Source: Reichenbachiella versicolor (GTDB lineage: Bacteria; Bacteroidota; Bacteroidia; Cytophagales; Cyclobacteriaceae). Taken from it: DNA of 64,000 nt. Numbering within the stretch: position 1 is the stretch's first letter; every line of letters begins with the position of its first letter. Location of the stretch: assembly GCF_003171675.1 (NCBI RefSeq), contig NZ_QFZQ01000001.1, positions 248,001-312,000 on the forward strand, in the 5' to 3' direction. This document shows positions 1 through 64,000 of this stretch, one piece after another. The position numbers and the translations under genes are program-made. Under the pieces are notes generated by a model. That model was given only the letters and a program-made list of their open reading frames with translations. It did no database searches and was not told where the DNA came from.

Positions 1-20
1 TTTATTTCGAATTCTTAGTC

Positions 21-83
21 ACGCATATTTTTTCACAAACCTTAACCACGCATATTCTGAAAATAAAACTGACTACGCATATT
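21..83. repeat. Three direct copies of ACGCATATT at exact 27-bp spacing
   Basis: The 9-mer ACGCATATT begins at 21, 48 and 75. The rest of each 27-bp unit is only loosely conserved, with an A/T-rich tail followed by a short TTA/CTGA-CC/CT stretch. The repeats end about 17 bp before the alpha-E gene fragment. They could be degenerate tandem repeats or protein-binding iterons. Three copies are too few and too degenerate to call a CRISPR. Confidence 0.45.
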
Positions 84-99
84 TTTTAAAAGGCGACTA

Positions 100-199
100 A
101 ATAGAATGTTGCTTAGTAAGTTCAACGATACTGAAATACTCACTGAACATCAGGCAATCAAATCTATGAAAGGCATTAATTGGGCTATGATGCTCAAGC
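100..199 (+). pseudogene. Fragment of an alpha-E domain gene (copy of part of the gene at 9255-10196)
   Basis: Bases 100-198 align without gaps to 9771-9869, with 14 mismatches in 99 positions by my count (about 86% identity). The same reading frame gives NRMLLSKFND, then TEILTEH, then WAMMLK, matching the intact protein. After about 198 the similarity stops, and the frame runs into TGA at 253-255. No start, N-terminal WLGRY motif or C-terminus is present, so this is a relic of a second alpha-E copy that once lay upstream of the cluster. Confidence 0.85.
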
Positions 200-291
200 C
201 TTTAATGGTGAATCTAACAAAGTACAATTCCTCACTATCTCCAATCTTATACTGATTAGCCATAAGCACACCGCGATGCAAGGGTTAAATA

Positions 292-456
292 TTGCTCTAT
301 AATCTAGATTTTAGTTGCAAAGCATCTGGAGTCGAGCGGGAGAATTTCCTTATATGGGTAAGTAGCCAAGCGATGGACGAGTTGATGAACCTACTTTCAC
401 ACGAGACAGTGGATGAATTCAATGATTTGAAGGACAAGTTGATCGATAGGGGTTGA
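292..456 (+). pseudogene. Possible C-terminal gene fragment, unknown family
   Basis: A 54-codon open frame (TTG at 292, TGA at 454-456) has protein-like composition. It ends in an acidic, helical-looking tail with MDELMNLLSHETVDEF and DKLIDRG. There is no convincing start, and it sits in otherwise decayed DNA between the alpha-E fragment and the first intact gene. It could be a gene remnant or a chance ORF; I do not recognise the family. Confidence 0.25.
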
Positions 457-627
457 GAATTTCAAGATTTACTGCAAAGTGGTCCAAGAGTATTGATTTG
501 AAAGCTGCTTTTTCGCAGTCGTATTCCTTCTCAAATAAATGTTTGGATTTGCTGACGGTGCAGTGCCTACTGTACCGAAAGCGGGTATTTTTGTGAGAGT
601 AAGTCATTGATCAAAACTTATCTTTCC

Positions 628-3600
628 ATGTCTATTAAGGTTGCACTTCGACACTTTACGAGCTATCAATATGAACATCATATAGAGGTATCTCCTCAAG
701 TCATCAGGCTTAGGCCTGCTCCACATTCTAGAACACAGGTAAAAGGCTATTCCTTGAACATTAAACCTGCTAATCATTTTATTAATTGGCAGCAGGACCC
801 GTTTGGTAACTACCTAGCTAGAATAGTATTTCCTGAGAAAATCGATCACTTTGAAGTAGATGTCGAAGTCATCGCAGATATGGTGGTGATCAATCCTTTC
901 GACTTTTTTATTGAAGAATATGCCGAAAAGCCAGGATTTCAATATGAAGCGGGATTACAAAAACAACTCGTTCCATATCTTGAAATCATAGAGCGTGATT
1001 CAGAATTGATGAAAATGGTTGAAAAAGCCAAGTCTCTACTCACAGAAGATATGAACACAGTGGACTATTTGGTAGCGCTCAATCAATTGGTTTACTCTTC
1101 CTTGAAGTACAACATCCGCATGGAACACGGGGTTCAAAGTTGTGCTGAAACCTTAGCGTTGAAATCTGGATCTTGTCGTGATTTCACTTGGTTGTTAGTA
1201 CAACTTATGCGCCACCTTGGGCTAGCCGCTCGATTCACATCAGGCTACTTAGTACAATTGAAACCAGATGTGAAATCATTAGAAGGCCCGTCAGGTCCAG
1301 AAGAAGATTTTACCGATTTGCACGCTTGGGCAGAGGTTTATATTCCAGGTGCCGGATGGATTGGATTAGATGCTACATCAGGATTGTTTGCAGGAGAAGG
1401 GCATATTCCCTTGGCATGTACACCGCACCCCGAAAGTGCTGCCCCTATAACAGGAACTGCAGAAGCTGTAAAGACTGAATTTCAGTTTGAGAATTCTGTA
1501 AAACGTGTGATAGAAAAGCCGAGGGTAACGAAGCCTTTTACCGATTCACAGTGGAATAGGATAGTAGACTTAGGAGTTCAAATAGATGAAGAATTAGAAG
1601 CGGGTGATGTTCGCTTGACTATGGGGGGCGAGCCTACTTTCGTCGCCGTTGATAACCAAGATGCCCCTGAGTGGAACACAGCTGCAGATGGTGAACACAA
1701 AAGAAAATTATCTAATGAACTTTTTCACAAGCTAAAAGATGAGTTTGGAAATGGTGCATTGATGCAATACGGCCAAGGGAAATGGTACCCCGGTGAGCCA
1801 TTACCAAGATGGAAGCTAGCTTGCTATTGGAGACTCGATGGACATCCGATATGGAACGATGATGAGCTATTGGCAGATTTATCAAAAGACTATGGTGTGA
1901 CAAAGGAGCAGACTGAAGTCTTTATGAAAACATTGGCTCAAAAGTTGAACCTTGATCAAGAAAATATCCAACCTGCCTATGAAGATCCTTTTTACTTCGC
2001 ATGGGAAGAAAGGCGCGTACCTGTTAATATAGATCCCTATGAAAAGGATCTAAAATCAGCATTAGAAAGACAACGATTAGCAGAGTTACTTCAGCAAGGT
2101 TTAGGAAACCCAATAGGGTATGCTATTCCGATACAATGGGATTTTGATCAAACCAACTGGCAAAGTTGTAAATGGGAGTTCAGATCAGGGCACCTTTTTT
2201 TAACCCCGGGCAATTCACCTCTTGGACTAAGACTACCCTTAGATTCTATCCAACATATAGACGAACAAGATGCTGAATACAGACCAGAAAGAGATTTGTT
2301 TGAAGAAGTCGGTGACTTACCTAAAACTAAACGGTCATTAACAGATAATATTCCATTTAATACTAGCACCATACCATTTAAGACTTCTGTTTGTGTTGAA
2401 GTTCGTCAGGGGAAATTATTTGTGTTTTTTCCTCCTTTGACACACATTGAGCATTACTTGGAGCTGGTTGGTGCAGTGGAAGAAGTAGCTAAACAGATGC
2501 AGCTGCCCGTCCTTATAGAAGGATATGATCCTCCGTCGGACAATCGAATTCAGAAGTTTATGATCACTCCCGACCCTGGTGTGATAGAAGTCAATATTCA
2601 CCCTGCCAAAAACTGGAATGAAGTATTAAAGAATTATGAGATTCTCTATCAAAAGGCGGCAGAAACCAAATTAGCAACGGAAAAATTCAATCTGGATGGT
2701 AAGCACACAGGTACTGGAGGAGGAAACCATATTACATTAGGAGGAGAAAAACCAGCAAATAGTCCTCTTCTAAGGAGACCAGACGTGTTGAGGAGTTTTA
2801 TTACTTATTGGCAGCATCACCCTTCATTATCATATTTGTTTTCTACTCAATTCATAGGTCCAACAAGTCAGGCTCCGAGAGTGGATGAAGGAAGAGATGA
2901 GATTCTTTATGAACTGGAACTTGCCTTTGATCAGATACCAGATGATTTGGCTGAAAATGAAGTCCCGTTTTGGCTTGTTGATAGAATATTCCGGCATTTA
3001 CTGATAGACATTACAGGGAATACACATAGAGCAGAGTTTTGTATAGACAAGTTGTATTCCCCAGATTCTACTACTGGAAGGCTAGGGATATTAGAATTCC
3101 GAGGGTTTGATATGCCACCTCATTACAGAATGAGCATGGTACAGTTTCTATTGATAAGAGGTCTGTTGGCTTGGTTTTGGAAACAACCCTACAAGCATGA
3201 TCTTGTAAGGTGGGGGACAGGTCTTCATGATAAATTCCTTTTGCCTCACTATTGTTACAAAGACATGGCCGAGGTAGTCAATGATCTCAATAGAGCTGGA
3301 TATGGTTTCGAACTTGATTGGTTTGATCCATTTTTTGCATTTCGATTTCCGTTTTTAGGAGAATTAAATGTGGATGATATACACATTGAAATTAAAATGG
3401 CCATAGAACCATGGCATGTTCTAGGAGAAGAAATGTCCAATTCTGGTACTTCGAGATTCGTAGATTCATCATTAGAAAGAATACAAGTCAAAGTTTCAGG
3501 ACTAACAGATAGTCGGTATAAATTACTATGTAATGGTTGTCAGATTCCATTGAAAAGTACTGGAGTACAAGGAGAATATGTAGCCGGGATTAGATATCGT

Positions 3601-3978
3601 GCTTGGCAACCACCATCAGCATTGCATCCTACTCTAGGAGTAGATACTCCATTAGTTCTCGATTTATTTGATACTTGGACCAACAAGTCTGTCGCAGCAT
3701 GCCAATATCATGTAGCACACCCCGGGGGTAGAAACTATGAAACTTTTCCCGTCAATAGTTATGAGGCAGAGTCTCGACGTATTTCAAGATTTTTCGATTT
3801 TGGACATTCGATCAATCTAGTAGAGCCCACTGTAGTCAATCAGCAGTCTAGTGGTAGGTTTATTACTAAAGTAGATTTAGTCTCAGAATATGCTATTACA
3901 GAATCAGAATCTAGTGCTGAATACCCACATACCATGGATTTGCGTAGATATAAGGCAAAAATGTCTCGTTCTAAGTGA
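628..3978 (+). CDS. Transglutaminase-like / DUF2126 two-domain protein
   Basis: This 1116-residue protein fuses an N-terminal bacterial transglutaminase-like domain (about residues 1-280; COG1305) to a DUF2126 region (about 325-1116; COG4196). The cysteine-peptidase-fold triad is visible: Cys183 in SGSCRDFTW, His232 in DLHAWAEVY and Asp248 in GLDATSG. The DUF2126 part begins near VRLTMGGEPTFV. ATG 628 is preferred over TTG 607 because the family normally starts with a short lead into a RHFTSYQY-type strand. The next gene follows after 20 bp. Such proteins co-occur with circularly permuted ATP-grasp and alpha-E proteins in a system predicted by comparative genomics to make and process an amide- or peptide-linked product. 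The substrate is unknown. It is probably cytoplasmic, as no signal peptide is visible. Confidence 0.9.
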   Translation: MSIKVALRHFTSYQYEHHIEVSPQVIRLRPAPHSRTQVKGYSLNIKPANHFINWQQDPFGNYLARIVFPEKIDHFEVDVEVIADMVVINPFDFFIEEYAEKPGFQYEAGLQKQLVPYLEIIERDSELMKMVEKAKSLLTEDMNTVDYLVALNQLVYSSLKYNIRMEHGVQSCAETLALKSGSCRDFTWLLVQLMRHLGLAARFTSGYLVQLKPDVKSLEGPSGPEEDFTDLHAWAEVYIPGAGWIGLDATSGLFAGEGHIPLACTPHPESAAPITGTAEAVKTEFQFENSVKRVIEKPRVTKPFTDSQWNRIVDLGVQIDEELEAGDVRLTMGGEPTFVAVDNQDAPEWNTAADGEHKRKLSNELFHKLKDEFGNGALMQYGQGKWYPGEPLPRWKLACYWRLDGHPIWNDDELLADLSKDYGVTKEQTEVFMKTLAQKLNLDQENIQPAYEDPFYFAWEERRVPVNIDPYEKDLKSALERQRLAELLQQGLGNPIGYAIPIQWDFDQTNWQSCKWEFRSGHLFLTPGNSPLGLRLPLDSIQHIDEQDAEYRPERDLFEEVGDLPKTKRSLTDNIPFNTSTIPFKTSVCVEVRQGKLFVFFPPLTHIEHYLELVGAVEEVAKQMQLPVLIEGYDPPSDNRIQKFMITPDPGVIEVNIHPAKNWNEVLKNYEILYQKAAETKLATEKFNLDGKHTGTGGGNHITLGGEKPANSPLLRRPDVLRSFITYWQHHPSLSYLFSTQFIGPTSQAPRVDEGRDEILYELELAFDQIPDDLAENEVPFWLVDRIFRHLLIDITGNTHRAEFCIDKLYSPDSTTGRLGILEFRGFDMPPHYRMSMVQFLLIRGLLAWFWKQPYKHDLVRWGTGLHDKFLLPHYCYKDMAEVVNDLNRAGYGFELDWFDPFFAFRFPFLGELNVDDIHIEIKMAIEPWHVLGEEMSNSGTSRFVDSSLERIQVKVSGLTDSRYKLLCNGCQIPLKSTGVQGEYVAGIRYRAWQPPSALHPTLGVDTPLVLDLFDTWTNKSVAACQYHVAHPGGRNYETFPVNSYEAESRRISRFFDFGHSINLVEPTVVNQQSSGRFITKVDLVSEYAITESESSAEYPHTMDLRRYKAKMSRSK

Positions 3979-3998
3979 AAATTCAGGAATTTTGAGGT

Positions 3999-6527
3999 AT
4001 GATTAATTCTTATCTGTCAGAGCGAGTAGGGAAGAAACGCAAGTTTTTTGATGAAGTATCTGATGCGGATGGTAATGTTTACCCGCATTGGAAAGAGGTG
4101 TTGAGACAATTTGGAGAGATGGGAGATGAGTCTCTCAAGGAGCGTGCAGAGGATGTATCCAGAATTCTTCGGGAAAATGGGGTAACTCACAATGTATATG
4201 GAGACCCCGATGGTCTTAATCGTGCATGGCAGTTGGACCCTATTCCAATGGTGTTCAGTGAACAGGATTGGTCATTTATAGACCAGGGACTCAAGCAGAG
4301 AGCCAAGTTGCTCGATATTGTTTTGAAGGATATTTATGGAAGTCGCAAGTTGATCCGATCAGGAGATATTCCATTTGAATTGATCTATAACCACAAAGGT
4401 TTTTTGAGACAATTAGACAAGCTTCGTCTTCCTGGAGATCAACTATTGATTCAGTACTCCGCCGATTTAGCTCGTGGGCCAAACGGCAAAATGTGGGTAC
4501 TCAATGACAGAACCGATGCGCCTTCAGGTGCAGGGTATTCATTTGAGAACAGGTCTGTCATGATGCAGGCTTTTCCTGATATGATTCGAAATAATAAAAT
4601 TCAGCGAATCAATGAATACTACAATGCGGTGAAAAGAGCCTTAATGCGACTTTCATGGCAGGACAAGCTCAATCCAAGAATTGTTATTTTAACTCCAGGT
4701 CCTGGAAATGAAACCTTTTTTGAGCATGCCTACTTATCATCTTTGATGGGGTTTACCTTGGTGACAGGAGATGATTTAATGGTCAGCGACGGGTATGTTT
4801 GGCTGAAGACTATAGGAGGGTTAGAAAAGGTAGATGTAATTGTTAGACGTGTCGACGATATATTTTGTGATCCAATGGAGTTTAACATGGACTCTAGACT
4901 TGGGGTAGTCGGTCTGATGGAAGCTATAAGAGATAAAAAAGTTACAGTAATTAATCCACTGGGATGTAGGGTCTTGGAAAACCCAGGGCTGATGGCTTTT
5001 TTACCTAAGCTATCACAAAAAATATTAGGAGAAGACCTACTTCTTCCATCCGTAGCTACTTGGTGGTGTGGCCAAAAAAAGGAGCTAGATTATGTATTAG
5101 ATAATATTCAAAATCTAGTCATTAAAAGAATTTATATTGATAGTCAAGCCAAATCCATTTGGGGCGCACAACTAGGAGAAAAGGAAATATTAGAGCTCAA
5201 AGAAGCTATTTTATTAGAACCATATATGTATGTAGGACAGGAAATGGCAACATTTTCTACAACTCCTTCATACATTGATGGAGAAATACAACCCAAAAGT
5301 GCAGTATTTAGAGGATATGCTATAGCAGATGGTAGTGAAGATGGATATACCATCATGCGCGGAGGATTGTCAAGAAGTAGTAAAAACGAAGGGCTACTTA
5401 TGCCATCAGCCAACGCACAAAGTATCAGTAAGGATACATGGGTGATTGGAGATGACTCAACTAAACAGACAAAATCGATACAGGAAAAAGTTCATTATGG
5501 AGATTGGATTCTTCCTAGTAAGACTGCTGAAAACTTGTTTTGGCTAGGAAGATATGGTGAACGTTCTATTCATACCATTAGACTACTGAGGACCGTATTG
5601 AAGCGTCGAACAGAATCTCCAGATATAGTACATCCAGAAAAAGATGATGTGCTAGTAGCCTTGCTCCAGTCCCTCACCGCAATGACTTTGACCCAACCGG
5701 GTTTTGAAGAAGAAGATACACTAAAGTCACCAGATGAAGAACTCTTGTCTTTGATCAAGGATACAGCCAAGATAGGTTCTTTGGCACAGTCAATTCAAGC
5801 GTTTCTAAATAATAGTTATAGCGTCAGAGATAAGCTAGGATTGGATATATGGAGGATTCTAGATATGATCAATGACAGTAGTGTACGTTACAAACAAATT
5901 GATGATCTTAGAGTGATGACCTCTAAACTGGATAACTCTTTGGTAAGATTAATGGGATTCCATGGGATGATGGTAGATACCATGACACGTGATGATGCAT
6001 GGCATATCTACAGTATAGGTAGATTCTTAGAGTCGTCTATCAATATTTGTGTAATTCTCAAAGAAGTTCTTAAAAAAGACTATCCTATAGAAGTAGAACG
6101 AGAGCTACTTGAAAAAATTCTAATGGTTAATGAAAGCCTAATAACCTATAGATATCATTACAAGTCAGCAATTGAAATATCTAGTGTGATTTCTTTATTG
6201 TTAATAAATGAAACCAACCCAAGATCATTAACCTATCACCTAGAGCATATTCAGAAGGAGTTAGGTAGGCTTCCTTCAAAACACACACAATACTTAAGCA
6301 GTATTCAAAAAAAACTTTTAAAGGCCAGTATGATGGTTCGCCTATGTGAGCCTGATCAACTAGTACTAGTCGACAAGGAGGGTAGTGAAAAAAGAGTTAA
6401 CCTAATTAATTTCTTTACAGAATTGGTACAGATTTTAGCATCTGTCTCGACGGATATTTCTAGTCAGTACTTTAGTCATACGACTTTCCATGCACATTCC
6501 AACTCAACTCTAATCCCCGAAATATGA
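3999..6527 (+). CDS. Circularly permuted ATP-grasp / alpha-E fusion protein
   Basis: This 842-residue protein combines a circularly permuted ATP-grasp domain (about residues 20-480; COG2308, DUF404/DUF407) with an all-helical alpha-E domain (about 505-830; COG2307, DUF403). ATP-grasp landmarks include VYGDPDGLNRAWQLDP, WVLNDRTDAPSGAGY, VDVIVRRVDDIFCDP and VINPLGCRVLENPG. The alpha-E domain opens with the family signature AENLFWLGRYGERS. The ATP-grasp part should form an amide bond through an acyl-phosphate intermediate; the acceptor and donor are unknown. It overlaps the next transglutaminase gene by 4 bp (ATGA), indicating translational coupling. The genes at 7733 and 9255 are the same two domains as separate proteins, so the locus holds paired paralogues. 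Confidence 0.92.
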   Translation: MINSYLSERVGKKRKFFDEVSDADGNVYPHWKEVLRQFGEMGDESLKERAEDVSRILRENGVTHNVYGDPDGLNRAWQLDPIPMVFSEQDWSFIDQGLKQRAKLLDIVLKDIYGSRKLIRSGDIPFELIYNHKGFLRQLDKLRLPGDQLLIQYSADLARGPNGKMWVLNDRTDAPSGAGYSFENRSVMMQAFPDMIRNNKIQRINEYYNAVKRALMRLSWQDKLNPRIVILTPGPGNETFFEHAYLSSLMGFTLVTGDDLMVSDGYVWLKTIGGLEKVDVIVRRVDDIFCDPMEFNMDSRLGVVGLMEAIRDKKVTVINPLGCRVLENPGLMAFLPKLSQKILGEDLLLPSVATWWCGQKKELDYVLDNIQNLVIKRIYIDSQAKSIWGAQLGEKEILELKEAILLEPYMYVGQEMATFSTTPSYIDGEIQPKSAVFRGYAIADGSEDGYTIMRGGLSRSSKNEGLLMPSANAQSISKDTWVIGDDSTKQTKSIQEKVHYGDWILPSKTAENLFWLGRYGERSIHTIRLLRTVLKRRTESPDIVHPEKDDVLVALLQSLTAMTLTQPGFEEEDTLKSPDEELLSLIKDTAKIGSLAQSIQAFLNNSYSVRDKLGLDIWRILDMINDSSVRYKQIDDLRVMTSKLDNSLVRLMGFHGMMVDTMTRDDAWHIYSIGRFLESSINICVILKEVLKKDYPIEVERELLEKILMVNESLITYRYHYKSAIEISSVISLLLINETNPRSLTYHLEHIQKELGRLPSKHTQYLSSIQKKLLKASMMVRLCEPDQLVLVDKEGSEKRVNLINFFTELVQILASVSTDISSQYFSHTTFHAHSNSTLIPEI

Positions 6528-7399
6528 GGTATCAGGTTAGACATGTTACTAAATATAAATACAACTCACCTGCTGAGTTGTGTCACAACATTGTTTATCA
6601 ATGCCCCTCCGATTATCCATTCCAAAAAGTCAACTCATACAAGTACAGGATTTCTCCAGAGCCTAACTATGAGATGAATCGAAGAGACTTCTTTGAGAAT
6701 CAGTATTTGTACTTTTCAATTCAGAAGTTACATAAGGAACTGTCAGTAGAGTCAATAGCAGAGGTTACTTTAGAAGTACCACAGTGGATGAAAGTTAATC
6801 CTTTAGAGACTCAGTCTTGGGAAGAAGTAGTTGAATGGTTGCGTACTCCTGAGGCGATGAATGATACTAGGCAGTTTTATCTTGGTTCAACAAATGTAGA
6901 GCTTCATCGTCATTACAAAGAATATGCATTAGAGTCCTTCATGCCAGGTAGGCCTATCATGGCAGCTATGATGGACTTAAATGAACGAATATTTAATGAC
7001 TTTAAGTTTACGCCTGGATTTACAGATATATCCACTCCAGTTTCAGAAGTATTCAAAACCAAAAAAGGAGTCTGTCAGGACTTTGCTCATTTTGGATTAG
7101 CTTGTTTGAGATCTATAGGGTTAGCAGCGAGGTATATGAGCGGTTATATTGAAACAATACCACCTCCAGGTAAACCCAAATTAGTAGGTGCTGATGCATC
7201 ACATGCATGGATTGCTCTTTTTATTCCAGATATTGGCTGGGTAGAGTTTGACTCAACTAATAACTTACTTGTATCTGACCAGCATATTCGTACTGCATCA
7301 GGTCGTGATTTCTCTGACGTTATTCCACTTAAAGGTATCGTATACTCTGGTGGCGATCAAGAAATGGATGTAACGGTAGATGTGAATCAACTGAAATAA
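6524..7399 (+). CDS. Transglutaminase-like cysteine protease family protein
   Basis: This 291-residue protein is a stand-alone bacterial transglutaminase-like enzyme (COG1305) with the N-terminal beta domain (RHVTKYKYNSPAELCHN) and the papain-like core. The predicted triad is Cys184 in GVCQDFAHFG, His227 in DASHAWIAL and Asp243 in VEFDSTNN. In this context it is predicted to act as a peptidase or amidase that trims or transfers the product of the neighbouring ATP-grasp enzyme. The start ATG overlaps the preceding stop. It is a paralogue of the N-terminal domain of the protein at 628. Confidence 0.9.
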   Translation: MRYQVRHVTKYKYNSPAELCHNIVYQCPSDYPFQKVNSYKYRISPEPNYEMNRRDFFENQYLYFSIQKLHKELSVESIAEVTLEVPQWMKVNPLETQSWEEVVEWLRTPEAMNDTRQFYLGSTNVELHRHYKEYALESFMPGRPIMAAMMDLNERIFNDFKFTPGFTDISTPVSEVFKTKKGVCQDFAHFGLACLRSIGLAARYMSGYIETIPPPGKPKLVGADASHAWIALFIPDIGWVEFDSTNNLLVSDQHIRTASGRDFSDVIPLKGIVYSGGDQEMDVTVDVNQLK

Positions 7400-7701
7400 G
7401 TTTCATTTCTTTCCTGCGACATTGACTTTAGTGGTTGAGCGCCTTTTTTTACTATTGTTTATCAATATAATTCAAAAGACACTTTGAGGAGAAAGCTAGT
7501 CATTCCTTGCTAATGCGCTAAACTTTGAAACGCTTCAAATAGCTAAAAAAATAATAAAATGCGCTTCTTCATTTGTTTGGTTTTCAGCAAATTGAAAGAG
7601 TAAAAAGCTGTTGTGAAGAAGCTGTTATTTGGCATGTAGAAACCTGCTCATAAAATTAGCTTAGGTTGAGTGATACCATACTTTTCGGGTTGACAGCTAG
7701 A

Positions 7702-7709
7702 TATTTTTG
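7702..7709 (+). promoter_or_regulatory. Candidate Bacteroidota -7 element before the split ATP-grasp gene
   Basis: The 333-bp gap 7400-7732 holds no ORF. TATTTTTG at 7702-7709 matches the TAnnTTTG -7 consensus, with a weak TTTTC in place of the -33 TTTG about 20 bp upstream. This would start transcription near 7716, 17 bp before the ATG at 7733. The gap and promoter suggest that the split ATP-grasp/alpha-E pair can be transcribed separately from the three upstream genes. Confidence 0.4.
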
Positions 7710-7732
7710 TATAGAACGCAAACCAAGAAAAT

Positions 7733-9205
7733 ATGTCTGTAGCAGAAATAAGAGAGGAGATCCTCAGACCCTATACAGTATCAGAAGGCTTCTATGATGA
7801 GGTATTCATGAATAGTGGAGAAATTAGGCCATCTTATGAGAAGCTATATAGTGTATTTAACCAGTACAGTCCAGAGGAGTTCAAGAAAATGAATGAGTCG
7901 ACCAAGCTGTCGTTTCTTTTGCAAGGAGTAACGTTTGCCACCTATACTGAAAACCCGAAAGGTACAGAACGTATTTTTCCATTTGATCTGATGCCTAGAA
8001 TCATAACTAAAAACGAATGGGAAATTCTAGAGCGCGGTTTGATTCAAAGAAATACGGCAATTAATTTATTCTTGCAGGATATCTACAATGACAAGAAAAT
8101 ACTACGAGATAAAATAGTTCCTTCCGATTTAATCTTCAGTTCGGTGAACTACAATAAGTATATGGTAGATTTTGAACCACAAGGAAATATCTACAATCAT
8201 ATTTCTGGAACTGATTTAATAAAACACAGTGATGGTCAATTTTATGTTCTTGAAGATAATGTTCGATGTCCATCTGGGGTGAGTTATGTCTTAAGTAATC
8301 GAGATGCACTGAAACGAACAATTTCCAACTTATTTACCTCTCTCAATGTTCAAACAGTTTATGATTACCCTGAAGCGCTACTTAACTGTATGAGATCTGT
8401 TTCCCCAGAGGGAGTAGATAGAGCTAATTGTGCAGTCCTTACACCAGGGATATACAATTCTGCTTATTACGAGCATGCCTTCTTGGCACAAAGTATGGGG
8501 GTGCAATTGGTAGAAGGACGGGATCTGTTCGTAGATAAAGGTTTTCTATATATGAAAACTATATATGGACCAAAGAAGTGTGATGTGCTATATAGACGAG
8601 TAGATGATGATTTTATAGATCCATTGGTGTTTAGAAGAGATTCGATGTTGGGTGTACCCGGCTTAATGGATGTCTATCGTCAAGGAAATGTTACACTACT
8701 TAATGCACCAGGTACAGGAGCCTCTGATGATAAGGCAGTTTATACTTACATCCCTAAGATTATTAAATACTATCTAGATCAAGAGCCAATACTACAAAAT
8801 GTCCATACGTATCAGTGTGAGATACCTTCAGAACGTGACCATGTGATTCAAAATATGGAAGAGCTTGTTATCAAACCGGTTGATCAAAGCGGAGGTTATG
8901 GTATTTTCATGGGGAATAAATCAACTAAGGCTGAGCGAGAGGAAATGAAGGCTAAGATACTTTCGGACCCTAGAGAATATGTTGCACAGCCAATCATGCG
9001 TTTATCTTCTCATTCTACATTTATGGAGGACTCCGGAGAGTTTGAGCCAAGACATGTAGACCTTCGTACTTTTACTCTTTTTGGCAAAAACTTTCAACAT
9101 GTACTCAAGGGAGGGCTTACTCGAGTAGCTTTGAAAAAAGGTAGTCTGATAGTTAATTCGTCTCAAGGCGGAGGATCTAAAGATACTTGGGTGGCAGACA
9201 TGTAA
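7733..9205 (+). CDS. Circularly permuted ATP-grasp protein (stand-alone)
   Basis: This 490-residue protein is a COG2308-type ATP-grasp ligase of the usual stand-alone length. Visible blocks include FDLMPRIITKNEWEILERG, FYVLEDNVRCPSGVSYVL, CDVLYRRVDDDFIDPL, ELVIKPVDQSGGYGIFMG (phosphate-binding and Lys region) and YVAQPIMRLSSHSTF. It is paralogous to the N-terminal half of the fusion at 3999. The alpha-E gene follows 49 bp downstream. The family is predicted to form amide bonds in a small-peptide or modified-protein pathway; no substrate can be read from sequence. Confidence 0.92.
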   Translation: MSVAEIREEILRPYTVSEGFYDEVFMNSGEIRPSYEKLYSVFNQYSPEEFKKMNESTKLSFLLQGVTFATYTENPKGTERIFPFDLMPRIITKNEWEILERGLIQRNTAINLFLQDIYNDKKILRDKIVPSDLIFSSVNYNKYMVDFEPQGNIYNHISGTDLIKHSDGQFYVLEDNVRCPSGVSYVLSNRDALKRTISNLFTSLNVQTVYDYPEALLNCMRSVSPEGVDRANCAVLTPGIYNSAYYEHAFLAQSMGVQLVEGRDLFVDKGFLYMKTIYGPKKCDVLYRRVDDDFIDPLVFRRDSMLGVPGLMDVYRQGNVTLLNAPGTGASDDKAVYTYIPKIIKYYLDQEPILQNVHTYQCEIPSERDHVIQNMEELVIKPVDQSGGYGIFMGNKSTKAEREEMKAKILSDPREYVAQPIMRLSSHSTFMEDSGEFEPRHVDLRTFTLFGKNFQHVLKGGLTRVALKKGSLIVNSSQGGGSKDTWVADM

Positions 9206-9254
9206 AACCTGACATTTAAAAATTTATTTTCCAATACTGAATAGCAAGACATAG

Positions 9255-10196
9255 ATGTTATCAAGAGTAGCAGACAACCTATACTGGTTGGGTAGATATA
9301 TAGAGCGTTGTGAACAAATAAGCAGATATTTAAACATTCAATATTTCTCATCACTAGATACTGATTTTGAATTACAAAAGGAGATTGCACTCAAAAGTGT
9401 GGCTCATATGGTTGGTCTCGACACTGAGAACTATGATGACTATACTTTTGAAGAAGATATTTTAGTTTCGGTGGCGATGGACGATGAAGGGACAAACTCT
9501 ATTAAGTCCTGCGTGCACCATGCAAGAGAAAATGCAAGAGGCGCGAGGGACGTGATCTCCGTTGAACTCTGGAATGCGGTCAATAAATTTTACAGGTTTA
9601 TTCATGATTATCCTGAAGACTACTATAAAACGAAAGGGCTTTATGACTTTACACAGACTACCAATGAGCACTGTTCTATTATAAAAAATAAGATAGGGTC
9701 TTCTCTTTTACACGATCAGGTATGGGCATTTATAACTGCAGGATTGAATATAGAAAGGGCTACTCAGGTAAATAGAATGTTGCTTAGTAAGTTCAACGAT
9801 ATAGAAATGCTCACTGAACATAAGGCAACTAAATCTATTGAAAGTTTCCAATGGGCTATGATGCTCAAGTCGGTAGAAGGGTTTGATATGTTCAGGAGAG
9901 AGTACTCTCGCTTGCCAAATCAACAGGATGTATTAGAGTTTGTCGTGCTAAGTCTAAAATTTCCACGCTCTATTTCATATAATATCAATTCACTATGTGA
10001 GTATTTTAATCTAATTAGCAGAAGTAAGAATGTTGAAGAAAATAGTCTGGAATGGAGTGTTGGTAAAATGTCTCAATATTTGAAATACAAAACTATCGAT
10101 GAGATCAAGGATAAACCTGTAGAGTTTCTGATGGAAACACTAACCTATCTAAACGATCTTAATACGCTTCTGACAAAGTCATACTTAAACTATTAA
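9255..10196 (+). CDS. Alpha-E domain protein (stand-alone)
   Basis: This 313-residue, largely helical protein begins directly with the alpha-E signature (SRVADNLYWLGRYIERCE). It contains conserved helices such as NARGARDVISVELWNAVN and a C-terminal SLEWSVGKMSQYLKYK. COG2307 (DUF403) proteins almost always accompany COG2308 ATP-grasp ligases and transglutaminase-like proteins; their own biochemical role is unknown. It is the last gene of the cluster. A stretch of this gene (9771-9869) is duplicated as a relic at 100-198. Confidence 0.92.
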   Translation: MLSRVADNLYWLGRYIERCEQISRYLNIQYFSSLDTDFELQKEIALKSVAHMVGLDTENYDDYTFEEDILVSVAMDDEGTNSIKSCVHHARENARGARDVISVELWNAVNKFYRFIHDYPEDYYKTKGLYDFTQTTNEHCSIIKNKIGSSLLHDQVWAFITAGLNIERATQVNRMLLSKFNDIEMLTEHKATKSIESFQWAMMLKSVEGFDMFRREYSRLPNQQDVLEFVVLSLKFPRSISYNINSLCEYFNLISRSKNVEENSLEWSVGKMSQYLKYKTIDEIKDKPVEFLMETLTYLNDLNTLLTKSYLNY

Positions 10197-10682
10197 GAAT
10201 AGATATTTCTTTCAAAATTCGTTACTGATATCTATCTGAGTAAATTGTTCTTAACACTATTCTATGTAGAGGTTTCAGTGTTATTTAAGTTCTATTAATT
10301 ATCTATTATTTGACTCAGAGATAACATCAAACAGATGCTTAAGAGTATGTTTTTAGTTTATTGTTATCTCAAATGCATCAATTTTCACCTCTTTATTTAT
10401 AGATGTACGACCGTATATTGTTTTGATAAGGAGGGGGGTACTCTTATGATCGAGGGTGTGTCTAGTTCTAATATTCATGTTATCAGTACTCTATTTTTAT
10501 ATTAAAAGATGTTTTGTGGTTGAAAATCACAGGACAAGTATATGATTGATTATTGACTAGGGTTAAAAGACTACTTATCACCTGTAGGTAGGTCTTTGCA
10601 TATCTATTATGATAGACTTCGTATGGTTGTTCTGGATTGAGATCACGCAGAAACGAATGTATGAATGTTTAAATATTAGATT
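10197..10682. other. Intergenic region without recognisable gene
   Basis: This 486-bp gap lies between the alpha-E gene and the secreted repeat protein. I see no ORF with coding character, no strong terminator and no exact TAnnTTTG element. A purine-rich run (AGGAGGGGGG at about 10430) is the only compositional oddity. The promoter of the downstream gene must lie here but I cannot place it. Confidence 0.4.
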
Positions 10683-13292
10683 ATGAAAAGACTATTAACT
10701 CTTTTTGCGCTTCAGTGTATTTTTATCCCAACTCTTTTCGCGCAAAGTGTCTCTTACGTAGGGGCACCATTTACTCTGACAACCAACACTACAGAAACCA
10801 TTACCCTTAATTATGATGCAGGAGCAGGTAATGAAGCTACAGAGCTTTCTTTGGAACTTAGGTATTTGGAAAATTGGAGTACTATAAAAACAGGAGAATT
10901 GTCATGGACTACAAGAAGTAATTCAAACGAAGTAATAGCAGGAACTCAAACAGGAACCGCGACGGTGGATTTGAATTTGTCTGGAGCCATTCCAAAACTG
11001 GATCTACCAACAGACCCGACGCATAGAATCCAGTTTGTAGCAAGACTAAAATATATTCCAGTTGGAGGAGGTGCTGAAGCTACAAAAACAGGATTTAATA
11101 CAAATATTAATATCATAGAAAATGAAGGTATTACAGGGTTTTCTATTCCAGAAGAAGTAGAGCCAGCAAACATTGACGCTACCAATTTTACTGTTGATTT
11201 GGAAGTGCCCTTTGGAACTAGTTTAACTGCTTTAGTTCCAACTATTGATTTGTCTGATGGGGCTTCAGTATCTCCAAATACTGGTGTCGCACAAAATTTC
11301 ACAAATCCAGTTACATATTCTGTAACAACAACCGGAAGCCAGGATTGGACAGTAACTGTGACTGAAGCACCAGCTTCTACTGATGCTTCATTATCTGTAT
11401 TGACTACTAGTGTTGGTATGCTTTCTCCAGATTTTGCATCAGGTACTTTTTCCTATACAGTAGATCTACCATTTGGAACGACTGCGACACCGACCGTAAC
11501 AGCAACAGAAAATGATTCCAATGCGACATCAGATGTAGACGACGCATCGGATGTCACAAGTGGAACAGAATCGGATAGGACCACTACGGTAACTGTAACA
11601 GCAGAAGATGGTACAACTACTGAAGATTACACTATAGTATTTAATGTGCTTCCACCTTCTACTGATGCTACATTATCAGCGTTGTCATCGGGCTTAGGAA
11701 GCTTGGATCCAGTATTTGCCTCTGGTACTTTTTCCTATACCGTAGAGTTGCCATTCGGAACAACAGCAACGCCAACGGTAACAGCAACAGAGAATGATTC
11801 TAATGCGACTTCGGATGTCGACGATGCATCAGATGTGACAAGTGGAACAGAATCAGACAGGACTACTACGGTGACTGTGACCGCAGAAGATGGTACTACT
11901 ACTCAGGATTATACGATAGTATTTAATGTAGCAGCGGGAGCGACAGATGCTACATTATCAGCGTTGTCAACGGGTTTAGGAAGCTTGGATCCAGTATTTG
12001 TCTCTGGTACTTTTTCTTACACCGTAGAGTTGCCCTTTGGAACAACAGCAACGCCAACCATAACAGCAACAGAGAATGATTCTAATGCGACTTCGGATGT
12101 CGACGATGCATCAGATGTGACAAGTGGAACAGAATCAGATAGAACCACTACAGTGACTGTAACCGCAGAAGATGGTACCACTACTCAGGATTATACTATA
12201 GTATTTAATGTAGCGGCAGGAGCGACAGATGCTACCTTGTCAGCGTTGTCAACGGATTTAGGAAGCTTGGATCCAGTATTTGCCTCTGGTACTTTTTCTT
12301 ACACCGTAGAGTTACCATTTGGAACGACTGCGACACCAACCGTAACAGCCACGGAAAATGATTCTAATGCGACTTCGGATGTCGACGATGCATCAGATGT
12401 GACAAGTGGAACAGAATCAGATAGAACCACAACAGTGACTGTAACCGCAGAAGATGGTACCACTACTCAGGATTATACTATAGTATTTAATGTAGCAGCA
12501 GGAGCGACAGATGCTACCTTGTCAGGATTATCAACAGACTTAGGAAGCTTGAATCCAGTATTTGCCTCTAGTACTTTTTCTTACACCGTAGAGTTACCAT
12601 TCGGAACGACAGCAACGCCAACTGTAACAGCCACGGAAAATGATTCTAATGCGACTTCGGATGTAGACAATGCATCAGATGTGACAAGTGGAACAGAATC
12701 AGATAGGACTACTACCGTAACTGTGACAGCAGAGGATGGTACCACTACTCAGGATTATACGATAGTATTTAGTGTGCTTCCAGCTTCTACAGATGCCACT
12801 TTATCAATGATAACATTGGATGAAGGTACATTAGATCCTGAGTTTGACGCAGCGACTAAGATGTATTCAGTTCAACTTCCTGCAGGTACTACAGCAGTGC
12901 CAACAGTGACAGCAACTGCAAGTGACGCAAATTCAACTAAATTAATAACTGATGCGACTGATCTGACAGGTGATGAAGCAGCTAGAACTACTACCATTGT
13001 AGTAACTGCTCAAGATGGTTCTTCTACAGAAACTTATACAATAGTATTTGAGCTAGAGGAAGCTACAGGTATTAGTGAAAACTTAGCAACTCTATCAATT
13101 TACCCTAATCCATCAATAGGTAATATTAGTTTGGAAGGTGTAGTGGTAGGGACTAATGTAGTAGTTTCTTCACTAGACGGACAGATAGTATTCCAAGGAG
13201 GATATACTGGAAGTATTGAATTAGAAAATGTGACTCCAGGGTTATATGTCGTCAAAATAGAAGGTTACATCGGTAAAGTTTTGATTAAGTAA
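10683..13292 (+). CDS. Secreted T9SS protein with six cadherin-like beta-sandwich repeats
   Basis: This 869-residue protein starts with a Sec signal peptide (MKRLLTLFALQ... to FAQS). It has a unique N-terminal beta-rich region and a divergent Ig-like domain (about residues 150-230). Next come six 94-residue repeats resembling the cadherin-like beta-sandwich family (PF12733), each with a core like FSYTVELPFGTTATPTVTA and ending DYTIVFNV. The C-terminus (PNPSIGNISLEG ... GLYVVKIEG ... GKVLIK) is a type A T9SS sorting domain, so the protein should be exported and anchored or released at the cell surface. The first five repeats are almost identical and the sixth is divergent. Probably a structural or adhesive surface protein; no catalytic domain is visible. 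Confidence 0.88.
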   Translation: MKRLLTLFALQCIFIPTLFAQSVSYVGAPFTLTTNTTETITLNYDAGAGNEATELSLELRYLENWSTIKTGELSWTTRSNSNEVIAGTQTGTATVDLNLSGAIPKLDLPTDPTHRIQFVARLKYIPVGGGAEATKTGFNTNINIIENEGITGFSIPEEVEPANIDATNFTVDLEVPFGTSLTALVPTIDLSDGASVSPNTGVAQNFTNPVTYSVTTTGSQDWTVTVTEAPASTDASLSVLTTSVGMLSPDFASGTFSYTVDLPFGTTATPTVTATENDSNATSDVDDASDVTSGTESDRTTTVTVTAEDGTTTEDYTIVFNVLPPSTDATLSALSSGLGSLDPVFASGTFSYTVELPFGTTATPTVTATENDSNATSDVDDASDVTSGTESDRTTTVTVTAEDGTTTQDYTIVFNVAAGATDATLSALSTGLGSLDPVFVSGTFSYTVELPFGTTATPTITATENDSNATSDVDDASDVTSGTESDRTTTVTVTAEDGTTTQDYTIVFNVAAGATDATLSALSTDLGSLDPVFASGTFSYTVELPFGTTATPTVTATENDSNATSDVDDASDVTSGTESDRTTTVTVTAEDGTTTQDYTIVFNVAAGATDATLSGLSTDLGSLNPVFASSTFSYTVELPFGTTATPTVTATENDSNATSDVDNASDVTSGTESDRTTTVTVTAEDGTTTQDYTIVFSVLPASTDATLSMITLDEGTLDPEFDAATKMYSVQLPAGTTAVPTVTATASDANSTKLITDATDLTGDEAARTTTIVVTAQDGSSTETYTIVFELEEATGISENLATLSIYPNPSIGNISLEGVVVGTNVVVSSLDGQIVFQGGYTGSIELENVTPGLYVVKIEGYIGKVLIK
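11376..13067 (+). repeat. Six in-frame tandem repeats of exactly 282 bp
   Basis: Repeat starts fall at 11376, 11658, 11940, 12222, 12504 and 12786, each 282 bp (94 codons) apart. Copies 1-5 share long near-identical DNA stretches (for example the block coding NDSNATSDVDDASDVTSG). Copy 6 has the same length but a very different sequence. The pattern indicates repeated duplication or gene conversion among copies 1-5 and predicts copy-number variation between strains. Confidence 0.95.
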
Positions 13293-13307
13293 ATTTTTAT
13301 CTAAAGC

Positions 13308-13388
<81 letters not shown>

Positions 13389-13412
13389 TTATCTTAAAGT
13401 ATACATAGTGTC

Positions 13413-14465
13413 TTAATCAGATGATACAGGTGAATAGGAAGGATCACCTGAAAAGCTGGAATCCTTTTTTTCTTTCTTATGCTTTAACAATGCCTTACCT
13501 CGTTGCCATACATTTTTTCGTTTCAGTCCTAAAGTTTCTCCTACTTCCTGTGCCAATTGAGGTGTTCTTAAGTAGCCAAAGGACTTATGAGCGTTATTCG
13601 TTACCCAGTCTTTATAATCATTGTCAACAATAACATCAACTGGCATTATACCATGTTTGTTAGGCGAATAATATGATGCTAGGTTGTTGAAAACTGCAAA
13701 ATGATCTTCAGGATCAGAGTAGTTCAACCATTTATGAACACAGTTGGGAGTGGGAAGAAGAGTATCTTCCTTATAGTCCCATTTGTGATCTCTAGCCATC
13801 TTCTCCCTTACCACTGGCAACCCAATAGGAGAGCCAAATGAAATAAAAGACTCAATTTCATATTGCTCTGGAAGCTGAGAAAGCACGTCATAAGCAATTA
13901 ATGAGCCCATGCTATGAGCCAATATTATAATTCTTTTGTCTTTATGTTTTCTAAGTAGATAAAGTAGGCGCTGTCTGACCTTTTGTTTGACAGCTTTCAT
14001 TTCTAATTTTTCTTCAGCGCTTTCATCGCTATTGAAATAGGCGTCCAAATCCTTGAATGAAGCTTTTACTACCATATCAAATAGAACCTCATAGTTTGCC
14101 AGTCCATTTCTACTCAAGAATATTGTCTCCTTGATACGGTCATAAGCGAGTTTCCAGTAGTGCCAAAAAGTATGCCTGATTTTAGGAGAAGGAATAGGCT
14201 CAGGGATGTAAGGTTCCTCTATATGCAATTCATGATTTGGATCTTTGATTCTAGGGTTTAGTGGCTTTTTATACATTAGATCAGCCCAATAAGCCATTTC
14301 AAATTTAAAGTGACTTGGAGCCCCATCGATTTTTTTTAAACCCTCTGTCAAGGAGTTTTTCCACCACCTTCGCAATAAAGATTTGCTTGGCTTATTATCT
14401 AGTCCATGGACACCAATAACAATTGTCGCTCCTTTCTTTCTAAATATGCGCTTGAGTATTCCCAT
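13413..14465 (-). CDS. Alpha/beta-hydrolase (lipase/esterase-like)
   Basis: This 350-residue protein has the nucleophile elbow AHSMGS within IIILAHSMGSLIAYDVL, an N-terminal oxyanion-type strand (IVIGVHGLDNKP) and a C-terminal DPEDHFAVF segment that may carry the acid and base residues. No signal peptide is present, so it is probably cytoplasmic. The C-terminal 40 residues are Lys- and Ser-rich. It is convergent with the T9SS gene and lies upstream of, and divergent from, the phosphoesterase operon. The substrate is not predictable; lipase and carboxylesterase are the main options. Confidence 0.75.
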   Translation of the reverse strand: MGILKRIFRKKGATIVIGVHGLDNKPSKSLLRRWWKNSLTEGLKKIDGAPSHFKFEMAYWADLMYKKPLNPRIKDPNHELHIEEPYIPEPIPSPKIRHTFWHYWKLAYDRIKETIFLSRNGLANYEVLFDMVVKASFKDLDAYFNSDESAEEKLEMKAVKQKVRQRLLYLLRKHKDKRIIILAHSMGSLIAYDVLSQLPEQYEIESFISFGSPIGLPVVREKMARDHKWDYKEDTLLPTPNCVHKWLNYSDPEDHFAVFNNLASYYSPNKHGIMPVDVIVDNDYKDWVTNNAHKSFGYLRTPQLAQEVGETLGLKRKNVWQRGKALLKHKKEKKDSSFSGDPSYSPVSSD

Positions 14466-14750
14466 TTTACTTTACCATAATATGATTTTACCCCATATAG
14501 AGTAAAATAAGCTGTGTTAACCCATGTTTTTTATCCGACAGTTGCCGAAAAAACTCATTTAAGGCTATTAGACGATTATTTGGAAGTTACTCTGCAAAAC
14601 GAGTAATTGTATTGTGATGTTATCTGATTTCGATGAATGGGTGGGTTTTCTTCAAAGAAACTTAACAATCATTCGATAGGAGTAATCTAAATGTAACCTC
14701 ACCTCAACCATGAAGTAATAACTAACTGTCAACTTTGTAAGAAAAAAACT

Positions 14751-14921
14751 ATGCAAATATCCAGCACAAACCTAGACATTAGACAAAGCTTGAAATCTTC
14801 TTCTCACAGTTATAAACACAAACATACGCTAGACGTGGTGATAAAGGAATCTGTGCAGGACATCATATTCTTTATAGAAATGAAGTTCTTCAAGCCTTTG
14901 TGGTCGCCATTTAAAGCGTAA
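14751..14921 (+). CDS. Small protein of 56 residues, unknown function
   Basis: ATG 14751 to TAA 14919-14921 encodes a 56-residue basic, His/Lys-rich peptide (SSSHSYKHKHTLDVVIKES, then DIIFFIEMKFFKPLW). It has no signal peptide and only a weak hydrophobic patch near residues 38-44. The stop lies 5 bp before the phosphoesterase start codon, so it may be the first cistron of that operon or a leader peptide. The 460-bp gap 14466-14926 holds nothing else I recognise. No family is recognised. Confidence 0.4.
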   Translation: MQISSTNLDIRQSLKSSSHSYKHKHTLDVVIKESVQDIIFFIEMKFFKPLWSPFKA

Positions 14922-14926
14922 TGTAA

Positions 14927-15811
14927 ATGACAGAGAATTCACAAGGAAAAGGCAAGAGAAAAGTAGATCTTTTGGTTATCTCGGATGTTCATTTGGGCAT
15001 GTATGGGTGTAGGGCCAAAGAGCTATTGAACTACCTAAAGAGTATTCAACCTAAAGAAGTTATCCTCAATGGGGATATTATTGATATATGGCAGTTCAGT
15101 AAAAGGTACTGGCCCAAAAGTCATATGAAGGTAGTTAGTCACCTTTTCAAGTGGATGTCTAAAGGGATTAAGATTACCTATATCACGGGGAATCATGACG
15201 AAATGCTTCGAAAGTTCGAAGGGTTCAGTGTTGGCTCATTTGAACTTCAAAATAAAATGACCTTAAATCTTGATGGTCAAAAGGCGTGGGTTTTTCATGG
15301 TGATGTATTTGATGTGACCATGCAACACTCTAGATGGTTGACCAAGTTGGGAGCCATTGGTTATGATGCGCTCATTTTGATAAATCAAGTAGTTAATTTC
15401 TTCAGTGAGAAGTTCGGTGGAGCTAGGATTTCTTTATCCAAGAGAGTAAAAAATAGCGTCAAAGGCGCTGTTAAATTTATTAATCAATTTGAGGAAGTTG
15501 CTACAGATATCGCCGCAGAAAATGGCTTTGATTATGTGATTTGTGGTCATATTCATCATCCAGAAATGAAGGAATATGAAACTCAACATGGGAAAGTGAA
15601 ATATCTCAATAGTGGAGATTGGATAGAAAACCTTTCTTCTCTCGAGTATCATAAAGGGAAATGGTCTCTATATCAATACCATGACGAAGACTTCGATGAA
15701 GAGACCTCTGAAGAAATGGCTGAAAAGGATTTAGATAATCTATCGGAAAAAACACCAAAGGAGCTGTTCGGCAAGATGCTCCAAGATATGTACATAAAAG
15801 ATAAGAGTTGA
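14927..15811 (+). CDS. Calcineurin-like metallophosphoesterase, LpxH-related
   Basis: This 294-residue protein shows the metallophosphoesterase motifs in order: DVHLG (Asp20, His22), GDIIDIWQF, GNHDE, HGDVFD and GHIHHPEM. Spacing and the ISDVHLG...GDIIDIW pattern resemble UDP-2,3-diacylglucosamine pyrophosphatases (LpxH family) of lipid A synthesis. Bacteroidota often carry more than one such paralogue, so the substrate is uncertain. A Glu/Asp-rich C-terminal tail (about residues 260-285) follows the domain. The stop overlaps the TTG start of the glycosyltransferase gene. Confidence 0.85.
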   Translation: MTENSQGKGKRKVDLLVISDVHLGMYGCRAKELLNYLKSIQPKEVILNGDIIDIWQFSKRYWPKSHMKVVSHLFKWMSKGIKITYITGNHDEMLRKFEGFSVGSFELQNKMTLNLDGQKAWVFHGDVFDVTMQHSRWLTKLGAIGYDALILINQVVNFFSEKFGGARISLSKRVKNSVKGAVKFINQFEEVATDIAAENGFDYVICGHIHHPEMKEYETQHGKVKYLNSGDWIENLSSLEYHKGKWSLYQYHDEDFDEETSEEMAEKDLDNLSEKTPKELFGKMLQDMYIKDKS

Positions 15812-16854
15812 AGGTTTTATACGCCATACAAGGGACAGGCAATGGCCATTTAAGTAGAGCGAAGGATGTAATTCCTGCACTAATGAAGCGTGTCAATGTA
15901 GATGTAATGATTAGTGGAATACAAGCTGATCTTGATTTGCCATTTCCAATAAAATATAGATATCATGGACTCAGTTTCATATTTGGCAAAAATGGAGGCG
16001 TGGATGTTTGGGATACTTTTAAAAAAAATAAAACCAAAAGGCTTATAAATGAAATTAGGTCTTGCCCTGTGCAGGATTACGACTTAGTGATTAATGATTT
16101 TGAACCCGTTAGTGCTTGGGCATGTAAGATTAAAGGAGTAAAATGTATTTCACTGAGCCATCAGGCCTCTTTACGATCCAAAAATGTTCCTAAACCTGAT
16201 CATATAGACTGGATGGGATCTTTGGTTCTGAAGTATTATGCTCCTTGTCATGATTATTATAGCTTTCATTTTAAGCAATACGATGAGCAGATGTTTACAC
16301 CTGTAATTAGAAGTGAGGTTCGTGAACAAGAGATTGTAGAGAAAGATCATTATACGGTTTACCTACCAGCATACGGAGATAAAAAGATAATTAAAGTTCT
16401 ATCCGAAATTTCAGGAGCCAACTGGCATGTGTTTTCAAAGCATAGTGACAAAGCTTATCAAGTTAAGAATGTAAAAATAGAGCCAGTAAATGGTACTAAA
16501 TTTGGTGAGAGCTTGGCTTCAAGTAAGGGGGTTCTTTGTGGAGCTGGGTTTGAAACGCCAGCAGAGGCATTGTTTCTTGAAAAGAAACTGATGGTAGTTC
16601 CGATGAAAAAGCAATACGAGCAGCATTTCAATGCAGAGGGGCTAAGAGATTTGGGAGTGCCTGTGATAAAAAAACTAAGCAAGAAACAAGTAGATAAAAT
16701 AAAGAAGTGGGTAAAGAAAGGAAAGAAGATCGAAGTGTCTTTCCCAGATCAAACGCAGTTTATAATTGATGAACTACTTACCACTCATATCACAACATTG
16801 GGAGAAGAGATCAAAAAGATGGAGATCTCATTACCAATTTTTAAACAAGCATAA
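15808..16854 (+). CDS. GT-B glycosyltransferase (MurG/GT28-like)
   Basis: This 348-residue protein begins KVLYAIQGTGNGHLSRA, a Gly-rich nucleotide-sugar-transferase N-terminus. It has a C-terminal donor-site segment (LCGAGFETPAEALFLEKKLMV) typical of GT28/COG1819 enzymes. The TTG start at 15808 overlaps the upstream TGA by 4 bp, so translation is coupled to the phosphoesterase. This phosphoesterase-glycosyltransferase pair points to cell-envelope glycolipid metabolism. The acceptor is unknown. Confidence 0.78.
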   Translation: MKVLYAIQGTGNGHLSRAKDVIPALMKRVNVDVMISGIQADLDLPFPIKYRYHGLSFIFGKNGGVDVWDTFKKNKTKRLINEIRSCPVQDYDLVINDFEPVSAWACKIKGVKCISLSHQASLRSKNVPKPDHIDWMGSLVLKYYAPCHDYYSFHFKQYDEQMFTPVIRSEVREQEIVEKDHYTVYLPAYGDKKIIKVLSEISGANWHVFSKHSDKAYQVKNVKIEPVNGTKFGESLASSKGVLCGAGFETPAEALFLEKKLMVVPMKKQYEQHFNAEGLRDLGVPVIKKLSKKQVDKIKKWVKKGKKIEVSFPDQTQFIIDELLTTHITTLGEEIKKMEISLPIFKQA

Positions 16855-16857
16855 ATA

Positions 16858-18231
16858 GTGAAATTTACCAAGGACGATTTTGGAGATGACTTCAGTTGGG
16901 GCGTCTCTACTGCGGCATATCAAATAGAAGGAGCATATCAAACCGATGGAAAGGGATTATCCATTTGGGATACCTTTTCCAATGGTGCAGGTAAAATTGA
17001 TGATAAATCAAATGCCAATGTAGGTTGTAATCACTATGAGCATTATAAGGAAGATGTGAGCATTATGAATAAGCTCAATATTCCAAATTATAGAATGTCC
17101 TTTGCTTGGTCAAGAATTCTTCCTAATGGAATAGGTCAAGCGAACCAAAAAGGAATGGATTTCTATGACCGTCTGATAGATGAATGCTTGGAGAAAGGGA
17201 TTACACCTTGGGTTACCTTATATCATTGGGATTTGCCTCAAGTACTCGAAGATAAAGGGGGGTGGACCAATAGAGATGTTCTGTCTTGGTTTGAAGAATA
17301 TACTGTTCATTGTGTACGTGGTTTTGGAGATAGAATCAAAAACTGGATGGTCCTGAATGAACCAATGGTTTTTACAGGTGCAGGTTATTTCTTAGGTTAT
17401 CACGCGCCAGGTAGAAGAGGTATGGGCAATTTTATTCCTGCTATGCATCACGCCACCTTAGCTCAAAGCTTAGGAGGAAGACTAATTCGACACGAACTGC
17501 CAGAAGCTAAAATAGGGACAACATTCTCTTGCTCTCATATAGATCCAAGATCAGAAGATAAGAAAGATATACAAGCAGCTAAGCGTATAGATGCACTCTT
17601 GAATAGATTATATATCGAACCAGCCATAGGTCTAGGCTATCCTGTGGAAGACCTACCTATTGCCAATAGAGTCGAAGATTACTTGAAGCCAGATGATGAA
17701 GCAAATATGCCTTTTGATTTTGATTTTATAGGAATTCAAAACTATACCAGAGAAGTTGTTAAGCATGCTTGGTTCGTTCCCTATCTTCAGGCTCAACTCG
17801 TAAAAGCAGAAGATAGAGATGTGAAGAATATGACCACAATGGGTTGGGAAGTCTATCCGAAGTCAATCTACAATATGCTCAAGAAATATAATGAGTATGG
17901 TAAAATCAAAGAATTTATCATTACCGAAAATGGAGCGGCGTTTGAAGATGAAGTGATTGATGGGAAGGTTGCAGATCAAGATCGGGTCAAATACTTACAG
18001 TCTTATCTATATGAAGTTTTAAGAGCTAAGAAGAAGGGTATTAATGTTACTGGATATTTTTTATGGACATTGATGGACAATTTTGAGTGGGCTGAAGGAT
18101 ATACCCAGAAGTTCGGAATAGTTCATACAGATATTGAAACACAGAAAAGAATTATCAAAGACTCAGGGTATTGGTATTCTAGATTTCTTAAATCTAGCAT
18201 TGTTCACCATATGGTGGAGGAATTGGTATAA
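16858..18231 (+). CDS. Glycoside hydrolase family 1 beta-glucosidase
   Basis: This 457-residue protein has the family GH1 hallmarks: the N-terminal FSWGVSTAAYQIEG motif, acid/base Glu168 in LNEP and nucleophile Glu357 in ITENGA. C-terminal sugar-binding residues lie around WTLMDNFEWAEGY. There is no signal peptide, so it should act in the cytoplasm on beta-glucosides or beta-galactosides. GTG 16858 starts 3 bp after the preceding stop, placing it in one operon with the phosphoesterase and glycosyltransferase. A GH1 enzyme in that operon is unusual and may point to turnover of a glycolipid. Confidence 0.92.
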   Translation: MKFTKDDFGDDFSWGVSTAAYQIEGAYQTDGKGLSIWDTFSNGAGKIDDKSNANVGCNHYEHYKEDVSIMNKLNIPNYRMSFAWSRILPNGIGQANQKGMDFYDRLIDECLEKGITPWVTLYHWDLPQVLEDKGGWTNRDVLSWFEEYTVHCVRGFGDRIKNWMVLNEPMVFTGAGYFLGYHAPGRRGMGNFIPAMHHATLAQSLGGRLIRHELPEAKIGTTFSCSHIDPRSEDKKDIQAAKRIDALLNRLYIEPAIGLGYPVEDLPIANRVEDYLKPDDEANMPFDFDFIGIQNYTREVVKHAWFVPYLQAQLVKAEDRDVKNMTTMGWEVYPKSIYNMLKKYNEYGKIKEFIITENGAAFEDEVIDGKVADQDRVKYLQSYLYEVLRAKKKGINVTGYFLWTLMDNFEWAEGYTQKFGIVHTDIETQKRIIKDSGYWYSRFLKSSIVHHMVEELV

Positions 18232-18542
18232 AATCAAAAGCTACAAGAAATGAAGCTTTCCGACCCAAGGGTAAGGGATATCTTTAGAGTTTTATCTCTA
18301 ATCGACCCAAGGAAAGGGCAGGGAATTAAACCTTAAGGGCTATCGCCATGCGATTAAATTCGACTCGTAGTTTTATGTTTCAAGATAGAAGTTAAATTCT
18401 TGTGAAATCTCAAATACAACTCTTGATTGAAGCTTAATTCATACCTAAGGATTGAATAACATATGTAATCTATATTTGAATTGTACGAAAGATTGCACTG
18501 GACGGTACGGTCACTGTCATCCGAATCTGATAGTTTTGAGCC
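18232..18542. other. Intergenic region with a 10-bp direct repeat
   Basis: This 311-bp gap precedes apt. CGACCCAAGG occurs twice, at 18261 and 18303, each followed by a purine-rich AAGGG-containing stretch. TAGTTTTG, which matches the -7 consensus, ends at 18538, only 4 bp before the apt ATG. If used, it would give a nearly leaderless mRNA. I see no riboswitch fold I can name. Confidence 0.35.
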
Positions 18543-19076
18543 ATGACACTAACAGAGCAATTAATCGCTACAATAAGAGATGTTCCTGACTTTCCTAAGC
18601 AGGGCATCCTTTTCAAGGATATAACTCCAGTACTTGCGGACCCTAAACTTTCAGAGCGTGTTAGTCACGCTTTTTTGGCTTATTGGCGAAATAAGGATAT
18701 AGATGGGATAGTAGGTATTGAATCACGAGGGTTCATATTTGGTATGAAACTGGCTCAAGAGCTTCAGGTTCCTTTCATACCAGTCCGAAAAGCAGGCAAA
18801 CTTCCTTTTCAAACTATTAAACATAGTTATGATCTTGAGTATGGATCTGCAGAAATGGAGATTCATATCGACGCCATCAAGCCTGGGCAAAACATTTTGA
18901 TTCATGATGACTTGTTAGCAACAGGAGGAACAGCATTGGCTGCTGCTGAATTGATCAAGAAGTGTGAAGGAAATGTGGGCGGATACTCTTTTATGGTGGA
19001 ACTTGAGTTTCTAAAAGGCAGAGAAAGTTTATGCGCTGATAAAAAAATAGATATTCAGACACTGGTAGGTTTTTAA
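18543..19076 (+). CDS. apt: Adenine phosphoribosyltransferase
   Basis: This 177-residue protein has the type I phosphoribosyltransferase fold. The PRPP-binding loop ILIHDDLLATGGTA lies at about residues 118-131. The family-typical DVPDFPKQGILFKDITP N-terminus and the ESRGFIFG and RKAGKLP blocks are present. It converts adenine plus PRPP to AMP in purine salvage. It is monocistronic, with its own terminator. Confidence 0.97.
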   Translation: MTLTEQLIATIRDVPDFPKQGILFKDITPVLADPKLSERVSHAFLAYWRNKDIDGIVGIESRGFIFGMKLAQELQVPFIPVRKAGKLPFQTIKHSYDLEYGSAEMEIHIDAIKPGQNILIHDDLLATGGTALAAAELIKKCEGNVGGYSFMVELEFLKGRESLCADKKIDIQTLVGF

Positions 19077-19112
19077 AATTTGAGTCCTGCTTCTAAAACA
19101 GGACTCAAATTT
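19076..19112. terminator. Perfect 14-bp hairpin after apt, probably bidirectional
   Basis: AAATTTGAGTCCTG pairs perfectly with CAGGACTCAAATTT across a 9-nt loop. It lies between the convergent apt and redoxin genes. A/T tracts flank it on both sides, so it can serve both strands. Confidence 0.8.
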
Positions 19113-19164
19113 ATGGCAGTAAAAGCGGATTTGGTAAAAGATAGCCCTCGCGCTAGTTATAGAC

Positions 19165-19740
19165 TTAAATAGTCTTAATACTGCACCCTATAGCTTTAGT
19201 GTAGTTTGTTTTTGGCTTTTTACCAGCTTCTAAATCTGCTATTGCATTTTCTACAAATTTTTCTTCTACACCTTCTGGTTGGGTTGAATCGTCAATAGCA
19301 CCTATATATTGAACTTTTCTGTTTTTGTCTAGTAAGAAAACATGAGGGGTTTTGGTAGCTCCATACTGGGGGAAGATCTTTTGTCCATCATCGAAAAGGT
19401 ATGGGAAGTTGAAACCTTTTTCTTTTGCTCTTACTTTCATGTTTTCGAAACTATCAATTTCATATGCACGCGGGTCATTTGGGTTGATAGCTATAACAGG
19501 GTATAGGCTGCCATATTTTGATTGTAAGGCAATAATTCTATCTTCATAGGCTACAGAGTAAGGACAGTGATTGCAAGTAAAAATTACAATGTAACCTTTA
19601 GCGTTTTTAAAGTCAGCTAAAGAATGCATCTTGTCGTCAGTTCCTTTTAAAGAAAAGTCTGTAGCAATATCTCCAATCTTATATTGGGCTGTTGCCGAAA
19701 AAGCAAATAGAGTTAGAATAGTAATGATGAATGATTTCAT
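19165..19740 (-). CDS. Thioredoxin-fold redoxin (AhpC/TSA-like), exported
   Basis: This 191-residue protein has a signal peptide (MKSFIITILTLFAFSATAQ) and a redoxin domain with the active-site pair in FTCNHCPYSVAYED. A long insertion AINPNDPRAYEIDSF follows, and the cis-Pro region is ATKTPHVFLL. This CNHCPY subclass is common in Bacteroidota next to TlpA-like proteins. It is probably a periplasmic thiol reductase or peroxidase. It lies 7 bp downstream of the TlpA/ResA-like gene in an apparent operon. Confidence 0.85.
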   Translation of the reverse strand: MKSFIITILTLFAFSATAQYKIGDIATDFSLKGTDDKMHSLADFKNAKGYIVIFTCNHCPYSVAYEDRIIALQSKYGSLYPVIAINPNDPRAYEIDSFENMKVRAKEKGFNFPYLFDDGQKIFPQYGATKTPHVFLLDKNRKVQYIGAIDDSTQPEGVEEKFVENAIADLEAGKKPKTNYTKAIGCSIKTI

Positions 19741-19747
19741 GTTTTTA

Positions 19748-20230
19748 TTATTTTGATAACTGATTTATTTCGTTCTCCAGTTCTTGAAGTGAATGATATG
19801 ATTTCTCCTTAAAGTATTTTTTTCCATTAACAATGAAAATGGTTGCTGGAATTGCACCTGACCAATTTGAGTCAACTTTATCAATCCAAGCGCTTTGTTT
19901 TGGGTCGGCAAGAACAACCACTTCACTTTCGATTTTCTTTTTTTCTATAAATGGAACTAGTTGAGATTGAATTCTACTTTTAAAGTCCATACTCACTAGT
20001 AATACCTTTACAGGTTTATTAGCGTTTTTCTTTCCATATTCATCGAAATAGGGAAGCTCTTTTACGCAAGGCGCACACCATGTGGCCCAGAAATTAATTA
20101 CGTAAGTAGTGTCAGAGTTTGCATTGCTAAGTACAGTTTCTTCGAATCGATCAAATTTTTCGAAAATTGGAATATCTGCTTTGCTCAGTGTAGAAAACAG
20201 TAGACAGCAAATGATTAAAGTGTATTTCAT
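19748..20230 (-). CDS. TlpA/ResA-like thiol:disulfide oxidoreductase
   Basis: This 160-residue protein has a signal peptide (MKYTLIICCLLFSTLSKA) and a thioredoxin fold with the WCAPC active site in FWATWCAPCVKELP, plus GAIPATIFIV (cis-Pro). It is likely a periplasmic disulfide reductase, for example for cytochrome c maturation or general redox repair. It is the first gene of a two-gene operon with the downstream redoxin. Confidence 0.88.
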   Translation of the reverse strand: MKYTLIICCLLFSTLSKADIPIFEKFDRFEETVLSNANSDTTYVINFWATWCAPCVKELPYFDEYGKKNANKPVKVLLVSMDFKSRIQSQLVPFIEKKKIESEVVVLADPKQSAWIDKVDSNWSGAIPATIFIVNGKKYFKEKSYHSLQELENEINQLSK

Positions 20231-20445
20231 AAATGAAAATTAGTAGAAAAATCCCGTTTATTTTTATTTCAGATTTAAAGCAGTAAACGCCAAACTAGTA
20301 ATAAGTTGCTCCTGTGCGTTTTTCATCTTTAGAAAAAAACTATTTACAAGTTCACTTAGGCTTTAGCTATTAGTACTTAAGGTTAAATCAATTATTTTTA
20401 ATAAGGTTTCCATACGGGCTAAAGTATGATTTAGTTTAGCTTTAA

Positions 20446-20473
20446 ATAAAAAGAGCACTGTTTCCAGTGCTCC
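20446..20473 (-). terminator. recA terminator
   Basis: GAGCACTG / CAGTGCTC forms an 8-bp perfect stem with a 4-nt loop. On the minus strand it is followed by TTTTTATTT. It lies about 40 bp beyond the recA stop. Confidence 0.9.
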
Positions 20474-20513
20474 AATTTTTGGTGGTCATAAGACCTTTAT
20501 ATTTTGGACGAGA

Positions 20514-21536
20514 TTATGCTTCTACACCATCTACTTCATCTACTCCATTCATTTTTGCTTTGATAGCAGTCTCTAGTTCTTCCATCAGTTCAGGATTGTC
20601 AAGAATAAGCTGTTTGACAGAATCTCTACCTTGACCTAGTTTGTTGCCTTTATATGAGAACCATGACCCTGACTTTTTCACTACTTCCATTTCAACTCCG
20701 ATATCAATAATCTCACCGACTTTTGAAATTCCTTCACCATACATTATGTCGAATTCTATTACTTTGAATGGAGGCGCGACTTTGTTTTTCACGACTTTTA
20801 CTCTTGTTCTATTTCCTAGAATATTGTCTGCACTTTCCTTGATCTGACCTATTCTTCTGATGTCAAGTCTTACAGAAGCATAAAACTTTAAAGCATTACC
20901 ACCAGTAGTAGTTTCAGGGTTTCCGAACATTACGCCAATTTTTTCTCTCAATTGGTTGATGAAAATACAGGCGCATCCAGTTTTGTTAATCGCTCCTGTA
21001 AGTTTTCGGAGTGCTTGAGACATTAGTCTAGCCTGAAGTCCCATTTTGCTATCTCCCATTTCACCTTCAAGTTCGGCTTTTGGTACTAAAGCTGCAACAG
21101 AGTCGATAACAATGATATCAATAGCTCCTGATCTAATGAGGTGTTCTGCAATTTCTAGAGCTTGCTCACCATTATCTGGTTGAGAGATCAATAAGTTTTC
21201 GGTGTCGATACCTAACTTTTCAGCGTATACTTTGTCAAAAGCATGCTCTGCATCTATAAAAGCAGCCATTCCGCCAGCTTTTTGAGCTTCAGCAATAGCG
21301 TGCATACTCAATGTCGTTTTACCAGATGATTCAGGTCCGTAGATTTCTACGATTCTTCCTCTAGGAATACCTCCTATTCCCAGTGCGATATCCAAGCTCA
21401 ATGAGCCAGTTGGAATAGACGGAACATCAACTACACTCTCATCGGAGAGTTTCATGACTGTTCCCTTTCCATAGGTTTTTTCTAATTTATCAAGGGTAAG
21501 TTGAAGTGCTTTTTGTTTTTCGTTCAATTCACTCAT
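20514..21536 (-). CDS. recA: Recombinase RecA
   Basis: This 340-residue protein has Walker A GPESSGKT at residues 67-74, Walker [11 protein letters not shown] and the DNA-binding loop region [28 protein letters not shown]. The short acidic tail ([11 protein letters not shown]) is typical. It forms the ATP-dependent filament for homologous recombination and for SOS co-protease activity. It is transcribed away from the response-regulator gene, which shares the 335-bp intergenic region. TATATTTG at about 21656-21663 on the minus strand could be its -7 element, but no well-spaced -33 was found. Confidence 0.98.
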
Positions 21537-21823
21537 GGTCTTGGATATTTATCTCTTTCGCAGTGGAAAGTTAAATTCAATTTGTTATTTTCTGTCATTA
21601 CTTAAACCGACATTATTGTGACTAAAGTTGGTCAAAGTCTTCATAATTATTTTAGCAAATATAGATTGAGTTATTTCAAAAAGTTACTAAAAGACTAATA
21701 AAATTAGCAAAATGATTTAAGGTATTGATAGTCAGCTGTGATAAAGTTTTGGTGGTTGTATTAAATTTTTGTAACTTCTTTATTTTGTCAGGTGATTATT
21801 AAATTTAAATTAAGAAATTGGTC

Positions 21824-21840
21824 TCGCATTATCAATGCGA
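21824..21840. promoter_or_regulatory. Palindrome TCGCATT-N3-AATGCGA before the PhoB-like gene
   Basis: A perfect 7-bp inverted repeat with a 3-bp spacer ends 31 bp before the ATG at 21872, in the 335-bp gap shared with recA. Its size and place fit a dimeric regulator operator, possibly autoregulation, or a short leader hairpin. Nothing else of note is visible in this gap. Confidence 0.4.
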
Positions 21841-21871
21841 TCATTTGAGTTTAGATTTATTAGTATAACAC

Positions 21872-22555
21872 ATGTCAGGTAATAAGAAAATCCTAGTAGT
21901 TGATGACGAAGAAGATATTTTGGACTTATTGAGATACAATCTCGAGAAAGAAGGATATCAAGTCAAAGTTGCAGAAGATGGAATCAAAGGAGTAGAAATA
22001 GCAAAGACTTTCGTACCTGATTTGATTTTACTGGATATTATGATGCCAGGGCAAGATGGAGTTGAGACTTGTCGTCAAATGAGAGAGCTTTCGGAGCTAT
22101 CTGGTACTTTTATTATTTTCTTGACCGCTAGAGTAGAAGAGTACTCTGAAGTGGCGGCATTTGAAAATGGTGCAGATGATTACTTGACAAAGCCTATCAA
22201 GCCTAGAGCGCTGATGAGTAGAATCAATGCTATTTTCAGAAGGTCCAAAAAAGAAATCGATACGGAGGAAAAAATCAACGTAGGTGATTTAATGATCGAT
22301 AAGCAAGGCTTTATTGTTCGTAAAAATGAGACGGAATTTAACTTTCCTAAAAAGGAATTTGAATTACTTTATTTCTTAGCCAAGCATCCTGGGAAAGTAT
22401 TTAGCAGAGAGGATTTGTTACATAATATTTGGGGGTCAGATGTGTATGTATTGACTAGGACAGTTGATGTACACATTAGAAAAGTAAGGGAGAAAATCGG
22501 TGATGGCTACATTTCTACTATTAAAGGAGTAGGGTATAAGTTCGAACTGGATTAA
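21872..22555 (+). CDS. OmpR/PhoB-family response regulator
   Basis: This 227-residue protein has an N-terminal receiver with the acidic pocket VVDDEEDIL, phospho-acceptor Asp55 in LLDIMMPGQDG and the TKPIKP Lys motif. A C-terminal winged-helix DNA-binding domain follows (LAKHPGKVFSREDLL ... VDVHIRKVREKIG ... GVGYKF). It pairs with the sensor kinase 8 bp downstream. The pair resembles PhoB/PhoR, but no phosphate genes are in the window, so the signal is open. Confidence 0.93.
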   Translation: MSGNKKILVVDDEEDILDLLRYNLEKEGYQVKVAEDGIKGVEIAKTFVPDLILLDIMMPGQDGVETCRQMRELSELSGTFIIFLTARVEEYSEVAAFENGADDYLTKPIKPRALMSRINAIFRRSKKEIDTEEKINVGDLMIDKQGFIVRKNETEFNFPKKEFELLYFLAKHPGKVFSREDLLHNIWGSDVYVLTRTVDVHIRKVREKIGDGYISTIKGVGYKFELD

Positions 22556-22563
22556 ATCAATTT

Positions 22564-23601
22564 ATGTTTCTTAATTCTAAAGGGCTCGCCCTTATTCTGG
22601 CACTATGTATTTCAGCCATTATCACAGGCTGCATGTTTTTATTGCCAGATTTGCCACTATATGCATATTGGGTAGTTTTTTTACTGTCTATAGGTACCTC
22701 GTATATTTTGATAGCAATAGTTCTTGAGTTTCTATTCTTTAAGGAGTTGAGATCAATCTATCGGATGTTTGAACAAATTCGTTCAAACGACTTATCACAG
22801 TTAGAAGCCAATAAAAAGTATGGTCATAGTTCACTTAGTCAAATTCATAAAGAAATTTATGACTATGCGCATAATAAGCAGAGTGAAATTAATGAGTTAA
22901 AACAATTAGCTCAGTTTCGTCGCCAGTTTTTGGCAGACGTCTCTCACGAGTTGAAAACTCCCATTTTTGCAGCGCAAGGATTTGTGCATACGCTTTTGGA
23001 CGGTGCGATTGATGATAAGAAGAATCGTATGAAGTTCTTGAAAAAAGCAGCGAAAAACTTAGACGGTTTGGATGCTTTGGTACAAGATTTATTAACCGTT
23101 TCTCACATGGAAGCTGGAGATATCACGATGCAGTTTGATTCCGTAGACTTGGTAGCTCAAGTGGAAGAGATATTTGATCAATTAGAGTCTCCAGCGGGTA
23201 AAAATGGCATTCAGTTAAAACTCAATAATCACTTTGGCGGAGAGAAGTTAGTAAAAGCAGATAGTGCAAGAATTGATCAAGTTTTGGTAAATCTGATTTC
23301 TAATGCTATTAAGTACTCTAATGAAGGTGCTGAAGTTACGGTTTCTCTAATAGATCATATTGATAAGGTAGAAGTCTGTATTAAGGATACAGGTGTAGGA
23401 ATTCCTGCCGAGCATCTGAATAGAATTTTTGAGCGTTTTTATAGGGTTGATAAAAGTCGATCAAAAGCAGCTGGTGGTACTGGGCTTGGTTTGTCTATTG
23501 TAAAACACATTCTTGAAGCACACGAGAGTGAGATACATGTGACAAGTACTTTCGGAGAAGGCTCAGAGTTTAGTTTTGAACTGAATAAGTATGCAGGCTG
23601 A
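22564..23601 (+). CDS. PhoR-like sensor histidine kinase
   Basis: This 345-residue protein has two N-terminal membrane segments (about residues 7-27 and 33-58) with almost no periplasmic loop. It then has a HisKA domain with phospho-acceptor His128 in DVSHELKTPIF and an HATPase domain (N box VLVNLISNAIKYS, G boxes DTGVGIP and GGTGLGLSIV). The lack of an extracytoplasmic sensor suggests it senses membrane state or a partner protein. It forms an operon with the upstream regulator. Confidence 0.93.
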   Translation: MFLNSKGLALILALCISAIITGCMFLLPDLPLYAYWVVFLLSIGTSYILIAIVLEFLFFKELRSIYRMFEQIRSNDLSQLEANKKYGHSSLSQIHKEIYDYAHNKQSEINELKQLAQFRRQFLADVSHELKTPIFAAQGFVHTLLDGAIDDKKNRMKFLKKAAKNLDGLDALVQDLLTVSHMEAGDITMQFDSVDLVAQVEEIFDQLESPAGKNGIQLKLNNHFGGEKLVKADSARIDQVLVNLISNAIKYSNEGAEVTVSLIDHIDKVEVCIKDTGVGIPAEHLNRIFERFYRVDKSRSKAAGGTGLGLSIVKHILEAHESEIHVTSTFGEGSEFSFELNKYAG

Positions 23602-23637
23602 AAATAGCTAGGTTGGCTGGTTTGTACTTTAGACCGC

Positions 23638-24480
23638 TTACGACTCGTTGAATACGGTAGATTTAGCAATTTCAATATTCGCCTCTAATTCAGACTTTAC
23701 ATGATTTAGTTTTTGAGAAATCGTAATGGTTGCAGTTTTACCTAACGGAAGACGCAGGGTAAGGTTCTCAAGTTTTGTATGATTGTAAATTGCTTTAGCT
23801 GCTTTTATAGGATCTCCCTCCTGTAACCCGTTAGCACTTTTGATTTTGCTTCGAAAGACTCCAGCTGTGTTGGAATAATCGTCTATGATTTGAGTTGCTT
23901 CAGAGAGTCCTGTATTGGCAAAGTTTGTTCTAAATGGTCCAGGCTGAACAATAGTTACTTTTATTCCTAAAGGTTCTACTTCTTGAGCTAAAGCCTCACT
24001 AAATCCCTCCAAAGCAAACTTACTGGCGTTGTAAATCCCAAAACCAGAGAAAGCTTTAAAACCACCATGAGAAGAGATTTGGATAACATGACCATTTTTT
24101 TCTTCTCTCATATAAGGTAGTATAGCTTTGGTCATATTTAGAGCTCCATAGAAATTGGTGTCCATAACCGATTTTACTTCATCTAATGATGATTCTTCAA
24201 TTGCACCTATGAAACCAAATCCAGCATTATTTACAAGTACATCAATCCGTCCATATTTATTAATCAATTCTGAAACTGTAGCGTTAATCTGATGTTCGTT
24301 GGTAATATCCAGTAATACGGCATCTCCATTATTTAAATTATTGTTTTTGAATTCTGATACCTGTTTCTCATTTCTAAAAGTACCGATGGCAAAATCACCT
24401 TCTCGCATGACTGATTCCGCTAAGGCTTTCCCTAGGCCGCTTGATGCACCTGTTATGAGCCAAATTTTCTTTTCCATCAT
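23638..24480 (-). CDS. Short-chain dehydrogenase/reductase
   Basis: This 280-residue classical SDR has the cofactor motif TGASSGLGKALA, the NNAGFG motif and a catalytic YNASK. It belongs to the NAD(P)-dependent oxidoreductase type with an extended C-terminus seen in many Bacteroidota. It lies 82 bp downstream of a Crp/Fnr-like regulator on the same strand, which may control it. The substrate is unknown. Confidence 0.85.
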   Translation of the reverse strand: MMEKKIWLITGASSGLGKALAESVMREGDFAIGTFRNEKQVSEFKNNNLNNGDAVLLDITNEHQINATVSELINKYGRIDVLVNNAGFGFIGAIEESSLDEVKSVMDTNFYGALNMTKAILPYMREEKNGHVIQISSHGGFKAFSGFGIYNASKFALEGFSEALAQEVEPLGIKVTIVQPGPFRTNFANTGLSEATQIIDDYSNTAGVFRSKIKSANGLQEGDPIKAAKAIYNHTKLENLTLRLPLGKTATITISQKLNHVKSELEANIEIAKSTVFNES

Positions 24481-24562
24481 ATTTTCTAATTAGTTTTTAC
24501 AAAATTCAGTTAGATGGCCAACAACTAAAATGAACTAGAATAGGAAAATTGATTGAACTAGT

Positions 24563-25150
24563 TCAAGATACTTCGCTAAGTCTTTTACGAATCTTACTTA
24601 AGAATTCAGCTGACATTCCAAGGTACGAAGCCAACATGTACTGAGGTACTCGATTGACTATTAATGGATATTGATCACTAAATTCTAAGTACCGTTCTTC
24701 TGCAGATTTATCTAGTTTGGAAAGAATTCTATTCTGTGAGTATGCAAATGACTTTTGAGCTACTTTTCTAAAAAAGCGTTCAAATTTGGGATTGGAGTCG
24801 CATAATCTTTCTACATCATCAAAAGCAATTTGTTGAATAACGGAATCTTCAAGTGCCTCAACGAATAAAGAGGCAGGTTCTTGATTGATGTAGCTGTTGA
24901 AATCACTAATAAACCAATCTTCTATGGCAAACTGGATGGTGTGTTCTACACCTTCTTGACTCAAGAAGAAACTCCTAAGCGCTCCTTTATTGACATACGT
25001 TTGGTGCTTACAGGTAAAACCAGGTTGGACAATCATCTGCTTTTTCCTGACCCTACAAGTCTGTATTATTTCGATAAATTGAGCCTCGTCCTCTTGATTA
25101 AGGTTAATGTATCTTTTTATATTGTTAAGTATGCTTGAGTATTCTTTCAT
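24563..25150 (-). CDS. Crp/Fnr-family transcriptional regulator
   Basis: This 195-residue protein has an N-terminal cyclic-nucleotide-binding-like beta barrel (QMIVQPGFTCKHQTYVNKG, then FAIEDWFISDFNSY) and a C-terminal helix-turn-helix (YMLASYLGMSAEFLSKIRKRL). This subfamily is abundant in Bacteroidota and usually lacks the canonical cAMP-binding arginine pattern. It is divergent from the ethanolamine-type permease gene (212 bp between starts), so it could regulate that cluster, the SDR, or both. Confidence 0.88.
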   Translation of the reverse strand: MKEYSSILNNIKRYINLNQEDEAQFIEIIQTCRVRKKQMIVQPGFTCKHQTYVNKGALRSFFLSQEGVEHTIQFAIEDWFISDFNSYINQEPASLFVEALEDSVIQQIAFDDVERLCDSNPKFERFFRKVAQKSFAYSQNRILSKLDKSAEERYLEFSDQYPLIVNRVPQYMLASYLGMSAEFLSKIRKRLSEVS

Positions 25151-25362
25151 TTTAACAAGGACGATAGTTTATCAGGCTTTAATTCCATGAACTCAGGTAG
25201 GATTTAAATAAAGTTTTGAAGACACTTTGTATCCATTGACTAGATAGCTTCATGTCAAAAATAAAGATTTAGACAGAGATATAAGCCAAGGTTTTATTAG
25301 TGATAAGAGTAACGCTTTTGAGCTTTGCGCGAGTAGACCTAACTTGTAACAAACTTAAAAGA

Positions 25363-26676
25363 ATGGCAGATACTCAACTCAAACGAACTCTCAGCCCATT
25401 TATGTTATGGGGATTGGGAGTAGGATATGTGATTTCAGGAATGTACTTCGGATGGAATCTAGGTTTAGCTGAAGGGGGGACCTATGGGTTGGCAATAGCG
25501 ACTTTTTTCATCATCATCATGTATGTGACTTTCACTTTTAGTTATACAGAATTGGCTTGTGCTATTCCAAAAGCTGGAGGAGCCTTTGACTATGCAGAGA
25601 AAGGTCTAGGAAGTAAATTGGGGTTTATAGCTGGTATGGCGCAGAACATCGAATTCATTTTTGCGCCTCCTGCGATAGCAATGGCTATTGGAGCCTACCT
25701 AAATCTTCTATACCCTTCTGTAAATGTCATCACTTTTGCAGTCGTAGCTTATGTATTATTTACGCTGATTAATATTTTAGGAGTGAAGCTTGCAGCTTCA
25801 TTTGAGTTGGTGATTACTATTTTGGCAGTAATAGAACTGTTGATTTTTGCTACGGTAACACTTCCAGAGTTTGAACTGTCCAATCTTCAATCTAACCCCT
25901 TACCCAATGGTTTTCAAGGTGTATTTGCAGCCATTCCTTTTGCGATTTGGTTTTTCTTAGCCATAGAAGGCGTGGCTAATGTAGCCGAAGAAGCTATTAA
26001 CCCTCAACGTAGTGTGTTGATAGGTTTTGGAAGTGCCATATTGACTTTAGTGGTACTATGTATATTGACTTTCTTCTCCTCTGTTGGGGTAGCAGGTTGG
26101 GAAGCCGTAGTTTATCCTGAAGGATCTACTGATGCCTCTGACTCTCCATTGCCATTAGCTATTTCCTATGTCATGGGCGAAGGTCATGTGCTCTACAAAA
26201 TGCTAGTAGGAATCGGTCTTTTGGGATTAATAGCTTCTTTTCATGGAATCATTTTGGCAGCAGGAAGATCTACTTTTGAATTTGGAAGAATAGGCAATGC
26301 GCCCAAGATGCTTGGTAAAGCTAATGGTAAGTTTCAAACTCCTATGAATGCATTGTTGGTAAATATGGCAATAGGTATATTGGCCTTATTTACAGGCAAG
26401 ACAGGTGAGATCATCACTATAGCTTGTTTCGGTGCATTGACATTATACATAGTTTCGATGATTGCCTTTTTTGCATTGCGAAAAAACGAACCTGATATGG
26501 ATAGACCATTCAAAGTGCCAGCCTATCCTTTGTTTCCTGCTTTGGCATTGATAATAGCATCTATAGCCTTGGTGGCCATGTTTATCTACAACTTGAAATT
26601 AGGGAGTGTATATCTTGGTATTTTGGGAGGTTCTTATGGTTTATGGTGGCTGATGAAGCGGAATGATCAAGATTAG
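25363..26676 (+). CDS. APC-family permease, ethanolamine permease (Eat) type
   Basis: This 437-residue integral membrane protein has about twelve hydrophobic segments. The N-terminus (LWGLGVGYVISGMYFGWN), the IEFIFAPPAIAMAIGAYLN block, IPFAIWFFLAIEGVANVAEE and the SFHGIILAAGRS segment resemble the ethanolamine permease subfamily of amino acid/polyamine/organocation transporters. ATG 25363 is preferred over the longer start at 25300 because family members begin shortly before LSPFMLWG. It leads a catabolic cluster, so the imported amine is likely the substrate of the GS-like ligase 82 bp downstream. Confidence 0.85.
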   Translation: MADTQLKRTLSPFMLWGLGVGYVISGMYFGWNLGLAEGGTYGLAIATFFIIIMYVTFTFSYTELACAIPKAGGAFDYAEKGLGSKLGFIAGMAQNIEFIFAPPAIAMAIGAYLNLLYPSVNVITFAVVAYVLFTLINILGVKLAASFELVITILAVIELLIFATVTLPEFELSNLQSNPLPNGFQGVFAAIPFAIWFFLAIEGVANVAEEAINPQRSVLIGFGSAILTLVVLCILTFFSSVGVAGWEAVVYPEGSTDASDSPLPLAISYVMGEGHVLYKMLVGIGLLGLIASFHGIILAAGRSTFEFGRIGNAPKMLGKANGKFQTPMNALLVNMAIGILALFTGKTGEIITIACFGALTLYIVSMIAFFALRKNEPDMDRPFKVPAYPLFPALALIIASIALVAMFIYNLKLGSVYLGILGGSYGLWWLMKRNDQD

Positions 26677-26758
26677 ATAGTGAGTTGTTTATGTTTCTTA
26701 ACAAAACCGTAGCATTTAAACCTATTCGCTAAATTTCAAAATAACATATCTTACTAAA

Positions 26759-28123
26759 ATGAACCAACAAGAAATATTAAAACTCATAGAGGGTCATCCT
26801 CATCACAAACTCAAGGTGGCAGTTACAGATATTGATGGAGTGCTTCGAGGCAAGTTTATGCACAAGGATAAGTTCCTGTCAGCTGTCAAATCTGGTTTTG
26901 GGTTTTGTGATGTGGTTTTTGGATGGGATATGAATGATGCCTTATATGAAGACATGGCGATTGAGGCTACAGGTTGGCATTCAGGATTTCCAGATGCTGA
27001 AGCTAGACTAGATGTGAGTACTTTTCGTCAGGTGCCTTGGGAGAATCACGTTCCCTTTGTTTTAGGAGATTTTAGTAAACACGATGGTGAAGATTTTCCA
27101 GCTTGCCCTAGAAGTCTGCTAAAGAAGATAATAGCCAAAGCTGAAGGAATGGGTTTTCAACCTCTCTTTTCTCAAGAGTTTGAGTGGTTCAATTTTGCAG
27201 AGAATAACAGTATATTGGAAGAAAGAGGTTTTACCAACCCTAAGCCATATACGCCTGGTATGTTCGGGTATAGTTTATTGAGAGCCTCTGAGAATAGTGA
27301 TTATTTTCATGATTTATTTGACCTGTTGACAGAATTTGGTGTTCCATTGGAGGGGCTGCATACCGAAACAGGACCTGGAGTTTTTGAAGCTGCAATACAA
27401 TACTCTGACATACTAGAAGCGGCAGACAGAGCTGTTTTATTCAAAACAGGAGTAAAGGAAATTGCTTATAAACATGGTATTATGGCCAGCTTTATGGCAA
27501 AGCAAACTGCTGATTTGCCTGGATGCAGCGGACATGTTCATCAAAGCCTTTGGGATGCGGATAAGAAAAGGAATTTATTCTTTGATAGCGCTCATCAGGA
27601 TCAAATTAGTGAGGTCATGAGGCAATATATAGCAGGTCAATTATTTTGTCTACCATATATCCTTCCCATGTTAGCGCCGACCGTGAACAGCTATAAACGA
27701 TTGGTAGAAGGTGCTTGGGCACCGACGACTTTGACATGGGGTGTAGATAATAGAACTGTTGCTTTGAGAGCGCTGCCATTAGGAGAGAAATCTTCGCGTA
27801 TTGAAACTAGAGTAGTAGGCTCAGATGTAAATCCTTATTTGGCAATGGCAGCTTGTCTAGCAAGTGGGATATATGGGATTGAAAAGCGATTGAAATTGGA
27901 TACTCAACAAACTGTAGGTAACGGATATAAGGACTTACAAAACGGAGTACTTCCAAGCAATCTATTGGAAGCTACCGATTACATGAAATCATCTGATGTG
28001 GCAAATGAACTCTTTGGAGAAGCTTTTGTCGATCATTTTACTAAAACCAGAATCTGGGAATGGAAGGAGTACTCTAAACATGTCTCAGATTGGGAAATAA
28101 AACGATACTTTGAAATAATTTAA
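26759..28123 (+). CDS. Glutamine-synthetase-like gamma-glutamyl-amine ligase
   Basis: This 454-residue protein has the GS catalytic fold. Metal-binding Glu residues lie in FSQEFEWFNF and HTETGPGVFEAA, the nucleotide/His motif is GCSGHVHQSLWD, and the substrate loop with Arg is RLVEGAWAPTTLTWG followed by DNRTVALR. It resembles the GS-like enzymes that glutamylate amines (PuuA, GlnA3/GlnA4, IpuC) rather than housekeeping GlnA. With an ethanolamine-type permease upstream and Fe-ADH, hydrolase and ALDH downstream, the most economical role is ATP-dependent formation of gamma-glutamyl-ethanolamide from glutamate and ethanolamine. Another short amino alcohol cannot be excluded. Confidence 0.82.
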   Translation: MNQQEILKLIEGHPHHKLKVAVTDIDGVLRGKFMHKDKFLSAVKSGFGFCDVVFGWDMNDALYEDMAIEATGWHSGFPDAEARLDVSTFRQVPWENHVPFVLGDFSKHDGEDFPACPRSLLKKIIAKAEGMGFQPLFSQEFEWFNFAENNSILEERGFTNPKPYTPGMFGYSLLRASENSDYFHDLFDLLTEFGVPLEGLHTETGPGVFEAAIQYSDILEAADRAVLFKTGVKEIAYKHGIMASFMAKQTADLPGCSGHVHQSLWDADKKRNLFFDSAHQDQISEVMRQYIAGQLFCLPYILPMLAPTVNSYKRLVEGAWAPTTLTWGVDNRTVALRALPLGEKSSRIETRVVGSDVNPYLAMAACLASGIYGIEKRLKLDTQQTVGNGYKDLQNGVLPSNLLEATDYMKSSDVANELFGEAFVDHFTKTRIWEWKEYSKHVSDWEIKRYFEII

Positions 28124-28128
28124 TAAAC

Positions 28129-29286
28129 GTGAGCATCATCAACTTTTCTCAAACTTACCAGTACAACTTTCCAACAACTATTCGCTTTGGAGCAGGTGTT
28201 ATTAAAGAACTTTCAGCCTATCTAAAGGATAATAACTTGTCCAGTCCTTTGATTGTTACCGACCCGACAGTGGCTGAATTACCTTTTCTGAAGGAGATTG
28301 TCAGTGATCTAAAATTAGCAAGATTGAAGCCTGACGTTTTTTGTGAGATTAGCAAAAACCCTGTCAAGTCTGATGTGCTTAAAGGGGGAGAGGCCTACAA
28401 AGAGACTAAGAGTGATTGTATTATCGGTATCGGTGGAGGAGCTGCTTTAGACGTGTCAAGAGCAGTTGTACTTAGAGTAAATCATAAGCGAGACTTGTTT
28501 GATTATGATGATTTGATCGGAGGAGATAAATATGTGACAGAAGAAGTTCCTCATTTCATTACTGTGCCGACGACTTCAGGTACGGGTAGCGAGGTCGGAC
28601 GATCAGCCGTGATATCAGAGGACGAGTCTAAGAAGAAAAGAATTCTATTTAGTCCTAAGTTGTTAGCAAAGATTGTATTCGCAGATCCAGAGTTGACGAT
28701 GAATCTACCTGCTTTTGTGACAGCTGCGACTGGTATGGACGCATTGACTCATAATATAGAAGCTTATTTATCGAAAGGATTTCATCCAATGTGCGATGGA
28801 ATAGCTCTTGAAGGAATAGCTTTGATAGGCCAGTCTATCGAACAAGCTACTAAAGATGCTACCTTAGAATCTAGGGCAAAGATGCTTTTAGCTTCTTTGA
28901 TGGGAGCAGTAGCGTTTCAGAAAGGGTTGGGAATTGTCCATAGTTTGTCTCATCCGTTATCTAGTTTATTAGATACTCATCATGGCATTGCGAATGCTGT
29001 TAACTTACCTTATGGCCTTCAGTATAACTACGACGGCTTTGAAGATAAATTCGAAAAGATGGCTGTCGCATTTGGACTACCCAATGGATCGGGTGATAAG
29101 TTCATAGATCATATTTTTGAACTGAATACAAACCTGTTTTTACCGACTAAATTGACGGGGTTAGATGTAAAACCAGAACATGTAGAGCCATTGTCCGATT
29201 TGGCAGTCCAAGACTTCTGTCTTCCTTCCAATCCTAAGCCTGCAACTAAGGCTGATTTTATCAAAATATATAATAGCGCACTGTGA
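28129..29286 (+). CDS. Iron-containing (group III) alcohol dehydrogenase
   Basis: This 385-residue protein has the Fe-ADH fold: the NAD(P)-binding IIGIGGGAALDVSRA, the TVPTTSGTGSEVGR motif and metal ligands in MDALTHNIEAY, VHSLSHPLSS and DTHHGIANAV. It starts with GTG 28129, 5 bp after the GS-like gene, and overlaps the next gene by 4 bp. In the proposed pathway it oxidises the alcohol group of the gamma-glutamylated amino alcohol to an aldehyde. That step would not be needed for putrescine, where an FAD oxidase (PuuB) is used instead. Confidence 0.88.
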   Translation: MSIINFSQTYQYNFPTTIRFGAGVIKELSAYLKDNNLSSPLIVTDPTVAELPFLKEIVSDLKLARLKPDVFCEISKNPVKSDVLKGGEAYKETKSDCIIGIGGGAALDVSRAVVLRVNHKRDLFDYDDLIGGDKYVTEEVPHFITVPTTSGTGSEVGRSAVISEDESKKKRILFSPKLLAKIVFADPELTMNLPAFVTAATGMDALTHNIEAYLSKGFHPMCDGIALEGIALIGQSIEQATKDATLESRAKMLLASLMGAVAFQKGLGIVHSLSHPLSSLLDTHHGIANAVNLPYGLQYNYDGFEDKFEKMAVAFGLPNGSGDKFIDHIFELNTNLFLPTKLTGLDVKPEHVEPLSDLAVQDFCLPSNPKPATKADFIKIYNSAL

Positions 29287-30023
29287 TCAAGATAGGAATA
29301 TCAGCGGCTTTTGAATATCCTAATCCTGAGCGGACAGTTTTTGGCCCTAAAACACTCAGTTATGTAGAAAATGACATGGCTCGCTATGTCGCTAGGAAGG
29401 GTGTTTTGCCTGTCATGATCCCAGATGTAGAAGATGGTATCTTAGACGATATACTTCAAGAGATGGATGGGTTTATTATTCAAGGCGGAGCAGACATTGC
29501 ACCCGAGACATATGGAGAAGAGCCAATAGGTAGATGGTTGGGAGATGGTGTACGTGATCAATACGAGTTACAAATCATTGATTATGCTGTCAAAAACAAT
29601 AAGCCAATTTTTGGAATATGTCGTGGTTTCCAATTGATGAATGTCTACTTCGGAGGGACGCTCTATCAGGATACTTTGACCCAGCGTGAAGGTAGTGAAG
29701 ATCACCGTTCTTCTGAGGAATACGATTCAAAGCATCATCCTGTATTTTTCACAGAAGATAATTTCCTCTCCAATATTTATGCAGGTGTAGAAAGCCCTCA
29801 TATCAATAGTATTCATCATCAGGCAATCAAAGACTTGGCTAATGACCTTGAGGTCTGGGCGACTTCGCCTGATGGATTGATTGAAGCTTTTGGAGTGAAA
29901 GGGCAACCAGATGGTAGATGTTTTGGAGTACAATGGCATCCAGAGTTTTCTCATACACTAGGTGAAAAAATTATCAACCCAGATATCCTTATAGAAGAAT
30001 TTTTAAAACACTGTCAGAAATGA
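29283..30023 (+). CDS. Class I glutamine amidotransferase-like hydrolase (PuuD/peptidase C26 type)
   Basis: This 246-residue stand-alone GATase-1 domain has the nucleophile Cys in FGICRGFQLMN, a catalytic His in VQWHPEF and the family-typical DGFIIQGGADIAPETYG. Relatives hydrolyse gamma-glutamyl bonds, for example gamma-glutamyl-GABA. Here it would release glutamate from the oxidised gamma-glutamyl product, which is glycine if the start is ethanolamine. The GTG start overlaps the upstream TGA, and the 3' end overlaps the ALDH ATG, so the three genes are translationally coupled. Confidence 0.87.
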   Translation: MIKIGISAAFEYPNPERTVFGPKTLSYVENDMARYVARKGVLPVMIPDVEDGILDDILQEMDGFIIQGGADIAPETYGEEPIGRWLGDGVRDQYELQIIDYAVKNNKPIFGICRGFQLMNVYFGGTLYQDTLTQREGSEDHRSSEEYDSKHHPVFFTEDNFLSNIYAGVESPHINSIHHQAIKDLANDLEVWATSPDGLIEAFGVKGQPDGRCFGVQWHPEFSHTLGEKIINPDILIEEFLKHCQK

Positions 30024-31384
30024 TCATTATTAACCCCGCAACTGAGCAGGAAATAAATACACTATCAGAAGACACTCCATCGAAAGTAGCAGAAAGATTA
30101 CAAACCCTTCGAAATGGCCAAAAAGCTTGGCAAGCATTAGGAGTTTCAAAAAGGTTAGAAATTATTACTCGTTTCGGTGAATTAATCAAATCTAATACAG
30201 AAGAGCTGGCTAATATTTTAACCTCAGAGACAGGAAAGCCAATTCAACAATCCAGAAACGAAATCAACGGAGCACATAATCGCATCGATCACCTTCAGAC
30301 TAATGCCGAAAAATGGTTGGCAAGTGAAAAACTAGTGGAAGAAGGTCAGACGTTAGAGTCTATTCAGTATGAGCCACTGGGGGTAGTAGCTAATATCTCT
30401 GCTTGGAACTTTCCATACAATGTTGGTTACAATGTCTTTCTGTATGCATTAGTAGCAGGTAATGCGGTGCTCTATAAACCTTCTGAATTCTCATCTTTAA
30501 CAGGGCTAGAGTTTGAAAAGTACCTCCATCAAGCAGGAGTACCCAAAGATGTTTTTATGACAGCTATTGGGGGTAAGGAGGTAGGACAAGCTATTCTAGA
30601 ATTAGACTTTGACGGTTACTTTTTTACAGGTTCGTACGCTACAGGTAAGCATATTATCCAAACGGTAGCCCCTAAGATGGTTCCAGTTCAACTGGAGTTG
30701 GGAGGTAAAGATCCTTTGTATATCATGGATGATGTAGCTGATATCAAGCAATCAGCCATCAACGCCGCTGAAGGGGCTTTTTACAATAATGGTCAAAGTT
30801 GCTGTGCAGTGGAAAGGATATATGTCCATGAAAAAATATATGATGAATTTGTCGAAGAACTTGTCAAAGAAGTCAAGGGGTATAAAATAGGGGATCCCAA
30901 AAATAAAGACACTTTCATCGGTGCTATAACTAGACCACAGCAGATCGAAATATTAGATAATCAGGTAAATGAAGCGTTGGAGAAAGGAGCTCAAAAATTG
31001 ACTGGAGGCAATGCCCTTGAAGGTGTAGGCTATTTTTACGAACCAGTTGTGCTAGTAGGTGTAAATCATGACATGAAAATCATGAAAGAAGAATCTTTCG
31101 GTCCCATCATAGGTATTCAAAAAGTGAGTTCAGATGAAGAAGCCATTGATCTGATGAAAGATACAGCGTATGGTTTGACTTCAGCTGTTTTTTCTGCTGA
31201 TGAAGAGCGTGCAAAGGCGGTTCTTTCTGAAATGAATACAGGTACTGTGTATTGGAACTGCTGTGACCGTGTAAGCCCAAACTTACCTTGGTCGGGCAGA
31301 GGCAACTCAGGAGTAGGCTCAACATTAAGTAGTCAAGGTATAAGAGCTTTTGTACAGCCGAAAGCTTATCAAATGAGACCTTGA
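30020..31384 (+). CDS. NAD(P)-dependent aldehyde dehydrogenase
   Basis: This 454-residue ALDH-superfamily protein has cofactor and catalytic motifs EPLGVVANISAWNFPYN, LELGGKDPLYI (general-base Glu) and nucleophile Cys in NNGQSCCAVER. The subfamily looks like succinate-semialdehyde or gamma-aminobutyraldehyde-type dehydrogenases. As the last gene of the coupled set it should oxidise the gamma-glutamyl aldehyde to the acid before hydrolysis by the PuuD-like enzyme. Confidence 0.9.
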   Translation: MIIINPATEQEINTLSEDTPSKVAERLQTLRNGQKAWQALGVSKRLEIITRFGELIKSNTEELANILTSETGKPIQQSRNEINGAHNRIDHLQTNAEKWLASEKLVEEGQTLESIQYEPLGVVANISAWNFPYNVGYNVFLYALVAGNAVLYKPSEFSSLTGLEFEKYLHQAGVPKDVFMTAIGGKEVGQAILELDFDGYFFTGSYATGKHIIQTVAPKMVPVQLELGGKDPLYIMDDVADIKQSAINAAEGAFYNNGQSCCAVERIYVHEKIYDEFVEELVKEVKGYKIGDPKNKDTFIGAITRPQQIEILDNQVNEALEKGAQKLTGGNALEGVGYFYEPVVLVGVNHDMKIMKEESFGPIIGIQKVSSDEEAIDLMKDTAYGLTSAVFSADEERAKAVLSEMNTGTVYWNCCDRVSPNLPWSGRGNSGVGSTLSSQGIRAFVQPKAYQMRP

Positions 31385-31550
31385 GAAGTTTGAAAGCTAA
31401 AACCCTACGGTTTATCGAAGAAAACTATTTGTTTTACCCTGTTATTTAGCCACTTCGTCGAAAAGTAACTATTCAGCTGGATTCGAGTAATTAGCTTCGC
31501 GTTTTGTATGTGAATGAGAAGGACTGATTCATCTTAACATTAGCAACGTA

Positions 31551-32972
31551 ATGAGAGTTATCATAGTCCTTATTCTAATTATACCTCCTTTTTTGTCTTT
31601 TAGTCAGTGTCCTACGGGTGATTATACAGGGAATATTTCTCTAACAGCTGACTGTACTATTTCATCCAATATCACTGTTACTGGTGATATTACATTTAAT
31701 AGCACATCTAAGCTTACTATCAACCCAGGAGTTACTTTGACGATTTCGGGTGAATTGTCTAGTAGTTATAATTCTGGGGTATTAGAAATAGATGGTGGAG
31801 GTATTCTTAATACAGGAGGAAGAGTTTCCGTGGGTCAGTTAAGTTCAATGACATTTGATAATGTTACTGCTTCAATGAATAACACTTCTTCTTCTGCTGT
31901 GATTAGTATGGATCAAAGTACATTGATTTTAGAAAATGGAGCTTCTTTTACGGTAGTTCAAGGTAATTTCAGATCAGCCAATGCTGCATCTCTCAGTGTC
32001 GTAAACTCAAGCCTTACTGTTTCGGATGGTAATCTCTTGATTGACTATCAGGGAACTTTTAATTTAACCAATTCTAATTTGACTCTTTCTAATGGGGATT
32101 TTCAAACAGAAAATGAGACAGTTTTAACTATAACAGGCAGTAACCTAAGTGTAGATGGAAATATGAATGTTGACTACCTGTCAGATATGACAATAAATGG
32201 AGGTAGTAATGTATCTATTACTGGAGATTTTAATAATGGGATTGATCCTACTGGTACTACAGTTACTAATGGAGATTTAATAGTAGATAATGCAACTTTT
32301 AGTATAGGAGGTGACCTAAATAATCAATACGGAAGTTCTGTAACAGTTGATGGAGGAGGAGCAATAACAGTATCAGGTTCAATTAACAATTTTGGAACAG
32401 CGACAATTTCTACTCCAGGAGGATCGGTTACCCTACCTATAGAATTAATAGCATTTGCAGCTCGTCAGGAAGGTAATGCTGTAGAAGTCAATTGGTCTAC
32501 AGCGTCAGAACTAGATAATGAACATTTTTATTTGTATCGATCTACAAATGGAGTTGATTACGTGCAGGTGGCAGAGATAGATGGAGCTGGAACGTCAAGC
32601 ACAATGAAAGAGTATTCTTATAAGGATTCACCTTCTAGCTCAGGAAGATACTATTATAAGCTTAAGCAAGTAGACTATAGTGGAGTAAGTGAAGAGTTCT
32701 CTCCTGTAGGTGTTTATTACGAACTTCTCTTCGATGGAGTTCAGCTGTTTCCAAACCCTACTAAGGATTTCATAGAAGTAGCAGGAGTGACCGAGTCAGG
32801 TTTAAACAATATTTCCATTACCTCTGTAGATGGAAGCTTTGGATATTCTCTTAGCGCTGATTTCGACAATGGAACTGCTAAAATCAATTTGGCATTCTTG
32901 CCCTCAGGATTGTATGTACTACATTTTGAAAGTGCTGGAGTAAAACAGAATTATAGAATATCTAAGATTTAA
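31551..32972 (+). CDS. Secreted T9SS protein with beta-helix-like repeats
   Basis: This 473-residue protein has a signal peptide (MRVIIVLILIIPPFLSFSQ) and a Ser/Thr/Asn-rich region (about 25-295) of short strand-like repeats such as NSNLTLSNGDFQTEN and GSNLSVDGNMNVD, suggesting a beta-solenoid. An FN3-like module follows (LPIELIAFAARQEGNAVEV ... YYYKLKQVDYSG). The C-terminus is a type A T9SS sorting domain (LFPNPTKDFIEV ... LPSGLYVLHFES ... RISKI). It is probably a cell-surface or released protein of unknown ligand. No enzymatic domain is visible. Confidence 0.8.
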   Translation: MRVIIVLILIIPPFLSFSQCPTGDYTGNISLTADCTISSNITVTGDITFNSTSKLTINPGVTLTISGELSSSYNSGVLEIDGGGILNTGGRVSVGQLSSMTFDNVTASMNNTSSSAVISMDQSTLILENGASFTVVQGNFRSANAASLSVVNSSLTVSDGNLLIDYQGTFNLTNSNLTLSNGDFQTENETVLTITGSNLSVDGNMNVDYLSDMTINGGSNVSITGDFNNGIDPTGTTVTNGDLIVDNATFSIGGDLNNQYGSSVTVDGGGAITVSGSINNFGTATISTPGGSVTLPIELIAFAARQEGNAVEVNWSTASELDNEHFYLYRSTNGVDYVQVAEIDGAGTSSTMKEYSYKDSPSSSGRYYYKLKQVDYSGVSEEFSPVGVYYELLFDGVQLFPNPTKDFIEVAGVTESGLNNISITSVDGSFGYSLSADFDNGTAKINLAFLPSGLYVLHFESAGVKQNYRISKI

Positions 32973-33002
32973 TACGGTTGATGTATTGGGACTTTGTAAG
33001 GA

Positions 33003-33108
33003 GAGTTTAAACAACAATAAGTCAGGATGTTTTGAGAAAGAGGCGTAGCACTGCTACGGAGATTGATCAAAAATTAGTGAAACGACTGATTTGAAGTTGT
33101 TTAGACTC
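33003..33108. repeat. 106-bp imperfect palindromic (hairpin/MITE-like) element
   Basis: The ends GAGTTTAAACAAC (33003-33015) and GTTGTTTAGACTC (33096-33108) are inverted repeats with one mismatch. Interior arms also pair imperfectly (AAGTCAG..ATGTTT against AAACGACTGATTT). The centre is a perfect CGTAGCA-C-TGCTACG palindrome at 33044-33058. The whole unit can fold into one long hairpin. It sits just after the T9SS gene in a 1.4-kb gene-poor region. It could be a miniature transposable or REP-like element. Confidence 0.6.
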
Positions 33109-33264
33109 GCAATTAATTTTCTAATACATAAAGCGGGTTGAAACTTTTTAAACCCTGATACATACATTTTTTAGCTAAAAATTATAAGTAGCTGTTTACC
33201 AAATTAGACCATTCATTGGACTTCGTATTTAGCTCAGGAGTCCCCGCTATCTGTCTATGAGCAG

Positions 33265-33588
33265 TCAGCATGTTAAAACAACGCTTTGATAGCCTCCTCT
33301 TGTGCCGTAGCGTGGCTGTAGAGCTTTAGCAATGAAACAAATCGTATTATGCTCTAGCGGATTCAGATTTTTGGGGTGGAGATTTGACTTGTGGTAGTTG
33401 AGAAGTATGTTGTGAACTTTAGTAAATGTATTATGATAATGTAAATCTTTATTATGAAAATTAAGATTTACATTATTGTTATTGATAAGTACATTATGGT
33501 AGTCAGCATGTCTATTATGAATATTACTATTTAAGTTATGATCATTAGTCTGACTGTTATTGAAGTTAAGAGTTTGATTAATGATCAC
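33265..33588 (-). CDS. Putative heptapeptide-repeat protein (consensus N-phi-H-N-x-x-L)
   Basis: This 107-residue ORF (GTG start) is built of about eleven consecutive 7-residue units such as NDHNLNS, NIHNRHA, DYHNVLI, NFHNKDL and HYHNTFT, with a fixed central His-Asn and an aromatic or aliphatic residue before it. A non-repeat tail follows (KALQPRYGTRGGYQSV). At DNA level the period is 21 bp. The His codon varies between CAT and CAC and the Asn codon between AAT and AAC, which favours selection on protein. It lies in repeat-rich DNA and has no recognisable family, signal peptide or obvious promoter. It may instead be a decaying DNA tandem repeat. Confidence 0.4.
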   Translation of the reverse strand: MIINQTLNFNNSQTNDHNLNSNIHNRHADYHNVLINNNNVNLNFHNKDLHYHNTFTKVHNILLNYHKSNLHPKNLNPLEHNTICFIAKALQPRYGTRGGYQSVVLTC

Positions 33589-33617
33589 AAGTTGAACAGC
33601 TGGCTATTCATAATACA

Positions 33618-33917
33618 ATGCCTCAGATCGATCACCAATCACTTGACCTTAATCGCAGTACGATAGCCTATTGGGTTTACTTCCCCGACTCTTGGATTGA
33701 GTCACGTGTTTATTATCATCTTGAAGACATCTAGTACCCTTTGAGTAATCTTTGATCAGGAAGCTTCATTTACTCCGATGCTTATCTCTTTCGATGTGAC
33801 TAGTTTTTGTATTGGTCCAGTGAGCGTTTTAATCACTTGAGTCAGGATGTTAGTCCGTATGTCAAAGGTGACTTTTTACATTTACCATGGACTAGGTTAT
33901 TTGAGAGACTGAGATAG
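33618..33917 (+). pseudogene. Possible decayed gene with three in-frame stops
   Basis: One frame of exactly 100 codons from ATG 33618 to TAG 33915-33917 reads as aromatic-rich protein (STIAYWVYFPDSWIESRVYY; later FLYWSSERFNHLSQDVSPYV and GDFLHLPWTRLFERLR). It is broken by three internal stops (TAG, TGA, TAG). The family is not recognised. Three stops per 100 codons is not much below chance in DNA this AT-rich, so the call is weak. Confidence 0.25.
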
Positions 33918-34374
33918 TAATAGGGGTAGGGCTTGCTGAGAAACTCACCCTTGCTCCAATAAATAAAAGGTTTCTCTACTTCTTTGGTCAAGAAAGAAAG
34001 TAGCAAAGAAGTCAAGTCTGTAAATTAGAAGGCTAAAATAGTTAAGCAACAAGAAAGCCACCCCTCAGGTAGTGGTCGTTTACTGTGGTTTGTCTTGAGT
34101 GACTGATTGACTTCTTTGTTTTTTCCTCGACTACGTTACTACATACTCTTTAATTTTTTATTATCAATTAGATAAACATTGGAGAATGGTTTTTTGAACT
34201 AGTGTGTTCTTAGATGAGTTAACTCATAAATATTGACCTTTTCTTTTTGAAGAAGGTCAATCTCCTATACTACTAAAGTCACTTATTTCATGGAATTGGT
34301 TACAATCTCCTCGGAATTGGCTAATTGAAAATATTTTCTTAATTGTTATTTTGTGTTATTCAAAAAGAAAAAAA
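33918..34374. other. Gene-poor region with a hairpin
   Basis: No ORF with coding character is visible. TTGACCTT..AAGGTCAA with additional TTC/GAA pairing forms a hairpin at 34233-34260, about 115 bp upstream of the SDR start. It has no T-tract and so is not a clear terminator. The stretch around 33985-34020 is a purine-rich AAGAAAGAAAGTAGCAAAGA sequence. Confidence 0.3.
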
Positions 34375-35244
34375 ATGTCAAAAGTATTAATAACAGGAGC
34401 CAATGGAGGCTTTGGAATCTTAACAGTAAAAACTCTCTTAAAAGAGGGGCATAGTGTAGTAGCTACGGTTCGAAATATGGAATCAAAAAACAAGTCCGTG
34501 GCAGAAGAACTAACCGCCGCAGGCGCTAAAGTAGTGAATCTGGATGTGATAGACGATGAAAGCGTTCAGAAAGGAGTTGCAGAAGGGATTGAGTTAATTG
34601 GAGGACTAGATATTGTAATTAATAATGCAGGTATTGGCTCTTTGGGAATCCAGGAACAATACACTGCTGATGACTTTCAGCGTATTTTTGATGTAAACGT
34701 ATTTGGTGTACAGCGTGTGACTAGAGCAGTCCTTCCTCACTTAAGAAAACAAGGCTCTGGTTTATTGATTCATATCTCAAGTCTTTTAGGAAGAATTGTG
34801 TTTCCATTCTACGGACCGTACAATGCATCAAAATGGGCACTAGAAGCCATGGTAGAAAATTATCGCGTGGAGTTGTCAGGTTTTGGAATTGACTCGTGTC
34901 TTGTGGAGCCTGGAGGATATCCAACTGGGTTCTTTCAAGGGTTAATGAAGCCTTCTGATACTTCAGAAAATGAAAGTTACGGAGATATGGTAAATGCCCC
35001 ACAGCAAGCATTTGAAAGTTTTGAGGGTGCTATGGCAAATAATCCAGAACAGAATCCACAGAATGTAGCCGATGCTATTGTTAATCTAATCAATACACCA
35101 GTTGGTAGTCGTCCGATGAGAACGACGGTAGATAAAATGGGAATGGGAGATGCTATTGACTCCTATAACAATCAGTATGCTCAAATGACCGAGGGAATTT
35201 ATACTGCTTTTGGTATGGAAGGTATGCTAAAGGTTGGTGTTTAA
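34375..35244 (+). CDS. Short-chain dehydrogenase/reductase
   Basis: This 289-residue classical SDR has ITGANGGFG at residues 6-14 (cofactor), NNAGIGSLG and the catalytic YNASK. ATG 34375, giving SKVLITGANGG, is preferred over the 34351 start because SDR proteins begin just before the first Rossmann strand. The substrate is unknown. An AraC-type regulator follows on the same strand 77 bp later, which is a common arrangement of regulator and oxidoreductase. Confidence 0.85.
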   Translation: MSKVLITGANGGFGILTVKTLLKEGHSVVATVRNMESKNKSVAEELTAAGAKVVNLDVIDDESVQKGVAEGIELIGGLDIVINNAGIGSLGIQEQYTADDFQRIFDVNVFGVQRVTRAVLPHLRKQGSGLLIHISSLLGRIVFPFYGPYNASKWALEAMVENYRVELSGFGIDSCLVEPGGYPTGFFQGLMKPSDTSENESYGDMVNAPQQAFESFEGAMANNPEQNPQNVADAIVNLINTPVGSRPMRTTVDKMGMGDAIDSYNNQYAQMTEGIYTAFGMEGMLKVGV

Positions 35245-35321
35245 ATTCACTTTTATAAATAGTGGTGGTTTAGTATAGAGAGATACCATTATTTTTTAAG
35301 TTAGTTGATTAGCTTATCATT

Positions 35322-36248
35322 ATGACTCCTATTAATACAGTTCGTCTAGAGACTATAAGTGACCTACATAGATTCAATGAGATCCCTTCACCCGAACATC
35401 CATTGATTAGCCTAATTGATTACAGTTTGGTAAAGCAGACTTCAGTGACCAATGAGCTTAAGTGGATTCAATCATACTATTCCATCTCTTTGAAACGGAA
35501 TGTCATTGGTAAGTATCGTTACGGTCAGCAGTCCTATGATTTTGATGAGGGGGTCATGACTTTTTTTTCTCCTGATCAGCTTATTTCTGTCCAGCTTTTA
35601 GAATCAAATACTATAACGAATCCTCCTTCAGGGTGGATTTTAGCTATACATCCAGATTTTTTCTTTGGAACATCATTAGCAAGAGATATTCAAAAGTATC
35701 CCTTCTTCAAGTATTCAGTTCGGGAGGCCTTGTTTCTATCTGAAAAAGAAGAGCAAGTGATTTTGAGTATTCTAAAGAACATAGAGGCAGAATATCAAAC
35801 TAACATTGATCAGTTCAGTCAACAGATCATTATGAATCAGTTGGTTCTATTACTGAGCTATGCCGAGCGATTCTATAAGCGTCAATTTTTGACTCGAAAA
35901 ATCTCCAATCATAAGATCCTGCAAAAGCTCGAAGAGTACTTGGATGATTATTTTGATGAGAACAGTGCGATCAACAAGGGCTTACCTTCTGTTCATGAGA
36001 TAGCCAAATACCTGAATGTCTCCCCAGACTACTTGAGTAGCATGCTCAAAAGTTTGACAGGACAAAATACACAACAGCACATTCATCATAAATTGATAGA
36101 AATGGCTAAAGTGAAATTGTCTGCCTCAGAGTCTTCTGTGAGCGAAATTGCTTACAGTCTTGGTTTTGAGCATCCACAGTCTTTTAGTAAGTTTTTTAAG
36201 TCCAAAACCAACCAGACACCATTAGAATATCGGATTTCTTTTAACTAA
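35322..36248 (+). CDS. AraC-family transcriptional regulator
   Basis: This 308-residue protein has a variable N-terminal sensing domain (about 1-190) and a C-terminal AraC/XylS double helix-turn-helix (HEIAKYLNVSPDYLSSMLKS and SEIAYSLGFEHPQSFSKFFK, ending QTPLEYR). It probably controls the upstream SDR and/or the downstream genes in response to an unknown small molecule. Confidence 0.92.
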   Translation: MTPINTVRLETISDLHRFNEIPSPEHPLISLIDYSLVKQTSVTNELKWIQSYYSISLKRNVIGKYRYGQQSYDFDEGVMTFFSPDQLISVQLLESNTITNPPSGWILAIHPDFFFGTSLARDIQKYPFFKYSVREALFLSEKEEQVILSILKNIEAEYQTNIDQFSQQIIMNQLVLLLSYAERFYKRQFLTRKISNHKILQKLEEYLDDYFDENSAINKGLPSVHEIAKYLNVSPDYLSSMLKSLTGQNTQQHIHHKLIEMAKVKLSASESSVSEIAYSLGFEHPQSFSKFFKSKTNQTPLEYRISFN

Positions 36249-36435
36249 ACATAAAGCTGTGTACAGCAAATGCTGTGAACTGAGTTAAAGGTATTCCATG
36301 CGGAGTGGAAAGTCCGTTACAAACGATAGATAAGGCAGCGTTATGTGAAATGCGAAAGGTTAACACGTTTTCTAAGCGTTAATCATCGAAGTTGATTGAT
36401 CACAATTAAATGATAATATAAAAACAAAAGTAGAT

Positions 36436-37686
36436 ATGGCACATTTAAATAAATGCTTAGCTATCCTAATCCTATCATTATTAATATCATCCTGTAATAG
36501 AAATGAATTAGCTCTTGATTCTCAGGATAAAATTGATTTATTAATTAAGAATATTAATTTATTTCCTGATCCAGAGACATCTGTTGTAAATAATGCAAGT
36601 ATTGCGATTAAAGATGGGAAAATTACCGCTATCCTAGATGTAGGGAGTGAAGAGCCTGAAGCTCAAAAAGTCATTGATGCTCAAGGGGCTTATGCATCAG
36701 CTGGTTTTTGGAATTGTCATGTACATTTAACAGAACCTCAATGGCAAGGTGCTGATACAATTCAAGTAGAAAAACTACAGGAGTCACTCGATAAAATGTT
36801 TAATCAATATGGTTTTACTTCAGTTCTTGATTTAGGGTCTAACATAAAAAATACCTTGGTCATAAAGAGAAGGATAGAAACAGGTGAATTAAAAGGGCCT
36901 AGGATTTTATCCGCTGGATCAGGTTTTACTGCAGAAGGAGCTAGCCCTTCTTATATTGAAGAACAGTTACCTCAAATTACCTCTATTAGTGATGCTAAGA
37001 ATAAAGTAAAGACCGAGATTTCAGCAGGAGCTCAACATATAAAACTCTATGTGGGAACTTTCATAGATCAGTCCTTAGTTATGGTAATACCCGAAGATAT
37101 TGCAAAAGCTGCAGTGGAGGAAAGTCATAACCAAAACTGTTTGGTTTCATCTCACCCTCATTCTTTAGAAGGCTTAGTCACTTCAGTCAATGCAGGTGTT
37201 GATTTTCTTGCTCATAGTGTTCCTGATGCAGGTGATCTGAGCGATGAGATTTTGGAGAATATGATTTCTAAAGATGTTAAGTTAATACCTACGCTCAAAT
37301 TGCATCGTATCGCATATACAGGAGTTGGTTTACCAGAAGTAGCGATCGACAATTTAGAAGAGATCGCAATTAGACAAGTTGAAGATTTTAAATCAAGGGA
37401 TGGTAAAATTTGTTTTGGGACGGATACTGGATTCATTTCGGATTATAACCCAGCCGAAGAATTTGTATTGATGGAAAAAGCGAATTTATCTGCGCATGAT
37501 ATTTTAAAGAGTCTTACTACCGAACCAGAAGAGTTACTAGGAGATATAAATGTATCAGGTACCGTTCATGTTGGCAAAGAAGCTAATCTGGTTTTACTAG
37601 AAAAAGACCCCAGACAAGGTGCTGAACATTTTTCAGAGGTGAGTTATACTATTAGAAAAGGGGAAGTTATCTATGAAAAAAAATAG
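36436..37686 (+). CDS. Lipoprotein amidohydrolase (imidazolonepropionase-like)
   Basis: This 416-residue protein has a lipoprotein signal (LLISSC, lipid-accepting Cys20). It has an amidohydrolase-superfamily barrel with metal motif CHVHL, the SHPHSLEG and LAHSVPDAG histidines, and Asp in FGTDTGFISDY. The N- and C-terminal beta-sandwich segments (DAQGAYASAGFWN; GTVHVGKEANLVLL) are typical. It should be a membrane-anchored, outward-facing hydrolase of a cyclic amide or dipeptide-like bond. It is preceded by a 187-bp gap with no gene. Confidence 0.85.
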   Translation: MAHLNKCLAILILSLLISSCNRNELALDSQDKIDLLIKNINLFPDPETSVVNNASIAIKDGKITAILDVGSEEPEAQKVIDAQGAYASAGFWNCHVHLTEPQWQGADTIQVEKLQESLDKMFNQYGFTSVLDLGSNIKNTLVIKRRIETGELKGPRILSAGSGFTAEGASPSYIEEQLPQITSISDAKNKVKTEISAGAQHIKLYVGTFIDQSLVMVIPEDIAKAAVEESHNQNCLVSSHPHSLEGLVTSVNAGVDFLAHSVPDAGDLSDEILENMISKDVKLIPTLKLHRIAYTGVGLPEVAIDNLEEIAIRQVEDFKSRDGKICFGTDTGFISDYNPAEEFVLMEKANLSAHDILKSLTTEPEELLGDINVSGTVHVGKEANLVLLEKDPRQGAEHFSEVSYTIRKGEVIYEKK

Positions 37687-37977
37687 GTAATAAATACCAA
37701 GGCTAATTATCAAGCCACAGCTATCAACTGGGCATAGGGGTATTGACCACACGAATGCTTAGTTGATAGTACCAACAAGACAAGGCATAGCTGAACTAAA
37801 CTATCTAATCACTACTCATAATAGGAGGGTAGGCGGTTTATAAAACTATTGCTTATAGTATCCTATATGTATGATGAAGCTTTGTGTCTTGCGAGTGTGT
37901 TATGTTTCATTAAGAAATTGACAAAAGGAAAATATCACACATGGACTTATAGAATCAATTAATTAAAATCAAAAATT

Positions 37978-38385
37978 ATGGAAAATAAACAAAACCTTCA
38001 GATTGTTGAGAATCTGTATAACGCATTTGCAACGGGTGATATGCCTACAGTACTCGGGTCTATGCATCCTGATATTGAATGGAATGAAGCTGAGGGCAAT
38101 TCTCTAGCAGATGGTAATCCATACACGAGCCCAGATGCTATTTTAAATGGTGTTTTTGAGCGTCTTGGTGCTAACCATGAGTATTTTAATTTGAGTGATA
38201 TTCAACTTCACAACATGAGTGACAATAAAGTTCTAGCCACCTTGCGTTATGAAGCTAAAGTAAGAGCAACTGGAAAGGCCTATAGTGCTCAAGCAGCACA
38301 TTTTTGGACACTGAATAGCGAGGGCAAAATTAAAGCTTTTCAGCAATATGTAGATACTAAGAAATTGGCAGATTCTGGGGCGTAA
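37978..38385 (+). CDS. SnoaL/NTF2-like protein
   Basis: This 135-residue protein of the SnoaL-like, ketosteroid-isomerase-type alpha+beta barrel fold has an N-terminal helix IVENLYNAFATGDMPTVLG, the MHPDIEWNEAEG strand and a C-terminal GKIKAFQQYVDTKK. Members are small hydrolases, isomerases or ligand-binding proteins; the function here is unknown. The 291-bp gap before it (37687-37977) holds no recognisable gene. About 1.9 kb of decayed DNA follows. Confidence 0.8.
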   Translation: MENKQNLQIVENLYNAFATGDMPTVLGSMHPDIEWNEAEGNSLADGNPYTSPDAILNGVFERLGANHEYFNLSDIQLHNMSDNKVLATLRYEAKVRATGKAYSAQAAHFWTLNSEGKIKAFQQYVDTKKLADSGA

Positions 38386-38587
38386 TTTAAGAGTACATTC
38401 TAGGGACTAAAAAAAGAAAACGCGCTTGATAATTGAATCAAGAAGCTTATGCTGCTGTTTCGACAAGTAATAAGGAACTAGAAAAATAATGAAAGTACTA
38501 TTGAGTTGACGGCCATGAGTCATAATGTGTAATAGCCACAACTTGATCTGATGAATAAGAGTTATCCGACACTCTTTATGCTACCCT

Positions 38588-38648
38588 AATATATTTCATT
38601 CCCAAGCTATCTTCGAAGAACAAAAGGTAGTTAGGAATGAAATATATT
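38588..38648. repeat. Perfect 15-bp inverted repeat
   Basis: AATATATTTCATTCC (38588-38602) and GGAATGAAATATATT (38634-38648) are exact inverted copies separated by 31 bp. They lie directly beyond the 3' end of the IS481-type transposase relic. They could be a stabilising hairpin, a target-site product, or the trace of a nested insertion. Confidence 0.7.
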
Positions 38649-38649
38649 T

Positions 38650-39077
38650 CTTTCTGCTCAATAAGCTTCTCTTGAGCAATTGTTATTGAATCGGTGAAGG
38701 TTTTCATAGGTGTTTTTCCAAAGCAAAACTTTCCTTAATGAGTATGCTCGCTATTATACTATTTCATCCACAGACCAAGATCTTGCTGCAATTCATAAAT
38801 AGTTTTATATGTTTTCTTTCTGAATTTGACCCCCAAAGAATTCCTGTTGAACTGTTCGATTAAAGCGCTTACAAATCCCATTTGTTTGAGGATTTTTGGC
38901 TCTGGTTTTGAGTGATCTATGTCACTCGATAGTTAGGTAGAGTTTATACTCATGTGTTTTTTCCTGTTTACTACTTTCTAGTGCTTGAAGTTGAGACTAT
39001 GTTAGTATGAGGTTGTCTTGGGAAGCTTTAGCTTCAAGATCCTCGAGTCTTTTCCTTATTGTTTCAAGATCATGACG
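38650..39077 (-). pseudogene. IS481-type DDE transposase relic, internally deleted and frameshifted
   Basis: Read on the minus strand, the relic starts with RHDLETIRKRLEDLEAKASQ and LILT-stop-SQLQALE, the region after the N-terminal helix-turn-helix in IS481-family transposases. After QEK it jumps to THEYKLYLTIE, skipping the part where most of the DDE core should be. It then gives the C-terminal core NPQTNGICKRFNRTVQQEFF. A frameshift leads to KTIYELQQDLGLWMK-stop-YN and GKFCFGKTPMKTF. At least four stops, one frameshift and one large deletion are visible. It is certainly inactive; I could not define IS ends. Confidence 0.8.
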
Positions 39078-39492
39078 TTGCTAAGTGCTATGCCCCTAAA
39101 GCTAAGAAATAGACCACATTTTTTAGCTGATAGGAAACACATAACAACTTTAAATTCGTCGCGTCTCCTAAGACAGTAAAATTTTTGGTCGCTTCTTTCT
39201 ATCAAAATTCTTTACGCATCTGATTTAAGGACTCTATTTTTTAGTACAAGCTTTTTTGAGCTGTAGTTCAATACATATTGCACTTTCATAGTATTTATAT
39301 GGAATCCATAGATTAATTGTACAAAATAGTGTATTTAAACAGTTCAGTAATATATTTTGATAGGTGACTCAAAGGAATTTTTATATTCTTTGGTCACCAG
39401 TAAAAACCTACCTACACCGTGGAGGAAGCTAAAAACGGCTTTTTAGTTTTTGATTCTGTGAGGAGCTGACTAATATTCCAATAGCTTTACCA

Positions 39493-40111
39493 CTATCTTG
39501 GAGAGCGATCACTATCGTCATAGTGAAATGTCATAGAACTGGCTGATGAGCTATTAGGAGAGCTTTCAATAGGGACGGTTATTTTCGATTTTATAAAGAT
39601 TCCGTTATCATTTTTTCTCTCAATTGTTTTCCATTCGTCATTATACTCTCTGTTTAGCTAGAATTAAATCAGAGTTTTTTAGTAAAATTAGCATAGCTAA
39701 TTCATTTTATTTTTCGTAATTGACTCCCTCGTTTTTGGTTAAAATATCAGCCTTTTCTGTCATAAACTTATCAGTAGAAGAATCGTATTTTGAATCGTAC
39801 TTAAGTTGTTATTGTAAAAACTCTTTAATTTGTTCATATTATCAATTTCTATTGAATAAGTATCTCCATGACCAGCAGCAATTACATATATAAAATCTTC
39901 ACAGTGAAATCGTCTACATCTTCATAGCTAAGGAAGTGTTTGAGGATAACATCGTAGCCAAGAGACGTACTGTGCACAGCCCATACTTTGCTATCTGATT
40001 CATCCGTTTTATAAAATTGACCCCCCCCTAAGTACATCCAGGTTTGTCTTAGAGGTGTTTTTAATACCGTTGTTTAAAAAAAAAACGGTGGTTAAGTGAC
40101 TGGTTTTCCAT
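39493..40111 (-). pseudogene. Frameshifted hypothetical gene
   Basis: Minus-strand segments in successive frames read as one protein: MENQSLNHRFFF from 40111, then RQTWMYLGGGQFYKTDESDS with KVWAVHSTSLGYDVILKHF, then IYVIAAGHGDTYSIEIDN. Next come KADILTKNEGVNYEK (stop at 39707) and finally REYNDEWKTIERK with IFIKSKITVPIESSP. Frameshifts coincide with an A10/T10 run (about 40076-40085), and a C8 run lies nearby (40021-40028). No family is recognised. It may be a recently inactivated accessory gene or, less likely, a site of sequencing error. Confidence 0.5.
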
Positions 40112-40253
40112 GATTAAGATTTTGAGATGGTGTTACCATTAAAATCAATCTCTTTAGCGGAAGAAGGAGATAATTTTTACGCTAAACAGTTGGGGGATCG
40201 CTGCAGAGCTTATCATTTTGATTGAGGCTTGTATAAAGTAGGTGGAGTGTGAT

Positions 40254-40289
40254 ACAAAAAAGCTCGATCTTTCATTAGACCGAGCTTTA
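40254..40289 (-). terminator. Nitroreductase gene terminator
   Basis: AAAGCTCG / CGAGCTTT stem with additional imperfect pairing toward the loop. On the minus strand it is followed by TTTTTTGTATC, about 23 bp past the stop codon. Confidence 0.85.
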
Positions 40290-40311
40290 CTATTATTACG
40301 ATAATGTTGTC

Positions 40312-40941
40312 TTAAATCAGTTCAAAAAGCTCTTCAGCAGGCTTTCTTACTTTTGCAGCATGCTGTGTTGCATCTTCTTCAGATCTATATCCTACAGGAA
40401 CAACTACAACTGCATTCAAGTTTTTATCATTCAATCCTAAAATTTCATTGTATTGCGCAGGGTCAAAGCCTTCCATAGGACAAGAGTCTACTTCTAGCTC
40501 AGCACACATTGACATAAGGTTGGTAGCTGCGATGTATGTTTGTCTAGCAGTCCAATTATTTAAAACGTCTTCAGGTAATTCAGTGATTTTAGATTTCATG
40601 AAATCACCATATCCTTTCAAGTTTTCACTAGGGATATTGTTGACTTTAGACTTTAGATCCAGATAAGAATCTATTTCTGTATCTCCTACAGAGGTATTAT
40701 TACAGAAAACAAAGACATGAGATGCATCAGCAACTTGTTTTTGACCCCATGATGCAGGAACTAATTGATCCTTGATAGCTTGATCTTCGATGATTAATAC
40801 CTTATATGCTTGAAGACCATATGAAGAAGCTGATAGTCTTACTGCTTCTTTGAGTTGATCCAGTTGTTCAGATGAAATCTTTTTAGTTTGGTCAAATGCC
40901 TTAGTGGCATATCTCCAGTTTAAATTATCTATTAAACCCAT
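40312..40941 (-). CDS. Nitroreductase-family NAD(P)H-dependent oxidoreductase
   Basis: This 209-residue FMN-dependent nitroreductase (NfsB-like) has an N-terminal RYATKAFDQTKKI (FMN phosphate contact) and the RLSASSYGLQAYKVLII block. The C-terminal EGFDPAQYNEILGL and VVVPVGYRSEEDA blocks are present. It reduces quinones, nitro or enone compounds; the physiological substrate is unknown. It is monocistronic, with a clear terminator. Confidence 0.92.
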   Translation of the reverse strand: MGLIDNLNWRYATKAFDQTKKISSEQLDQLKEAVRLSASSYGLQAYKVLIIEDQAIKDQLVPASWGQKQVADASHVFVFCNNTSVGDTEIDSYLDLKSKVNNIPSENLKGYGDFMKSKITELPEDVLNNWTARQTYIAATNLMSMCAELEVDSCPMEGFDPAQYNEILGLNDKNLNAVVVVPVGYRSEEDATQHAAKVRKPAEELFELI

Positions 40942-41134
40942 TTTGTTCTAATTACTTGTTGAAACAAATTAACCCTGCAAGAAACGAATAAGTAAATAAT
41001 AGGTTCCTTCTTTTTTGAAAAATATACCGTTTAATTGAAAGATCTCTGATTAAAATGGGATGGAGTATCTCTTTGGGTTTTATTATCGATCGAGAGAGTT
41101 AGGGAATTAATTTCTGTAGTTCACCGTTCCATGA

Positions 41135-41689
41135 TTAAATGATTTTAACATCCAAATGAGCGACTAACCCTACTAGGTTTTCCCTAGAGAACTTAGCCTT
41201 TTTGATGTTGTTTTGATTTGGGTCAATAGTGAAATTGAAGGAGGTGCTGAGATCACATAGAGAAAGGTTAGTGTTTTCGAAAAGAGCTGCTTCTAGATTG
41301 CAGTTGTCAAATAGTGAGCTAGAGAGATTGGTTTCATAAAAATCCACAGACTTTAAATTACAATCGATGAATTTTGTCTTGGAAATATTCTTATTAATGA
41401 AGGAGCAAGATTCCATTAGGCAATTCTTATAGTTCACTTCTAGTCCCATATCCTTAGCTTCGGAAAATTGAACACCAATGAGTTTACAATTGTCAAAACT
41501 TACATCTTGAAAAGACGTGCTTCTCACCTTGGTGTTTGTAAGGTCACAGTCAATGAATTCACATGCTATGAATTTGTATTCTTTGAGATCTACGTCGGAT
41601 AGTTTACAGTTTTTGAATGAACAGCTTTCATATTCTCCGAAAGGAAGAGAATTAATAGAATTATATTCTTCGTCAGTAAAATAGCTCAT
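41135..41689 (-). CDS. Pentapeptide-repeat protein
   Basis: This 184-residue protein consists largely of A(D/N)LXX-type units (CKLSDVDLKEYKFIACEF, CDLTNTKVRSTSF, CNLKSVDFYETNLSSSLF), which form a right-handed quadrilateral beta-helix. Some members mimic DNA and protect gyrase; most have no known role. ATG 41689 is chosen because the longer frame would run over the divergent thioesterase gene at 41745 and adds no repeat. Confidence 0.85.
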   Translation of the reverse strand: MSYFTDEEYNSINSLPFGEYESCSFKNCKLSDVDLKEYKFIACEFIDCDLTNTKVRSTSFQDVSFDNCKLIGVQFSEAKDMGLEVNYKNCLMESCSFINKNISKTKFIDCNLKSVDFYETNLSSSLFDNCNLEAALFENTNLSLCDLSTSFNFTIDPNQNNIKKAKFSRENLVGLVAHLDVKII

Positions 41690-41744
41690 ATGTTGAAATT
41701 GAGTAGGTTTATTTAGTTTTGAAGTTGGAATCAAAGCAAATATA

Positions 41745-42314
41745 ATGAGCGCACCCACATCAAAACCAGTGAGTTTTTCTAAAACCACTATTACCGAATT
41801 AATGATCCCTTCATATGCCAATTTTGGAGGGAAAATTCATGGAGGAATTCTACTATCCATGATAGATAAGGTGGCATATGCCTGTGCTAGTAAGCATGCT
41901 GGTAACTACTGTGTGACTGTATCTGTTGACAATGTAGACTTTTTGGAGCCAGTAGAGGTAGGGGAGTTAGTTCATTTGAAAGCAGCCGTAGTATATGTAG
42001 GTAGATCATCATTAGTTGTTGGGATCAATGTAGTAGCGGAGAATGTGAAAGAAGGAACGCTTAAGAATACCAATACTAGCTACGTGACTATGGTCGCAAA
42101 AGGTGATGACGATAAGCCTACTCAAGTTCCTGCTTTGAGATTAGAGTCTAAAGATGAAGTAAGACTATTTATTGAAGCAATGAAGAGAAAAGAAGGTAAA
42201 CAAGAGTTTAGAAAGCAGGTAAAAGAAGTCTCAGCCATTATCATGGACGAAACTCACGGTGAAGTTCTGGAAGGAGAGCGCTGCGAGTTAGATTTAAAGA
42301 AGTTTACACTTTAA
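41745..42314 (+). CDS. Hotdog-fold acyl-CoA thioesterase
   Basis: This 189-residue protein has the hotdog signature NFGGKIHGGILLSMIDKVAYACASKHAG and strand pattern VTVSVDNVDFLEPV of YciA/BFIT-type acyl-CoA thioesterases. It hydrolyses acyl-CoA to free acid and CoA in the cytoplasm. It is divergent from the pentapeptide-repeat gene, with 55 bp between starts, and convergent with yceI. Confidence 0.88.
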   Translation: MSAPTSKPVSFSKTTITELMIPSYANFGGKIHGGILLSMIDKVAYACASKHAGNYCVTVSVDNVDFLEPVEVGELVHLKAAVVYVGRSSLVVGINVVAENVKEGTLKNTNTSYVTMVAKGDDDKPTQVPALRLESKDEVRLFIEAMKRKEGKQEFRKQVKEVSAIIMDETHGEVLEGERCELDLKKFTL

Positions 42315-42336
42315 AGTCCGCTGCTATGTTCGGGTA

Positions 42337-42879
42337 CTACTTTAAAACACATTTAACAGATACCTGAGCAGTTTTACCTACCATGAAACCACCGCTATAA
42401 GCTTTCATTCCTAATTGGTAGTCTGATCTATTTACTTCAAATTTTCCTTCCAAGGTTTTTATGTCCTCAGACTCTGAGGCTGTGAAAGGGATCTCAACAT
42501 TTTGAGTAACCCCGACCATGGTGAGTTCTCCCTTTACCAGATACTTTTTAGTATCGACTTTGGAGATATTTTTTGACTTAAATTCGATTTCCAAATATTT
42601 TGAAACATTGAAAAAATCTTCATTCTGAAGGTGTTCATCTCTTTTTTTATTGTCCGTATCTATGCTTGACGGATCAATAGCCACATTGAAATACGAGGAA
42701 GCTAGGTTGTCTTCGTTGAAAACTGCTTCTCCAACCATTCCTTCAATCGTTCCACTTACAGACATCATACCCATGTTTCCGATTTTGAATTCGATATAGC
42801 TTTGGTCAGCGACTATAGATTGAGCATTACTAGTGAAAACAGTTAGTGTTAGTAGGTAAATGACGAATACATATTTCAT
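42337..42879 (-). CDS. YceI-family periplasmic protein
   Basis: This 180-residue protein has a signal peptide (MKYVFVIYLLTLTVFTSNAQ) and a YceI lipocalin-like domain (SYIEFKIGNMGMMSVSGTIEG, DPSSIDTDNKKRDEHLQNEDFF, GELTMVGVTQNVEIPF). YceI proteins bind polyisoprenoid or amphiphilic molecules. ATG 42879 is preferred to the 42915 start because it places the signal peptide at the N-terminus. Confidence 0.9.
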   Translation of the reverse strand: MKYVFVIYLLTLTVFTSNAQSIVADQSYIEFKIGNMGMMSVSGTIEGMVGEAVFNEDNLASSYFNVAIDPSSIDTDNKKRDEHLQNEDFFNVSKYLEIEFKSKNISKVDTKKYLVKGELTMVGVTQNVEIPFTASESEDIKTLEGKFEVNRSDYQLGMKAYSGGFMVGKTAQVSVKCVLK

Positions 42880-43022
42880 TTTTAAATAGTTAGATGACGT
42901 TATTGAATACTGCAATCAAGAATAAAAGGTTCAGTGATTCAATATATAAGTTAAACAAGTCAAAACATTTATTTAAAGTAGTTACTGGTGATTGGTTTTC
43001 TGTATTGTTTGAAGAGAAGTTT

Positions 43023-43056
43023 ATCTTTGCAGTTACCGAAAGGACTTTCGGTTTTA
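43023..43056 (+). promoter_or_regulatory. trhO promoter -7 element followed by a leader hairpin
   Basis: TATCTTTG at 43023-43030 matches TAnnTTTG. Six bases later ACCGAAAG/CTTTCGGT forms a perfect short hairpin (43036-43053) followed by TTTTAT, all upstream of the trhO ATG at 43089. The arrangement looks like a minimal intrinsic terminator or attenuator at the very start of the mRNA. Confidence 0.45.
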
Positions 43057-43088
43057 TACAGAGAATAATTTGAACCAAAAAGTATAGC

Positions 43089-44114
43089 ATGCCACTGTAC
43101 AACAAAGTCAATAAAGATGTTCTCAGGCAAGAAATGCATGAGAGCAATGAACAGAGAGTCACTCTGTCATTTTACAAGTATCATCAGATAGAAGACCCTA
43201 GTGAATTTAGGGATCAGTTTTATGCCACTTTTCAAGCTATCGGAACTATGGGGCGTGTCTATGTGGCTCATGAAGGTATCAATGGTCAGGTAAGTGTCCC
43301 CGAAGAGAATTTTGATAAGTTCAAGGAAGCTATGTATGCTATTGATTTCTTGAATCAGGTTAGGCTTAATATTGCTGTAGATGATGATGGCAAATCCTTT
43401 ATTAAGTTAATAGTAAAGGTCAGGGACAAAGTAGTCGCTGACGGATTGGATGATTCTACTTTTGACCCTTCAGACTGTGGAACTCATTTAGATGTAGAGG
43501 CCTTCAATAAGATCACTGATCAAGAAGATACAGTGGTTATTGATATGCGGAATCACTATGAAAGTGAAGTAGGACATTTTAAAGGAGCGCTATTGCCAGA
43601 TGCTGACACGTTTAGAGATGCATTGCCGATGGCGGAGGAAATGATAAAAGACGATAAGGATAAGAATATCGTCATGTACTGTACGGGTGGGATTAGGTGT
43701 GAAAAAGCAAGTGCTTATTTTAAGCACCAAGGTTTTGAAAATGTTTACCAACTAGAAGGTGGTATTATAAAATATGCTCAAGATGCGAAAGAAAAGGGGC
43801 TTGAGAATAAATTCATCGGGAAGAATTTTGTATTTGACGAACGACTAGGCGAAAGAATTTCTGATGACGTAATCAGTAACTGTCACCAATGCGGAAAACC
43901 ATGTGATACGCACATCAATTGTAAAAATGATGCATGTCATCTGCTATTTATCCAGTGTGAAGAATGTGCTAAGAAGTACGATCAATGTTGCTCTACTGAT
44001 TGCCAGGATGTACTTAAGCTTCCTAAAGACGAACAGAAAAAACTGCGTCAAGGTAGAGATCTAGGAAGACAAGTTTTTAAGAAAGGAAGATGGAATAAAT
44101 CGTTGATTGATTAA
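43089..44114 (+). CDS. trhO: tRNA uridine(34) hydroxylase, rhodanese family
   Basis: This 341-residue protein has an N-terminal acylphosphatase-like domain (GRVYVAHEGINGQVSVPEE), a central rhodanese domain with catalytic Cys198 in MYCTGGIRCEKA, and a C-terminal Cys-rich zinc-like segment (CHQCGKPC, CKNDACH, CEECAKKY, CCSTDC). This matches TrhO/YceA, the O2-dependent enzyme making 5-hydroxyuridine at the tRNA wobble position. It is convergent with the queD / U32 / ferredoxin genes, which hold the O2-independent counterpart. Confidence 0.95.
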   Translation: MPLYNKVNKDVLRQEMHESNEQRVTLSFYKYHQIEDPSEFRDQFYATFQAIGTMGRVYVAHEGINGQVSVPEENFDKFKEAMYAIDFLNQVRLNIAVDDDGKSFIKLIVKVRDKVVADGLDDSTFDPSDCGTHLDVEAFNKITDQEDTVVIDMRNHYESEVGHFKGALLPDADTFRDALPMAEEMIKDDKDKNIVMYCTGGIRCEKASAYFKHQGFENVYQLEGGIIKYAQDAKEKGLENKFIGKNFVFDERLGERISDDVISNCHQCGKPCDTHINCKNDACHLLFIQCEECAKKYDQCCSTDCQDVLKLPKDEQKKLRQGRDLGRQVFKKGRWNKSLID

Positions 44115-44119
44115 GGTAT

Positions 44120-44155
44120 AATAACAAAGGCTGGTGATATCCAGCCTTTGTTATT
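44120..44155. terminator. Bidirectional terminator between trhO and ferredoxin gene
   Basis: A perfect 15-bp stem (AATAACAAAGGCTGG / CCAGCCTTTGTTATT) with a 6-nt loop separates the convergent genes. The A/T-rich arm ends allow use on both strands. Confidence 0.88.
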
Positions 44156-44388
44156 TAAGGTTTCCTTCCATTAATCAATATGATTTTTACAGGACAGTTA
44201 TTAGCAGCTTGAATGTTCTCTTCCATTTCGTGCTCTGGAAGATCCACATGATAGATACCTTTTTTCTCTTTTGCACCTACCAGCGTACACTTACCATCTT
44301 TTTTAGAAATTCTCCAGCGATCTGGTGCTACTTCTACACATGCATTACAACCTATGCATTTATCACGATAATGGGTGATTTTGAACAT
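44155..44388 (-). CDS. [4Fe-4S] ferredoxin
   Basis: This 77-residue ferredoxin has a single-cluster pattern: Cys11, Cys14 and Cys17 in CIGCNAC and Cys65 in NNCP. Its ATG overlaps the stop codon of the U32 peptidase gene by one base, so translation is coupled. It should deliver electrons to, or help mature, the iron-sulfur U32 protein upstream. That parallels the ferredoxin requirement reported for anaerobic tRNA U34 hydroxylation in E. coli. Confidence 0.92.
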   Translation of the reverse strand: MFKITHYRDKCIGCNACVEVAPDRWRISKKDGKCTLVGAKEKKGIYHVDLPEHEMEENIQAANNCPVKIILINGRKP

Positions 44389-45632
44389 CAGGCAGAAACA
44401 ATTTTATAAAGCTTATCCGAAGGTCTGATAGTCTCGTCAAGTTTGAGAGAGAAATTATCTCCTTTCTTTACTTGATCCACTACGGAATTGTCCACTCTCA
44501 TTTCACCTACAGTTAATTTAACGATGCCTGTAGTAGGGCCAGTAATCATAATTTCATCACCCTTATCAAGAGAGTGAGTTTCCATAGCAAATTCACCGAC
44601 TTGTATATTGTTGAAATATTTAACGCCCCGTCCTAAGAAAATTTTTCTAGTAGTAGCTTTCGAGCCGTGAGCATCGCTCCATTCCCCCATTTTTCTACCT
44701 AAGTAGTATCCGTCCCAAAAACCTCGATTATAGACTTTTTCAAGATCGGCTTTCCAGTCCTCGAATTTTTCTTGGCCATATGTACCAACTAGGATGGCGT
44801 CTCCAGCATCTCTATAGCACTTTGTGGTAGTGTAAACATAATCAGCAGCCCTTCCTCGGCCTTCTATTTTGAATACAGAGACTCCAGCTTCCACGACCTT
44901 GTCCATGAAGTCAATCGTGCAAAGGTCTGCAGCACTCATGATGTATTCATTGTCTATTTTTAGTTCGTTGCCTTGTTCATCCTTGACGGTGTATTCTCTT
45001 CTACAGTTTTGGACACAAGCCCCTCTGTTGGCACTTGAAAAATCAGAGTGAAGACTTAAATAACATTTGCCTGAAACCGCCATACAAAGAGCCCCATGAG
45101 CAAATACTTCTACTCTTACTAATTCACCTGACGGCCCAGTGATTTCTCTTTTCTTGATTTCTCGTGTGATATCAGCGACCTGCATCAAGCTTAGTTCACG
45201 AGCCATGACCATCACATCAGCATATGCAGAGTAAAACTCAACCGTTTCTATATTCGAAATGTTAGCTTGAGTGGAAATATGAATAGGGAAACCAATTTTA
45301 CGAGCGTAATTCATCACTGAGTGATCAGCAGCGATGATTGCAGAGATACCACTATCTTTCGCAGCATCTACAACAGACCTCATTAGGTTCATGTCGTGAT
45401 CGTATAGGATCGTATTTAGAGTAATGTATGATTTAAGACCATTTTCATTACATATTTCAGCAATTTTCCTAAGATCTTCTATTGTGAAATTATTAGAAGA
45501 TTTAGCTCTCATATTGAGCTGTTCTATTCCAAAATATACCGAGTTAGCACCACCTTTGATAGCTGCCATTAAGCTTTCATAAGAGCCTGCAGGTGCCATT
45601 ATTTCGATATCATGTTTCTCTACTTTCTTCAT
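44388..45632 (-). CDS. Peptidase U32 family protein, TrhP (YegQ)-like
   Basis: This 414-residue protein begins with the barrel motif MAPAGSYESLMAAIKGGANS and carries the U32 signature EVFAHGALCMAVSGKCYLS, followed by further Cys residues in NRGACVQNCRREY that complete a [4Fe-4S] site. U32 members with characterised roles hydroxylate RNA or ubiquinone using prephenate (TrhP, RlhA, UbiU/V). Length and start are closest to TrhP, which makes 5-hydroxyuridine at U34 of tRNA. The flanking queD and convergent trhO support this assignment. A collagenase-type protease role is the older, less likely annotation. Confidence 0.82.
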   Translation of the reverse strand: MKKVEKHDIEIMAPAGSYESLMAAIKGGANSVYFGIEQLNMRAKSSNNFTIEDLRKIAEICNENGLKSYITLNTILYDHDMNLMRSVVDAAKDSGISAIIAADHSVMNYARKIGFPIHISTQANISNIETVEFYSAYADVMVMARELSLMQVADITREIKKREITGPSGELVRVEVFAHGALCMAVSGKCYLSLHSDFSSANRGACVQNCRREYTVKDEQGNELKIDNEYIMSAADLCTIDFMDKVVEAGVSVFKIEGRGRAADYVYTTTKCYRDAGDAILVGTYGQEKFEDWKADLEKVYNRGFWDGYYLGRKMGEWSDAHGSKATTRKIFLGRGVKYFNNIQVGEFAMETHSLDKGDEIMITGPTTGIVKLTVGEMRVDNSVVDQVKKGDNFSLKLDETIRPSDKLYKIVSA

Positions 45633-45985
45633 GCTCCTTTATATATTGCTCCAGACGTAGGTGTTTCGTTTAATTCTAATTTGCTCAAAAGCGGAAGTTT
45701 AGGCTTGATTCTATCCCAAATCCATACTACTATTCTCTCTGCTGTAGGATTTTCCAGTCCTTCTATTTCATTTAAGAGTTTATGATCTAATTCATCAATT
45801 AATGGCTTAACTACATCTTTTAGATCTTTAAAATCCATTACCCATTCCAGATCAGGTACTAAATCACCTTCCAAAAAGACCGTTAGATGATAGGTGTGCC
45901 CATGTATGTTTTTACACTTGTGTCCCTCAGGTACATTTGGTAAAAAATGTGCCGAATCAAATGCAAATTTCTTGTAAATCTCCAA
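45629..45985 (-). CDS. queD: 6-carboxy-5,6,7,8-tetrahydropterin synthase (QueD)
   Basis: This 118-residue protein of the 6-pyruvoyl-tetrahydropterin synthase fold has zinc ligands His13 (FDSAHFL), His28 and His30 (IHGHTY) and the catalytic Cys24 (CKNIHGH). The C-terminal ETPTSGAIY closes the pterin site. It makes the second intermediate of 7-deazaguanine (queuosine) synthesis for tRNA wobble position 34. It overlaps the U32 gene by 4 bp, forming a three-gene operon whose theme is tRNA position 34. Confidence 0.92.
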   Translation of the reverse strand: MEIYKKFAFDSAHFLPNVPEGHKCKNIHGHTYHLTVFLEGDLVPDLEWVMDFKDLKDVVKPLIDELDHKLLNEIEGLENPTAERIVVWIWDRIKPKLPLLSKLELNETPTSGAIYKGA

Positions 45986-46311
45986 TTTCTTTCCCTTTTA
46001 CTATTTCTGCTGTATTGACCGCGAATTTAACGTGTTTTCAGATTAAAAAATTTCAACGGTTATCAAATAAGACCTAGAAATTAGGTCGATTGATCAACTC
46101 ATTCGTGAAGCTCTAGGTAACAAACATCCTAGTGTTTTTAAACCTGAAAAGTTAGTTCAGAATAGCTATAAGTCTCTATTTAAAGTTGGAGCCTAAGATC
46201 ATTCCTTTAGATGTTTATAATCATTATTTGATCACCGCTAAATGTTTTACTTGTTGCCAAAATAGAAAGACAAAGGGTGTCTTTTTAGGAAATCAAAAAA
46301 CTAGTATAGCC

Positions 46312-47148
46312 ATGAATAATGTAGACAAATCTCGGAGTAGCGGCCTTGATAAAGGTTCTAATAAAAGAAGAGAACATAATGTCGAAACCAGAAAGCAAAG
46401 TGTAATATCAACTTCTCAAGAAAAGTCTTTTCTTCTGTTTAAGTCTGACTTAGATGACTTAATGAAGATTAAGCAAGAAAAAAATGAAAGAGGAAGAGTA
46501 AATAGATTTCTATTCTTTACTATCGGTTTAGTTCTTTCATTACTGTTTGTCAATTTGGCTTTTCAGTGGAAATTCTATGATGACGCAACTGTTACTTCAT
46601 TGGGACTTCTAGAAGCTGAAGAAATTGATGAACTATACGAAATACCTTTAACCAACCAACCACCACCACCACCTCCTCAAGTGCAACAGCAAGTAGTTAT
46701 AGTAGAGGTGAAAGATGAGGTAATTTTAGAAGAAGTTGATATTGATTTTGATGTAGAGGTTACCGAAGAGACAGCGATAGAAGAAATAGTTTTTGAAGAG
46801 GTTGCTATTGAAGAGCAAGAGGAGGTTGAAGAAGTATTTCAAATAGTGGAAAAGGCGCCTTTTCCAAAAGGAGGTATGAAGGAATTTTATAAGTATGTAG
46901 CCAATAATCTAAATTATCCTAGAATGGCAACAAGACAAGGTATAGAAGGACGCGTTTTTGTTCAGTTTGTAGTAGGCTCGACTGGTGAAATAAGAGAGGT
47001 TCAAGTCGTAAAAGGAATAGGAGGAGGATGTGACGAAGAAGCCCAAAAGATTATTGAAAATGCTCCAGCATGGGTTCCTGGAAAACAAAGAGGTAAATCG
47101 GTAAGTGTAAGAATGATAATTCCTATCACTTTCATTATGGCTAAGTGA
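46312..47148 (+). CDS. TonB-family energy transducer
   Basis: This 278-residue protein has a cytoplasmic basic N-terminus, one membrane anchor (about residues 65-84, FLFFTIGLVLSLLFVNLAF), a Pro-rich linker (NQPPPPPPQVQQQ) and an acidic Glu/Val stretch. The C-terminal TonB domain contains YVANNLNYPRMATRQGIEG and NAPAWVPGKQRGK. It couples the proton motive force to outer-membrane TonB-dependent receptors. ATG 46312 is preferred to TTG 46186. The extra residues look unrelated, and the upstream 46068-46195 DNA carries a different 41-codon open frame ending at TAA that may be a relic. Confidence 0.9.
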   Translation: MNNVDKSRSSGLDKGSNKRREHNVETRKQSVISTSQEKSFLLFKSDLDDLMKIKQEKNERGRVNRFLFFTIGLVLSLLFVNLAFQWKFYDDATVTSLGLLEAEEIDELYEIPLTNQPPPPPPQVQQQVVIVEVKDEVILEEVDIDFDVEVTEETAIEEIVFEEVAIEEQEEVEEVFQIVEKAPFPKGGMKEFYKYVANNLNYPRMATRQGIEGRVFVQFVVGSTGEIREVQVVKGIGGGCDEEAQKIIENAPAWVPGKQRGKSVSVRMIIPITFIMAK

Positions 47149-47156
47149 GCATTAAA

Positions 47157-47528
47157 TTAAGTTGTTTGTAGAGCGTTTGAGATTTCATTTGAAATCTCCT
47201 CTACATTCATCGGTTTTTGAAAACATTGTTTTATCAAACCATTTTCTATCGCCTGTGATATTTCCCCATTGACATCATATGCTGTGAGTATATAATAGTG
47301 TTTATTAGGGAAGGCTGTTTTGGCCTTTTCTATAAATTCTACTCCAGTCATTATTGGCATGCTCATATCTGAAATGATGATATCTATTTCATCATTGTGG
47401 AGAATTTCAAAAGCTTGGGATGGTTGAGCAGCAGTTATAATCTTGTATCGACCTTTAAAAAGCTCCTTGAAGATGAATAAGTTGGTGTCTTCATCATCTA
47501 GATACAGTATTTTGCTTCCGTTGTTCAT
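47157..47528 (-). CDS. Single-domain response regulator (receiver only)
   Basis: This 123-residue receiver domain has acidic pocket LYLDDEDTN, phospho-acceptor Asp54 in IIISDMSMP and a Lys in CFQKPMN. There is no output domain. It may be a phosphotransfer partner for an unlinked hybrid kinase; the hybrid kinase at 52785 is the nearest candidate. It is convergent with tonB, 8 bp away. Confidence 0.9.
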   Translation of the reverse strand: MNNGSKILYLDDEDTNLFIFKELFKGRYKIITAAQPSQAFEILHNDEIDIIISDMSMPIMTGVEFIEKAKTAFPNKHYYILTAYDVNGEISQAIENGLIKQCFQKPMNVEEISNEISNALQTT

Positions 47529-47636
47529 ACCTTTTCTTTACGGAAAGCTACTGGAACTGAATAGCTAACGAATAGCTTTTTCGATCAAGTGATAATTATG
47601 TTGGATGACTAACGATTTACATCGATTAATTACGAA

Positions 47637-48794
47637 TTATTTTCGATTAACAACCAAACCAATTAGAGGGCCTATTGATATTAAACTTAATGCAATAGGG
47701 GTGCTAAAGTTGACCAAAGCCCAGTTTACAATCCAAATACTTAAAACTGTAATGCCAAATCCGATACCATTGACAATTGTAATAGCAGAGCCTTTGAATT
47801 CAGGAGTAGCGTTTTTGGCCACCAACGTTGAAAACATTGGAGAATCAGGAATGATACTTAAACACCAGAAGAATAGAGCAGTTATGGTCAATATTTGATT
47901 TTGTACACCAACTCCGATGCAGTAACCAAAACAACATATCAAAGAAGTACCTAGTGATATTATTGCAATTTTATGCGGCCCAAATTTGAATGAAGCCAAA
48001 CCTCCTACAACGCAACCCAGACCTCCGAAAGCAATCAATCCAAATGAAAGGTATGAGGTAGATGATTCTGATAATCCAACGATTGTTGACTTTATAAGGA
48101 AAGGAACCAAAGCCCAAACAGTGTATAGTTCCCACATATGACCAAAATACCCAAAAGCTGCTTTTCTAAAAGCTCGATTTTTGAAAACTTCAAAGACCAT
48201 TTTCGGTTCAAAGGCTCCAGATATCGTTCGGTGTTCTCCGTCCGGAACCAATGTGCCAATTATTAGCCCTCCAATTAATGCCAGTACCGATGTAGAAAGA
48301 ATGGTAATCGACCAATGGAAGTTATTCAACCAACCACTAATCAAATGTGGTAAGGCTGTACCAATCACTAAGGCACCAACCAACCAGCCTAATGACTTAC
48401 CCAATTTATCACTAAAATGATCTGCTGCTATCTTCATACCGACAGGATAAATCCCTGCTAAAAAAAGTCCAGTAAAAAATCTTGATATTAATAATGTAGG
48501 CGTAGGGAAAAAGTAATTGGCAAACACACTGGTACCATTGACAATAGCACCAAGAATAGCACTTATCATAAATACTTTAGAAGGAGAATATTTATCAGAA
48601 GCTCCTAAATAGGCGTAAATGATTGTCCCTGCTAAAAATCCAAATTGAACGAAAGAAGCTAGTTGTGAAGATATAGATCTGTCCAGACCTAACTCAATTA
48701 ATTGGTTGGTAACGGCATTGCCAGCAAACCACATAGAGGTACAGAGAAATTGGGCAACGATAATTATCGTTAAAGTCACTTGAGGTCTTGGCAT
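47637..48794 (-). CDS. Major facilitator superfamily transporter
   Basis: This 385-residue integral membrane protein has about twelve predicted helices. An MFS-type A-like loop (LGASDKYSPSKVF) follows helix 2, and the SRFFTGLFLAGIYPVGMKIA block is typical of NNP/CynX-type members. The substrate is not predictable. It is transcribed away from the transketolase gene. Confidence 0.87.
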   Translation of the reverse strand: MPRPQVTLTIIIVAQFLCTSMWFAGNAVTNQLIELGLDRSISSQLASFVQFGFLAGTIIYAYLGASDKYSPSKVFMISAILGAIVNGTSVFANYFFPTPTLLISRFFTGLFLAGIYPVGMKIAADHFSDKLGKSLGWLVGALVIGTALPHLISGWLNNFHWSITILSTSVLALIGGLIIGTLVPDGEHRTISGAFEPKMVFEVFKNRAFRKAAFGYFGHMWELYTVWALVPFLIKSTIVGLSESSTSYLSFGLIAFGGLGCVVGGLASFKFGPHKIAIISLGTSLICCFGYCIGVGVQNQILTITALFFWCLSIIPDSPMFSTLVAKNATPEFKGSAITIVNGIGFGITVLSIWIVNWALVNFSTPIALSLISIGPLIGLVVNRK

Positions 48795-48842
48795 ACAGAG
48801 AGTTTAATTGTAAAATGTAATGATCAAACTTTGGTTTGCGGC

Positions 48843-48925
48843 TTTGAAATTATAGAATTTACAATACTTTTGTGCCGCGCTATATGCCTTGGAACAGGTT
48901 AAACCTAGTTTCAAGGCATTTTTTA
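48843..48925 (+). promoter_or_regulatory. Promoter and strong terminator-like hairpin upstream of transketolase
   Basis: TTTG (48843-48846), an 18-bp spacer and TACTTTTG (48865-48872) form a good Bacteroidota promoter. Within about 12 bp there is a long near-perfect hairpin (ATGCCTTG..CAAGGCAT outer stem, AGGTT..AACCT inner stem, 48884-48919) followed by TTTTTT. The product would be either a small RNA of about 45-50 nt or an attenuated leader for the transketolase gene 100 bp downstream. The only upstream gene points away, so this is not a normal gene-end terminator. Confidence 0.6.
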
Positions 48926-49024
48926 ATTAAAGCTTAAAACAGTTAAATGAGTTCCCGAATATGAAATGATTTTAATTGTAAAAAAGAAAATAGCACGGAG
49001 ACTAATAGAAATTAACACTTTCAG

Positions 49025-51052
49025 ATGAAAACAATAGACTTACAAGCAGCAGATAATATTAGAGCGCTAGCTGTAGCAATGGTAGAAAAGGCTAAATCAG
49101 GACATCCCGGAGGGCCAATGGGTGGAGCAGATTTCATGCATATTTTGTATTCAGAGTATTTGAGGTTTGATCCTGAAAATGGAAACTGGCATGCAAGAGA
49201 TAGATTCTTCATGGATGCAGGTCACTTATCTTCATTGATGTATGCTCAGTATAGTATGCTTGGTAAATTTTCGATGGAAGAATTGTCAAACTTTCGTCAG
49301 TGGAAGTCTCCAACTCCAGGTCACCCAGAGGTGGATCCCGAAAGATTAATTGAAAACACGTCAGGCCCATTAGGACAGGGGCACGTAATGGGAGTAGGAG
49401 CTGCTATTGCTGCCAAATTCCTCCAAGCGAAGTTTGGTGACTGGATGGATCAAAAAATCTATGGTTTTATTTCTGATGGAGGTATTCAAGAAGAAATTTC
49501 TCAAGGAGCAGGTAGAATAGCAGGTCACTTAGGCCTAAGTAACTTTATCATGTTCTTTGATAGCAACGATGTACAGCTGTCAACGATGGTAGATGAAGTA
49601 ACTACTGAAGATACAGCCATGAAATATGAGGCATGGGGATGGAAAGTGATTACTATCGATGCGCATAACCATGATGAAATTAGAAAAGCGCTAGATGAGG
49701 CGAATGCTGAGACTGAAAAGCCAACCTTGATTATTGGTAAAACGATCATGGGTAAAGGCTGTGTAACTGCTGAAGGTGAGATGTTTGAAGGTCATTGCGA
49801 GCTTCATGGACAGCCAATTGGTAATACAGGTGCTGACTATGTTAAGACGCTGGAAAACTTAGGAGCTAACCCTGAAGATCCATTCCAAATCTTCTCTGAT
49901 GTTAAAGAGAAATATGCTGCGGTCATAGAGAAAAAGAGATTGAATGCTAAAAAAGCTCAGGCTGTAGAAGCTAAGTGGAGAAAGTCTGAGCCTAAGTTGG
50001 CAGCTAAGCTTGATCAGTTTTTTACAGGTGAGTTACCGGAAGGAATCGATTGGAGTGAGATAGAACAAAAAGCAGGTGTTGCTACTAGAGCTGCTGGCTC
50101 TGCTGTACTTGGTTACTTAGCTGACAAAGTAGAAAATATGATTGTTTCTTCAGCAGATTTGTCTAATTCAGATAAGACAGACGGGTTTTTGAAGAAAACA
50201 AGGTCTATTCAAAAAGACGATTTTGGAGGAGCATTCCTTCAAGCGGGTGTTGCTGAGTTGACTATGGCTGCCATTGCGAATGGTATGGCATTACATGGGG
50301 GAGTTATCCCTGTGGTAGGAACTTTCTTTGTGTTTTCTGACTATATGAAGCCAGCTATAAGACTGGGAGCCATTCAAGAACTAGCCGTGAAGTATGTTTG
50401 GACTCACGACGCCTTCAGAGTAGGAGAGGATGGACCAACTCACCAGCCAATCGAGCAAGAGGCTCAAATTCGATTAATGGAGAAGGTGAAAAACCATAGT
50501 GGTAAAAACAGCTTTTTAGCTCTAAGACCTGCAGATGCAAATGAAGCAACTGTTGCTTGGAAAATGGCTCTTGAGAATACAGAAGTATCTACAGGTTTGA
50601 TTCTTTCGAGACAAGGTATTAAGGATCTGCCTTCTGAGGGGAGTAGATATGAAGATGCGCTTAAAGCTGAGAGGGGAGGATATATAGTAAAGTCTGTTGA
50701 GAATCCAGATGTGATTCTTGTAGCAAATGGTTCTGAGGTTTCTACTCTAGTTGCTGGAGCAGAATTGTTAGAGTCTGAGGGTATCAAATCTAATATCGTT
50801 TCAGTTATCTCTGAAGGATTGTTTAGGACTCAAGATGAAGCTTACCAAGTAAGTGTTATTCCAACTGATAAACCAGTTTTTGGTTTAACTGCAGGCTTGC
50901 CAGCTAACTTGGAAGGCTTGGTAGGTCCAAAAGGAAAAGTATTTGGTTTAGATCATTTTGGCTGGAGTGCACCAGCAGGAGTACTTGATGAGAAGTTTGG
51001 TTTCACAGGAGAGAATGTGAAAAATCAGGTGTTAGAGCTATTAGGAAAATAA
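49025..51052 (+). CDS. tkt: Transketolase
   Basis: This 675-residue single-chain transketolase has KSGHPGGPMGGADFMH (thiamine diphosphate site), the SDGGIQEEISQGAGRIAG metal/ThDP motif, HDAFRVGEDGPTHQPIEQ in the middle domain and a C-terminal domain ending LDHFGWSAPA. It transfers two-carbon units in the pentose phosphate pathway. A transaldolase follows on the same strand after a terminator. A candidate attenuator precedes it. Confidence 0.96.
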   Translation: MKTIDLQAADNIRALAVAMVEKAKSGHPGGPMGGADFMHILYSEYLRFDPENGNWHARDRFFMDAGHLSSLMYAQYSMLGKFSMEELSNFRQWKSPTPGHPEVDPERLIENTSGPLGQGHVMGVGAAIAAKFLQAKFGDWMDQKIYGFISDGGIQEEISQGAGRIAGHLGLSNFIMFFDSNDVQLSTMVDEVTTEDTAMKYEAWGWKVITIDAHNHDEIRKALDEANAETEKPTLIIGKTIMGKGCVTAEGEMFEGHCELHGQPIGNTGADYVKTLENLGANPEDPFQIFSDVKEKYAAVIEKKRLNAKKAQAVEAKWRKSEPKLAAKLDQFFTGELPEGIDWSEIEQKAGVATRAAGSAVLGYLADKVENMIVSSADLSNSDKTDGFLKKTRSIQKDDFGGAFLQAGVAELTMAAIANGMALHGGVIPVVGTFFVFSDYMKPAIRLGAIQELAVKYVWTHDAFRVGEDGPTHQPIEQEAQIRLMEKVKNHSGKNSFLALRPADANEATVAWKMALENTEVSTGLILSRQGIKDLPSEGSRYEDALKAERGGYIVKSVENPDVILVANGSEVSTLVAGAELLESEGIKSNIVSVISEGLFRTQDEAYQVSVIPTDKPVFGLTAGLPANLEGLVGPKGKVFGLDHFGWSAPAGVLDEKFGFTGENVKNQVLELLGK

Positions 51053-51059
51053 AATATAT

Positions 51060-51085
51060 AGGCCTGTGAAAACAGGCCTTTTTCG
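51060..51085 (+). terminator. Transketolase terminator
   Basis: AGGCCTGT-GAAA-ACAGGCCT perfect stem and tetraloop followed by TTTTTCGTTTT, 7 bp after the stop codon. Confidence 0.93.
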
Positions 51086-51124
51086 TTTTATTTCAAAGTA
51101 TAACAGAAAAGAAAACTAAGAGGT

Positions 51125-51781
51125 ATGAAATTTTTTATCGACACAGCTAATCTTGATCAAATCAAGGAAGCGTATGATTTAGGTGTTTTAGATGGTGTGA
51201 CTACCAATCCATCGCTGATGGCAAAAGAAGGCATCACAGGTGAAGAGAATATAAGAGCCCATTATAAAGCTATTTGTGATATTGTAGATGACAAAGTCAG
51301 TGCAGAAGTAATAGCAACTGAGTATGATGCTATGTTGAAAGAAGGTCTAGAACTAGCAGCTATAGATCCAAAAATCGTAGTAAAGGTTCCAATGATCAAG
51401 GATGGTGTTAAAACTATCAAAGCTCTTTCTGATAAAGGAATAAGAACAAATTGTACATTGATATTTAGTCCAGGTCAAGCAATCTTAGCTGCGAAAGCTG
51501 GAGCTACATACATCTCTCCATTCATTGGTAGACTAGATGATATCGGATTTGATGGCATGGAATTAATAGAGCAGATAGTTGATATCTATGACAATTACGA
51601 TTTTGGGACTGAAATATTAGCGGCATCTGTAAGAAACCCTCTTCACTTAATTAAGTGTGCTGAAGTAGGCGCAGACGTAGTTACATGTCCATTGTCAGCA
51701 ATTATGGGCTTATTGAATCATCCATTGACAGATAAAGGTCTTGCTCAATTCTTAGCTGACTATGCTAAGGGTAACAAATAA
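51125..51781 (+). CDS. Transaldolase, small (FSA-like) subfamily
   Basis: This 218-residue protein begins MKFFIDTANLDQIKEAYDLG and has VTTNPSLMAKEG, the Schiff-base Lys in VVKVPMIKDG and NCTLIFSPGQA. This places it in the short transaldolase / fructose-6-phosphate aldolase subfamily. It follows transketolase, so a transaldolase role in the non-oxidative pentose phosphate pathway is most likely. Confidence 0.93.
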   Translation: MKFFIDTANLDQIKEAYDLGVLDGVTTNPSLMAKEGITGEENIRAHYKAICDIVDDKVSAEVIATEYDAMLKEGLELAAIDPKIVVKVPMIKDGVKTIKALSDKGIRTNCTLIFSPGQAILAAKAGATYISPFIGRLDDIGFDGMELIEQIVDIYDNYDFGTEILAASVRNPLHLIKCAEVGADVVTCPLSAIMGLLNHPLTDKGLAQFLADYAKGNK

Positions 51782-51801
51782 AGAATTATAAAATTCAGCT
51801 G

Positions 51802-51838
51802 AAAGCCTTGTGCCTTTTTGGTCCAAGGCTTTTTTTTT
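51802..51838 (+). terminator. Transaldolase terminator
   Basis: AAAGCCTTG / CAAGGCTTT stem with a 13-nt loop followed by a run of T residues, about 20 bp after the stop codon. Confidence 0.9.
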
Positions 51839-51909
51839 CAATATTATTTCAAAATGCAGTCAAGTAAAGTGGATACTGAAGTAACAGAGTTTTCTATTCA
51901 AGAAGAGAT

Positions 51910-52398
51910 CTACAGGCTAATTTTCATATAAACTACTCCTTCAAGAGGGTTGTCATAGTATGAATTAGTTTTCTCAAAGCCAATTTTTTCATAGAGACTG
52001 ATTGCTCCTGAAAGTACCTCTAGGGTATCTAAGTACATATTTTTATAGCCAAGCTGTTTTGAAACTTCTATAATATTCTGAGTTAAAACCAATCCATACT
52101 TTTTCTTTCTAAAGTCAGGTTGGACATAAAGCCTCTTCATTTCACAATCTTGACCCTCTAGTTTTTTGACAGCTACACATCCAACATAACGATTGGTTTC
52201 AATGTCAATTAACAGTAGAATTTCACCATCTGGTTGTTCATATATACCTGGTAAAGAAGCTAGCTCTTGTTCGAAAGATTGAAAACATAAGTCTACGTTA
52301 AGTTCTTTTTGATACTCGGTGAAAAGAGTTTTTGTGATTTTTAGTTGATCTTCTGATCTGACTTTATGGATTTGATAGTTGTTCATAAGTGATGTCAA
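51910..52398 (-). CDS. GNAT-family N-acetyltransferase
   Basis: This 162-residue GNAT-fold protein has the acetyl-CoA region CEMKRLYVQPDFRKKKYGL (motif A, with a degenerate RxxGxG/A loop) and the terminal YEKIGFEKTNSYYDNP segment. An alternative start five codons later (MNNYQIHK) is possible. The acyl acceptor is unknown. Confidence 0.85.
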   Translation of the reverse strand: MTSLMNNYQIHKVRSEDQLKITKTLFTEYQKELNVDLCFQSFEQELASLPGIYEQPDGEILLLIDIETNRYVGCVAVKKLEGQDCEMKRLYVQPDFRKKKYGLVLTQNIIEVSKQLGYKNMYLDTLEVLSGAISLYEKIGFEKTNSYYDNPLEGVVYMKISL

Positions 52399-52784
52399 AA
52401 ATGATTGTTATATGTTACAAAATCTATATGTAGACTTATGTTTTTGATGATTCGATAGAGTTTGTCTCTTTGTAGCTATGGATGAATTTCAAATGAGTAT
52501 AGAACATTATTTGGTGAATTATTAAACAAAAACCGAGATATAGCTTTGAGTTATAATTTATGGATAGAATGATCTCGTCTATTTTAAAAGTATCATTGAT
52601 AAGATTACTTTAATTGTTTTAACAAACTGATTTAGCGGTTCAATGTGTTTTTGAATGACAAATTCGCGATCAGCAAAAAAGAATACTGCTCATTTTGAAT
52701 GAGTACTTCAGGTATTTGTTTTGAGTCTAAGGATTGGTTTTACGAATACTTATTAGATTTACCGATCTAGAAACCTGTTGAGAA
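52399..52784. other. Intergenic region with a small palindrome
   Basis: The 386-bp gap between the divergent acetyltransferase and hybrid kinase genes holds no gene-like ORF. CTCATT-TTG-AATGAG at 52689-52703 is a perfect 6-bp inverted repeat about 80 bp before the kinase start and may be an operator. No TAnnTTTG element is evident. Confidence 0.35.
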
Positions 52785-55181
52785 TTGCAATATTCTATAA
52801 AGATCAATCATATTACTTTTTTGTGGCTGTTTATCGCTCTACAGCCATTTACGGTACTTTCCAAAGCACCTTCTCCAAAAATAGAAAATGGTATTGTCGA
52901 TTTACGAGAATGGGAGTTTCGTACAGACGGTTCAGTTGAATTAGATGGTGAATGGGAATTTTATTGGGAGCAATTATTCTTTTCTGAAGATTTTGATCTG
53001 CACAAACCTGATACTGTTCACTATCGAGAGTTTACAAAGCTTTGGAATTATGAAATGGTGGGTAAGGATAAAATCTCGCCGGAGGGGTATGCAACCTACA
53101 GAGCACGAGTTATATTAAGCTCTATCACACCAGAACTAACACTTTCTATACCTCATTTCTATAGTGCTTATTTTTTATTAGTAAATGGAGAATTTATTTC
53201 TGCAAATGGTCATGTCGGTATATCTGAGGAAACTTCTGTACCTCACTGGCAACTCATTACTCATGATCTCAAAGTCAAAAGTGATACGCTAGATATAGTT
53301 CTCCAAGTGTCTAATTTTAGGCATGCTCGTGGAGGAGCTAGATACCCAATAGTCATAGGTGAGAAAGTATACATGCAAACACATCGAAAGAGGGAAGAAG
53401 CTAATGACTTGATCATGGCAGCTAGCTTGTTTTTTATAGGCTTGTTTTTCATGATTCTTTATTGGTTTGGAAGGCATGAAAAACATATTCTTTTCTATTC
53501 ACTGTTTTGCTTCTTCTTTAGCTATAGAGCTATTGGTTCAGGGAATTATGTTTTACACTCATTGCAGCCAGATTTGCCTTGGTTGCTGACGGTGAAGTTT
53601 GAGTATGTAACGACATTTTTATCTGCACTGTTTTTTTGTTTTTATTCATACTACTTGTATAAAAAAGAGACCTCAAGAGTCTTTTTATCATTTGCTACAG
53701 TCTTCTTTTCAGTATGTGTATTACTCGCTCTTTTTGCTCCGGTCACAGTTTTTACACATGTAGTTGCACCTTTTTCAGTTTTTGTCTCGGTGTCTTTTTT
53801 CTATTTACTCTACACTTACATCATTGCTGTATTAAACAATAGGAATGGATCACGGTTGTCATTAGTTAGTTCTTTAGTGCTTTTTGGAGTCGTGATAATG
53901 CAGATTTTGGAATACTTTGGTGCATTTGAAGTCCCTATGTTTTATACTTTTATAGGATTCCAGCAGTTTTATTTTGTTCAGTCTATCATATTATTCAATA
54001 GGTACAGCAGGAATTTAGAGTTGGCAAAAGAAAAGGCAGAAGAAGCAGCTAAGTCACAGTCTGACTTTTTATCAATGATTTCGCATGAGATAAGAACACC
54101 TCTCAATGCAGTAATTGGATTGACTAACTTTTTAATTAGCGATAAACCCAAAAAGGATCATGAAGAGGACCTTAGAACTCTTAGGTTTTCGGCGGAACAT
54201 TTACATATTCTTATCAATGATGTGCTAGATTACAGTAAGTTGGAGTCTGGAAAGATAGAATTTGATTTGGTCGATACTAATATTATTGAGTTGGCCAAAA
54301 ACATTATAAAGGGTTTTGAAAAGAAAGCAGAGGAGAAGAGCATTTATCTGAATTTTATCTGTGATGATGACATTCCGAAGTTTGTTATCTGTGATGGGTT
54401 AAGATTAAGTCAAGTTCTGACTAATTTAATTGGTAATGCCATCAAGTTCACAAACAAAGGAGGAGTTACTTTAAGCCTCGCTATAATCAGTCGAAATGAA
54501 AAAAAGGTTTCTATCAAATTTATTGTTGAAGATTCAGGTATAGGAATACCAAAAGAAAAACAAGCTAAAATATTTGATAGCTTCTCCCAAGCATCTACTT
54601 CTACTACGAGAAAATATGGCGGAACAGGTTTAGGGTTGTCGATTACCAAAAAGATACTAGCAATGCAAAATATAAAAATCAATTTGTTCAGCATCGAAGG
54701 GCAAGGCTCTAGATTTTATTTTACCCAGCCGTTTACTATCAGTGAAGAGCAAGAGCATAGCACAGAGACTATTAAGAAAGACGAACATGACTTGAAAGGT
54801 GTAAGGATATTGCTAGTAGAGGACAATCCAGTTAACGTTATGGTAGCGAAAAAATTCCTTTCTAGATGGGATATTGAAGTTGATTTGGCAGAAAATGGGC
54901 GAGAGGCTGTGGAGAAAGTGTCATTAAATGTTTATGATATTATACTGATGGATCTCCAAATGCCAATAATGGATGGTTATACTGCTTCTAAGGAATTGCG
55001 AAAGAATGGAGTAGAGATACCAATACTTGCATTGACTGCATCAGTCATGTTAGATGTAGGTGATAAGGTATTTAAAGCTGGTATGGATGACTATATCACC
55101 AAGCCGTTCGATCCAAATGACCTTTACAATAAAATTTTGATTCACTTAGGAAAAAAAGAACCCCCGTTAGAAGGGGAATAA
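52785..55181 (+). CDS. 7TMR-DISM hybrid sensor histidine kinase/response regulator
   Basis: This 798-residue protein has a signal sequence, an extracytoplasmic 7TMR-DISMED2-type beta domain (about 35-200, VELDGEWEFYWEQL) and a seven-helix membrane region (about 205-405). HisKA follows with His434 (SMISHEIRTPLNAV), then HATPase (LTNLIGNAIKFTNKGG; DSGIGIP; KYGGTGLGLSI) and a C-terminal receiver with Asp723 (ILMDLQMPIMDGY). TTG 52785 is the only start that keeps the full signal sequence, and no ATG is available. The DISM module is thought to sense carbohydrate-like or small extracellular ligands. The output partner is unlinked. Confidence 0.92.
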   Translation: MQYSIKINHITFLWLFIALQPFTVLSKAPSPKIENGIVDLREWEFRTDGSVELDGEWEFYWEQLFFSEDFDLHKPDTVHYREFTKLWNYEMVGKDKISPEGYATYRARVILSSITPELTLSIPHFYSAYFLLVNGEFISANGHVGISEETSVPHWQLITHDLKVKSDTLDIVLQVSNFRHARGGARYPIVIGEKVYMQTHRKREEANDLIMAASLFFIGLFFMILYWFGRHEKHILFYSLFCFFFSYRAIGSGNYVLHSLQPDLPWLLTVKFEYVTTFLSALFFCFYSYYLYKKETSRVFLSFATVFFSVCVLLALFAPVTVFTHVVAPFSVFVSVSFFYLLYTYIIAVLNNRNGSRLSLVSSLVLFGVVIMQILEYFGAFEVPMFYTFIGFQQFYFVQSIILFNRYSRNLELAKEKAEEAAKSQSDFLSMISHEIRTPLNAVIGLTNFLISDKPKKDHEEDLRTLRFSAEHLHILINDVLDYSKLESGKIEFDLVDTNIIELAKNIIKGFEKKAEEKSIYLNFICDDDIPKFVICDGLRLSQVLTNLIGNAIKFTNKGGVTLSLAIISRNEKKVSIKFIVEDSGIGIPKEKQAKIFDSFSQASTSTTRKYGGTGLGLSITKKILAMQNIKINLFSIEGQGSRFYFTQPFTISEEQEHSTETIKKDEHDLKGVRILLVEDNPVNVMVAKKFLSRWDIEVDLAENGREAVEKVSLNVYDIILMDLQMPIMDGYTASKELRKNGVEIPILALTASVMLDVGDKVFKAGMDDYITKPFDPNDLYNKILIHLGKKEPPLEGE

Positions 55182-55193
55182 ACTAATAGACGA

Positions 55194-56222
55194 TCAAGCT
55201 CTCCACTTTTTAACCGTTTCTATAAATACTTTTACTTTCTCAGGTTTGATGTCAGGATAGACACCATGACCAAGGTTGGCAATATGTCTGTGACCTCCAA
55301 ACTCTTCTAACATCTGAATAGTTTGTCTTTCAATTTCCTTGTCAGAGCTGTAAAGAACACAGGGGTCTAAGTTTCCCTGTAGTGTTTTAGAATCTCCTAT
55401 TAATCTTCTGGACGCAGCGAAACTCATGTTCCAATCAAGACCGATAGTTTCACAATTTAGGTCTGACATTCTTTTTCGAGCAAAGAAAGCTCCTTTAGCG
55501 AACACGGTTACAGGTACTTCATTGATTGCGTCACAAATCTTAGAAATGTACTTCAATGCAAATTCATCGTATTGGGTAGGAGAAAGAATTCCAGCCCAAG
55601 AATCAAATATTTGAACAATGTCAGCACCACACTCAATCTGCATTTTAAGGTACTTAATTGTGCTTTCCGTAATCATTTCAAGAAGCTTGTGAGATAGTTC
55701 AGGCTCAGCGTAGAGCATTTTTTTAGCCTTAGAAAAGGTCTTGCTGCCACTTCCTTCTACCATATAAGAGAAGATGGTCCAAGGTGCACCAGCGAAGCCA
55801 ATCAATGGAACTCTACCATTCAATTCTCTTTTAGTTATCTTAATCGCTTCAGCAACGTAATTTAGGTCTTCATGTGGATCAGCAATTCGTACTTTTTTTA
55901 GGTCAGCCTCTGACTTAATAGTTTCTTCAAAGAAAGGTCCTTTCTTCTCGATCATTTTGTAAGGAAGTCCCATGGCTTCAGGAATTACTAAAATGTCAGA
56001 GAAGATAATTGCAGCATCAACGCCTAAGATGTCTACTGGTTGAATAGTGACTTCGGCTGCTAATTCAGGAGTTTGTGCTAACTCAATAAATCCACTCACG
56101 CTGTTTCTAACGGCTCGATATTCAGGAAGAATCCTTCCAGCTTGTCTCATTAGCCATACAGGTACTCTTTCAGTTTTTTCTCCTTTTGCAGCGCGAATTA
56201 TTAAGTCGTTTTGTAAAGTCAT
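55194..56222 (-). CDS. hemE: Uroporphyrinogen decarboxylase
   Basis: This 342-residue protein has the hemE signatures [16 protein letters not shown] near the N-terminus, [34 protein letters not shown] and NLGHGVYPD near the C-terminus. It decarboxylates uroporphyrinogen III to coproporphyrinogen III in haem synthesis. ATG 56222 (MTLQNDLI) is preferred to the upstream frame extension. Confidence 0.97.
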
Positions 56223-56317
56223 ATTCTCATATCTTAACAGGTCACAAATATACAACCTCGACTGAGATGTATGATGTTAAAGTAGGATATGTGATTATGG
56301 TTTTTGGCAGGAGGGTA

Positions 56318-56357
56318 AAATAAAAAGCCCACCCCGACAAAGTCGAGATGGGCTTTC
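56318..56357 (-). terminator. dnaK terminator
   Basis: AAAGCCCA..TGGGCTTT with an inner CGAC/GTCG stem. On the minus strand it is followed by TTTTATTTT, 20 bp after the dnaK stop. Confidence 0.9.
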
Positions 56358-56376
56358 ATCTATTGCTATGATAAGA

Positions 56377-58305
56377 TTACTTCTTATCGTCTACTTCTTC
56401 AAATTCTACGTCTGACACATCAGAGTCTCCTGCACCAGCGTCTGCACCTGGCTGACCTGCTCCAGCATCAGGACCGGCAGCTCCACCTTGTGCGTCTTGA
56501 GTTGCTTGGTACATCTCCTGAGAAGCACCTTCCCAAGCTTTGTTCATACCTTCTAAAGCAGTGTCAATAGCAGCTAAATCAGCAGATTTATGAGCTTCTT
56601 TCAATTGCTCTAAAGCTCCTTCGATCTTAGACTTGTTGTCAGCAGACAATTTGTCACCAAACTCTTTTAATTGCTTTTCAGTCTGGAAGATCATAGAGTC
56701 AGCAGCGTTGATTTTCTCAATCTTCTCTTTTTCAGCCTTATCTGCCTCAGCGTTAGCTTCAGCTTCCTGCTTCATCTTTTCGATTTCTTCATCAGTCAAT
56801 CCTGAAGAAGCTTCGATTCTAATGCTTTGCTCTTTGTTCGTTCCTTTATCTTTAGAAGTTACATGCATGATACCATTTGCATCGATATCAAAAGTCACTT
56901 CTATTTGAGGAATACCTCTCGGTGCTGGTGGGATACCATCTAAGTGAAACCTACCTAGAGACTTATTGTCCTTCGCCATAGGTCTCTCACCTTGAACTAC
57001 ATGGATCTCAACAGAAGGCTGATTGTCAGCCGCTGTAGAAAATACTTCAGACTTTTTAGTTGGGATCGTAGTGTTAGCCTCAATTAATTTAGTCATCACA
57101 CCTCCCATAGTTTCTATTCCTAAAGAAAGTGGAGTTACGTCTAGTAAAAGAACATCTTTGACCTCACCTGTTAATACACCACCTTGGATTGCAGCTCCTA
57201 CGGCTACCACTTCGTCAGGGTTTACACCTTTAGAAGGCTTCTTGCCAAAGAACTTCTCAACTTCTTCTTGGATAACTGGAATTCTAGTAGATCCACCAAC
57301 TAAGATTACTTCGTCGATTTCTGATACAGAAAGACCAGAATCCTTCAAAGCAGCTTTTACAGGTTCCATTGACCTTTTTACTAAACTGTCGGCCAATTGC
57401 TCGAACTTAGCTCTTGATAAAGTTCTAACCAAGTGCTTAGGAACACCATCAACAGGCATAATGTATGGCAAGTTAATTTCAGTAGAAGTTCCTGAAGATA
57501 ACTCAATTTTAGCCTTTTCAGCAGCTTCTTTCAATCTTTGAAGAGCCATTGGATCTTTTCTTAGATCAAGTCCTTCATCATTTTGAAATTCTTCAGCTAA
57601 CCAATCTATGATAACAGTGTCAAAGTCATCACCACCTAGATGGACATCACCATTAGTCGATTTTACTTCAAATACACCGTCACCTAACTCAAGGATTGAG
57701 ATATCGAACGTTCCACCACCAAGGTCAAACACTGCAATTTTCATATCAGCGTTTTTCTTGTCTAGGCCATAAGCTAATGCCGCTGCAGTAGGCTCATTGA
57801 TGATTCTTTTAACGTCAAGACCAGCGATAGCACCAGCCTCTTTAGTCGCTTGTCTCTCAGCATCGTTGAAGTAAGCAGGTACAGTTACAACAGCCTCACT
57901 TACATCAGTTCCTAGGAAATCTTCAGCCGTAGACTTCATTTTTTGAAGAATTACAGCAGAAAGTTCCTGAGGAGTATATGTTCTATCACCGATAGATACT
58001 CTTACAGTGTCATTGTTTCCACTTTCTACTTTGTAAGAGACACTTTTCTTTTCTTCAGAGATCTCTCCGAATTTCTTACCCATGAATCTCTTCACAGAGC
58101 TAATAGTGTTCTCAGGGTTAGTGATTGCTTGTCTTTTGGCTGGATCACCAACTTTTCTCTCTCCTTTGCCACCATCCAAAAATGCAACGATTGATGGAGT
58201 GGTTCTTTTTCCTTCGCTATTAGGAATCACCACTGGCTCGTTTCCTTCCATTACGGATACACAAGAGTTGGTCGTCCCTAAATCGATACCGATTATTTTA
58301 CCCAT
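56377..58305 (-). CDS. dnaK: Chaperone protein DnaK (Hsp70)
   Basis: This 642-residue Hsp70 begins [20 protein letters not shown]. It has the ATPase motifs [16 protein letters not shown] and [14 protein letters not shown], the linker [15 protein letters not shown], a substrate-binding domain and a helical lid. The Gly/Ala-rich tail ends in the acidic [10 protein letters not shown]. It refolds proteins with DnaJ and GrpE, neither of which is adjacent here. The promoter region carries a sigma-54-like element. Confidence 0.98.
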
Positions 58306-58359
58306 GATTTATAAATTATTCTCTTTCGAAATTTTTATTCTTAATTGCACTCCACCTTC

Positions 58360-58388
58360 AACAATGCTTGTGCCAAACGGCTTTGGCA
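58360..58388 (-). promoter_or_regulatory. Sigma-54-like promoter and overlapping inverted repeat upstream of dnaK
   Basis: On the minus strand TGGCACAAGCATTGTT (58375-58360) fits the -24/-12 consensus TGGCAC-N5-TTGCW except for GT in place of the -12 GC. It would start transcription about 45 bp before dnaK. A perfect inverted repeat TGCCAAA-CGGC-TTTGGCA (58371-58388) overlaps the -24 box. It could be an operator, or it could give the divergent M23 peptidase gene a similar TTGGCA element. No CIRCE sequence is present. Confidence 0.4.
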
Positions 58389-58518
58389 GATTTTTGTATG
58401 TCATAGTGGCAGAGGATTGCAAAAGCAAGGTTTTATTAGCTGCCAAGATTTCTTAACATAAGTAAAGCACATAGAACTAATCTGGTGATGTCTCACGATT
58501 TTGGTAATATTGATTGCT

Positions 58519-59085
58519 ATGAATAAAATGCTATTTGTTGTTTTCTTTCTTGTTAATTCTAGTTTTTTAGTTGAGTTACCTATTCCGTCAAATCACATCG
58601 AATTGACCAAGATTGGTCAGTTTGGTGTAAAGAGAAAGGCTAGACCAAGGGTTCCTGCACATTTACATACAGGAGTAGATATTAAAAGAGCTAATGGAGA
58701 TTATGATCATGCTCCAATACTAGCTATAGCTGATGGAGAAGTGATTAGCATTCGGCGAGATGCTGCATATGCTCAAATAATTATTAACCACGATGAACAA
58801 TTTTGGACTTTATATGAGCATGTAGCCGATATTGAAGTACACCTAGGAGATTGGGTTGAGGCTGGAGAACCTGTTGCAAGATTTTTTAATAGAGAAGAAC
58901 TGGATCGATTTGGTTGGCAATTTGATCATTTTCATTTTGAGGTTCTGAAACGAGCACCTAGACCTCTACGCTACGATGTCAACAATAGCGAAAGAAAGTT
59001 TAGTTCTTTTACTTTAGAATGTTTCAATGAAGAACAACTCAAATATTATTTTTATGATCCATTGGAATTTTTAGGCGTTCATTGA
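58519..59085 (+). CDS. M23-family (LytM-type) metallopeptidase
   Basis: This 188-residue protein has a signal peptide (MNKMLFVVFFLVNSSFLVEL) and a zinc peptidase core with HLHTGVDIK (first His/Asp ligands) and FDHFHFEV (HxH motif). It likely cleaves or binds peptidoglycan cross-links in the periplasm. ATG 58519 is preferred to TTG 58501. It is divergent from dnaK and shares its 213-bp promoter region. Confidence 0.88.
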   Translation: MNKMLFVVFFLVNSSFLVELPIPSNHIELTKIGQFGVKRKARPRVPAHLHTGVDIKRANGDYDHAPILAIADGEVISIRRDAAYAQIIINHDEQFWTLYEHVADIEVHLGDWVEAGEPVARFFNREELDRFGWQFDHFHFEVLKRAPRPLRYDVNNSERKFSSFTLECFNEEQLKYYFYDPLEFLGVH

Positions 59086-59498
59086 GTTTTTTTAATCTAA
59101 GAATAGAGGCCAATAAATATGCATTTACAATGAGTTTATTTAGATGTTGTTTTTCGCAGAATAGAAGTGTAGCTAATACTTCCTCCTGAAAAAAAACAGC
59201 TTTGATAAGCTAGTTTATTCTTGAATGTCATTGATTTCATATCACAAATTCCCTTCTCTGGTTTAAATATCCCAATCACTCTTAATAACTCTGATATTCA
59301 TTCCTTAAATGGAGTAGATACCGCCCCATCCAAAAGATATTAATGGTATACTGGTATCTATTAGAATCTATAGGATATGAAATCTTATCTCGACGGTAAT
59401 TTTAAATAAAATCAGTTGAATAATTTTTGTCAGAATAATGATCTCAGAGGTTCTATCAGCCATATATTCGCATAGACAATGCTCAAAAATAAAAAGGT
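59086..59498. other. Intergenic region without recognisable gene
   Basis: This is a 413-bp AT-rich gap between the M23 peptidase and the lactonase genes. I see no coding frame, clear terminator or strong promoter match in it. Confidence 0.4.
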
Positions 59499-60533
59499 AT
59501 GAAGATCATAGTCGGAAGCTATACTGAAAAACTATCTGAAGAAATTATAGGTGAAGGGGATGGGATTTCCATTTTTGAGTTTAACCAAGAGAAGCTAGAA
59601 TTAACTCTTTTATCTAAACAGCAACAGCGAAATCCAGCTTATCTAGCACTTAGTGAGGATAAGAAATACTTATATGCAGCGGAAGAGTTATTTGAACAAA
59701 GTGCTCCTATGCTTTTTTCCTATAAAATTAATAATGGCAGTGCTCTTGAGATTACAGACCAAAAATTGATCGTAGGAAGTTTAGCATGTCATGCTAATAT
59801 TCATGAAGGAAATTTACTTATCGCTAATTATGGCTCTGGGAATGTGATTATTCAAGGGGTCTTAGATGGGCAATTTGTGGGTAAAAGAAATATGATCCAG
59901 CATCAAGGAAAGAGTGTAAATCAATTTCGACAAGAATCACCTCATGCCCATATGACTTGTTTTGTGAATGAAGAAAAGTTTTATGTTCCAGATTTGGGTT
60001 TGGATAGATGCGTTGCATACAAGCTGGTTGAAGGTGTTGTTTTTGCGTTGCCAGAAGATGATTTAGTCTTGCCAGAAGGTGAAGGACCCAGACATATGGT
60101 GCTATCTGATGATGGGGTCTATGTTTATGTTGTTTCTGAATTAACTGGTAGAGTATCGGTATTTGATGCAGAGTCGAAAGAGCTATTACAACAAGTTGAA
60201 TCTATTCCAAAATATTTCAAAGGAACACCTAGTTCAGCTGCCATTAGAATGCATCCCAATGGGCATTATTTATATGTAGCCAATCGTGAAATTAATATGT
60301 TGACTATATATGAAATGTTAGAAGATGGGTTAATTAGGTTGCTCACCTATACCTATTTGGTAGACAAGACTCCAAGAGAGTTTAATATTTCTTCTGATGG
60401 GAAATATTTAATTGTGTTAGGCCAAGATTCTCATACGTTGAGTTTTTATTCAATTGAAGAAAATGGAGGTATTGAGTTACTAAAAACTTTTGGAGGAATC
60501 AAATCACCTTCATGCCTGTTATTTTTGGATTGA
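59499..60533 (+). CDS. Lactonase family protein (6-phosphogluconolactonase, YbhE type)
   Basis: This 344-residue seven-bladed beta-propeller lactonase begins KIIVGSYTEKLSEEIIGEG. It has blade motifs such as NPAYLALSEDKKYLYAAEE, ESPHAHMTCFVNEEKFYVPD, GEGPRHMVLSDDGVYVYVV and RMHPNGHYLYVANR. Family members hydrolyse 6-phosphogluconolactone or related lactones. No signal peptide is present, which fits a cytoplasmic pentose phosphate role. Confidence 0.85.
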   Translation: MKIIVGSYTEKLSEEIIGEGDGISIFEFNQEKLELTLLSKQQQRNPAYLALSEDKKYLYAAEELFEQSAPMLFSYKINNGSALEITDQKLIVGSLACHANIHEGNLLIANYGSGNVIIQGVLDGQFVGKRNMIQHQGKSVNQFRQESPHAHMTCFVNEEKFYVPDLGLDRCVAYKLVEGVVFALPEDDLVLPEGEGPRHMVLSDDGVYVYVVSELTGRVSVFDAESKELLQQVESIPKYFKGTPSSAAIRMHPNGHYLYVANREINMLTIYEMLEDGLIRLLTYTYLVDKTPREFNISSDGKYLIVLGQDSHTLSFYSIEENGGIELLKTFGGIKSPSCLLFLD

Positions 60534-60571
60534 CATTTGTCTCAGTTAGTTATAAGTCATCCCATACAATA

Positions 60572-60601
60572 TTTAAATCTCAAATCTAAACTCTATCTTT
60601 G
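60572..60601 (+). promoter_or_regulatory. prfC promoter
   Basis: TATCTTTG (60594-60601) matches TAnnTTTG, with TTTA (60572-60575) in the -33 position 18 bp upstream. It is followed by GCCGCC and an AT-rich leader of about 45 nt to the prfC ATG. Confidence 0.55.
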
Positions 60602-60653
60602 CCGCCAAATTTTGGTATTATATAATTATACTGCTAATTAATTATAAGGAAGA

Positions 60654-62237
60654 ATGAGTCTACAAGGAGAGATAGATAAGAGGAGAACATTTGGAATCAT
60701 CAGTCACCCTGATGCTGGTAAGACTACTTTGACTGAGAAACTTCTTCTTTTCGGAGGAGCTATCAAAACTGCAGGTGCAGTTAAGTCAAATAAAATCGAT
60801 CGTCATGCTACCTCTGATTTTATGGAAATTGAGAAACAGAGAGGTATCTCCGTTGCCACTTCCGTAATGGGTTTCAATTACAAAGACCGAAAAATCAACC
60901 TTCTTGATACTCCTGGTCACCAAGATTTTGCAGAGGATACTTATCGGACATTGACTGCTGTTGATAGTGTGGTGCTTGTTGTCGATTGTGTAAAAGGAGT
61001 AGAGATTCAGACAGAAAAACTTATGGAAGTTTGTCGGATGAGGAATACGCCTGTGATGGTTTTCATAAATAAGCTTGACCGTGAAGGACAAGATCCATAT
61101 GATTTGCTCGACGAAATTGAAGCAAAATTAGATATCAAAGTCCGTCCCCTGAGTTGGCCAATCAGTATGGGTAAGACATTTAAAGGTGTGTATAGTCTCT
61201 ACGAAAAGAAACTTAAGCTTTTTACTGCTAGTAAGCAGACACTAGATACTGATAGTGATGTTTTGATTGAAGATATTAATGACCCAAGATTAGAAGAGTT
61301 GATTGGTGATAATTATGCAGAAACATTGCGCGAAGATGTAGAACTAGTGGATGGAGCTTATCCAGAATTTGACCTTGAAACATATAGAAGTGGAGAAGTG
61401 GCACCGGTTTTCTTCGGTAGTGCCGTGAATAATTTTGGAGTTCAGGAACTATTAGACTGTTTCATTGATATTGCACCTAATCCAATTAAGCGAGAAACAG
61501 AAGTTAGAATAGTAGAACCTACAGAGTCAAAATTTTCTGGATTTGTGTTTAAGATTCACGCTAATATGGATCCTAAGCATAGAAATCGAATAGCTTTCGT
61601 GAGAGTGTGTGCAGGTAAATTTAAAAGAGGGGACACCTACTATCATTCTAGGCTAGATAAAAAATTTAGATTCTCTAATGCTACTGCATTCATGGCTCAG
61701 AGCAAGGAGATTATAGATGAGGCTTTTCCAGGAGATATTGTTGGGTTATATGATACTGGTAACCTTAAGATTGGAGACACTTTGAGCGAAGGTGAAAAAG
61801 GAATGTATAAAGGTATTCCAAGTTTTTCACCAGAGATATTTAGAGAAGTGATCAATACTGATGCTATGAAAACCAAACAGCTTGACAAGGGGTTGACTCA
61901 ATTAATGGATGAAGGTGTTGCTCAGTTGTTTACTTATGAAATGGGATCTAGAAAAGTCGTAGGTACAGTAGGAGCTCTTCAATTTGAAGTAATTCAGCAT
62001 AGGTTATTGCATGAATATGGTGCTTCATGTCGTTTTGCTCCAATGAATCTTTTCAAAGCTTGTTGGTTTAGTAGCGACGACAAGAAAAAATTAGAAGAAT
62101 TTATCAAATCTAAATATCGTCATGTTGCTCAAGATAAGGATGGTAAAATGGTCTTTATGGCAGAATCACGTGCATGGCTTCAGATGGTTCAAGATAATTT
62201 TCCAGATATTTCATTCCACTTTACGAGTGAATTTTAA
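60654..62237 (+). CDS. prfC: Peptide chain release factor 3
   Basis: This 527-residue translational GTPase has G1 [13 protein letters not shown]2 region [16 protein letters not shown]3 DTPGHQDF and G4 NKLDREGQ. The RF3-specific C-terminal domain contains [13 protein letters not shown]. It recycles RF1/RF2 from the ribosome after termination. The DUF5686-type gene follows 26 bp downstream on the same strand. Confidence 0.97.
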
Positions 62238-62263
62238 CTTTACCCAGAAATAAATATCTAATT

Positions 62264-64000
62264 ATGCTAAAAAGACAACTGCGACATTTGACTTTCTGCA
62301 TTGTCTTCTTAATGTCAATCTTTGATGGTTTCTCTCAGACTATTACTGGGGAGATAAAATCAAAATCAACAGGTGAGCTTTTACCCTTTGTTTCTATAGC
62401 CATCGGTGATACAGGGAATGGAGTTACCTCTGACATTAATGGAGCTTATCAATTAAATCTACCAAGTTCTTACCAAGGAGTCATTCTTGTAAGAAACGTA
62501 GGTTATCATATGCAAGCTATTACTGCATCGGATCTTCGTAAAAATCCTAATATTTTTTTAGAAGAGGATATACAGCAGTTATCTGAGGTAGTTTTTCAAG
62601 CTAGAGAAAACCCAGCTAACGAAATAATTCGCCGAACTATCAAAAATAGAGAGCTTCATGATCCAGATAGATTGAGAAGTCATCAGTTCACTTCTTATGC
62701 AAAAGAGATATATAGGCTTGACCCAAATGAAGCTTTTTCAGACTCGCTTTTAAACTTACTTGGTGCTAATACAGGAATGTCTAAGAATGATTCAATAAAG
62801 CTACAGATTGAAAAAAACCTTAGACAACGACACATTTTTGTAGCGGAGTCTGTATCTGAAGTCAAATACATGAAACCAGGTATGAGAAATGAGACTGTTT
62901 TGGCTACGAATGTGTCAGGTTTTAATAGTGGTTTATTGGCAGCAACAGGTTCAAGCTATCAGCCGCTGGGGTTTTATAAGCCAGTTATTAGTATGCTGGG
63001 TACAGAATATGTAAACCCAATTAATCCAGCAGGTCTATCTCAATATGACTTTTATATAGAGGATACTCTTTTCTATCATGGTATTGATACTGTTTGGGTG
63101 TTAAGTTTTGAGCCAAAGCAAGGGAAAAAAATAGATGGTTTTGTTGGGGAAGTTTCTATTCATCAGAATGATTATGCAATCACACATGTAGTCGCTGAAA
63201 ATGCCGATCAAAAGTCTACTGTCGGGCTGAAAATAGAACAAAACTATGATATGGTTAAAGGACAATGGTTCCCTGTGATGCAGTATACTAATTGGGTGTT
63301 GCAAGATTTTAAATACTACGGCCATAGAGTGGTTTTAGAAAATTATAGGTATCTGTCAGATATCAGTATAAATCCTAACCTTACTGCCGACGATTTTAGC
63401 GATGTGAGTTTAAGTATCCAAAGACAAGATCCTAAGAAGAGTATCAAACTGATTGAGAAGAAACGACCTACAGCACTCGATGTAATGGAATTGGAGACTT
63501 TTAATAAAATGGATAGTATCTCCCGCAGATTGAGACCAATTGAAACTGCTATTGAATCTCTTTTCACTCAGAGATATGAGGTTGGGAAGTTAGACCTTCG
63601 TTTAAATGATATTATAGGCTATAATAGGTATGAAAAGTTGAGGCTAGGTCTAGGCTTAGAGACCAATGATAATTTGTTGAAATGGTTTAAAGTTGGAGGA
63701 TATGGAGGGTATGGAACTGGAGACAGAGTTTGGAAATATGGGGCCAATATGAAATTTGAATTTAACAGAAGGAATAGCTCCTATCTGTTACTGAATTATC
63801 GTCATGATCTTAGAGAGGTAGGGGCTGTAGATTATTTTGAAAAGAGCTATGGTAATTTGGCTGATTTAATACGATCATTTCAAGGGAATTTATTTGATAT
63901 GGAAACTCATTATAAGGTCACTGCAAATAGTAGAGTTGCTCCATTTACATATGCTCAGTTTAGTATAAAAAAAGCAGAATTAAATCCAACATACGATTAT
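62264..64000 (+). CDS. DUF5686-family protein with carboxypeptidase-like regulatory domain (3' end outside window)
   Basis: The frame is open from ATG 62264 to the last base (579 codons), so the gene continues beyond the window. A signal peptide (RQLRHLTFCIVFLMSIFDGFSQ) is followed by a carboxypeptidase-D-like beta domain (ITGEIKSKSTGELLPFVSIA, then TSDINGAYQLNLP). Next comes the DUF5686 body (ENPANEIIRRTIKNRELHDP; AKEIYRLDPNE). The distal part reads as outer-membrane beta strands (LRLGLGLETNDNLLKWF, SSYLLLNYRHDLRE). The family is widespread in Bacteroidota and uncharacterised. Confidence 0.85.
   Translation, partial: MLKRQLRHLTFCIVFLMSIFDGFSQTITGEIKSKSTGELLPFVSIAIGDTGNGVTSDINGAYQLNLPSSYQGVILVRNVGYHMQAITASDLRKNPNIFLEEDIQQLSEVVFQARENPANEIIRRTIKNRELHDPDRLRSHQFTSYAKEIYRLDPNEAFSDSLLNLLGANTGMSKNDSIKLQIEKNLRQRHIFVAESVSEVKYMKPGMRNETVLATNVSGFNSGLLAATGSSYQPLGFYKPVISMLGTEYVNPINPAGLSQYDFYIEDTLFYHGIDTVWVLSFEPKQGKKIDGFVGEVSIHQNDYAITHVVAENADQKSTVGLKIEQNYDMVKGQWFPVMQYTNWVLQDFKYYGHRVVLENYRYLSDISINPNLTADDFSDVSLSIQRQDPKKSIKLIEKKRPTALDVMELETFNKMDSISRRLRPIETAIESLFTQRYEVGKLDLRLNDIIGYNRYEKLRLGLGLETNDNLLKWFKVGGYGGYGTGDRVWKYGANMKFEFNRRNSSYLLLNYRHDLREVGAVDYFEKSYGNLADLIRSFQGNLFDMETHYKVTANSRVAPFTYAQFSIKKAELNPTYDY

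Follow-up and report, generated by a model that had tools for sequence, protein, structure and literature searches.

A candidate operon for B12-independent ethanolamine catabolism by gamma-glutamylation in Reichenbachiella versicolor

A five-gene operon of R. versicolor probably encodes a B12-independent pathway of ethanolamine catabolism that proceeds by gamma-glutamylation and uses a ligase from a clade other than that of Chromohalobacter; we hold this reading with good confidence. Gene content and order, conserved residues, phylogeny, and the differing catabolic modules beside closely related permeases are direct observations. The substrate, all of the reactions, their order and the cofactors are predictions from sequence.

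The breakdown of membrane lipids yields ethanolamine as a major product. In the proposed route, Eat would bring ethanolamine into the cell, where the GS-like ligase would spend ATP to couple it to glutamate at the gamma-carboxyl, the amine being protected thereby. The iron-containing alcohol dehydrogenase (Fe-ADH) would then convert gamma-glutamylethanolamide to the aldehyde, the aldehyde dehydrogenase (ALDH) would yield gamma-glutamylglycine, and the class C26 hydrolase would release glycine and glutamate.

Operon layout and conservation

The window, i.e., the whole stretch of 64,000 nt that was analyzed, carries the permease, ligase, Fe-ADH, hydrolase and ALDH genes on one strand (+) at 25363-31384 (Table 1). 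Successive genes are separated by 82 bp and 5 bp and then overlap twice by 4 bp; the strand-consistent cluster described in an earlier note, with overlaps among its last three genes, is present in full. The open frame of the permease begins with a GTG at 25300; the family model TIGR00908 matches from residue 4 when residues are counted from the ATG at 25363, and 25363-26676 is therefore likely to be the permease gene.

Table 1. Genes of the operon and their positions in the window; functions called proposed are predictions
Product	Position	Start	Strand	Family match
Eat-type ethanolamine permease (APC superfamily)	25363..26676	ATG	+	TIGR00908 equivalog
GS-like ligase, proposed gamma-glutamylethanolamide synthetase	26759..28123		+	PF00120, 320 bits
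Iron-containing alcohol dehydrogenase, proposed gamma-glutamylethanolamide dehydrogenase	28129..29286	GTG	+	PF00465 + PF25137
PuuD-like class C26 hydrolase, proposed gamma-glutamylglycine hydrolase	29283..30023	GTG	+	PF07722, 193 bits
Aldehyde dehydrogenase, proposed gamma-glutamyl-aminoacetaldehyde dehydrogenase	30020..31384		+	PF00171, 432 bits

Of the 80 named loci that match best, out of at least 571 confirmed ligase matches, at least 43 carry the complete set on one strand and in the same gene order; the count is a lower bound, several loci being broken by contig ends. Such recurrence argues that the grouping is not due to chance. A looser per-locus rule gives 45 loci of the best 80, two of which span more than 8 kb, with identical order in all. 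Across these 45 loci, Fe-ADH residues D204, H208, H271 and H285, which we take to be metal ligands, are retained without exception, as are the equivalents of hydrolase C114, H222 and E224, presumably the catalytic residues. The catalytic Glu of the ALDH is likewise present in 45/45 loci and its Cys in 44/45, the remaining one being a gap. Thus, the alcohol dehydrogenase, the aldehyde dehydrogenase and the amide hydrolase share one operon with their catalytic residues kept. The earlier note had proposed import, gamma-glutamylation, oxidation from alcohol to aldehyde to acid, and hydrolysis; this comparative evidence, comprising the gene set and the conserved residues, is consistent with that series.

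Permease relatives and the distribution of EutB

At E 0.001 the genome yields a single match, this permease, which scores 457 bits against TIGR00908 (cut-off 381.75) and is 46-47% identical to EutBC-linked Eat proteins on plasmids of Thioclava and Pararhizobium; it is predicted to transport ethanolamine. Its closer relatives adjoin differing catabolic modules. In three congeners (G001, G003 and G005), a permease of 69-71% identity adjoins the B12-dependent ethanolamine lyase EutBC; PF06751 identifies EutB in each of them, and Pfam identifies EutC in G001. In three other genera (G035, G013 and G049) a permease of 65-73% identity adjoins a Chromohalobacter-type ligase. The permease tree unites the Bacteroidota permeases linked to ligases A, C and D and the EutBC-linked ones of the three congeners in one 40-row clade (SH-aLRT 99). 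The EutBC-linked Bacteroidota permeases of G043, G076 and G087 (44-45% identical) cluster with proteobacterial ones outside this clade. All six ligases of class D share 68-100% identity with that of G035 and 32-35% with that of R. versicolor; the permease adjoins the ligase in G035, G013 and G049, lies on a separate contig in G012 and G069, and is divided between contigs in G039. The permease and ligase trees both place R. versicolor in the same seven-row set, and the two proteins thus travel together.

Among 98 genomes, that of R. versicolor included, Eat is present in 18/18 with the ligase and in 11/80 of the others. The 29 permease-bearing genomes hold the ligase in 18 cases, EutB in 8 and both in none, so that EutB occurs in 0/18 genomes with the ligase versus 8/11 without it (p = 3.8e-5, in a test framed only after the data had been seen). 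Confined to genomes bearing a close permease (n = 20), the exclusion has p = 0.0035, or p = 0.11 with the three congeners counted once. It should be noted that class A in this count includes G058, whose 5.4-kb contig shows GS, permease and Fe-ADH; G061, with the permease on another contig; and G051, whose permease (49% identical) lies on another contig and in which no PuuD was seen. Class E consists of G023 (permease 38% identical), and the EutB matches include a fragment in G009 and frames of about 800 aa in G008, G054 and G090. The R. versicolor genome gave no EutB match in a search that matched E. coli among 14 control genomes; the lack of lyase genes nearby, pointed out in the earlier note, thus extends to EutB genome-wide.

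Ethanolamine, the substrate named in that note, is favored because close permease relatives pair both with EutBC and with Chromohalobacter-type ligases, and because ligase and EutB never co-occur among permease-bearing genomes. Our confidence is tempered by the three EutBC-linked permeases outside the close clade and by the weakening of the exclusion when congeners are counted once.

Known systems, the ligase clade and alternative readings

A complete route of ethanolamine gamma-glutamylation, which the earlier note does not mention, was already proposed for C. salexigens and Streptomyces, and has been described in Phaeobacter with proteome induction. The Chromohalobacter/Agrobacterium/Phaeobacter operon (EtoVWX, ETAGA, GAADDH, GETADH, GGAH) shares with that of R. 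versicolor a PF00120 ligase, a PF00465 Fe-ADH, a PF00171 ALDH and the same proposed steps to gamma-glutamylglycine. It differs in having the TRAP transporter EtoVWX and RpiR, whereas the R. versicolor operon has Eat (APC) and neither TRAP nor RpiR. The hydrolase differs as well: the known operon has a gamma-glutamylglycine hydrolase of PF05013, as stated for C. salexigens, and the proposed counterpart in R. versicolor belongs to PF07722 (C26). A Rhodobacteraceae cluster of the known type, SC52, combines RpiR, N-formylglutamate amidohydrolase, TRAP, GS, ALDH and Fe-ADH; its binding protein matches 4UAB (Csal_0678 with ethanolamine) at 485 bits, and its Fe-ADH is 39% identical to that of R. versicolor. 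The same enzyme kinds in this cluster count, in our opinion, for an ethanolamine pathway. Structure 5dm3 scores 725 bits against the SC52 ligase and 239 bits against the R. versicolor ligase.

Streptomyces GlnA4 has gamma-glutamylethanolamide synthetase activity in vitro. Its cluster (SCO1610-1615), likened here by its published description rather than by the GlnA4 sequence, likewise holds an ALDH and an amidotransferase, but it has a short-chain dehydrogenase where R. versicolor has the Fe-ADH, and its permease was reported to lack similarity to Eat. Systems combining Eat with EutBC share a related permease and the same proposed substrate, but use B12-dependent lyase chemistry.

The R. versicolor ligase falls in its own clade (support 100/100), outside the EtoX-linked clade of the Chromohalobacter/Phaeobacter type (also 100/100) and separate from the ipuC pair (100/99), in a tree of 34 rows picked by hand. 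A larger GS tree covers 42 of the 80 named loci, likewise a manual choice (26 of type A, not all with full sets, 9 of type B and 7 others). The IpuC clusters of Paenarthrobacter aurescens TC1, annotated with a gamma-glutamylisopropylamide synthetase, have amidotransferases nearby, but also annotated P450 and ferredoxin genes. No characterized enzyme was found within the R. versicolor ligase clade. Some relatives in this clade adjoin a spermidine/putrescine ABC transporter and others a kinase-like protein with a phosphatase; because its neighbors vary in this way, the clade is not bound to one substrate, which counts against the ethanolamine reading.

A pathway of the same logic could act mainly on another primary amino alcohol (3-aminopropanol, alaninol or a mixture), with gamma-glutamyl-beta-alanine or gamma-glutamyl-alanine as the product. 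The best family of the Fe-ADH, a 4-hydroxybutyrate dehydrogenase model matched under its cut-off, would fit such a substrate, but the EtoX-linked cluster of SC52 has an Fe-ADH with the same best family. Analogously, the ligase shows a slightly higher identity to IpuC-annotated proteins (38-39%) than to the known ethanolamine ligase type of Chromohalobacter (35-36%), yet the two tie as its sister clade (p-AU 0.505, support 35/0). Given also the links of close permease relatives to EutBC and to Chromohalobacter-type ligases, we regard a different amino alcohol as unlikely.

Gamma-glutamylation of putrescine or a similar polyamine, as in E. coli Puu, likewise consists of ligation, oxidation and release. 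PuuD is 34% identical to the R. versicolor hydrolase over 221 aa, the ligase is related to PuuA (29% identity), and the polyamine transporters beside some members of the ligase clade would also suit this reading. The Puu route, however, has no alcohol dehydrogenase step, and its PuuB oxidase and PuuE transaminase have no counterparts among the five genes; moreover, the ligase scores 212.5 bits against the gamma-glutamylputrescine synthetase model (cut-off 650), and the permease shares 24% identity with PuuP, versus the 46-47% with EutBC-linked Eat. Scores, residues and gene content led us to reject this very improbable reading.

The proposed ethanolamine ligase lies below every NCBIfam equivalog cut-off (214 vs 429 bits for GlnA, 231 vs 470 bits for type III). 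In the alignment, type-A rows keep the GS residues at the metal, arginine and histidine positions (metal and arginine in 33/33), and 33/33 carry W, F and P in place of E327, Y179 and N264. A ligase of this kind would be expected to keep the metal, glutamate and ATP positions and to have altered ammonia-site positions (here E327 and Y179), and the rows fit this pattern. N264, a glutamate-binding position in GS, is the one that reads P in type-A ligases. The checked active-site residues do not separate types A and B. The genome holds two further PF00120 matches, one within a 720-aa frame that is likely its true GS. A glutamine synthetase of ordinary nitrogen metabolism beside unrelated dehydrogenases, as membership in PF00120 might suggest, is therefore scarcely credible, and we reject it on the scores, the replaced ammonia-site residues, the additional GS candidates and the conserved five-gene order.

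Implications and genomic setting

The chemistry of the route is known from other phyla; for Bacteroidota, this pairing of a ligase branch with its permease and hydrolase seems not to have been described, and searches of open-access literature found no account of such a cluster in this phylum. As predicted here, what is new relative to the known route is the ligase clade, the transporter, and the C26 hydrolase in place of PF05013. We consider it evenly balanced whether Bacteroidota hold a second, separately evolved pathway of ethanolamine gamma-glutamylation on a distinct ligase clade, in which one permease lineage would swap whole modules (EutBC, ligase A or C, ligase D) even between close relatives, and B12-dependent and B12-free use would be mutually exclusive alternatives of one ecological function. 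If true, a B12-free route spread over many Bacteroidota genera would extend the use of ethanolamine without the Eut lyase to a further large group of organisms. The five ordered genes would provide a marker set for metagenomes, and their ligase would pass as a glutamine synthetase if judged by sequence family alone. Some congeners carry EutBC and another carries the ligase operon, so that sister species allow a direct test of the choice between the B12- and the ATP-dependent chemistry.

The five genes comprise the permease and enzymes, with no dedicated regulator among them; a flanking regulator is CRP/FNR-like and divergent from the operon. Promoter (22 vs 17.1) and terminator (5 vs 4.1) scans were both near chance. 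GC is 0.40-0.41 in the operon genes and slightly lower, 0.373, across the window. Congeners G001 and G007 retain the response-regulator/kinase pair that precedes the operon, and the genes beyond it differ from those at 15-42 kb of the window; the lineage of R. versicolor may have acquired the operon.

The five-gene operon and its recurrence

The earlier note had described a cluster of five genes on one strand, the last three overlapping by 4 bp, with no microcompartment or lyase genes nearby. The genes lie where it placed them (see table), with 4-bp overlaps joining Fe-ADH to hydrolase and hydrolase to ALDH. A search of the organism's own genome for EutB, a subunit of the B12-dependent ethanolamine lyase, gave no match, and at E 0.001 this genome holds no second copy of the Eat permease.

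Genes of the proposed ethanolamine operon and the gene downstream (window coordinates)
Feature	Position	Strand	Remark
Eat permease	25363-26676	+	ethanolamine permease model, 457 vs cut-off 381.75 bits
GS-like ligase	26759-28123	+	below every equivalog cut-off for GS and gamma-glutamylputrescine synthetase
Fe-ADH	28129-29286	+	
PuuD-type C26 hydrolase	29283-30023	+	
ALDH	30020-31384	+	
Downstream protein	31551-32972		T-, N- and S-rich repeats; C-terminal stretch by eye like a Bacteroidota sorting tail

The ligase, used as query across 98 genomes including its own, matched 77 of them at E 0.001 or better, the majority weakly and to frames of ~720 aa. Among 20 regions examined, three (L035, L036, L037) hold the complete set, L034 holds the four enzymes with the permease 7 kb upstream, and L043 and L051 hold partial sets. 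Among the best 80 of at least 571 ligase matches, all five genes lie on one strand in at least 43 of the 80 named loci and the four enzymes are present in 46; the five-gene loci span Pedobacter, Chitinophaga, Sphingobacterium, Parapedobacter, Solitalea and Flavihumibacter, among others. A looser rule applied to the same 80 gives 45 loci, all ordered permease, ligase, Fe-ADH, hydrolase, ALDH. The grouping of these genes is not due to chance. The Mucilaginibacter-titled loci among the 80 (9/9) carry the ligase with a kinase-like protein and a phosphatase (type B), not the five-gene operon.

In an alignment of 33 ligases from window-like operons (type A), numbered after E. coli GlnA, residues E129, E131, E212, E220, H269, H271, E357, R321, R339, R344 and R359 are retained in every row, while E327 is replaced by W, Y179 by F and N264 by P. 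The D50 column, in a poorly aligned region, has D in 31 rows and E in two, one being the window ligase. GlnA4 and PauA7 have lost E327, D50 and Y179, according to Krysenko et al. (PMC6529630). The PuuD C/H/E positions of the hydrolase and the D/H/H/H positions of Fe-ADH are retained in 45/45 loci, as is the ALDH Glu; the ALDH Cys is retained in 44/45.

Relation to known ethanolamine pathways

The cluster on plasmid pSC52_1 of SC52 (Rhodobacteraceae) comprises RpiR, N-formylglutamate amidohydrolase, TRAP, ligase, ALDH and Fe-ADH genes. Its ligase scores 725 bits to 5dm3, a structure entry that we take to be Csal_0679, and its TRAP binding protein 485 bits to 4UAB. The latter is Csal_0678 with ethanolamine bound, as stated in PMC12410723, and Csal0679 appears as a putative GS in a list within PMC5299690. 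PMC10132767 depicts the same layout for a Phaeobacter operon, induced on phosphorylethanolamine, and calls the Chromohalobacter and Agrobacterium pathway demonstrated. For Streptomyces, PMC6529630 presents the ligase step as demonstrated, and according to the review PMC9397018 the steps had been proposed for C. salexigens too (families PF00120, PF00465, PF00171, PF05013). The operon in Bacteroidota would serve the same purpose with a transporter and a hydrolase from other families and a ligase from another clade. Comparison supports its reading as a variant of a known pathway, the chemistry itself being already known elsewhere; the open-access literature searched yielded no paper on the five-gene operon in Bacteroidota.

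On a Paracoccus pantotrophus plasmid (L153:7088-15068), N-formylglutamate amidohydrolase, ligase, ALDH and Fe-ADH genes of Chromohalobacter type run directly into bhcBCD, which carry a beta-hydroxyaspartate cycle annotation, an adjacency that fits glycine as product. On Sinorhizobium meliloti pSymB (L154:5407-12014), Chromohalobacter-type enzymes accompany a different amino acid permease (best model TIGR00907, below cut-off), with neither TRAP nor Eat.

Ligase clades, permeases and substrate

A 34-row ligase tree recovers three groups, each with support of 99-100: the Chromohalobacter-type clade, the ipuC pair and the window clade, in which proteobacterial sequences also fall. Because the tree leaves the branching order of these three unsettled, independent recruitment of the window-clade ligase for ethanolamine is at most possible. 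Partner genes vary within the window clade: a kinase-like protein and HAD phosphatase in type B; a permease in type C, with a GFO/IDH/MocA oxidoreductase in 2/3; and ALDH plus Fe-ADH on Legionella and Photobacterium plasmids, Legionella also having a gene annotated GMP synthase. For this reason, the case for ethanolamine as substrate is strongest where Eat is linked to the ligase.

In L040:7405-11487 and L041:7402-11532, Eat and ligase are followed by the GFO/IDH/MocA oxidoreductase (assigned by similarity and by Pfam, respectively), which replaces Fe-ADH, hydrolase and ALDH; L042 has Eat and ligase without it. Window-clade ligases in L055:4753-14974 and L063:5486-13468 lie by genes annotated as PLP aminotransferase, P1 peptidase and spermidine/putrescine-type ABC transporter, which suggests another amine as substrate.

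An Eat with 69-71% identity to that of the window occurs in three of seven congeners (G001, G003, G005), as part of a three-gene run whose two upstream genes are EutB and EutC (EutB called by PF06751 in all three, EutC by Pfam in G001). Genome G035 has a 73% identical Eat beside a ligase (35% identity to the window's), SDR, ALDH and GATase; against 5dm3 and 11zs this ligase reaches 446 and 496 bits, versus 239 and 277 for the window ligase. In G013 and G049, a G035-type ligase adjoins a permease with 67% and 65% identity, respectively, to the window Eat. With a Thermomicrobium permease as outgroup, a 40-row clade (SH-aLRT 99) unites permeases linked to ligases of types A, C and D (Chromohalobacter-type), the three congeners' EutBC-linked permeases and four unlinked ones. 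The EutBC-linked Bacteroidota permeases of G043, G076 and G087 (44-45% identity) fall outside it, with proteobacterial permeases. This comparative evidence supports the earlier interpretation, in which ethanolamine would be imported, gamma-glutamylated and oxidized, and the product hydrolysed to glutamate plus glycine.

Across the 98 genomes, Eat (E 1e-40 or better) occurs in 29, EutB in 16 and, pooling types A, C, D and E (that of G023), a ligase in 18. All 18 ligase genomes have Eat, versus 11 of the 80 others (p = 1.7e-12); among the 29 Eat genomes, EutB is found in 0/18 with the ligase versus 8/11 others (p = 3.8e-5), and three have neither; both tests ignore kinship and were framed after looking. 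In the 20 genomes with close permeases, EutB occurs in 0/16 ligase genomes versus 3/4 others (p = 0.0035, likewise ignoring kinship and framed after looking), and p becomes 0.11 once the three congeners count as one. EutB adjoins Eat in G001, G003 and G005 (regions read) and in G043, G076 and G087 (coordinates); the two are not neighbours in G082 and G097. In G054, G008 and G090 (L191, L192, L193), EutB matches lie within ~800-aa open frames, possibly fused to another domain.

The type B trio

Type B ligases occur in 8/98 genomes, six of which have EutB. At L136:9001-12364, a window-clade ligase precedes two genes, one for an unannotated protein of ~347 aa and the next for a NagD-like HAD phosphatase; the trio is also present in congeners (L045-L048) and in L081, L098, L114, L119, L120, L127, L138, L140 and L143-L146, with no Eat-like permease within the trio stretches. 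No Pfam family matches the 347-aa protein. Its predicted model (pLDDT 64.5) resembles APH/choline-kinase-fold enzymes, with 6sui as best Foldseek hit (E 8.7e-6) and best VIA scores of Z 12.2 (2q83, 3i0o); aminopropanol kinase 6ef6 scores Z 10.4. As modelled, such loci resemble a ligase-kinase-phosphatase trio.
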